Assembly: GCA_024276275.1 (NCBI GenBank)
Contig: JAJRXM010000045.1
Location: forward strand, 1 to 33,006
DNA: 33,006 bases
Source: Candidatus Zixiibacteriota bacterium
GTDB taxonomy: Bacteria; Zixibacteria; MSB-5A5; GN15; FEB-12
Direction of reading: 5' to 3'
The number at the start of each line of letters is the position of its first letter. Positions within the stretch are counted from its first letter, which is position 1. Made by a program: the position numbers and the translations under genes. This document shows, piece by piece, positions 1-33,006 of the stretch. The notes beneath the pieces are model-generated. The model ran no database searches, was not told the DNA's origin, and saw nothing but the letters and a program-made list of their open reading frames with translations.

Positions 1-142
1 GATTCAGGGGCAAGTTATCCACGTGTTACTCACCCGTTCGCCACTTTACTCGCCAGACCGAAGTCCAACTTTCTCGTACGACTTGCATGTATTAAGCACG
101 CCGCCAACGTTCGTTCTGAGCCAGGATCAAACTCTCCGTAAA
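1..142 (-). rRNA. rrs: 16S ribosomal RNA, 5' end only
   Basis: Read on the minus strand, the segment contains the universal 16S 5' motif AGAGTTTGATCCTGGCTCAG, then the conserved first-helix text with GGCGGCGTGCTTAATACATG and the GTGAGTAACACGTGG motif near position 1. The mature 5' end is placed at about 142 by matching AGAGTTTGATC to E. coli position 8, so it may be off by a few bases. The rest of the gene and of the operon lies to the left of the window. The short segment alone does not settle the phylum. Confidence 0.97.
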
Positions 143-308
143 ATATATTTAATTATTTTTTACGATATTTGATGGTATTGATTTCCTAAATCTCACGATA
201 TTAAATCATGCTATTCAGGATTTACTGTATTTATGGGGATCCAATTATATTGGACCCGCGACAAAAACAGAGTCTGTATTTTAACTCTTCACTTCGTTTA
301 GCTATTTA

Positions 309-323
309 GTTGTCAAAGAACAA
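309..323 (-). promoter_or_regulatory. boxA-like antitermination element in the rRNA leader
   Basis: The minus strand reads TTGTTCTTTGACAAC, close to the boxA consensus TGTTCTTTGA-A-AC known from Bacillus-type rRNA leaders, where NusB-S10 loads to protect rRNA transcription from termination. It sits about 60 nt into the predicted leader, downstream of the U-tract hairpin and roughly 170 nt before the 16S gene. Confidence 0.6.
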
Positions 324-352
324 TTTGTTTCGTTTTAGCCTCTTTCAAAGCC

Positions 353-382
353 AAAAAAAACTGCCTGCTTTTTCGCTGGCAG
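353..382 (-). terminator. Terminator-like hairpin at the start of the rRNA leader
   Basis: On the minus strand CTGCCAGC, loop GAAAAA, GCAGGCAG forms an 8-position stem with one A-A mismatch, followed at once by eight T residues (360-353). It starts essentially at the predicted +1 of the rRNA promoter, so the first ~30 nt of leader RNA would be an intrinsic terminator or attenuator. No minus-strand gene lies upstream that it could plausibly serve; the nearest stops at 2591. Confidence 0.6.
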
Positions 383-388
383 AACAAG

Positions 389-417
389 AGTATATACGCA
401 GTCGGCAGTAAAGTCAA
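389..417 (-). promoter_or_regulatory. Probable 16S rRNA operon promoter
   Basis: On the minus strand a -35 TTGACT (417-412) and a -10 TATACT (394-389) are separated by exactly 17 bases. The predicted transcript start is near 382, about 240 bases upstream of the 16S 5' end. This is by far the best sigma-70-type pair on this strand in the intergenic region, and it points at the rRNA gene. Confidence 0.8.
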
Positions 418-438
418 GACCTTTTTTCAGTATTTTTT

Positions 439-458
439 AACTTTCTGACTAGAAAGTT
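439..458. repeat. Perfect dyad upstream of the rRNA -35
   Basis: AACTTTCT-GACT-AGAAAGTT is a perfect 8-bp inverted repeat with a 4-bp spacer. It is centred about 66 bp upstream of the predicted rRNA start, in the zone where upstream activators or UP elements act. It could be an operator; there is no U-tract that would make it a terminator. Confidence 0.5.
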
Positions 459-760
459 TAACCTCGTTATATACCAACAACTTACACCCTCTTTACACCT
501 TCAATTTTTCGGTATATTTTAAACTTTCTTTAATTTTTTTTTGATTATTTTGCTTTTATTTATGTTAAATAAAATCTTTTCGATTTAGATACTACACAAA
601 GCCGCATCACATTATAATAAATTTGCACATCATATACAGTAAATCTGTGGCTTTCATTAAATTAAACCAAAATTATAACATAAAATATTTTCGATTTGTT
701 CAAGAACTATCAATCAACAAACTTGAATTTTACTATCACTTATATGTATATTACAAATCT

Positions 761-2599
761 ATGAAAACCAATACTTTTAATAAATCTTTAAAAAATGAGA
801 TACTAATTATAGCATTATTGTTTGTCGTAGCTCTTTTGATGAGAATTACATATCTCAACCAAGTGTCATCATCTCCCCTTTTTGAAAATCCGGTGATGGA
901 TGAAAAATATCACATTGAATTAGTAGAACAGATTAAAACTGACAACGAACCGAAAGAACCATATTTCAGAGCTCCATTATATCCATATTTTTTGACAGCT
1001 CTATCAAAAGCAACTAACGGCTCATTCTATACCATGAGACTGCTGCAAATTGTTTTGGGCTCTTTACTGCCTGTTCTTATATACTTATTGGGAGTAAAAC
1101 TTTTTCAAAAGAAAGTTGCTCTTATAGCAGCTTCACTTTCTACTATATATCCTACTTTTTTATATTATGATGCTTCATTACTTATAACTTTTTTAATTAC
1201 TTTGTTATCAGTTATAATTCTTTGGGCTTTATATAAGTATAAACCTCAAAGCTACCTAAGTCCGATAGCTGTCGGATTACTTTTGGGTGTTGCCGGACTG
1301 GCAAGGCCGAATATACTTTTGTTGGGATTATTTTTATTTGTCTGGGTTCTGATTATCCTAAAAGAGCAAATCGGTTTTAAAAAGGCATTAATACATTATG
1401 CAATTATAGGTATTGTTGCGGTCGTTGTAATAATTCCGACAACGATACGCAACTATCAAGTATCGGGCGATCCTGTTTTTATCGCCTGGCAGGGTGGAAT
1501 TAATTTTTATATAGGCAACAATCACCAATCAAGCGGTTGGTCGGCGACACTTCCCGGAATTGATAAAAGCTGGGAGGGCGGTTATACTGAATCAATTTCT
1601 CTGGCAGAAAAAGAAATGGGAAGAAAACTTCAGAGGTCTGAGGTTTCTGATTATTGGTATAGTAAAACATTTGAGGATATCTCTGAACATCCGTCAAGTT
1701 TCGTAAAACTCCTCGTGAAAAAAGTACGACTTCTTATAAACGGGTATGAAACTCCGAACAATCAAAATATCTATCTCTCTAAAGAATACAGCAGTTTGTT
1801 TAATATAATGATATTTAACAGCCCACTTTATTTTCCGTTTGGACTACTTCTCCCTCTGGCTTTGGTAGGTATTTTCTTTTCATACTCTCAATGGAAAAAG
1901 TTTCTTCCTGCTTATTTATTCCTAGCGGCATACAGTAGTTCACTGGTTCTCTTTTTTGTTTGTGCGAGATTTCGCCAACCGATAATTCCGCTTCTTCTTT
2001 TGTTTGCCGTTTTTGCTCTTTTCAAAACTATAGACTTATACAGAGAGAAAAATTATAAAATTCTAGCAATTGGCAGTATTCTCTTTCTTGCTCTGCTATT
2101 CGAAAGTAATCATGATATCTTACAATTAAATCAACAAAGAGTCAAAGCCGAAGATTACCACATGATTGGCAATGCCTATCTTGAACAAAACAACTTACGC
2201 ATAGCTGAACGAGAATATATTAAGTCGGTAAAAGTTGACCCGACTTTTGCCCGTGGATTTAACAATCTGGGATTGATACAAGGAAGAAACGGGAAACATA
2301 TACAAGCTCAGTTAAATTTCAAAAGGGCTATCGCACTTGATCCAAATGTTGTAGAGTCGTATGTAAATTACGCGACTACTGAAATCGTACAAGGGAAGTT
2401 TAGTGAGGCAATCGTTATTCTTCTTGACGCACAACAAAGATTTCCTCTTGACGATAATGTTCTTTTGAAACTTGGGATGACTTATTATCAGGCGGGCAAT
2501 TTGGATTTAGCGATACAAGCGATACAAAAATCGATACAACTCAATCCTCAAAATAATCAGGCAAAAATCACTTTGCAGCAAATCAAAGAATCAAAATAA
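761..2599 (+). CDS. Glycosyltransferase family 39 (ArnT/PMT-like) membrane protein with C-terminal TPR repeats
   Basis: A polytopic inner-membrane protein of 612 residues. After a short basic N-terminus comes a first membrane helix, then a loop with the acidic pair in PVMDEKYH and the APLYPYFLTAL segment typical of GT39/ArnT-like enzymes, which transfer sugars from polyprenyl-phosphate donors. Roughly ten further hydrophobic segments follow, including the RARP-like loop (GLARPN). The last ~150 residues are soluble tetratricopeptide repeats (GNAYLEQNNLRIAEREY, FNNLGLIQGRNGKHIQAQ, LGMTYYQAGNLDLAIQAI). This GT39-plus-TPR architecture is common in FCB and related bacteria; the acceptor is unknown. 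The frame is open from a TTG at 623, but the ATG at 761 begins a normal cytosolic N-terminus and is preferred. No clear Shine-Dalgarno sequence is seen. Its last 9 bases overlap, tail to tail, the gene on the other strand. Confidence 0.85.
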   Translation: MKTNTFNKSLKNEILIIALLFVVALLMRITYLNQVSSSPLFENPVMDEKYHIELVEQIKTDNEPKEPYFRAPLYPYFLTALSKATNGSFYTMRLLQIVLGSLLPVLIYLLGVKLFQKKVALIAASLSTIYPTFLYYDASLLITFLITLLSVIILWALYKYKPQSYLSPIAVGLLLGVAGLARPNILLLGLFLFVWVLIILKEQIGFKKALIHYAIIGIVAVVVIIPTTIRNYQVSGDPVFIAWQGGINFYIGNNHQSSGWSATLPGIDKSWEGGYTESISLAEKEMGRKLQRSEVSDYWYSKTFEDISEHPSSFVKLLVKKVRLLINGYETPNNQNIYLSKEYSSLFNIMIFNSPLYFPFGLLLPLALVGIFFSYSQWKKFLPAYLFLAAYSSSLVLFFVCARFRQPIIPLLLLFAVFALFKTIDLYREKNYKILAIGSILFLALLFESNHDILQLNQQRVKAEDYHMIGNAYLEQNNLRIAEREYIKSVKVDPTFARGFNNLGLIQGRNGKHIQAQLNFKRAIALDPNVVESYVNYATTEIVQGKFSEAIVILLDAQQRFPLDDNVLLKLGMTYYQAGNLDLAIQAIQKSIQLNPQNNQAKITLQQIKESK

Positions 2600-3136
2600 T
2601 GTTTTCTTGCGGGGCATTAGTAACCCGAATAGTGATATCGAAATAAGAAAAGCCCCAAAACCGATTTGTCCGTATACATTCCAAGCAAGTGCGTGCGGCA
2701 AGTGTGCATTATCTGGATTATCAGGGTCATAATATACTACTAATTCTTTCCCTATCGGATGCTCTTCAGTTGTCACCTTGGCAACATCATATTGTTTCCG
2801 CTTATTTCCAAACATCGGAGTTTTTAAAAAGGTTGTTTTATTATATGTGATAGAATCTATCGTGTATTCATAGGTTATCTCAGGACGAAAAGCATTTTCA
2901 TCACCGACAATTTGTGATTTTATAACAATACCGGTCGAAGTCGGACGATATAATGAATCTAAGTAATCTTGCAATACATTTGTCTGGATTATAACGAGAT
3001 ATGTACCTATCGGTAAAACAACAGCACAAATGATAAATAAAAATCTGCTAATTTTGTCTGCTTTTTTGCCTACAATGAGATATCGCACAGCTAGTGCGAG
3101 TATTATTGAAATACTTATTGTGATTACCGTAATCAT
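2591..3136 (-). CDS. DUF3592 family membrane protein
   Basis: Two N-terminal membrane helices flank a KKADK turn. An extracytoplasmic beta-rich domain follows (TGIVIKSQIV, then FRPEITYEYTIDS and VVYYDPDNPDNAHL), and a final membrane helix lies near the C-terminus. The YEYTIDS and YYDPDNP blocks are the hallmarks of DUF3592, whose function is unknown. The ATG at 3136 is used. The frame also runs up to a TTG at 3214, but that TTG lies in the T-tract of a terminator (3210-3246). A TATAAT (minus strand, 3182-3177) between the two would suit transcription from about 3170. If the TTG were used, 26 more hydrophobic residues would be added. Convergent with the glycosyltransferase. Confidence 0.75.
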   Translation of the reverse strand: MITVITISISIILALAVRYLIVGKKADKISRFLFIICAVVLPIGTYLVIIQTNVLQDYLDSLYRPTSTGIVIKSQIVGDENAFRPEITYEYTIDSITYNKTTFLKTPMFGNKRKQYDVAKVTTEEHPIGKELVVYYDPDNPDNAHLPHALAWNVYGQIGFGAFLISISLFGLLMPRKKTLF

Positions 3137-3209
3137 GTACGCACAATACAAATAGCTGGAAGAAAATACAACTATAATTATACTTACAATGCTAAGAATG
3201 AACTCGTTA

Positions 3210-3246
3210 TGCAAAAGAACAGCCCGATTGCGAAAATCAACCGGGC
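3210..3246 (-). terminator. Rho-independent terminator, minus strand
   Basis: On the minus strand AGCCCGGTTG, loop ATTTTCG, CAATCGGGCT is a 10-position stem with one G-T wobble. It is followed by a T-rich tract (GTTCTTTTG). It would end any minus-strand transcript from the 3247-3509 interval before the DUF3592 gene. Confidence 0.65.
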
Positions 3247-3256
3247 TATATTAAAT

Positions 3257-3361
3257 TTAATTGAAAAGTTGACCGTCTTCCTTGTCACTTACTGTGGCGA
3301 GACCGCATTGCTTTATAAGGGCGTGTCTCAATGACGGTTCTTTCTCTATTAATATCGTCAT
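3257..3361 (-). CDS. Possible small ORF, 34 residues, function unknown
   Basis: A short minus-strand reading frame from the ATG at 3361 (MTILIEKEPSLRHALIKQ...) ends 10 bases before a good terminator on the same strand. The frame is also open up to an ATG at 3511, which would give 84 residues, but the first part is low-quality and would overlap the neighbouring lipoprotein start. No family was recognised. The terminator is the only reason to think something is transcribed here; a small RNA is equally possible. Confidence 0.25.
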   Translation of the reverse strand: MTILIEKEPSLRHALIKQCGLATVSDKEDGQLFN

Positions 3362-3509
3362 TTTTTTGATTCTGTCAAGGTTTTTCGTTGTTTTTTCGTA
3401 AAAAATACGTGTTGAATAATCTCGACAAATACATAGACTTATTATATCTTTTTTGTATAGTATTACATCAAAACAATCTGAAGAATAATAAATTAAGAGG
3501 AATAAATTC

Positions 3510-4487
3510 ATGCACTTACGCCCAATTTATAGATATGTTACAGTTATTGTATTGTTATCTGTAACTATTTTTCTCAGTTGTTCAAAAAACCCGACTGATA
3601 ATAATACCGGGAACAGCGACCTAGCTGTACTTTCTGTTATCCCTGCGAACGCAGCTCCGGGAGTGACATTAACAGTTTCCGGATTTAGTATCGATACTAC
3701 TAAAATAACCAATTATACTCTTTTCATCGGTGACCAACAGTCGCTTTTAATTACTGATTCGGTTGGCGGTATATCAACTATTGCTCCGATGTTTTTTGCT
3801 GACTCAACAAATACATGGCCTACTCCACCAACTTCAGCAATAAGTATTGAAATCTATCTTGACTCTTCTCTTGTAGCAATTGGTAATAATATTTTCACCG
3901 TAGATTCTTTAGTTCAATCTCCCGGAGCAACACTTGAGCTCGTAAACAATACTATTACTACTGTTGAATCTTATAAAACAATTTTGAGACTATTACCAAC
4001 AGAACCGGGTTATTTTGAACAGATGGCTTTTGGTATCACAGCCGGTTTAGATTCTTTAATGTATGGTGGGGATTCATCTCTTACAACTCTATTAACAGAG
4101 TTACAATCATCTGCTCCTGAAGCAGTAGCATTAATTGACGCTATCTATTCCTCGAGTGGAGCAGTCGAACAATCACAACAGATTGCAGATGCTATGGCTT
4201 CCTTAGCCGACACATTAAGCGGTGGTAATTTAAAGAGTTCTGCTTTACCTTCTGATGATATTACTCTTGCTGCAATGATGCAATTAAGTACAATGTTACA
4301 ACTTTATGGTGACGCTTTCATTCATGGAGCAGCACAAGATGAAATTTTATTTGGAACATGGGATAGTCTATACTCAACCGAAAAAAGATTGAATCATTGG
4401 CAGACGAAAGCGTTTGCCAAGTACAATAACGCACCTCTAATAAAAAGTCAGAAGCACAGGGCTTCTGACCTACATAGTTCTATTTAA
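3510..4487 (+). CDS. Putative outer-membrane or periplasmic lipoprotein with an IPT/TIG-like N-terminal domain
   Basis: 325 residues, ATG preceded by AAGAGG at good spacing. A hydrophobic signal ends in FLSC, with Cys24 as the lipidation site, followed by a polar Asn/Thr linker. Residues ~38-130 (LAVLSVIPANAAPGVTLTVSG...) have the opening strand pattern of an IPT/TIG or Ig-like fold. The rest is mostly helical and low in charge, with runs such as LAAMMQLSTMLQLYGDAF. No enzyme motif was seen. The last ~10 residues (from about Ser313) are encoded by a REP-like inverted repeat, so the C-terminus appears to run into a repeat rather than being ancestral. Convergent with the reductase gene 15 bp away. 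Confidence 0.75.
   Translation: MHLRPIYRYVTVIVLLSVTIFLSCSKNPTDNNTGNSDLAVLSVIPANAAPGVTLTVSGFSIDTTKITNYTLFIGDQQSLLITDSVGGISTIAPMFFADSTNTWPTPPTSAISIEIYLDSSLVAIGNNIFTVDSLVQSPGATLELVNNTITTVESYKTILRLLPTEPGYFEQMAFGITAGLDSLMYGGDSSLTTLLTELQSSAPEAVALIDAIYSSSGAVEQSQQIADAMASLADTLSGGNLKSSALPSDDITLAAMMQLSTMLQLYGDAFIHGAAQDEILFGTWDSLYSTEKRLNHWQTKAFAKYNNAPLIKSQKHRASDLHSSI
4447..4469. repeat. REP-like perfect inverted repeat inside the 3' end of the lipoprotein gene
   Basis: GTCAGAAGC-ACAGG-GCTTCTGAC is a 9-bp perfect inverted repeat with a 5-bp loop. It is G+C-richer than its surroundings and is followed by CTAC. It lies 16 bp before the stop codon of the lipoprotein gene and between convergent genes, a typical REP position. 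There is no T-tract, so it is not a classical intrinsic terminator. Confidence 0.6.
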
Positions 4488-4502
4488 TTAATGTAATTTT
4501 GC

Positions 4503-5333
4503 TTAGTCGAGCTTGACATAATATTGTTCAATATGAAATTGGCCGTGTTCTTTTTTGGTATGACGGACAAAACCTTCACTCTCCAAAAGAGCAGTCATAT
4601 CTTTAATCATAAATGGATTTCCACACAAAAAGACATGAGTATTTTCATGTGACGGTTTTATTCCCCATTCTTTTTCAAGATGACCGTCTTCCCAGAGTTT
4701 TTGAACAAACCCTTCTTCACCGTGCCACGGCATAACTTCTTCTTTGGCATGTGATAAAGTTGGGATATATATAAAATCATCAGACATATCGGCAAGAGTG
4801 CTTAATTCCGAATGATAACCCAAGTCAACCGTGTGATACGCTCCATGAAAAACAGCTAATTTACGGTTCAATTTTTGGGCAACTTCAGTACGAATCATAC
4901 TCATATATGGAGCCACTCCGGTACCGGTTGCGATAAGTACCGCATTAAAATCTTCAGGAACTTGTGAAAGAGTAAACATCCCCTTAAATTTTGGTCCTAA
5001 AAATAATCTGTCACCGACTTTAAGTTTTAATATCCGAGGCGACAAGGAACCGGAATGTACCAACCCAATATAAAATTCAAGAAATTCTCTTTTTTTTGAT
5101 GATGATGCTATCGAATACGCTCGCATTACAAATTTATCTAAATCTTTTGGAGGTGATTCTTCTTCGGTAGCTGTTTCGATACGAGGATATGTACCCGGCA
5201 CACCGAGAGTACCATATTGCCCCGGTTTAAATTCGGGAAGTTCCCATCCGTCAGGTACAATTCTTAATTTTATTAAATTTGGAGAAATTTCGATTCTTTG
5301 GACAACTATTGCGTTGAGTACTTTTTCAGCCAT
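4503..5333 (-). CDS. fpr: Ferredoxin--NADP(+) reductase
   Basis: 276 residues, the usual length of bacterial Fpr. The enzyme passes electrons between NADP(H) and ferredoxin or flavodoxin in the cytoplasm. The FAD-binding barrel covers residues ~5-120 with the isoalloxazine motif RAYSIAS (71-77). The NADP-binding Rossmann domain follows with ATGTGVAPYMSM (~135-146) and the late CGNPFMIKDM motif. A ~10-residue insertion (ETATEEESPPKD) precedes the FAD motif. The C-terminus ends in FHIEQYYVKLD, as in many Fpr proteins of this group. The gene stands alone; the next minus-strand gene upstream is over 220 bp away across a nested repeat. Confidence 0.93.
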   Translation of the reverse strand: MAEKVLNAIVVQRIEISPNLIKLRIVPDGWELPEFKPGQYGTLGVPGTYPRIETATEEESPPKDLDKFVMRAYSIASSSKKREFLEFYIGLVHSGSLSPRILKLKVGDRLFLGPKFKGMFTLSQVPEDFNAVLIATGTGVAPYMSMIRTEVAQKLNRKLAVFHGAYHTVDLGYHSELSTLADMSDDFIYIPTLSHAKEEVMPWHGEEGFVQKLWEDGHLEKEWGIKPSHENTHVFLCGNPFMIKDMTALLESEGFVRHTKKEHGQFHIEQYYVKLD

Positions 5334-5390
5334 CTATAAACTACCTATCTTATTAAATATTATCTTACCTATTTTACAATCTTGTTAAAA

Positions 5391-5469
5391 ATCTTTCAAG
5401 ACCCTTCGACAAACTCAGGGCGACTTGAAAGATCATAGCTTACAATTTGTCATGCTGAGCTTGTCGAAG
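5391..5469. repeat. Nested REP-like inverted repeats
   Basis: Two interleaved dyads. ATCTTTCAAG (5391-5400) pairs perfectly with CTTGAAAGAT (5424-5433). CTTCGACAAACTCAG (5404-5418) pairs with CTGAGCTTGTCGAAG (5455-5469) with one mismatch. The core CTGAGCTTGTCGAAG resembles an extragenic palindrome seen in many environmental bacterial genomes (from memory). It lies between two minus-strand genes. Confidence 0.7.
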
Positions 5470-5559
5470 TATGTTCCAATAAAATAAAGAGTTATCCAAC
5501 AGTCTCTTTCAGCATCAATTATAGCTATTTGAATCTAGTTGTCAAGTTTCTATTGTGCT

Positions 5560-6773
5560 TCAACAGTTGTATTGTCCGGTTTTGTTTTTTTTCTCTTTTA
5601 CTTTGACAATATAGACTTCGTCATTTTTTCGAATGTCTGATATCTTAATACCGACTGAATCCCCTTTGGATGCTGCTTTAACATCTTTATTATGAACTTG
5701 CATCGATTCTATAAAAATCCTTTTAAGTCCTGTTTTTTTACCTATGACAACAAGTTGGTCACCGATTTTTATATTTTCATTAAGTTTGATTTCAGCGACA
5801 GAAATTTTTTGATAATAATTAAAGACTTTTCCGATAAACAGTTTTATCTCGGTTGCTTCGTTATTTTCAGCCGTTGAAATATCATCTTCAGTCGGTTTCC
5901 CAAGATAGAAACCTGTCGAAAATTGACGATTGAATACTTGTTCAAGCTCTACAACACCCTTTGCAAGTTCATCCTTTGTTAATTCATTATCGAGTGCCTT
6001 GCGATAGGCACGAGTGACAACATCAACATAGCGAGGGTCACGACCGCTACCTTCTATTTTATAACTAAAGATACCGGCTTTTTTCATATCTTCAATCAGG
6101 TGCAGAGTACATAAATCTTTGGCGGACATCACCCGAGAATTTTCAATCTGCAGTTCGTTGCCTGAACTGTCGGTAATAGTGTAAGACCTGCGGCAATTCT
6201 GGTGACATTCTCCACGGTTGGCAGATTTTTCTGATGTCATTTGCGACATAAAACAACGCCCCGATACGGCAACACACATAGCACCATGGGCAAAACATTC
6301 AATTTCGATGATTTCGGAAATTTCTTTTATCTGCTCCAAATTCAGTTCTCTTGCAAGAACAACTCTTTGGCACCGAGAGATTTATAAAACTCGGCTGACT
6401 GTCTGTTTGAAACCGAAGCCTGGGTAGACACAAAAAACGGAACATTATATTTATTACAGAGCATGATGACAGCGTTGTCCCAGCAGATAATTGCATCGAC
6501 TTTATCTTTGACGGCTTTGATTGTTCCTTCAAGCAGTGTGATTTCTTCGGGATAGATAATTGTGTTGAGAGTCAGAAACAGTTTTACTTTGCGTTCGGAT
6601 TCATTGCACATCACCCTCATTTCATCGAGGTCGGATATGTTGAAATTTTTCGAGTTTGCCCGCATGGAGAAAGTGTTCAGCCCAAAATAAACGGCATCTG
6701 CCCCGGCATTGATTGCCGCAGCCAACATCGGGAAATTTCCCGCAGGAGCCATCAGTTCGTATTTCGGTTTCAT
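5560..6773 (-). pseudogene. Peptidase U32 family protein (TrhP/RlhA-like RNA hydroxylation), frameshifted
   Basis: The two halves of one U32 protein lie in different frames. The N-terminal part (6773-6342; ELMAPAGNFPMLAAAINAGA, ADAVYFGLNTFSMRA) is a TIM-barrel start. The C-terminal part carries the four-cysteine set typical of the family (AHGAMCVAVSGRCFMSQ, then GECHQNC) that binds an Fe-S cluster. Family members act in 5-hydroxylation of tRNA uridine or rRNA cytidine, or in ubiquinone hydroxylation, rather than as proven proteases. The break is at 6366-6368: GCC AAA GAG should read GCC AAA AGA, so one A is missing from a run. The shifted frame then continues RVVLARELNLEQIKEI, exactly as expected. 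Without the lesion the protein would be ~400 residues. It could be a true pseudogene or a sequencing error. Confidence 0.85.
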
Positions 6774-6873
6774 GGCTCAGAAGATACACAATAATTGCTA
6801 AAGTGGGTAGATTATTTTTGGTATATTTCCTATTTCGATTGTATACTTGTTAGAATGCTAACTTAAATCTAAT

Positions 6874-7356
6874 ATGAGGAGTATAATTTTGTACAGATTC
6901 CATTTAACAATTAAACAACTCGTTAGTATTATATTCTTAGTATTGCTATTTCAATTAAATTGTTCTGTGACATATTCTCCAAGAGAAAATGTTACCGAAG
7001 AGACTGCATTCTTTGCTAATCATCCCGAACCTTTTATTCTAAATATGCTTGTAAATTTTACAGATGGGGAATATGAGCTTATTGATGCTGACATTATAGA
7101 AAAAACTTATACTAACAAATCTATTACAAGAGTATATGGCCTTTACGGTGTACGAGGTATTTCTTACTCAAACGATGAGCTCTTTGATTTCATTCACTAC
7201 ATGAAACCGGTTAACAGTTGGGTCAGCATACCTTTCTCGAGCGACTTAGTCGGTGTTGAATTTTACAGACGAAATAGTAATGAAAAGATTGAAATAAGTT
7301 ATTTTTCTCGAGGCGACATTATAACAATAGCTGATTATATACCGAGAGCAGAATGA
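6874..7356 (+). CDS. Small exported protein, possible lipoprotein, function unknown
   Basis: 160 residues from the ATG at 6874. A perfect AGGAG at 6877-6881 sits 7 bases before an in-frame TTG at 6889, so the true start may be that TTG, giving 155 residues. Either way the N-terminus is a basic stretch followed by a hydrophobic core ending FQLNC, an imperfect lipobox (Cys30 from the ATG). The mature part is a small, mixed-charge domain with a hydrophobic close (FSRGDIITIADYIPRAE). No family was recognised. Divergent from the U32 gene; a small dyad GTTAG-AATG-CTAAC (6849-6862) lies in the shared upstream region. Confidence 0.6.
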   Translation: MRSIILYRFHLTIKQLVSIIFLVLLFQLNCSVTYSPRENVTEETAFFANHPEPFILNMLVNFTDGEYELIDADIIEKTYTNKSITRVYGLYGVRGISYSNDELFDFIHYMKPVNSWVSIPFSSDLVGVEFYRRNSNEKIEISYFSRGDIITIADYIPRAE

Positions 7357-7416
7357 TTTCCTACGATGTTAATAATTAGTTTTGTCAGGTCTCAGAAAGA
7401 GATGATGATTAAACTT

Positions 7417-7458
7417 GTTGGGTTTCTCGATTTTGAAATCTAACGATTTCAAACCAAC
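7417..7458. repeat. REP-like compound inverted repeat between convergent genes
   Basis: The inner arms TTTGAAATC (7432-7440) and GATTTCAAA (7445-7453) are a perfect 9-bp dyad with loop TAAC. The outer arms GTTGGGTTT (7417-7425) and AAACCAAC (7451-7458) offer an alternative pairing. It lies between the stops of two convergent genes and could serve both as a transcript end, though no T-tract follows on either strand. Confidence 0.55.
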
Positions 7459-7486
7459 GAAACACAACCTTAGTAAGAGTTTTAAT

Positions 7487-8107
7487 TTAGAATAACATTT
7501 TGTATTCATTAGCAGTTATTTTTTTTGATTTTAAAGGTGTATATCCAACAACATCAATAGGTATTAAATTTGTTGAGCCAGCATCACGAAATTTTTTATA
7601 ATCATCCAGTATATCAGAAGAAATATCAATTTGGAAAACTTTTTTGTATGTTACTTTGTCTTCATTATTTATCCATACCAATAATTCACAATTATATATC
7701 CCCATAGATATAGGAAATTGTTTATCATAATTGTAAAGAAAGCTCATAATTTTAATTTCTCTTTTGTTAGATTCAAAGAAAACAGGTATTTTTTGTTCAG
7801 AAGTAACATACACAACATTGTCTTTCATCACTCTGAAACTATCAAATTCGAGTAAAAATTTATCTCTAATATTATTTTTATTATTCATAATCAAACAAGC
7901 TTTAGATATCATACCTGAACCTGGAGTGTTGTTATATAAATCAAGTGTTAAGTATATACCAAAATTACTCTTATGTTGAATTTGAACTAATGGATCCACA
8001 TAAATATCTAATGAAAATGGCTTTAACAAAGAGTAATATGCTACTAGTCCACTTAAGGTAAATGCTAATAATGATAAACCTAAAGATACTTTTGATTCTA
8101 TAGTCAT
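7487..8107 (-). CDS. Membrane-anchored protein of unknown function, downstream of the BMC aldehyde dehydrogenase
   Basis: 206 residues. A single N-terminal membrane helix (residues ~8-28, SLGLSLLAFTLSGLVAYYSL) is followed by a beta-rich domain with alternating hydrophobic positions (IYLTLDLYNN, YNCELLVWINNED), suggesting an Ig-like or sandwich fold. No catalytic motif was seen and no family was recognised. It starts 21 bp after the stop of the aldehyde dehydrogenase on the same strand, so it may be the last gene of the microcompartment transcript. The products otherwise look unrelated, and its lower-G+C codons hint at separate origin. Confidence 0.6.
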   Translation of the reverse strand: MTIESKVSLGLSLLAFTLSGLVAYYSLLKPFSLDIYVDPLVQIQHKSNFGIYLTLDLYNNTPGSGMISKACLIMNNKNNIRDKFLLEFDSFRVMKDNVVYVTSEQKIPVFFESNKREIKIMSFLYNYDKQFPISMGIYNCELLVWINNEDKVTYKKVFQIDISSDILDDYKKFRDAGSTNLIPIDVVGYTPLKSKKITANEYKMLF

Positions 8108-8128
8108 AATAATATTTTTTAACTTTCT

Positions 8129-9658
8129 TTACACTATTCGAAAGTAGTCTACCAAAGTACAGCGACGTGGGCGGGTGAATGTAGAAGCTTTGGTAAGTCC
8201 CTCACCTGTTGTTCCTGCAATTGACATAGTTGTGTATCCCTCACCGTCGTAGCCGAGACCGGCCATATTAAATCCGTTTTTGACAAAGATGTTCGCACGG
8301 CAAAGTTGTGCCATGTTTGAAAGATTGACAATCGAAGTTGAGTGCATAACAAAGGTATGTTTATACTGATGCTCGACAATGACCGCTTTTTCCATAGCAT
8401 CTTCGACAGTTTTACAACGTACCATCGGAATAACCGGCATCAGTTGTTCTGCCATGACAAGAGGATGATCCCATGCTGATTCAAAGAAAATCATCTTGGT
8501 TCCCGGAGGAGGGACAACATCGATTTGTTTTAAAATTTCTTCTGCAGATTTACCGACAAAATTACGGTTGATTCTTACATGACGATAGCCTGATGGATTT
8601 GGGTCTGACTCTATAAGTATTTTAGTCAGTTTATCAATATAGATACCTTCAAGTTCAAAGGCACCGTTGGCAACCATTTCATGTTTAAGTTTATGAGCGA
8701 CTTTATCAACGACAAAAATTTCTTTTTCACAAGTACATAAAACATTGTTGTCAAACGATGCCCCCCGTACAATGTTCCGACCTGCCTGAGCAAGAATTGC
8801 GGTGTCATCGACAATAACAGGAGGATTCCCCGGTCCTGCACAAATCGCACGTTTACCCGACTGCATAGCAGTTTTGACAACTGCTCCCCCACCGGTAACT
8901 AAGACAAGGTCAATTAGTTTATGAGTCATCAAAGTCTGTGCGGATTCAATAGTAGGAGAAGAGATGCAGGTGACAAGATTTTCGGGACCGCCAGCCTCGA
9001 CTATTGCCTTATGAATTACAAGAGCCATTTCAGATGAAACATTTTTTGCAGAGGGATGCGGATTAAATACGACCGAATTTCCGGCGGCAATACAAGAGAT
9101 AGAATTGTTCAGAACTGTCGATGGTGGATTTGTAGACGGTGTAATTATACCGACTACTCCCCATGGTGCCTGTTCGACTAAAGTAAGACCATGGTCACCT
9201 GAGAAAGCATGCGGTTGAATATCTTCAACACCCGGAGTTTTGTTTGCCTGTAAAATAATCTTGTTCATTTTGTCAGGCATTTTACCGAGACCTGTTTCGG
9301 TTACGGCAAGTTTGCCGAGACGTTCGGCATTTTCTAATGCCCTTTTGCGAATATTGGCAATTATTTCTTTTCGTTTTTCTAAGGAGATATCTAAAAATTT
9401 GCGTTGGGCAAACCTCGCCGATGAGACAGCATCGTCTAAGGAGTTAAAACAACAGAGTGAATTATTATTTTCCATGGTTGCTCTTTCTCCAAGAATTGTA
9501 TCAGTTAAGTTTTCTGGAGATTCCTGCTTGTTTTGTCGTATCAGTTTAGATGACGGTGCTTTTGTTTCGGGGGAAATAACAGATTGTATTTTACCGTTGT
9601 TAATCTGCTCCAAAACAAGATTAACAATATTTTCAACATTTTGTTTATTGTCAGTCAT
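8129..9658 (-). CDS. CoA-acylating aldehyde dehydrogenase, BMC-associated (EutE/PduP family)
   Basis: 509 residues. It oxidises a short-chain aldehyde to acyl-CoA with NAD+ inside a microcompartment. The core carries the family motifs APWGVVGIITPSTNPPS (~164-180), the glycine loop LVTGGGAVV (~253-261) and the active-site segment ASFDNNVLCTCEK with the catalytic Cys at 308. The N-terminus (residues 1-22, with the amphipathic VENIVNLVLEQI) followed by a ~40-residue linker looks like a BMC encapsulation peptide. Its shell partner lies directly upstream, separated by an intrinsic terminator. Which aldehyde it uses cannot be read from the sequence, and no aldehyde-producing signature enzyme (diol dehydratase, lyase, aldolase) is in the window. 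The ribosome site (AGG seven bases before ATG) is weak. Confidence 0.93.
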   Translation of the reverse strand: MTDNKQNVENIVNLVLEQINNGKIQSVISPETKAPSSKLIRQNKQESPENLTDTILGERATMENNNSLCCFNSLDDAVSSARFAQRKFLDISLEKRKEIIANIRKRALENAERLGKLAVTETGLGKMPDKMNKIILQANKTPGVEDIQPHAFSGDHGLTLVEQAPWGVVGIITPSTNPPSTVLNNSISCIAAGNSVVFNPHPSAKNVSSEMALVIHKAIVEAGGPENLVTCISSPTIESAQTLMTHKLIDLVLVTGGGAVVKTAMQSGKRAICAGPGNPPVIVDDTAILAQAGRNIVRGASFDNNVLCTCEKEIFVVDKVAHKLKHEMVANGAFELEGIYIDKLTKILIESDPNPSGYRHVRINRNFVGKSAEEILKQIDVVPPPGTKMIFFESAWDHPLVMAEQLMPVIPMVRCKTVEDAMEKAVIVEHQYKHTFVMHSTSIVNLSNMAQLCRANIFVKNGFNMAGLGYDGEGYTTMSIAGTTGEGLTKASTFTRPRRCTLVDYFRIV

Positions 9659-9670
9659 ATCGGTACCTAT

Positions 9671-9702
9671 AAAAAAAGAGAGCTTGCCCTATGGGCAAAC
9701 TC
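9671..9702 (-). terminator. Intrinsic terminator between the BMC shell gene and the aldehyde dehydrogenase gene
   Basis: On the minus strand GAG-T-TTGCCC-ATA-GGGCAA-G-CTC forms a stem of 6 plus 3 base pairs around one mismatch, followed by TC and seven T residues (9677-9671). It begins 18 bp after the shell gene stop. The T-run ends 12 bp before the dehydrogenase ATG, so it would end most transcripts before the enzyme gene unless read through. Confidence 0.85.
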
Positions 9703-9719
9703 CACTATTTATCAAATTA

Positions 9720-10004
9720 TTATTCTTCTTCAGCTAAACCGGTAGGGAAAACGTCGTGTACATTTGAATGCGGACGCGGGATAACATGAACTGTAACAAG
9801 CTCACCGATTTTTTGAGCTGCGGCTGCTCCTGCATCAACAGCTGCTTTACAAGCGGCAACATCACCACGAACAATAGCAGTTACATAACCACCACCGATT
9901 TTTTCATACCCGACTAATGTTACTTTCGCTGCCTTGACCATAGCATCGGAAGCTTCGATTAAAGCTACCAATCCTTTGGTTTCAATCATTCCTAAACTTT
10001 CCAT
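9720..10004 (-). CDS. Bacterial microcompartment shell protein, hexameric BMC-H (PduA/EutM family)
   Basis: 94 residues, the normal size of a single-domain BMC-H tile. Six copies form a flat hexagon that packs into the facets of a protein organelle. The family sequence is clear: [20 protein letters not shown], then [20 protein letters not shown], then [11 protein letters not shown]. The pore-loop tripeptide is GGG followed by Tyr, where PduA has GSG and then Leu, so pore polarity and width may differ from PduA. The C-terminus ends in acidic AEEE. AGGAG lies 8 bases before ATG, a strong ribosome site fitting high expression. It has its own consensus promoter (10047-10076) and is followed by a terminator. 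No pentamer or trimer shell gene is nearby. Confidence 0.97.
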
Positions 10005-10046
10005 CGATATCTCCTACATAACATATAATTAGCTTTTTAACACCTC

Positions 10047-10076
10047 ATTATAGTAACTATTGTAAGTAGTTGTCAA
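10047..10076 (-). promoter_or_regulatory. Consensus promoter of the BMC shell gene with a dyad in its spacer
   Basis: The minus strand reads TTGACA (10076-10071), 18 bases, then TATAAT (10052-10047): both hexamers match the sigma-70 consensus exactly. The start is near 10040, giving a ~35-nt leader. The spacer contains AACTA-N7-TAGTT, an inverted repeat that a regulator could grip to block or reshape the promoter. Confidence 0.8.
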
Positions 10077-10154
10077 ATAAAAAAGTATCTTTTTTTATTA
10101 TTTTTTATTTGAGCTAATTTATAATAGTTCAACAAATTAGAGGAAATGAATAAT

Positions 10155-11111
10155 CTATCGGGAGCTAGAATTATATTTCTGTGTAAGATACAGCCCAATT
10201 TCGCCCATTGAGTCTTTAAGTTCCTGTGGAGTAACAACTTCAACCTGTTCGCCAAAACCTAAAAGCCACTGCTGAATTTCCTCCAACCCTTTAGTCGTGA
10301 TAGAGTATTTGAGAAATCCGTTTTCGAGTTGTTCTTTTTTCTCATTTTGGTGGTGTACCGATGAAAGTACTACTTTGGCAGCATCATCTTTAAACAGCAC
10401 AACAACATCAACAGGCTCACCCGAAAAAACCGACCAGCTTCCCTCAAAATATGATTCAGCCGAGATATCACCTGACTTGATAAAATCTTTGTCACTGATT
10501 TCTACATCAATAATTCTATTCATACGAAAAGTACGGTATTCTTTTTTCAGATGGCAATACCCAACGAAGTAAAATGCAGAACCTCGGAAGATTATAAAAT
10601 AGGGGTCAACCTCTCTTGTTGATTCACCTGACTTAATTGAGCTGTATTTTAGTTTGATTGTTTTTTGTGATGATATCGCCTTTTCAATTTGTTCATAATA
10701 CTGCACGGAATCATCTGATTCTATCGAATCTTTGATTTCAATTCGAGTCATCTGGGGGGAATATCTTTTTTCTTTTTGGACATTTTCAGAAAGACAATTT
10801 TCTATTTTTGCCAATAGAGATTTATAAACCTGTTGATATTTATCGGTCTTAATAAGAGGGTTAGATTCAAGAGCTGTTTTAAGTAATTGGTATTCTTCTA
10901 TTGAGAAATTAAGAGGAGGTAAAAAATTATCCGAGGCAAGTTTATAACCATTATCATAATAGATAGGGATATTCATTTCCGAGAGAGAGATTATATCCCG
11001 GTATATTGAACGTTCCGTAACCCCACACTCTTCAGCCAATTTATCAGCATTCATATTTTTGCGAGACCGCAAGAGGTTCAAAATAAAAAGCATTCTATCA
11101 TATTTATTCAT
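10155..11111 (-). CDS. WYL-domain transcriptional regulator (HTH_11 + WYL), next to the BMC genes
   Basis: 318 residues. Residues 1-57 form a winged helix (MNKYDRMLFILNLLRSRKNM, then ADKLAEECGVTERSIYRDII as recognition part). Residues ~135-240 are the WYL ligand-sensing domain (TIKLKYSSIKSGESTREVDP, FIIFRGSAFYFVGYCHLKKE, YRTFRMNRI). A WCX-like C-terminal extension ends the protein. Family members sense nucleotides, nucleic acid or small metabolites and can activate or repress. It sits 150 bp upstream of the shell gene on the same strand, so control of the BMC promoter is a natural inference. The gene ends with Ser-rich NSSSR. No good promoter was called for it. Confidence 0.9.
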   Translation of the reverse strand: MNKYDRMLFILNLLRSRKNMNADKLAEECGVTERSIYRDIISLSEMNIPIYYDNGYKLASDNFLPPLNFSIEEYQLLKTALESNPLIKTDKYQQVYKSLLAKIENCLSENVQKEKRYSPQMTRIEIKDSIESDDSVQYYEQIEKAISSQKTIKLKYSSIKSGESTREVDPYFIIFRGSAFYFVGYCHLKKEYRTFRMNRIIDVEISDKDFIKSGDISAESYFEGSWSVFSGEPVDVVVLFKDDAAKVVLSSVHHQNEKKEQLENGFLKYSITTKGLEEIQQWLLGFGEQVEVVTPQELKDSMGEIGLYLTQKYNSSSR

Positions 11112-11301
11112 AAAAATTTATGACCCTTCTTTTATATGATAACACGATTAGCTTTTAATATACGACATAAAAAGATTGATGTCAAAGTATAGGAATTATC
11201 CCCCATTATCTAAGATTCTCCTCTTTTTCAACAGAGAAACGGCAATAGAGACCTCCGCCTTTATCGTTGCTACACATTAACTTAACTGCCTAATATCATA
11301 T

Positions 11302-11317
11302 CGGCATACCCTTTGCT
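11302..11317 (+). promoter_or_regulatory. Sigma-54-like promoter of the secreted protease operon
   Basis: CGGCAT-ACCCT-TTGCT matches the -24/-12 consensus TGGCAC-N5-TTGCW at GGCA and TTGC with the exact 12-bp phase between GG and GC. The start would fall near 11328, leaving a ~35-nt leader with a full-strength Shine-Dalgarno sequence. No enhancer-binding protein gene is in the window, so this rests on the motif alone. Confidence 0.5.
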
Positions 11318-11362
11318 TTATCCAGTTTCAAAGAAGAAGAAACACCCTTACAAGGAGGTGAT

Positions 11363-13423
11363 ATGTCAAGAAAAAGAGCGGGAACCAGCCGCAGAAAAGA
11401 ACCGGTCAATACTTGGGAAACTTTCATATTTAAGTATTCCACGAGACTGTTGTTAGGACTCATTGTCATAACCATATTTTTAACTTTGGTACAATGTTCA
11501 GTAAAATCTCCACAAGCACCAAGCTGGAATACAACTTTTACAGTTCCGGTAATTAATAGAACATATCTAATGGATGAGTTGGTTGCTGATATTGGTCAAG
11601 ATGAATTAAGTATAGATTCATTAGGCAATGTCTCATCTTCAATAACTGAAACTATCGACCCTATAGGAATTGATGCTGCTCAGCTATCAACATCCGATAT
11701 AACTTATAGCCAATCTCAAGTCTTAGGTCCTATCTCAATTATTCCACCGGCTTTGACTCCATTATCTGTAAGTTTAAGTTCTATTACAGGTCTTGCTTCC
11801 AGTCTACCGGGAGATTCAGCAATAATCCCACCATTGCTGTTTTCCGTATCAAATAATTTTCCTGAAATTCTAGAATTTTCATCTGCGAATATCACAACAG
11901 GACAAATAGATATTACCGTCGACAACTATTTGGGAGTTTCTCTTGATACACTTTTTGTTCAACTATACGACCGCCAAACAGCAACAATAGTTCAATTAGA
12001 TACTATAGTTCAAAACATTGCTGACAGCACAAGCTATCTGCATGTAATGAATTTAGCCGGTAAAACTCTTTCTAACTTTTTACGCGTAGATATAGCGGCA
12101 TTTACACCTGGTGGAACAGTACAGAATGTATCATTACGTTCTCTTCAAACAACGGCTTCTTTTGGTTCTGCTATTGTAGTTTCACAAGCAGTTGCTCAAG
12201 TACCTGCTTTACCTGATGTAAATCTTTCTCAGAATATTGGGCTATCCCTTAATCCCGGTGAACAGATTGATTCTGCTCAGTTAAGTAGTGGCAATATAAA
12301 TTTGGATATTACCAATAATTCAAGTCTTGAAGCGACTGTAAACATTACTGTTCCGTCACTTCAATTAAACGGTACATCATTTACTATTAGTCAACCGATT
12401 CTCGGTGGTCAAACTATTACAATTAATAATGATTTATCAAATTATAATTTAGTTCCTCTAAATGATTCAGTACAGATTTCTCTCGCAGTTACACTTCCGG
12501 GTTCAGGTACTTTGCAAGTTCCGGTAAGTGAAACAGATTCTTTTACTGTTTCAGCTTCAATCAGTAATTTAGTATTTAATTCTATATCAGGAATTATTCC
12601 TGACAATACAACTAGTTTTGCTAATATCACTCAGGGTTTAAATGCCCCGGCCGGTTTTAATGAAATCTCATTTGTAAGTGCAATACTTTCATTAAATATA
12701 GAGAACGGTGTAGACTTACCCGGTAATTTAGCCTGTACGCTATCAGCATCAAACGGGAAACAAATTGAAATCCTTGGAACAATTGCTCCAAGAGGTACAG
12801 CTGTCAGACAATTAACTACGATCACCAATAACAATGTAGCCGATTTTTTAAACCCTATTCCTGATTCAATTACTGTCGGCGGTTCTATTTCGTTTGGTGA
12901 TAATATATCTCATACTATCAATGTGTCCGACTCTGTTTTTGCCTCAATTGACATATATGCACCCTTACATGTTAAAGTCAATAACGCTGAAATCACAGAT
13001 ATAGATATTATACGTCAATCGATTGACTCATCAAGTATGTCTCAAATCACTAAAAGTGTAACAGAAGCAAGATTTATATATACGATTAAAAATCATCTTC
13101 CGTTAGGCATTTCAGCAATTATTCAATTAGGTGCTGACTCAGCAGCTTTATATACATCCCCGGAATTAGTAATCGATACTATTTTTGCGGGAGCTACTCC
13201 GGTTGACCCTATAACCAGTATTACAACTGCTGAGATAATTACAGAAGGAACAATATTATTAGATTCCGCAGACATACAAATTCTTAATAACGATACTCTC
13301 TTCATTCGCCCTGTACTCTTTTTAAATAGCTCTGATACATCCGGAGTTCTTTTGACCGGTGCTGACTATTTAACCATACAAGGTAGAATTGAAGTTGAAT
13401 ACTTATTTGATACTGATTTATAA
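11363..13423 (+). CDS. Large beta-rich outer-membrane lipoprotein, first gene of a secretion-related operon
   Basis: 686 residues. AAGGAGGTGAT directly precedes the ATG, a near-complete match to the 16S tail, so the start is secure. The N-terminus is unusual: 28 basic, polar residues come before the hydrophobic core and the lipobox LVQC (Cys45). The mature protein opens with SPQAPSWNTTFTVPVINRTY, a motif I associate with large lipoproteins of Zixibacteria/KSB1-like genomes. The rest is Ser/Thr/Asn/Ile-rich, with strand-turn repeats such as DSAQLSSGNINLDITNNSSL and FTVSASISNLVF that suggest stacked beta-sandwich domains. No enzymatic motif. It is followed after 10 bp by an outer-membrane barrel, suggesting a surface complex with it. 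Confidence 0.8.
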   Translation: MSRKRAGTSRRKEPVNTWETFIFKYSTRLLLGLIVITIFLTLVQCSVKSPQAPSWNTTFTVPVINRTYLMDELVADIGQDELSIDSLGNVSSSITETIDPIGIDAAQLSTSDITYSQSQVLGPISIIPPALTPLSVSLSSITGLASSLPGDSAIIPPLLFSVSNNFPEILEFSSANITTGQIDITVDNYLGVSLDTLFVQLYDRQTATIVQLDTIVQNIADSTSYLHVMNLAGKTLSNFLRVDIAAFTPGGTVQNVSLRSLQTTASFGSAIVVSQAVAQVPALPDVNLSQNIGLSLNPGEQIDSAQLSSGNINLDITNNSSLEATVNITVPSLQLNGTSFTISQPILGGQTITINNDLSNYNLVPLNDSVQISLAVTLPGSGTLQVPVSETDSFTVSASISNLVFNSISGIIPDNTTSFANITQGLNAPAGFNEISFVSAILSLNIENGVDLPGNLACTLSASNGKQIEILGTIAPRGTAVRQLTTITNNNVADFLNPIPDSITVGGSISFGDNISHTINVSDSVFASIDIYAPLHVKVNNAEITDIDIIRQSIDSSSMSQITKSVTEARFIYTIKNHLPLGISAIIQLGADSAALYTSPELVIDTIFAGATPVDPITSITTAEIITEGTILLDSADIQILNNDTLFIRPVLFLNSSDTSGVLLTGADYLTIQGRIEVEYLFDTDL

Positions 13424-13433
13424 GGAGGCGATT

Positions 13434-14726
13434 ATGAAAAATAATTCCACAAATACGGTCGCCTTTGAAATGGCGAAGCATCGGAAATTATTTACGATGC
13501 TAATGATTACGACTATATTAATTCTTTTTAGTTCTGCGATACAGGCACAAAGCAGTTCATCGGCAAGAGCAGTCGCTTTGGGTTCAGCATATACATCACT
13601 AGCTACCGGAATTGATGCGGCTCGTTTTAACCCTGCCAACCTTGGACTGAAAACTCACAGACAAAACTCTATTGAACTTGCAGGCATCGGGGCGAACATT
13701 AATAATAATTCGTTTACTTTAGATGACTACAACAAGTATACCGGTGCTTATTTATCGACATCGGATAAAAATGACATCTTAAATAAAATCCCTAATGAAG
13801 GTCTTAAAATTTCATTTGAGGCTGACGCATCGGCAGTCGGTATTTCATACGGCTCTTTTGTATTCACAACATCAGGGACTGCTCTGGCCGATGTAAATCT
13901 TAATAAAGATATAATCAATCTGATGCTCAACGGGAACACATACGCAGATACTATCAATATTACCGGATCATATTCTGAAGGATATGCATATGCATCAGCA
14001 GGTTTTTCATACGGTAAAGCAATCTATAAATCAGGTTCCCGTCAATTATCAATCGGTGCTACTTATAAATATCTCAAAGGTTTCGGACTTGAGAAAGTAA
14101 TCGAACTTGAGGGTATGGCTGCTACCTATGCGACCGGTATTGAGGGTCAAGGAAAAGCTATTGTCCATAAATCCGAAGGCGGGTCGGGTTATGCTGTTGA
14201 TTTTGGAGCAGCTTTACAAATCAGTAGTCAATATACAGTCGGAGCATCAATTAAAAACTTTTTCTCATCAATGACTTGGAATAAGAACAATGAAGAAATC
14301 GGTTATTTATTCAATTTTGATACAATGACCGTTGCCAATATGGGTAATGATTTTATTACCTCCGATGACTACACAATTCCAATCGGTGACTTTACAACTA
14401 CTCTTCCCTCTTCACTCAATCTTGGGTTTGCTAAAACATCGGGCAAAACTCTTTGGGCTGTTGATTGGGAACAAGGGTTTTCAAGTAAAACCGGTGTATC
14501 AACCGAACCGAGACTATCGGCAGGTGTCGAATTTAATCAATTCAGTTATATCCCTATCCGTTTTGGATATGGATTCGGCGGTAATAAAAACTCTGCCTTT
14601 TCAATCGGGTCAGGAATATATCTCTCGGCATTCCATATGGATTTTGCAGTAGTAACAGGAAATTCTTTCAGCGGAGGTTCATCTAAAGGTGCCAACTTCG
14701 CATTCACAACAGGGTTGTATTTCTAA
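13434..14726 (+). CDS. PorV-like/DUF5723-type outer-membrane beta-barrel protein
   Basis: 430 residues from the ATG at 13434, preceded by AAGGAGGCGAT that begins right at the upstream stop. A long N-region precedes a signal helix ending around AIQAQ. The mature start SSSSARAVALGSAYTSLATG with RFNPANLGL is the signature of FadL/PorV/TraF-like barrels (GALGLGGAY, WNPA in relatives). Later strands end in aromatic residues and the last residues are FAFTTGLYF, a barrel C-terminus with terminal Phe. PorV shuttles proteins with sorting domains in the type IX system. The next gene encodes such a cargo, so a partner role is inferred but unproven. Confidence 0.75.
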   Translation: MKNNSTNTVAFEMAKHRKLFTMLMITTILILFSSAIQAQSSSSARAVALGSAYTSLATGIDAARFNPANLGLKTHRQNSIELAGIGANINNNSFTLDDYNKYTGAYLSTSDKNDILNKIPNEGLKISFEADASAVGISYGSFVFTTSGTALADVNLNKDIINLMLNGNTYADTINITGSYSEGYAYASAGFSYGKAIYKSGSRQLSIGATYKYLKGFGLEKVIELEGMAATYATGIEGQGKAIVHKSEGGSGYAVDFGAALQISSQYTVGASIKNFFSSMTWNKNNEEIGYLFNFDTMTVANMGNDFITSDDYTIPIGDFTTTLPSSLNLGFAKTSGKTLWAVDWEQGFSSKTGVSTEPRLSAGVEFNQFSYIPIRFGYGFGGNKNSAFSIGSGIYLSAFHMDFAVVTGNSFSGGSSKGANFAFTTGLYF

Positions 14727-14743
14727 TACAAGGAGTAAATACG

Positions 14744-16474
14744 ATGCAACGAATTATGACAAACAGTACGTTCAGGTTTCTGATATTGACAGGCATCATT
14801 ATCATGTCAATTTTTATCCGGACAAACGCTATGCCGCCTCATCCGCAAATGCTGGAAGAAGCAAAACAGACAAATAAGCCGTTACCTTATTTTATCACAA
14901 ATTTAGATGAGATGCACAACAAAGGTATTTGTACCGATAAAGATAAGTATGAAGAAATTTATCGAAGTGCTAAAGAGGCAGTAGGTTATTCTCCTCAAAT
15001 AACCGGACAATTTAGAGTACTTGCTATCTTAGTGCAGTTTTCAGATAATCCTAACAGTACACCGGCAACATTGTTTGATTCTTTGTTGTTTGATTCAAAT
15101 GGATATACTGTTCATGATTATTATAATGAAATTTCTTACGGTCAACTGGATTTGATGACAATAGATCTTCCGTCATCAATGGGTTGGGTTACTGCTCCGC
15201 AAACTTACGCCTATTACGTTAACAATCAGAACGGCACAGGTAGTTATCCAAACAACACGCAAAAATTAACTGAGGATTTAGTTGATCTGGTAGACGCAAC
15301 AGTAGATTTTTCAAATTATGATAATGACAATGACGGTTATGTTGACATATTGGCAATGATACATCCAGGACAAGGGGCTGAAGTAAGTGGAAGCAACACC
15401 GATATTTGGTCTCACAAATGGGGTATAAATCCAAAATTGACTAACGACGGTGTGTATGTTTCAAGTTTTACAATTCAACCTGAGTATATAACTACTTTAG
15501 GTGATATGACTATCGGCGTTTTCGCTCATGAATTTGGTCACGGTTTTGGATTACCAGATTTATACGATACTGACAATAGCTCAAAAGGTATCGGTAAATG
15601 GGGTCTTATGGCGTATGGTAGTTGGCTGGGACCTCAAGGTAAAGGCGGTCGACCTTCTCATCCTTGTGCCTGGAGTAGAATTCAACTAGGGTTTGCATCT
15701 GCGACAAATATTACTGCAAATACGAGTGCACAACAAATCAATGATGTAAAAATTGCCGGTGATATTTATAGAATGTGGACTTCGGGTAATATAGGATCGG
15801 AATACTTCTTAGTAGAAAACCGTCAAAGAACCGGTTATGATTCTTATCTACCTAATTCCGGCTTACTTGTTTGGCATATTGATGATGCTAAATCAAACAA
15901 TACTCAGGAGTGGTATCCCGGGTTAAGTGGCTCTGTCCATTATCAAATTGCTTTAGAACAAGCTGACGGTCTTTATGAACTCGAGTACAATAACGATTTA
16001 GGAGATTCGAATGATGTTTTTCCTGGCGGCTTAGGTAAAACATCTTTTAATGCGGTTTCCTCGACAGCATCTGATAGTTATACAAACGGTATTTCTTTCG
16101 TCGCAATCGAAAACATCATATCTAATAGCGGTGTTATAACAGCAGATTTAAATGTCGGCTTGGCAGCATCAATTGACAATGATCAAGGAGTGCCTACCAA
16201 ATTCGAACTTGCCCAAAACTATCCAAATCCATTTAATCCTTCAACAGTTATAAACTTTTATACTCCATCCGGTGGACACGCACTGGTAGAAGTTTACAAT
16301 ATCACAGGGCAAGTAGTTAAAACATTATTAGATGAAAATGTTTCTGCCGGTCAAAACAGAGTTGAATGGGACGGTACAAATTATGCAGGCAGCGAAATAG
16401 CAAGCGGGATGTATCTTTATAGAGTAACTATAAATGATAATTCAGAGACAAAGAAAATGACTTTAATAAAATAA
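14744..16474 (+). CDS. Secreted M6-family metalloprotease with C-terminal Por/T9SS-type sorting domain
   Basis: 576 residues; AAGGAG precedes the ATG. A signal helix covers residues ~10-29. The M6-like catalytic domain runs from ~85 to ~450, with the zinc site HEFGHGFGLPD (H262, E263, H266, third ligand D272) and the downstream Met (WGLMAYGSW). DNDNDGYVD (~193-201) is a probable calcium loop. The last ~90 residues hold FELAQNYPNPFNPSTVINFY and end in ASGMYLYRVTINDNSETKKM..., the FlgD-like/type A sorting domain used to cross the outer membrane and be anchored. Third gene of a tight operon (17 bp after the barrel gene), ended by a strong terminator at 16497-16528. Confidence 0.92.
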   Translation: MQRIMTNSTFRFLILTGIIIMSIFIRTNAMPPHPQMLEEAKQTNKPLPYFITNLDEMHNKGICTDKDKYEEIYRSAKEAVGYSPQITGQFRVLAILVQFSDNPNSTPATLFDSLLFDSNGYTVHDYYNEISYGQLDLMTIDLPSSMGWVTAPQTYAYYVNNQNGTGSYPNNTQKLTEDLVDLVDATVDFSNYDNDNDGYVDILAMIHPGQGAEVSGSNTDIWSHKWGINPKLTNDGVYVSSFTIQPEYITTLGDMTIGVFAHEFGHGFGLPDLYDTDNSSKGIGKWGLMAYGSWLGPQGKGGRPSHPCAWSRIQLGFASATNITANTSAQQINDVKIAGDIYRMWTSGNIGSEYFLVENRQRTGYDSYLPNSGLLVWHIDDAKSNNTQEWYPGLSGSVHYQIALEQADGLYELEYNNDLGDSNDVFPGGLGKTSFNAVSSTASDSYTNGISFVAIENIISNSGVITADLNVGLAASIDNDQGVPTKFELAQNYPNPFNPSTVINFYTPSGGHALVEVYNITGQVVKTLLDENVSAGQNRVEWDGTNYAGSEIASGMYLYRVTINDNSETKKMTLIK

Positions 16475-16496
16475 TCTTCTTGTACTCCTTGTGCAG

Positions 16497-16528
16497 AAAA
16501 CCCCGAACGAATTTGTTCGGGGTTTTTT
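16497..16528 (+). terminator. Strong intrinsic terminator, probably bidirectional
   Basis: CCCCGAAC, loop GAATTT, GTTCGGGG is a perfect 8-bp G+C-rich stem followed by six T residues on the plus strand. On the other strand the four A residues at 16497-16500 supply a T-tract. It serves the protease operon and, in reverse, the zinc-ribbon gene whose stop abuts it. Confidence 0.93.
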
Positions 16529-16529
16529 G

Positions 16530-16739
16530 TTAATCCGGATAATGAAAGTCAGTTTGTTCCTGTTCATGAGGAACACCATTCCGTTGTACTTTTTTATACC
16601 TGGTGTGACAGGTCTTACATCGCTTTGGGTCCTTAGAATATCCACGCTCAGCAAAATACTCCTGAGCTTGAACGGTAAAAACAAACTCTTCGTTACATTC
16701 TGTGCAGACTAAGAATTTCGGTTCTATACCGGCATTCAT
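16530..16739 (-). CDS. Small zinc-ribbon protein (zf-trcl-like)
   Basis: 69 residues. Two Cys pairs (CTECNEE and CKTCHTR) frame the conserved core FTVQAQEYFAERGYSKDPKR, the pattern of the 'probable zinc-ribbon domain' family (PF13451-like), which is of unknown function and sometimes linked to RNA- or DNA-related roles. The ATG at 16739 is chosen because GAGGGGG lies just upstream; an in-frame ATG at 16754 with a more distant GGGAGG would add five residues. A promoter is visible at 16805-16833. The tail is charged and ends HYPD. Confidence 0.85.
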   Translation of the reverse strand: MNAGIEPKFLVCTECNEEFVFTVQAQEYFAERGYSKDPKRCKTCHTRYKKVQRNGVPHEQEQTDFHYPD

Positions 16740-16804
16740 TAATCCCCCTCTCATAACTACGACTAACCTCCCTGTTAGCCGCTTGGCGGTTATATTATAG
16801 AACT

Positions 16805-16833
16805 AGAATAGTTTGCTTTTAAATCGTTGTCAA
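16805..16833 (-). promoter_or_regulatory. Promoter of the zinc-ribbon gene
   Basis: The minus strand shows TTGACA (16833-16828), a 17-base spacer and TATTCT (16810-16805). The start would be near 16798, giving a leader of ~60 nt that holds a small hairpin CCGC-CAA-GCGG (16789-16779). Confidence 0.6.
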
Positions 16834-16841
16834 CTAAAAAA

Positions 16842-18866
16842 TTAGTATGGATTACAGGGTGGGTAACTGCCACCTGAGAACATATATGCTACCATAGTAA
16901 CAATATCTGAAATATCAACTAATCCAGAACAGTCAAAATCAGCAGAAAGCAGTTCCGGTTGCGGTGAAACACCGCCGTTAAAGCTATAATCGATAATTGC
17001 GACAAGATCTGAAATATCAATATCACCCGAAAAATCTACATCTCCGTGAAATAAGCTTGTGACACCTTTTCTTGTTAAAACTTCAAAAACCGTGGAATCC
17101 CCCCAAGATTCAGATTTAAACGACAAGAAAGAAGATGAATTTATGGGAGTACCTTGCGATGGGTTTACATCTACGTACACAATAGAGCTATCCCCGGCAG
17201 CAATTGCTAAGGAAAAAGTATCCATCGGTATCCATCCCTGAGTATCCCAATAAATAAGATTAAAGATATCATTTATGACGGCATCGTTGCTAATTAATAT
17301 TTCAAAAGTTCTAGTTCCACCTGAATAAACAGCAGAATCAGGAGTGATAATTAAAGATGATACTTGAAAAGGTTCTAAAATTTCAGCAGAATAAGTAAAA
17401 AGAACACCTGAAGAAAACTCATCGGTATTAACACCTACTAAAGTTATCGAATAATAGTTTTCAAAATTCTCTATTATGATTTCACCGTTTTGGTTCGCGG
17501 TATCGAGATTAATAAATTCTATAGAATGAACATTTTGAGCTGTTGACTTAATTACATAGGCAGACCAGTTTCTTGTATTTGAGCCGTTAAATGTCAGTTT
17601 TAGTTTACCTAATTCAGCACCTGGGAAAAAAGAAATATAAGCAGAACCGTAACCGCCAATACTTACCGGCGAATTTGTTATCCCGACCGGATAAGACAGG
17701 TGTGAAGCACTTATAGATAACGGAGGATATAAAGCACCTTCTGAAAAATGAGCACCGTCGTCATTAGCTGCCGTATTAAACATCCAATAGGTAAAGTCTA
17801 CATAGGCAGAATCAATATCCCAACCAAAATTGGCAAGAAGGGTATCAGCATATACAGTAAAAAGGTCATCAAACCTTGCACCTTCCCATGCGGCAACATT
17901 GATAAGGGTGTCAAATTTTTGAGCTAAATATAATGGCCAAATAAATGAACCGTATTTATGGTTTCCGTTGTTGTCCATAAGTGAAGTATGAGGAAAGTCT
18001 AAGAAGTTGTCGAGATAGTTATAATTATCGTTAACGGTATCAAAAACTACTTCCTCTATGTAAGTCGCTCCTGACTCCATAGCCCAGACGTATTCATTGG
18101 CATCATACCCAAATTGTACTGCATGATGATACTCATGAGCAACTGTAGCTTTGGCAGCACCTGCAACTAACCCCTCGGGATCGCTATTAGGCGGAAAGCC
18201 AATAAAATCATTATTGAGGACCAAATAGCTATAAAAGTCATTCCAAGGGTTACTGCCTAACCCTTCTGGAACAGCATACCCATAAAATGATATATTTTCA
18301 AAATATATATCATATAGTGAATCTCCACCGCTCACCCCATCGCTTGGCGGATACATATACCCCAACTCAATATGTTTGCTTAAAGTAGTATCGCAGTATG
18401 CAGCACATTGTTCTATAAAATCAGGAATAGAATCATTATCTAAATCTAACGGAGGAACACTGTTAAAACCTGTAGTATCATAATGCAATTTAAAGAATCC
18501 ACCAGGAGTAATATATGTAAAGCTTGTTGATGATCTGGCTAAAGCTATAGAAAAGTAATTTTTTGTGTTTTGTTCTAAAAGGTCCCAATTTGAACGAATT
18601 TGAATAAATGCCAACGTAGCTCCACGTAGTTCAAGTTCCGATTTGTTTAGCGAAAGAGATTTGTAGTTTGGGGGCAACTTTTGAGGATATTTAATACTAT
18701 TTATCTGAAGAATTACTTTTTCATCTAATGAGATTGATCCTTTCAAATAATCATCTTCTATTTGATATAAAACTGACTTTACGGCAAAAGGATTTCCTGC
18801 GGCATGAATAGAACTATAGCATAAACAGAGTATACACACTAAGAAGCCTAGTAAACGAATTTGCAT
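16842..18866 (-). CDS. Secreted MXAN_6640-type metalloprotease with C-terminal dockerin repeats
   Basis: 674 residues; AAGG lies seven bases before the ATG. Signal peptide 1-22 (cleavage near IHA-AG). DLDNDSIPDF (~141-150) is a calcium-loop-like segment. The zinc site is AHEYHHAVQFGYD (H244, E245, H248) with a likely third ligand in WAMESG (E264), matching the MXAN_6640 family of putative metalloproteases. A beta-rich region follows. The last ~70 residues hold two dockerin F-hand repeats (GDVDFSGDIDISDLVAII at ~608 and ADFDCSGLVDISDIVTMV at ~642), calcium-binding modules of cellulosome type that are also widespread in non-cellulosomal FCB proteins. The cohesin partner is not in the window. 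Confidence 0.88.
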   Translation of the reverse strand: MQIRLLGFLVCILCLCYSSIHAAGNPFAVKSVLYQIEDDYLKGSISLDEKVILQINSIKYPQKLPPNYKSLSLNKSELELRGATLAFIQIRSNWDLLEQNTKNYFSIALARSSTSFTYITPGGFFKLHYDTTGFNSVPPLDLDNDSIPDFIEQCAAYCDTTLSKHIELGYMYPPSDGVSGGDSLYDIYFENISFYGYAVPEGLGSNPWNDFYSYLVLNNDFIGFPPNSDPEGLVAGAAKATVAHEYHHAVQFGYDANEYVWAMESGATYIEEVVFDTVNDNYNYLDNFLDFPHTSLMDNNGNHKYGSFIWPLYLAQKFDTLINVAAWEGARFDDLFTVYADTLLANFGWDIDSAYVDFTYWMFNTAANDDGAHFSEGALYPPLSISASHLSYPVGITNSPVSIGGYGSAYISFFPGAELGKLKLTFNGSNTRNWSAYVIKSTAQNVHSIEFINLDTANQNGEIIIENFENYYSITLVGVNTDEFSSGVLFTYSAEILEPFQVSSLIITPDSAVYSGGTRTFEILISNDAVINDIFNLIYWDTQGWIPMDTFSLAIAAGDSSIVYVDVNPSQGTPINSSSFLSFKSESWGDSTVFEVLTRKGVTSLFHGDVDFSGDIDISDLVAIIDYSFNGGVSPQPELLSADFDCSGLVDISDIVTMVAYMFSGGSYPPCNPY

Positions 18867-18999
18867 CTGTTTCCTTACATTTTTGTAGTTATCAATTGTA
18901 TATCGGAAGGCGGTAAAAGTTCTATAATTCTTTATTTTTTGTTATATATGTGTAACAATTATTAAGATTAAAATTGTTCCCAAAAAAGTAGTTTTATCA

Positions 19000-19021
19000 A
19001 TGAACGAATAACATCGTTCAT
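19000..19021. repeat. Inverted repeat between the Omp85 and metalloprotease genes
   Basis: ATGAACGA-ATAACA-TCGTTCAT is a perfect dyad, extendable by one more base pair on each side. It lies 48 bp after the stop of the minus-strand Omp85-family gene. A T6 run follows on that strand only ~13 bases later, so it may be a weak terminator or an operator for the downstream protease. Confidence 0.5.
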
Positions 19022-19068
19022 TTGACGAGTACATACCTAATTTATTGAAAAACATGAGTTTGTCAAGT

Positions 19069-20679
19069 TTAAATCCTGTCTGAAGCATTAAAATACTGCC
19101 CGGAGCCAAACGATATTTGCCATCCGTTAAATCGAGAATATGCAAAATCTATTCGGAGCACATTTTTAGAAGATTTATCAAAGGCAAGTCGTAAACCCGC
19201 ACCATAACTGAGATATGTATTTGACAGACTCAATGACTCTGTTTCTTGTACAATATTGCCAAAATCAGAGAATATCAAACCACCTATATTCAGAGATAGA
19301 AATGAGATATTCGGTAAAAATCTAATCTCTGAATTTAGAACAATTCTTTTATCGCCGGTAAGAAAATACTTATCCGCTCCCCTAACCCCGGTAGTTCCTC
19401 CAAGTTTTACTAAGTCAAAGGATTGTACACTGGCATCTTCTTGGTATTCAAAATTACCTGCAAAGGTAATACTTTTCACAGATTGGTTATAGTATTTTAT
19501 ATTTAGAATAGATTTATTTCTCAAATTTACCGACCCATTATACCAACGCCGATAGAGATATTGCCATGAAAAAAGTGAGTTTTCTGTTATAAAGTTTTTC
19601 AGTAACCGAACTCCATAAAAATCATATACATTATTGTTTTCTTTATAGTTATATGCTTTCTGAAGCTCAATTCTTGCTCTTATACCATTGTTAAAGTCTT
19701 CGGTATAATTAAATCCATCAATATTAATTTTCTTTTTATAATCATAATGGGCATATTCAAAAACTGTTGTAAGAGCATGATACAATGAATCTTGGGCAAT
19801 TGTCGAGTCAATAACTTCCGGTGAATTTTTCTCATAGTTATAGGTATACTGAATCAAGGTAAGAAATTTTGTGCTATATGATCCGAACCTGTAAAATAAT
19901 TGAGACTCGGTTTTATCTCCTTTAAAAAATGTCTGTGCAGTTATCGAGTCATTTGAATAATAGTCAATCCTTCCCTCTTGCAACCTTACTTGTAGACCAA
20001 AACCGAATCTTTGATTTAAATCGTAAAAAGGTTTTTCAAATGAAAAAGATTTAAAATTATCTTTTGGATTTGTACTATATTTTACTTCGCTTTTAAGTTT
20101 TTCTCCAAACAATCTTGTCTCTACAAAAGAAGCATCGGTATAACTATCATCATCTGATTGATTGATATAATGAAAAGATATTAATCTATTTTGCCCAAAC
20201 AGATTTTTCTCTAATGCTCCGATTTTAAGAGTATGTACGTTCCCCTCTCTTTTTAGCTCAGCACCAATAGCTAAAGACCACCTGTCAATTGTAACTACTC
20301 GAATTAACAGTTTATTTTCATCATAGATTTCATTTTCCAACCAGGCATCAAAAAGAATAAGTCTCCGTCGTAATATACGGGCAGTTTCTTCGGCTAAATC
20401 GACTGAATAAGGCTCACCTTTTTTCAATAATACCTCACGAGCAATAATTCTCTTTTGAGTCGTTATATGAAACTTATTGGCAGCATTAAAGATAAAATTA
20501 TCATACTCTTTTTGATTGGTGTCATAGATATTTCTATTTTCAATAACAATAGAATCTACTGTCTTTCCCTCAAAAACAGTATTATCGGTATTTCTGAACT
20601 CAACAGCATGTACTGAAAATGCAAATACGAGAAATAAACCAAATGCAGTAAGATAAAACAATTTTCTTAAAACAAGCAT
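19069..20679 (-). CDS. Omp85/BamA-superfamily outer-membrane protein
   Basis: 536 residues. Signal peptide 1-25 (FAFSVHA-VEF). Residues ~35-125 look like one or two POTRA-type domains (DSIVIENRNIYDTNQKEY, then EVLLKKGEPYSVDLAEETAR with the strand LLIRVVTID). The rest is a ~16-strand beta-barrel with many aromatic girdle residues. The barrel contains the diagnostic LGGTTGVRGAD segment (VRG motif that plugs the barrel lumen) followed by LNSEIRFLPNISF. Relatives insert or secrete outer-membrane proteins. At 536 residues with a short periplasmic part it is closer to TamA/patatin-partner or two-partner-like proteins than to BamA. The GGT ribosome site is close to the ATG. Substrate unknown. Confidence 0.85.
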   Translation of the reverse strand: MLVLRKLFYLTAFGLFLVFAFSVHAVEFRNTDNTVFEGKTVDSIVIENRNIYDTNQKEYDNFIFNAANKFHITTQKRIIAREVLLKKGEPYSVDLAEETARILRRRLILFDAWLENEIYDENKLLIRVVTIDRWSLAIGAELKREGNVHTLKIGALEKNLFGQNRLISFHYINQSDDDSYTDASFVETRLFGEKLKSEVKYSTNPKDNFKSFSFEKPFYDLNQRFGFGLQVRLQEGRIDYYSNDSITAQTFFKGDKTESQLFYRFGSYSTKFLTLIQYTYNYEKNSPEVIDSTIAQDSLYHALTTVFEYAHYDYKKKINIDGFNYTEDFNNGIRARIELQKAYNYKENNNVYDFYGVRLLKNFITENSLFSWQYLYRRWYNGSVNLRNKSILNIKYYNQSVKSITFAGNFEYQEDASVQSFDLVKLGGTTGVRGADKYFLTGDKRIVLNSEIRFLPNISFLSLNIGGLIFSDFGNIVQETESLSLSNTYLSYGAGLRLAFDKSSKNVLRIDFAYSRFNGWQISFGSGQYFNASDRI

Positions 20680-20840
20680 CAGACCTCAATACTATCCCTC
20701 TATCATACAATTTGATACAAGGAAATTTCTTCTCCGTCACTATCCTTTTTATTTAAATAAGTCAGGTTCTTAAGGATTTTATTAGATAAACCGACAATTC
20801 ATATGATAATACTTTTAACGCATAAATACAAACAGGTAAA

Positions 20841-22568
20841 ATGGCAAAGAAAAAAATAGGCGATTTATTAATCGAAAAAGGATTACTAACTCAAGGTCAG
20901 CTAAAAGAGTGCCTTCACTTTCAGAGTTTTTCAGGACAAAGACTAGGTGAGATATTAGTTGAAAAAGAGTATATCAATGAAGATCAATTGATTGATACAA
21001 TCTCCGAACGACTCTCAATACCTAAAATTTCTCTTGCCTCTATGGTTGTAGACCCAAATGTATTACGACATGTATCTGTCGAAATAGCAAGAAGATATAC
21101 ATTAATTCCTATTTTTGAAATAGGTAATACATTGACGCTCGCAATGGCTGATCCGTTGAATATTATTGCTATCGATGAGATTAAATATCAAACAGGGCTA
21201 AATATTAAAAGAGCTATAACAACGACCTCGGAAATTAAAGAGGCGGTTGAAAAATACTATTCTATTAGCGATTCATTATCCCATATTATACATGAAACAG
21301 ATGAATCGAAAGAAGCCGGTAAGAAAGAACTTTCAGAGGGATTTATAGTAGACTCAGCAGAGGCTGACTCCCCTATTGTCAAATTTGTTAATATTATTAT
21401 ATCAAAAGCTGTTCGAGAAAATGCTTCTGATATTCACATTGAACCCGGAGAATCACGAATACGTATTCGGTATCGAGTTAGCGGGATAATGCGTGAAGAA
21501 GCAGCCCCTCCCAAAACAATGCAAAGTGAGTTAATCTCCCGAATAAAAGTAGCAGCAGATCTGGATGTTTCAGAAAAGCGGTTACCTCAAGACGGACGGT
21601 TTCTCATGAGTATGGACGGTCGCGGAATTGATTTACGTGTTTCAACTTTACCGACGATTCATGGGGAAAAAATTGTAATTCGTATTCTGGATCGTAAAAA
21701 CCTCTCTTTGACTTTTAATCAACTTGGTATTAATGAGCGGATGGAAGAGCGTTGGAAACAATTGATTCATAAACCGGAAGGTTTAATTCTTATTTCAGGA
21801 CCGACTTCAAGCGGTAAAACCTCGACCCTCTATGCAACTTTACAAGAAATCAACTCGATAGAAAAAAATATAGTAACTGTCGAAGACCCTGTTGAATATT
21901 CTTTACCGTTGATATCGCAAATACAAATCAATGAAAAGTCAGGATTAACATTTCCATCAGCCCTTCGGTCACTTCTTCGTCAAAACCCGGATATAATTAT
22001 GATAGGTGAGATACGAGATGCTGAAACTGCCGGTATGGCAATTCGTTCTTCTTTAACAGGCCATCTGGTATTTTCGACAATACACACCAATGATGCACCG
22101 TCTGCTGTTACCCGCTTAGTCGACATGGGTATAGAAAACTATCTGACCGCATCTGCCGTTAAAGGTGTACTTGCTCAAAGACTCGTTCGTACGAACTGTC
22201 CAAAGTGTGTCGAAGAATATACTCCTCTGGAAACATTGCTGGAGAAAACCGGTCTTTTAGAACTTGCTCAGGCAATGACTTTCAAAAAAGGTGCCGGTTG
22301 TCCAAAATGCCGTATGACCGGTTTCTCAGGTCTTACCGGTATTTATGAACTGTTTGAATTAAACCCGGTTATTTCTGAAATGATTTTATCAAATGCATCC
22401 TTACATTCTATACAGGAAGAAGCTCGAATCTACGGTTATATCCCTCTGTTTGAGATGGGTCTGGAAAAAATAGCAAATGGGCAAATATGTTTGGAAGAGC
22501 TTTTAAAAGAAACTTCAAATATTGAAGCGTTCGAAATTAACAGTTCAAGAAAAAAGGTAACGGCATAA
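20841..22568 (+). CDS. pilB: Type IV pilus assembly / type II secretion ATPase (PilB/GspE)
   Basis: 575 residues. This is the cytoplasmic hexameric motor that powers pilus or pseudopilus extension. The N-terminal MshEN-type domain covers ~1-140 (IGDLLIEKGLLTQGQLKE, repeated with GEILVEKEYINEDQL). Motor motifs: Walker A GPTSSGKTS at ~320, Asp box, Walker B DIIMIGEIRD at ~384 and His box HLVFSTIHTND at ~408. The C-terminal zinc module has CPKC (453, 456) and CPKC (487, 490), as in GspE and PilB. First gene of an eight-gene plus-strand cluster ending with the secretin; the next gene follows after one base. No retraction ATPase PilT is present in the window. Confidence 0.95.
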   Translation: MAKKKIGDLLIEKGLLTQGQLKECLHFQSFSGQRLGEILVEKEYINEDQLIDTISERLSIPKISLASMVVDPNVLRHVSVEIARRYTLIPIFEIGNTLTLAMADPLNIIAIDEIKYQTGLNIKRAITTTSEIKEAVEKYYSISDSLSHIIHETDESKEAGKKELSEGFIVDSAEADSPIVKFVNIIISKAVRENASDIHIEPGESRIRIRYRVSGIMREEAAPPKTMQSELISRIKVAADLDVSEKRLPQDGRFLMSMDGRGIDLRVSTLPTIHGEKIVIRILDRKNLSLTFNQLGINERMEERWKQLIHKPEGLILISGPTSSGKTSTLYATLQEINSIEKNIVTVEDPVEYSLPLISQIQINEKSGLTFPSALRSLLRQNPDIIMIGEIRDAETAGMAIRSSLTGHLVFSTIHTNDAPSAVTRLVDMGIENYLTASAVKGVLAQRLVRTNCPKCVEEYTPLETLLEKTGLLELAQAMTFKKGAGCPKCRMTGFSGLTGIYELFELNPVISEMILSNASLHSIQEEARIYGYIPLFEMGLEKIANGQICLEELLKETSNIEAFEINSSRKKVTA

Positions 22569-22569
22569 G

Positions 22570-23784
22570 ATGTCAACACAGTTTGCATATAGAGCAGTTA
22601 CTCCTGAAGGAAAACCTACGGAAGGTGAATACGTTGCTGAACACGAAGACCAAGTCTCGGCATATCTTACTGATCGTAATCTGATTCCGGTTTCTATTGA
22701 AGAAAAGAAAGACTCTTTCTCATTTTCATTTATGAAAATGTTTACGAAACTTAATGTTGAAGATTTAATCATGTTTACGAATAATCTTTCGACAATGTAT
22801 CGAGCAGGAATTCCGATTTTAAGATCATTATCAATAATAAAAATCGGAAAGCCACAATCATTATTTAATCTCGCTCTTCCAAAAATGTATGCCGATGTAC
22901 AGGCAGGAAAATCCTTATCAGACTATATGAAAGACCATAGAAACGTTTTTTCTGAAGTGTTTATCAGCTCTATTGCCGCCGGAGAAGAATCCGGTAAACT
23001 TGATGATATTTTAGATCAACTTGCTAAAATGCTTGAAAAAGAGATGGAAATAAATCGGCTTATAAAATCCGGTTTACGTTATCCTCTGATAGTATTGACT
23101 ATAATCGGTTTGGCTTTTACTGTTGTCATGACTTATGTTGTTCCAAAATTTATAGACTTTTATGCATCATTTGACTCAGAACTTCCTTTACCGACACAAA
23201 TAATGATCGGTACTTCAAATTTTATCACAAATTATTGGTGGGTTATAATCGGTTTAATCGGTCTTATTATTTATACATTTAAATATATATCCGGTAAACC
23301 GAACGGAAAATTAGCAATTGACCTTGCAATTTTAAAAATGCCTGTTTTCGGTGAATTAATTATCAAAGGAAATGTTGCCAGATTTGCACTCATGTTTCAA
23401 ATACTCTTTAAGTCCGGTTTACCTATTATAAAATCTCTTGATATCCTTACGACATCTGTCACTAACAGCATGATTCAAAAAGAAATTAACAAATTAGCCG
23501 AACTTTTTCGGCGAGGCTCAGAACATCAATTATTACAGACAGAATTCATTTTTTTCCCTTACTTAGCAAAGCAAATGATATCAATAGGTTTAGAATCAGG
23601 TTCACTTGAAAAAATGCTTCTAGAAGTCGGAGAACATTATTCAAAAGAGGTACAATATACCTCAAGAAACCTGACCGCTATTTTAGAGCCTATTTTAACA
23701 GTAATTATATCCGGTTTTGTCCTTTTAATGGCCTTGGCTATTTTCATGCCGATGTGGAATTTAATTAAGGTTTTCAATTCTTAA
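22570..23784 (+). CDS. pilC: Inner-membrane platform protein (PilC/GspF)
   Basis: 404 residues. It links the motor to pilin assembly in the inner membrane. Two copies of the T2SSF helical domain are seen, around residues 65-185 (LIMFTNNLSTMYRAGIPILR, then FISSIAAGEESGKLDDIL) and 265-390 (FALMFQILFKSGLPIIKSL, then QMISIGLESGSLEKML). Membrane helices lie at ~170-190, ~220-238 and ~375-398. The small N-terminal domain (FAYRAVTPEGKPTEGEYVAE) is typical. It starts one base after the ATPase stop, so the two are translationally linked. Confidence 0.95.
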   Translation: MSTQFAYRAVTPEGKPTEGEYVAEHEDQVSAYLTDRNLIPVSIEEKKDSFSFSFMKMFTKLNVEDLIMFTNNLSTMYRAGIPILRSLSIIKIGKPQSLFNLALPKMYADVQAGKSLSDYMKDHRNVFSEVFISSIAAGEESGKLDDILDQLAKMLEKEMEINRLIKSGLRYPLIVLTIIGLAFTVVMTYVVPKFIDFYASFDSELPLPTQIMIGTSNFITNYWWVIIGLIGLIIYTFKYISGKPNGKLAIDLAILKMPVFGELIIKGNVARFALMFQILFKSGLPIIKSLDILTTSVTNSMIQKEINKLAELFRRGSEHQLLQTEFIFFPYLAKQMISIGLESGSLEKMLLEVGEHYSKEVQYTSRNLTAILEPILTVIISGFVLLMALAIFMPMWNLIKVFNS

Positions 23785-23873
23785 TTAGCTTAATAATTCA
23801 TCATAATTGCCGATTATTATAATAAATATGCAATTAATAACTAACCATACCCCTTTTAATTTTGGAGGGTCTC

Positions 23874-24317
23874 ATGAGACTCAAAAACAATCAAAGCGGC
23901 TTTACTCTTATAGAGTTAGTCATGATCATTGTAATTTTAGGAATACTGGCAGCAGTTGCCATCCCTAAATATCAAGATCTATCATCAGAAGCAAAAGATG
24001 CTGCTGCACGTAGTTCACTCGGTTCACTTCGTTCAGGTATCACAATTTTCTATGCTAACGAAGCAGTTAAAAACGGTACCGCAGTATGGCCAACAATTAG
24101 TGAACTAGAAACATCCGGCACAGTAATGGCACAAGCATTACCAAAAAACCCATATCAGTTATCCGGCAATGCACCTGACTCTGTTGTCACAGGTGTCACC
24201 AAAGGCGTTATTGTAGGTACTCGCGGTGGTTGGGCATATAATCCCACAACAGGTGAGGTTTGGCCGAACACTTCCAATAACGGCGGTACTTCTACAACAA
24301 CAGAAAACAACTGGTAG
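23874..24317 (+). CDS. Type IV prepilin / major pseudopilin-like protein
   Basis: 147 residues from the ATG at 23874, which has GGAGGG at good spacing; an upstream TTG at 23862 overlaps that site and is rejected. The leader MRLKNNQSG is cut before FTLIELVMIIVILGILAAVA, with the conserved Glu at mature position 5 needed for assembly. The globular part (WPTISELETSG, NPYQLSGNAP, GGWAYNPTTGEVWP) resembles small pilins of many deltaproteobacterial and FCB genomes. A Ser/Thr/Asn tail ends in ENNW. Cleaved and methylated by PilD, which is not in the window. The strong ribosome site and the ~90-bp gap before it suggest high expression as the main fibre subunit. Confidence 0.93.
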   Translation: MRLKNNQSGFTLIELVMIIVILGILAAVAIPKYQDLSSEAKDAAARSSLGSLRSGITIFYANEAVKNGTAVWPTISELETSGTVMAQALPKNPYQLSGNAPDSVVTGVTKGVIVGTRGGWAYNPTTGEVWPNTSNNGGTSTTTENNW

Positions 24318-24332
24318 GCAGAAGAACTCCAA

Positions 24333-24800
24333 ATGGAGAACTTGTCATACAGCTATCAATCAAAGCTCAATCAGGGTGGTTTCACTCTCATTGAGCTTGT
24401 GATTGTTATAATAACTCTTGGAATACTTGCTGCTGTTGCTATTCCAAAGTTTGCCGACATGACGGAAACATCAAAAAAGACAGCAACAAAAAAAGAAATG
24501 CTCGCATTAAAAAGAGCGATAACCGGTAACGCGGAAGCTATAGCAGGAGGTAGATATATCGACCGAGGATTTGAAGGTGATGTCGGCTTCGTTCCTTCAC
24601 AACTGCTAGACTTGACTGCAAAACCGGGAACTGTATCTGTTTATAACAAGCTCACTTCTTTAGGGTGGAACGGTCCTTATATAGATAACACCGAGAACTC
24701 ATACCTTACTGATTCATGGGGTAATTCTTACATCTACGATACAGGTAATAGGCGACTTATTTCTATAAATGGATTGGACAGCATAATCGTTAATTTTTAA
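24333..24800 (+). CDS. Second type IV prepilin / GspG-like pseudopilin
   Basis: 155 residues. The leader is longer (16 residues, ending NQGG) before FTLIELVIVIITLGILAAVA; Glu5 is present. The C-terminal part has NSYLTDSWGNSYIYDTGNRR, which recalls the calcium-site loop of GspG major pseudopilins (DPWGNPY in relatives). That makes it look more like a type II secretion subunit than its neighbour. Starts 15 bp after the first prepilin; no clear Shine-Dalgarno sequence, so lower expression is likely. Confidence 0.9.
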   Translation: MENLSYSYQSKLNQGGFTLIELVIVIITLGILAAVAIPKFADMTETSKKTATKKEMLALKRAITGNAEAIAGGRYIDRGFEGDVGFVPSQLLDLTAKPGTVSVYNKLTSLGWNGPYIDNTENSYLTDSWGNSYIYDTGNRRLISINGLDSIIVNF

Positions 24801-24814
24801 CACATGATGCTACT

Positions 24815-26422
24815 ATGATAAACAAAATTAAAAAATTGATTACTTATCGAATAGAGAAATCATCAGAAGAGAAAAACCCCGAGAGCGATTTCTTAATTTC
24901 AAGAGTTGACCCTCGTAAAACTTTCCTGTTTGGGAAAGTTCTTTCTTTCTCGTTTGATGATCATTCTTTTCAGATGGCAGCATCATTTCATTATGGTCGT
25001 TCATTTAGAATTATAGATGTCCACAAAGAATACTTTGTGCAAAATGCTGAAGAAACCCTCAATATAGAAGATTTCTATTCTCAATGTTTAGATGAGTTTA
25101 TAACCCAGCATTATAGTCGATTTACAAAGATATTTCTGACTTTAACCGGAGAATCAACTTTATACCGAACTTTCCTACTACCGGAATTAAGTAACAAGGA
25201 ATTATCTTCGGCAGTTCAATTTAAAGTTAAAAAGATAATCCCGTTTCCTATTGAAGAATCGATTTATGATTATCGGGTAATACAAAAGTTTGAAGATATC
25301 GAAAGTCATCGGGTAAAAGTTTCTCTTCATGCTACAACAAAAGAGAACATTTACAAACAATTAGCTCCATTTCAAAATAGCAAAATCACGATTGACAAAA
25401 TATTTCATTCTCAGGACACAATAGGACAGCTTTTAGGTCTGTTTAAAGATTTCGACGAAAACAATAATTATATTTTAATTAATATCGGTAGAAAAGTGAC
25501 CGAGATATCATTCTATCGCGGTAGAACTTTGGAATTTTCCCGTTCCAATGTGCTAAGTACCGATATGCTTGGAAACACCCACGACACTATTAAACTTGAG
25601 TATTTTGCGGAATCAATCGCAAACGAGATTCAGAATTCTCTGGACTTTTATTCGGGTCAATTAAATTCTAGTGCTAATAATAATATCATGCTATACGGTG
25701 ATTTTGCCTATAGTGATGAATTTATAAATATATTAAATGAAAAGCTTGATATAAGCCTGGAAAGATTTCCGATTAATCAATTAAAAATTAAGTTTGGTAA
25801 AGATCATGCTATCGAGTCATTCCCTGTATGTCTTCCGGTGTTGGCTACATCGGTAAACTACTCCCACCTTCCCGATCTTCTTCCTATCCCGCTTAAACTC
25901 AAACGAAAAGCTCGTAAAATTAATAACTATTTACAAATAGCGGCAGCAATAATTGTAACTACATTGATGACATCATGGGCATTTACAAATTCAACAATCA
26001 ATACACTAGCACAAAATAAAAATACTTTAGACAATCAAGTAGGCATTTTTGAAAGATCGGATGCGTTTCATACTTATAAAATGATAAAACAAGAAATTGC
26101 ATATAACAGAATATATATAAACCTTGCTGAAGAAGAACCAAGCTATATGCATTTGAACTTAAAAGAGCTATCCCGAATCACTCCTAAAAATATTAAGTTA
26201 TTTCATCTGGACTACAACCCGAGGATTGAAGATAATAATTATTTCATTCAGGGAATAGTCCTTTCAGATGATATCCCCCCTGAGATTTCTCTAGCGGAAT
26301 TTGTAGAAAATTTATCTTCATCCAAGTTTTATGAAGATGTGCAAATTATCCGACATGTGAAAAAGAAAAACAAATCTCTTTTTGAAATTGAATTCTTAAT
26401 AAAAATGAGAGGAATAGTTTAA
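24815..26422 (+). CDS. pilM: PilM-PilN fusion-like protein (GspL-type)
   Basis: 535 residues, clearly longer than PilM alone (~350). Residues ~30-360 form the actin-like PilM fold (FLLPELSNKELSSAVQFKVK, PFPIEESIYDYRV, YILINIGRKVTEISFYRGR). Residues ~368-390 are a membrane helix (NNYLQIAAAIIVTTLMTSWA), followed by a coiled region and a C-terminal PilN-like periplasmic domain. This gives a cytoplasmic-to-periplasmic layout as in GspL, which equals PilM plus PilN. No separate pilN gene exists in the cluster, supporting a natural fusion. The stop overlaps the start of the next gene by one base. Confidence 0.88.
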   Translation: MINKIKKLITYRIEKSSEEKNPESDFLISRVDPRKTFLFGKVLSFSFDDHSFQMAASFHYGRSFRIIDVHKEYFVQNAEETLNIEDFYSQCLDEFITQHYSRFTKIFLTLTGESTLYRTFLLPELSNKELSSAVQFKVKKIIPFPIEESIYDYRVIQKFEDIESHRVKVSLHATTKENIYKQLAPFQNSKITIDKIFHSQDTIGQLLGLFKDFDENNNYILINIGRKVTEISFYRGRTLEFSRSNVLSTDMLGNTHDTIKLEYFAESIANEIQNSLDFYSGQLNSSANNNIMLYGDFAYSDEFINILNEKLDISLERFPINQLKIKFGKDHAIESFPVCLPVLATSVNYSHLPDLLPIPLKLKRKARKINNYLQIAAAIIVTTLMTSWAFTNSTINTLAQNKNTLDNQVGIFERSDAFHTYKMIKQEIAYNRIYINLAEEEPSYMHLNLKELSRITPKNIKLFHLDYNPRIEDNNYFIQGIVLSDDIPPEISLAEFVENLSSSKFYEDVQIIRHVKKKNKSLFEIEFLIKMRGIV

Positions 26423-26985
26423 TGAATAAACAAAGTTATATTTACCTCTCATCTATTATTCTAGTTCTAAGCTTATGGTTTTTTCTTGTCTATACACCTT
26501 ATGTTCAGGAAAAAGCTGTCTTAAAGAATAAGATCACAGAAAATCTTACTCAACTGCAGGATTTTGAACAAACAATTAGCTTACTTCCTAAATTCATCGC
26601 TGAAAAAGAAGCGTTAAAAAAGAGAAAAGATTATCTGAATTCAAAGTTATATACAAAAGAAGAAGTTATAAATCTTTTTAGCCGCCTTAAGAAAGAAGCA
26701 GCAACGCAACTTCTCGTTGTAACAGAAATTACTCCGCCTATTGAAGAATTGCTAAGTCTGAATAGTATTATACCTGACTCCACGAAACCGCAATTTCTTA
26801 ATATAGGTGTTAAAGTTTCCGGTTCTTATATAGAATTTGCTAAATTTATTAAAAAGATCGAAAGTGAACCGTATTTTCGAGGTATAAACGGATGTAGAAT
26901 TTCCGGAAGTAGAGATTATAATAAAAAACTTGATTTATATTTAGGTTTCAAAGCTCTCTTAGGTCGTATCGGGAATAAATCATGA
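26422..26985 (+). CDS. pilO: PilO-like inner-membrane alignment protein (GspM-type)
   Basis: 187 residues. One N-terminal membrane helix (YIYLSSIILVLSLWFFLVY, ~5-24), then a coiled coil (~28-72, ending AEKEALKKRKDYL), then a ferredoxin-like domain with VGVKVSGSYIEFAKFIKKI-type PilO motifs (GVKVSGSYIEFAKFIKKIES). PilO pairs with PilN in the periplasm and links to PilP. Start overlaps the upstream stop (taATG); the next gene overlaps it by four bases, so translation is coupled. Confidence 0.9.
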   Translation: MNKQSYIYLSSIILVLSLWFFLVYTPYVQEKAVLKNKITENLTQLQDFEQTISLLPKFIAEKEALKKRKDYLNSKLYTKEEVINLFSRLKKEAATQLLVVTEITPPIEELLSLNSIIPDSTKPQFLNIGVKVSGSYIEFAKFIKKIESEPYFRGINGCRISGSRDYNKKLDLYLGFKALLGRIGNKS

Positions 26986-27437
26986 GTGAAAAAACACGCA
27001 CAAAACTGATAGCAGTTTTTCTGGTCGGAGCTATAATATGGGCAGGCTTGAATTACAAATCTAATGAGACTACCCTTACCGAAGCACCTGCTCTCACCGT
27101 ACAACCTATCGACCAGGGATTATACGTTAGAAAACAAAGTACAAACTTGATTGACGTAAAAGCCTTTGACACTCTCTCATGGGGACGTTCTCCATTTTAT
27201 CTAAAGAGATTTACATCGATTAAAAAAGCAAAAATAGAAAAACTAGACAACAGTAAGCTATCATGGATTTTATCAGGAATTATATTCAACAACAGTTCCC
27301 CTACAGCGATTATAAATAAGAGACCGGTTAAAATTGGAGATAAGATAGATAAAGCTATCGTGACTCAAATTGATAAAAATAAAGTTATTATAAAATATAA
27401 ACAAAAAAACATTACGTTAAAAGTTTCAAAAGGATAA
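26982..27437 (+). CDS. pilP: PilP/GspC-like periplasmic linker
   Basis: 151 residues. A single N-terminal membrane anchor (~8-24) is followed by a disordered region with FDTLSWGRSPFYL. The C-terminal beta domain (SWILSGIIFNNSSPTAIINK, VKIGDKIDKAIVTQIDKN) matches the homology region shared by PilP and GspC, which contacts the secretin. GspC-like rather than classical PilP lipoprotein: no lipobox Cys. Coupled to pilO by a 4-base overlap and ending one base before the secretin gene. Confidence 0.82.
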   Translation: MSEKTRTKLIAVFLVGAIIWAGLNYKSNETTLTEAPALTVQPIDQGLYVRKQSTNLIDVKAFDTLSWGRSPFYLKRFTSIKKAKIEKLDNSKLSWILSGIIFNNSSPTAIINKRPVKIGDKIDKAIVTQIDKNKVIIKYKQKNITLKVSKG

Positions 27438-27438
27438 T

Positions 27439-28761
27439 ATGATGAAATTTAAAATAGTATTAATTGGATTATGTCTTCTCTTAAGCAGCTCTCTTGTACA
27501 AGCAAAAGATTCTGTTTTAAAAAATGGCGACAAAATTTCAATGGAACTTGAAGATGTATCACTTCCTATGGTTTTAAATATGATTGCCAGAGAATATAAA
27601 CTGAATATTGTGCTTGCTGATAATATTAAAGGGGAAATATCACTTCGCCTAGACCAAGTTGACCTGCAGACAGCACTAGAGGCAATACTTTATCCAAATG
27701 ATTTTAATTATTATATTAAGAACGATGTTATCATTGTAAAAACTAACGAAGTAAACGCACTCGGAGAACTAGGTTCTGCTGTTATTACTCTTAACTATAT
27801 AGATCCGATTACTGTTAAAGGTGCTTTGGGAATAATGAAATCTGAAAAAGGTAATGTAATCATATTAGACAAACTGGGTACCGGTGACGAGCAGGTATCA
27901 ACAGATGACGGAATCTTTTCACCTAACAAATTATTTATAACAGACTACCCTATTGTTCTCAATAATATGAAAGCAGCAATAGCTGAAATGGATGTTGAAG
28001 AACGAATGGTTTCAATTGCGGTTAAAATAATTTAAACTAAGATAGACCAAACTTTGAAGGTCGGACTAAATTGGCCGACTCAGTTAAATATTTCTGCTGC
28101 AAATGCTCGGATATTTAATGCAACAAACACTTCATCCAATACAAACACTACTACTAATACCAATACGAGTAAAAGCGGAGCAATAACAAAAGATTTAAAC
28201 CAGGGTGGTTGGGTATGGGGAACTCTTACTGTTTCAGAACTAAGCACTATTCTCAACTTGCTTGAACAAAACGGCAACAGTAAACTTATTTCTGATCCAC
28301 ATGTAACAACACTTGAAAACCATGAAGCAGAAATTAAAATTACAACTGTTATTCCTATACCTACGATTAGTCGTTTCACCGAATCAGCCGCAACCCAGGA
28401 TATCGTAACATTCTACGATGAAGAAGTCGGGATAACTCTCAGGGTAACACCTCGCATAAATGAAAACGGGAATATTACATTAACCGTTGAGTCTAAGATT
28501 GAAGATATAATCGGTTATACCGGACCTACAGATTCACAGAAACCGATAACTATTTTACGTTCTGTAGATTCAAAAATAACAGTTGAAAACGGCGAAACCG
28601 CAGCACTTGGCGGCTTACTAAAAGAAGATTAAATAGAACGAATTCAAAAAGTCCCGCTTTTGGGGTCTATTCCTCTTCTAGGTAAGCTATTTCAATCTAA
28701 GCATAATGAGAAAAAAACTACGGACTTAATTATTCTTATCACACCGACAATTCTTAAATAG
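27439..28761 (+). pseudogene. pilQ: Outer-membrane secretin (PilQ/GspD family), one frame interrupted by two TAA codons
   Basis: A 441-codon frame, including its TAG stop, encodes a whole short secretin: signal peptide (~1-22), STN domain (~30-85, MELEDVSLPMVLNMIAREYK), an N1-like domain, and the secretin pore with SKLISDPHVTTLENHEAEIK, VGITLRVTPRINENGNITL, LGGLLKED and VPLLGSIPLLGKLFQS. TAA interrupts it at 28033-28035 (codon 199, after VSIAVKII) and at 28630-28632 (codon 398, after LLKED). The frame is kept throughout and each TAA stands where relatives often carry Glu, one base from GAA. Read literally, only the N-terminal 198 residues are made, without the pore. Possible explanations are nonsense mutation, base-call error or readthrough. 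A Thr/Asn run (~228-245) marks a loop. TAG abuts the stop of the opposite gene. Confidence 0.88.
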
Positions 28762-29205
28762 TTATTTGTCCAACATACATTTCTTTGATTTACTGAAATA
28801 GAGTTGCAAAGTCATAATGAGTAGACCGACATCTCTAATCAGAGCTTCCATTGCTGAGCTTTCGGTAGCTTTAGCTGCTTTAAAACATCCACAGTCAATA
28901 GAAATACCTCTATACACAGCGGAAGATAAAGCAATCATGAACATAATCATCATAAGATTGATAAGAATCACCGAACCTCGATATTGATAGCCGGCTATAA
29001 GAAAAACCCCACAAACAAGTTCAACCCAAGGCAAGTACAGTGCCAACATATTTATTAAATTACCCGGTACCATATGATAAAACCATATTCCTTTAGCAAA
29101 GGCAGCCGGTTCAAAAATCTTCGAATACGCAGCATAAATAAATACAACCCCGACAATAATCCTAAAGAGAAAAGTCAGATAATCGTTGTCAATTATTCTT
29201 CGCAT
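28762..29205 (-). CDS. MauE/DoxX-family membrane protein
   Basis: 147 residues with four membrane helices. The opening FRIIVGVVFIYAAYSKIFEP is typical of DoxX/MauE, which are linked to thiol-redox chemistry or disulfide handling in the inner membrane. The CGCF motif (Cys105, Cys107) in the third loop is conserved in the MauE branch. Its start overlaps the end of the rhodanese gene by 13 bases, so the two are translationally coupled and probably share a sulfur or thiol task. It ends directly against the secretin stop on the other strand with no spacer. Confidence 0.85.
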   Translation of the reverse strand: MRRIIDNDYLTFLFRIIVGVVFIYAAYSKIFEPAAFAKGIWFYHMVPGNLINMLALYLPWVELVCGVFLIAGYQYRGSVILINLMMIMFMIALSSAVYRGISIDCGCFKAAKATESSAMEALIRDVGLLIMTLQLYFSKSKKCMLDK

Positions 29206-29711
29206 CCTTCTCCCCTTTCCAATTCTAATTCAAAGTTTACCCATTCTCTGGCACCACCAAATAAAATAGATAGATTGGTGTACCCAAAATCTTGTAAATT
29301 TCGAGCCATATGTAAGGATAAATCACACTCTTCACCGGAACAAAAAACAATAATATGAGCATCTTTAGATATAGATTGTAACATCGAATCTACATATTGC
29401 TGGGTATTCTCTTCCGGAAGATAGTCAAACGGGATATTTATTGATCCCGGAATTGTACCACAGATAAATTCTTCACTGTCTCGGGCATCAATAAAAACTG
29501 CACTTTTTAATGAAAATTCCATCTCGGCTACATCAATAGCTATAAAAGGAGGGTCACCCTCTGAGGCTGTCGGAGGTACAATCGGACCGTCACCGCTTGA
29601 TAATTCTCGATATTGTCCTATAAACGGGATACTATTAGGAGAAAGCAAGTTAGTTGCTGTTCCTAATACAAAGGATAATAAAAGTATTACTAAAACCTGT
29701 TTTCCTACCAT
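29193..29711 (-). CDS. Membrane-anchored or exported rhodanese-domain protein
   Basis: 172 residues. An N-terminal hydrophobic helix (VLVILLLSFVLGTATNLL, ~6-23) acts as anchor or signal, so the domain acts in the periplasm. The rhodanese fold spans ~60-165: VFIDARDSEEF (CH2A region, D75), GTIPGSINIP, and the active loop HIIVFCSGEECDLS with catalytic Cys124. The loop CSGEEC has a second Cys, which could form a disulfide. It ends LERGEGCEE. Ribosome site AAAGGTG is good. It pairs with the downstream MauE-type gene by overlap. Confidence 0.9.
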   Translation of the reverse strand: MVGKQVLVILLLSFVLGTATNLLSPNSIPFIGQYRELSSGDGPIVPPTASEGDPPFIAIDVAEMEFSLKSAVFIDARDSEEFICGTIPGSINIPFDYLPEENTQQYVDSMLQSISKDAHIIVFCSGEECDLSLHMARNLQDFGYTNLSILFGGAREWVNFELELERGEGCEE

Positions 29712-29788
29712 ACATACACCTTTATATCTTGTAAAAGTTCTTTCGAATAATTGTTATACTCGTTAACATGATTTTCGTTTGAAATATT

Positions 29789-30511
29789 TTAATGTCCATG
29801 CTTAATAACACTCATAATTAAGATACCAAAAAACAATAGCAATAACTTAGCCCATTTATGAGATTTTGTATGAAAAACTTCAGGTAATAATTCACCGACA
29901 GATACATAGAGAAAAGTGCCGGTCGTGAGTCCTAAAAAAGGTGATAGAGAATCATGGTCTATCGAAGTAAAAAGATTTGAAAATATTATAGCACTTAACG
30001 GTGTCATAATAGAAAATAGAACAATTAACAATAACCTTTTCTTTAGTTTCATTTTTGCTAATAAAAAGAGCGAAGCAAGTGAAAATGCCGCTGTTGATTT
30101 ATGAGCAATAATTGAGAAAAATATGAGTGAGCCGATATCTTCGTATTCAGACCCCACAGCCAAACCTAACCCCTCTATAAGAGAATGTACCGAAAGCCCA
30201 ACCATCGCAGCGATAGAAATAACCAGATGAGAATGGTCATACCCCCCGTCACCTCGAATAATCAGAAATCTTTCTATGAAAAATATTAGCATAAACCCGA
30301 TTAAAATAAAAATAGCTGAGATATTATGGTTATTATGAGAAAGAGCTTCGGGAAGTAAATGCAAAAAGACAGTTCCGATAAAAATACCTGCTCCAAACGA
30401 AATAAAGAGATGCAAGAGTTCATCAGACCATTTTCGGATAAACGGCAGTATGCCGCCAAATAAGCCGGCGGCTAAAATCAATACACAATATAGTAGAAAA
30501 TTATCTTTCAT
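29789..30511 (-). CDS. ZIP-family divalent metal transporter
   Basis: 240 residues and about eight membrane helices, matching the usual ZIP layout. ZIP proteins take up Zn2+, Fe2+ or Mn2+ into the cytoplasm. The metal path motifs are in place: SVHSLIEGLGLA in helix 4 (H109, E113) and SIIAHKSTAAFSLA in helix 5 (H137). The loop after helix 3 has His residues (GDGGYDHSH). The usual HxxxE of helix 5 is changed to HKSTA, as in one ZIP sub-branch. It is divergent from the aminotransferase and sits 77 bp upstream of the rhodanese on the same strand. A perfect dyad (30523-30539) lies just upstream of its ATG. Confidence 0.9.
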   Translation of the reverse strand: MKDNFLLYCVLILAAGLFGGILPFIRKWSDELLHLFISFGAGIFIGTVFLHLLPEALSHNNHNISAIFILIGFMLIFFIERFLIIRGDGGYDHSHLVISIAAMVGLSVHSLIEGLGLAVGSEYEDIGSLIFFSIIAHKSTAAFSLASLFLLAKMKLKKRLLLIVLFSIMTPLSAIIFSNLFTSIDHDSLSPFLGLTTGTFLYVSVGELLPEVFHTKSHKWAKLLLLFFGILIMSVIKHGH

Positions 30512-30522
30512 GTCGAATGAAT

Positions 30523-30539
30523 GAAGAAATTATTTCTTC
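30523..30539. promoter_or_regulatory. Dyad in front of the ZIP transporter gene, candidate metal-regulator operator
   Basis: GAAGAAAT-T-ATTTCTTC is a perfect 17-bp palindrome. On the minus strand a TTGACA (30548-30543) lies next to it, so the dyad would sit in the promoter spacer; the matching -10 (TTCATT) is poor. Its shape and place fit a Fur/Zur-type site, but its sequence is not a textbook box. Confidence 0.45.
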
Positions 30540-30606
30540 TACTGTCAAGGCTTTAAACTTTAATATATTTAATTGACTTTGTTATATTGCCGATATTAAT
30601 ACTAAT

Positions 30607-31800
30607 ATGAAATTTTCTGAACACTTACAAAATATAGAGCAGTCTGAGACATTTAAGTTTTTTGCTCTGATTAAAGAAAAGATAGCTACAGGTGCCGATG
30701 TAACCCCGCTTGTTGCCGGTGAACTTGATGAGCCGACACCCGCACATATCGCAGAGGCAGGAATTCAGGCTATAAAATCAGGGAAAACTAAATATACTCT
30801 CAACAATGGAATTTTGGAATTACGACAAGCTATATGTGAGAAATTCAAAACAGATAATAATCTGACATATTCTCCTAACCAAATACTGGTTTCAAATGGA
30901 GGAAAGCATGCTTTGTTTAACTGCCTCTACTCTTTATTGGGACATGATGATGAAGTAATTTTATTTGCCCCATATTATTCCAGCTACCCTGAAATGATTA
31001 AACTGACGGGAGCAAAACCTATAATTGTTGATACGATACAGAACGGTTCAATACCTACTTCAAAAATGATAGAGTCAGCAATCACAAAAAAGACAAAAGC
31101 AATAATAATAAACTCACCGAGTAATCCTACCGGTATAGTTTATGACCGATCAACATTGGTAGAAATAACTAAGCTTGTCAAAAAACATTCCTTATGGTTA
31201 ATCAGCGATGAGATATATGAAAAAATAATTTTTCCACCGTTCAAACATTTCTGCCCTTTATCAGTAAATTCGGATATCATTGATCAAACTATTATTCTAA
31301 ACGGTTTTTCGAAAACATACTCTATGACAGGATGGCGAATCGGGTACGCTGCCGGACCGAAGGAATTGATTGAGAAGGCTGCTCTGGTTCAATCTCAAAC
31401 AACATCAAATGCTTCTTCAATTTCACAATATGCGGCTTTGGAAGCACTTAATTCTGATGATGCTTTTATTCTTACAATCATACCAAAGTTACTGGCAAAA
31501 AGAGATAGAGCGATTGAAATACTATCAAAGCTGGAGGATATCGAAATCATTAAACCTGACGGTGCATTTTATCTCTTTGTAAAAGTATCAGCATTTTATC
31601 AAAAAGATTCAATCGATAATTCAACCAAGCTTGCCATATACCTCTTGGAAAAACATAATGTCGGGGTTGTACCAGGGGTAGCTTTTGGAGCCGATGACTA
31701 CATTCGTATCTCATTTGCCCCCTCTATGGATAAAATTGAAAACGGCGTTCAGCAAATAGTAAACGGATTGCAAACGCTCTGTTTAATTCCAAAGAACTAA
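30607..31800 (+). CDS. aspC: PLP-dependent class I aminotransferase (aspartate aminotransferase type)
   Basis: 397 residues, the family norm. It moves an amino group between aspartate (or a similar amino acid) and 2-oxoglutarate in the cytoplasm. Motifs in order: LDEPTPAHIAEAG (substrate entrance), SNGGKHALFN (PLP phosphate region), NSPSNPTGIVY with the conserved Asn, SDEIYEKI with the Asp that contacts the pyridine, NGFSKTYSMTGWRIGYAAGP with the PLP lysine at ~236, and the closing YIRISFAPSMD with the carboxylate-binding Arg. This is subgroup I-gamma (AspAT of Thermus/Bacillus type). No Shine-Dalgarno sequence. A TTGACT at 30573-30578 with an AT-rich -10 region around 30594-30601 would place the transcript start within a few bases of the ATG, so a nearly leaderless message is possible. 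Confidence 0.92.
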   Translation: MKFSEHLQNIEQSETFKFFALIKEKIATGADVTPLVAGELDEPTPAHIAEAGIQAIKSGKTKYTLNNGILELRQAICEKFKTDNNLTYSPNQILVSNGGKHALFNCLYSLLGHDDEVILFAPYYSSYPEMIKLTGAKPIIVDTIQNGSIPTSKMIESAITKKTKAIIINSPSNPTGIVYDRSTLVEITKLVKKHSLWLISDEIYEKIIFPPFKHFCPLSVNSDIIDQTIILNGFSKTYSMTGWRIGYAAGPKELIEKAALVQSQTTSNASSISQYAALEALNSDDAFILTIIPKLLAKRDRAIEILSKLEDIEIIKPDGAFYLFVKVSAFYQKDSIDNSTKLAIYLLEKHNVGVVPGVAFGADDYIRISFAPSMDKIENGVQQIVNGLQTLCLIPKN

Positions 31801-31878
31801 TTTTACCTTGAAAATTCATATTTATTACGTATTTTCTGCAAAGTAGTTTTTTATATATAAATTATTTTAGGAGATTTC

Positions 31879-32190
31879 ATGCCGACTTACGAATACAAAT
31901 GCAAAAAATGTAACCATCAGTTCGAAGAATTTCAATCTATAACATCTGAACCATTAACTGACTGTCCAAAGTGCGATGGCAGAGTTGAACGAGTTATCAG
32001 CGGTGGAGCAGGATTTGTTTTTAAAGGCTCCGGCTTTTATATCACAGAAAACAGAAGCGAAAAATATAAAGAATCAGCAAAAAAAGATACAGAAACCAAA
32101 ACAGAAAAAAAATCTGACACAAAAACTACCGCTAAGTCAACTGACAAAAAAACTGAACCGAAAAAGACGAAACCCGATTCAAAAAAATAA
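31879..32190 (+). CDS. FmdB-family zinc-ribbon protein with Lys/Thr-rich tail
   Basis: 103 residues; AGGAG precedes the ATG. The N-terminal ~50 residues are the FmdB-type ribbon: MPTYEYKCKKCNHQFEE with Cys8 and Cys11, then DCPKC with Cys29 and Cys32, then GRVERVISGGAGFVFKGSGF. FmdB was first named as a putative regulator of formamidase genes; the general function is unsettled. The last ~40 residues are a low-complexity Lys/Thr/Asp tail, common in the family and possibly nucleic-acid binding. The next gene starts four bases after its stop, so co-transcription is likely. Confidence 0.92.
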   Translation: MPTYEYKCKKCNHQFEEFQSITSEPLTDCPKCDGRVERVISGGAGFVFKGSGFYITENRSEKYKESAKKDTETKTEKKSDTKTTAKSTDKKTEPKKTKPDSKK

Positions 32191-32194
32191 CAAT

Positions 32195-33006
32195 ATGACC
32201 GATAAAATCTTTTTGAAATTAGCAGATCAACTATCCCCCTCTGCCCGGGTAATCAGAGATTTAACCGATTACGATAATTATTGTCATGATGCAACTATTG
32301 AAAAAGGCAGACCGTCGGCAATTGTATTTGCTCAAAATGAATCTGATATATGTCATGTTGTAAATTTCTGTCATCAAAACAAAATTCCGTTTGTTCCACG
32401 CGGAGCAGGCACCGGACTTTCGGGTGGAGCAGTTCCATCTGATGGAGCAATCGTCTTGTCATTAGAAGAAATGACCCGACTCAGAATAGATACAACACAA
32501 AAAATAGCTTATGCCCAAACCGGAGTTATAACAAAAACAGTTTTAGATGAATCAGCAAAGTATAATTTGTTCTATCCTCCTGACCCTGCCAGTTATGATG
32601 AATCTACTATTGGTGGAAATGTAGCTGAAAATGCAGGCGGTTTAAAATGTGTCAAATACGGTGTCACTAAAGATTATGTTTTAGGACTCAGAGGAGTTAC
32701 AACAAACGGACAAATTTTGGAAACGGGTATTTATAGTGATAAATCAGGATTTGATTTCACTGAACTTTTTATAGGTTCAGAAGGTACTCTTATAATTATC
32801 ACCGAAATTGCTTTGAAGTTAATAGATTTACCTAAGCCGGGTGATACTATTTTGACCGCATTTGATAACCCCAAAGATGCCACCCAAACTGTTGCAGATA
32901 TTCGCATGGCAGGTATTACCCCGATTATTTTAGAATTTTTGGATGGTGGTGCGGCTGCCTGTTCCAACAGTTATGAGAAAAACGAAATGCTCGACAATGT
33001 TGCCGC
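32195..33006 (+). CDS. glcD: FAD-linked oxidase, glycolate oxidase GlcD-type, cut by the window end
   Basis: About 270 residues are present, open to the last base; the full protein is usually ~460. The ATG at 32195 follows the FmdB stop by four bases. The FAD-binding PCMH fold is clear: RPSAIVFAQNESDICHVVNF, VPRGAGTGLSGGAVPS, YPPDPASYDESTIGGNVAEN, AGGLKCVKYGVTKDYVLGL and FIGSEGTLIIITEIALKL. The enzyme oxidises a 2-hydroxy acid such as glycolate or D-lactate, usually with an Fe-S partner (GlcF) that would lie to the right. The substrate cannot be settled from this portion. Confidence 0.92.
   Translation, partial: MTDKIFLKLADQLSPSARVIRDLTDYDNYCHDATIEKGRPSAIVFAQNESDICHVVNFCHQNKIPFVPRGAGTGLSGGAVPSDGAIVLSLEEMTRLRIDTTQKIAYAQTGVITKTVLDESAKYNLFYPPDPASYDESTIGGNVAENAGGLKCVKYGVTKDYVLGLRGVTTNGQILETGIYSDKSGFDFTELFIGSEGTLIIITEIALKLIDLPKPGDTILTAFDNPKDATQTVADIRMAGITPIILEFLDGGAAACSNSYEKNEMLDNVA

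Follow-up and report, generated by a model that had tools for sequence, protein, structure and literature searches.

The two in-frame TAA codons of the secretin gene examined in this study are most likely base errors in the consensus assembled from the metagenome. They would belong to a load of G:C-to-T:A changes, together with some indels, that extends across this draft genome. This reading is based on comparisons with the genomes of close relatives, in which similar in-frame stops were found in the conserved genes of the same draft genome, including genes that a living cell can hardly lack. The window analyzed, of 33,006 nucleotides, is the whole of contig C9 of a draft genome of Candidatus Zixiibacteriota, which comprises 3.39 Mb in 100 contigs and is rated 95% complete with 0.3% contamination.

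The secretin gene and its gene cluster

The gene at positions 27439–28761 of the forward strand encodes a PilQ/GspD-like secretin, as identified from its Secretin domain, its translation and three intact orthologs of the same genus. It consists of 441 codons and is ended by a normal TAA. The earlier note on this DNA described the frame as free of frameshifts and interrupted by TAA at codons 199 and 398, with which both the translation and the end-to-end alignment with orthologs agreed. The two internal TAA codons are located at 28033–28035 (codon 199) and 28630–28632 (codon 398), and their assignment came from codon alignment and a three-genome test. The C-terminal part of the polypeptide, read through one stop, matched the Pfam Secretin domain (PF00263) with 156 bits, compared with a cut-off of 27.5. 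The intact ortholog of the same-genus genome G003 also possesses the Secretin domain, as well as weak matches to STN and Secretin_N.

The secretin is an ordinary PilQ/GspD-like protein. Similar to secretins of the PilQ, GspD, and HofQ types, it scores above the Pfam cut-off for the Secretin domain, and its gene is found next to a PilP/GspC-like gene and to those for PilM/N, pilins, PilB, and PilC. Different from PilQ and GspD, however, the secretin of the window is short, with approximately 440 residues, and its ortholog of G003 falls under both curated NCBIfam cut-offs, with scores of 199.7 for PilQ (cut-off 284.35) and 188.6 for GspD (cut-off 351.35).

The upstream partner genes, which the earlier note described as looking intact, were all found open. 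All of them are on the forward strand. They encode a PilB/GspE-type assembly ATPase (20841–22568), which is intact and matches PF00437 with 425 bits while remaining under the cut-offs of TIGR02538 and TIGR02533; an intact PilC/GspF-type membrane protein (22570–23784; PF00482); two pilin-like proteins, each with an N-methylation motif (23862–24317 and 24333–24800; PF07963 for both); an intact PilM-PilN fusion-like protein (24815–26422; PF11104 and PF05137); a small PilO-like protein (26422–26985) that matches no family and is named from its position only; and a PilP/GspC-like protein (26982–27437), whose PF11356 match of 24.3 bits is under the cut-off of 27. The earlier note, which regarded a secretin without its pore as useless, also suggested a search for a second secretin. 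One of 429 residues was found intact on the reverse strand of contig C57 in the same genome (L002:1471–2760), which weakens that claim.

Conservation of the secretin among relatives

The named relatives of the secretin were all from Candidatus Zixiibacteriota. The identities between the secretin and its orthologs of G003, G002, and G001 were 78, 73, and 68%, respectively, in end-to-end alignments that contained no frameshift. In all three of these same-genus genomes, the secretin gene is uninterrupted and has Glu at codons 199 and 398. Codon 199 was Glu in essentially every relative aligned, whereas codon 398 varied outside the genus, where Ile, Val, Asp, Asn, and Ser were also observed. Thus, the expectation that Glu was replaced at both TAA codons holds for both sites within the genus, but only codon 199 is a strongly conserved position. 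In the same-family genome G004 (L027), the secretin gene also contains one in-frame TAA, in the context GLLK-X, that is near but not at the site of codon 398. Given that this single TAA is found at a third place, the positions of stops in the secretin are not conserved.

Comparison with G003 gave a dN of 0.153 and a dS of 2.30 for the secretin, with a dN/dS of approximately 0.07, and the selection on it was as strong as that on the neighboring genes. The unique residues of the secretin numbered 10 in this genome, compared with 16 in G003 and 23 in G002. Relative to the same-genus orthologs, none of the signs of a pseudogene, such as raised dN/dS, a frameshift, or an excess of unique residues, was found. 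The comparison with close relatives that had been proposed gave Glu at both sites in three of three same-genus genomes, and the secretin gene is neither decaying nor an old pseudogene.

Both stops of the secretin gene were also reported to read AT-TAA-A. This context is correct, but it is not that of the other in-frame stops of the genome, which include TCC-TAA-C, GGG-TAA-G, and GTG-TAA-G. Because those contexts are different, the AT-TAA-A common to both secretin stops is probably due to chance.

In-frame stops and frameshifts in the genome

The sequences sampled were approximately 0.9 Mb of this genome, approximately 1.2 Mb of G003, and the syntenic parts of G002 and G001. With the genes of G003 as the reference, 69,184 conserved codons of this genome contained 21 raw in-frame stops, approximately 16 after filtering, and 6 frameshifts. 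The reverse comparison, which covered 69,380 codons of G003, identified 3 raw stops, approximately 1 after filtering, and no frameshift. Most of the regions behind the 69,184 codons were sampled blindly, the exception being part of contigs C21, C29, and C52. The syntenic regions, however, were partly picked for holding stops, so that the stop rates of the three- and four-genome comparisons are biased upward.

A first homology scan was swamped by antisense shadow frames and was therefore filtered. The reduction from 21 to 16 stops resulted from the removal of stops in antisense frames and at gene starts. Taken off the list of stops as antisense-frame cases were L082:11982, L086:13972, L168:14314, and L166:4066, and L093:8851 was removed as a likely antisense stop. 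L058:10454, which is common to G002 and near the gene start, was also removed, as it is probably upstream of the true start. An ab initio scan of coding potential for interrupted genes was too insensitive, as the secretin itself was not ranked.

The affected genes, which were named from their intact orthologs, included several core genes. FabF contained two in-frame stops and was the only FabF match in the genome. The alpha subunit of ATP synthase (AtpA) contained one in-frame stop and was the only match above the cut-off. No intact equivalent of FabF or AtpA was found in this genome. Other affected genes encode a NuoF-like protein and a paralog of it, subunit II of cytochrome oxidase (CoxB), an ECF sigma factor, an ATPase of the ABC-F type, an enzyme resembling aspartate aminotransferase, and a heptose-phosphate adenylyltransferase domain. 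Within the window, a U32-peptidase/TrhP-like gene on the reverse strand (5560–6773) is split by a frameshift near 6354–6369, whereas G003 (L154) and G002 (L153) have intact orthologs of it.

When the four genomes were searched for ABC ATPase domains, 33 matches were identified in this genome, of which only the ABC-F gene listed above contained a stop. Thus, the lesion rate is moderate and most genes are spared. At this rate, approximately 12 of 2,500 genes with the length of the secretin gene are expected to carry at least two stops, which makes the presence of two stops in one gene unremarkable. Clustering of the lesions by contig was borderline (P of approximately 0.1). In-frame stops were also observed in the sister genome G002 (loci L147–L162), where approximately 6 were found in 25,000 codons with a mixed base-change spectrum.

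Base-change spectrum

The TAA codons at positions 199 and 398 of the secretin are two of approximately 21 in-frame stops in the sampled conserved genes of this genome. This curated set of 21 nonsense sites was assembled by hand from the sites of the G003 comparison and those identified only by the comparison with G002 or by the first scan. A single G>T change (at Glu and once at Gly) or a single C>A change (at Ser) accounts for 17 of them. In the other four, the replaced residue is Trp, Lys, or Phe once each, and the last site is aligned with Asp. G>T and C>A provide 32% of the single-base paths by which codons of these genes can become stops, and against this expectation 17 of 21 gives a P of approximately 6e-6, a value that is indicative given the hand curation and the presence of some reference codons more than one base away from a stop.

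Missense changes of the same two types that were unique to this genome likewise exceeded expectation when three genomes were compared (P = 0.016, and 0.001 in the best conserved part). Their load was approximately 0.3% of G/C bases, which is similar to the nonsense rate. In the small sample of the four-genome test, no excess of G>T/C>A missense changes was found. TAA was slightly over-represented among the in-frame stops (P = 0.04). In the genes for FabF, an aminotransferase, and a NuoF paralog, it stands at conserved sites where Ser is expected.

Origin of the in-frame stops

Two identical base-call errors were among the explanations that the earlier note considered for the secretin. This explanation is favored here in a broader form, in which G:C-to-T:A base errors in the consensus would be one cause for all of the stops. 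Given that the secretin stops match the others in type and are from the same genome, a single cause is the simplest. The errors would have originated outside the living cell, by oxidation of DNA in the sample or the library, and would have been kept in a thin consensus. It is hard to see how any living lineage could do without FabF, AtpA, CoxB, and the NuoF-like genes all together. Because survival without FabF and AtpA is scarcely conceivable, fixation of the stops in these two genes in the living population is very unlikely. That population very probably possesses an uninterrupted secretin, as the outer-membrane ring of a type IV pilus/type II secretion-like machine.

The lesions are scattered over unrelated genes, core genes included, and their base-change spectrum matches that of a known artifact. 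Consensus errors are also favored by the lack of decay in the secretin, by the frameshift in another gene of the window, and by the missense excess of the three-genome test. C>A/G>T is reported to be a leading artifact of oxidized DNA in short-read data (PMC6337315), and the stops of this genome have the same base-change signature. The artifacts of that study, however, are rare read-level variants with CCG>CAG as the favored context, whereas those of this genome would be in an assembled consensus. Interrupted genes in deposited bacterial genomes are often errors, as were 28 of the 73 interrupted coding sequences of Mycobacterium smegmatis that were resequenced (PMC1852416). Similar to that case, a deposited genome here contains conserved genes with broken frames. 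Different from it, the lesions here are mostly G>T/C>A-biased substitutions in a metagenome draft, whereas the confirmed errors of M. smegmatis were indels and were settled by resequencing. What counts against consensus errors is that the missense excess was absent from the small four-genome test and that the lesions show no clear clustering by contig, which might be expected from thin coverage. The over-representation of TAA is the sole observation that plain error does not predict.

A less likely but still appreciable alternative is that the stops are real and very recent nonsense mutations, which would come from a G:C-to-T:A mutator, from a decaying strain, or from minority genotypes blended into the consensus, and the secretin would then be one of many fresh pseudogenes. 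Loss of MutM, MutY, or MutT, and hence of 8-oxoguanine repair, leads to a G:C-to-T:A spectrum, so that the observed spectrum is also that of cells without this repair. Apart from its stops the secretin is well conserved, which is what a fresh pseudogene would look like, the genome has another secretin that is intact, and several in-frame stops, of mixed spectrum, are found in G002. However, no loss of MutM or MutY was found. MutM was identified with a score over the cut-off and a MutY-like match under it in all four genomes, and neither contained an internal stop. In addition, mutations of this kind would have left the genome with broken FabF and AtpA and with no intact equivalent found. The recent loss of outer-membrane export that the earlier note also raised, specific to this gene and with the rest of the genome intact, is consistent with two stops in one gene whose partner genes are open. 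It is nevertheless the least probable of the explanations, because the same lesions are found genome-wide, FabF and AtpA included, the selection on the secretin is not relaxed, and several genes of this length are expected to carry two or more stops at the genome-wide rate.

It is very improbable that UAA has a second meaning in this bacterium, by which it would be read through as Glu through natural suppression or partial recoding and would possibly control the amount of secretin. Glu accounts for most of the replaced residues and TAA for most of the stops, and UAA is both Glu and stop in Blastocrithidia (PMC12153298). Similar to that case, TAA is found here at sites of expected Glu and as a terminator; different from it, TAA is also found at Ser sites and is rare in frame, and both bacterial release factors are present. 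Thus, this precedent renders the idea not absurd, only unsupported here. A study of bacteria makes the case for frequent readthrough of in-frame stops (PMC7918605) and, as in the secretin, its cases are stops in genes still under purifying selection. That study, however, relied on stops common to several species, whereas those of the secretin are not shared. Also against a second meaning, the replaced residues include conserved Ser as well as Glu, the pattern of the stops tracks the opportunity for one-step G>T/C>A changes, the stops have no common context, and their positions differ between species. TAA is moreover the main terminator, as it ends 95 of the 126 long open frames of the initial sample, and the genes for both class-I release factors, RF1 and RF2, are present without internal stops, so that neither a changed nor a missing release factor was found. 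No tRNA with a UUA anticodon was identified among the 6 tRNAs in the approximately 0.9 Mb scanned. A global change of the code was thus rightly excluded by the earlier note, and its suggestion of TAA readthrough as a control was not borne out. A code with TAA as Glu was also considered and rejected on the same grounds of TAA at Ser sites, TAA as the main terminator, and intact RF1/RF2. Similarly remote is a scenario in which numerous in-frame TAA codons are real and are tolerated by some Zixibacteria through an inefficient and partly misreading translation of UAA, with the secretin and even core enzymes made at a reduced level by readthrough.

If the stops are consensus errors, they are mainly a warning about draft genomes. 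By extrapolation, a draft at 95% completeness may carry approximately 200 false stops, and false stops with a strong G:C-to-T:A bias imitate pseudogenes or a partial change of the code. The spectrum of the stops, together with the comparison of core genes with those of a sister genome, provides a test that needs no reads and can be used to screen other drafts. If the stops were real, they would indicate that bacteria can tolerate nonsense codons in essential genes.

Other features of the draft genome and the window

On contig C8 of this genome (L046, 1,960 bases), the first 600 bases shown read as N. Two large exported proteins were recognized by eye from the translations of the window. The one encoded at 14744–16474 is metalloprotease-like and has a C-terminal sorting-like tail, and the one encoded at 16842–18866 ends in a dockerin-like repeat.
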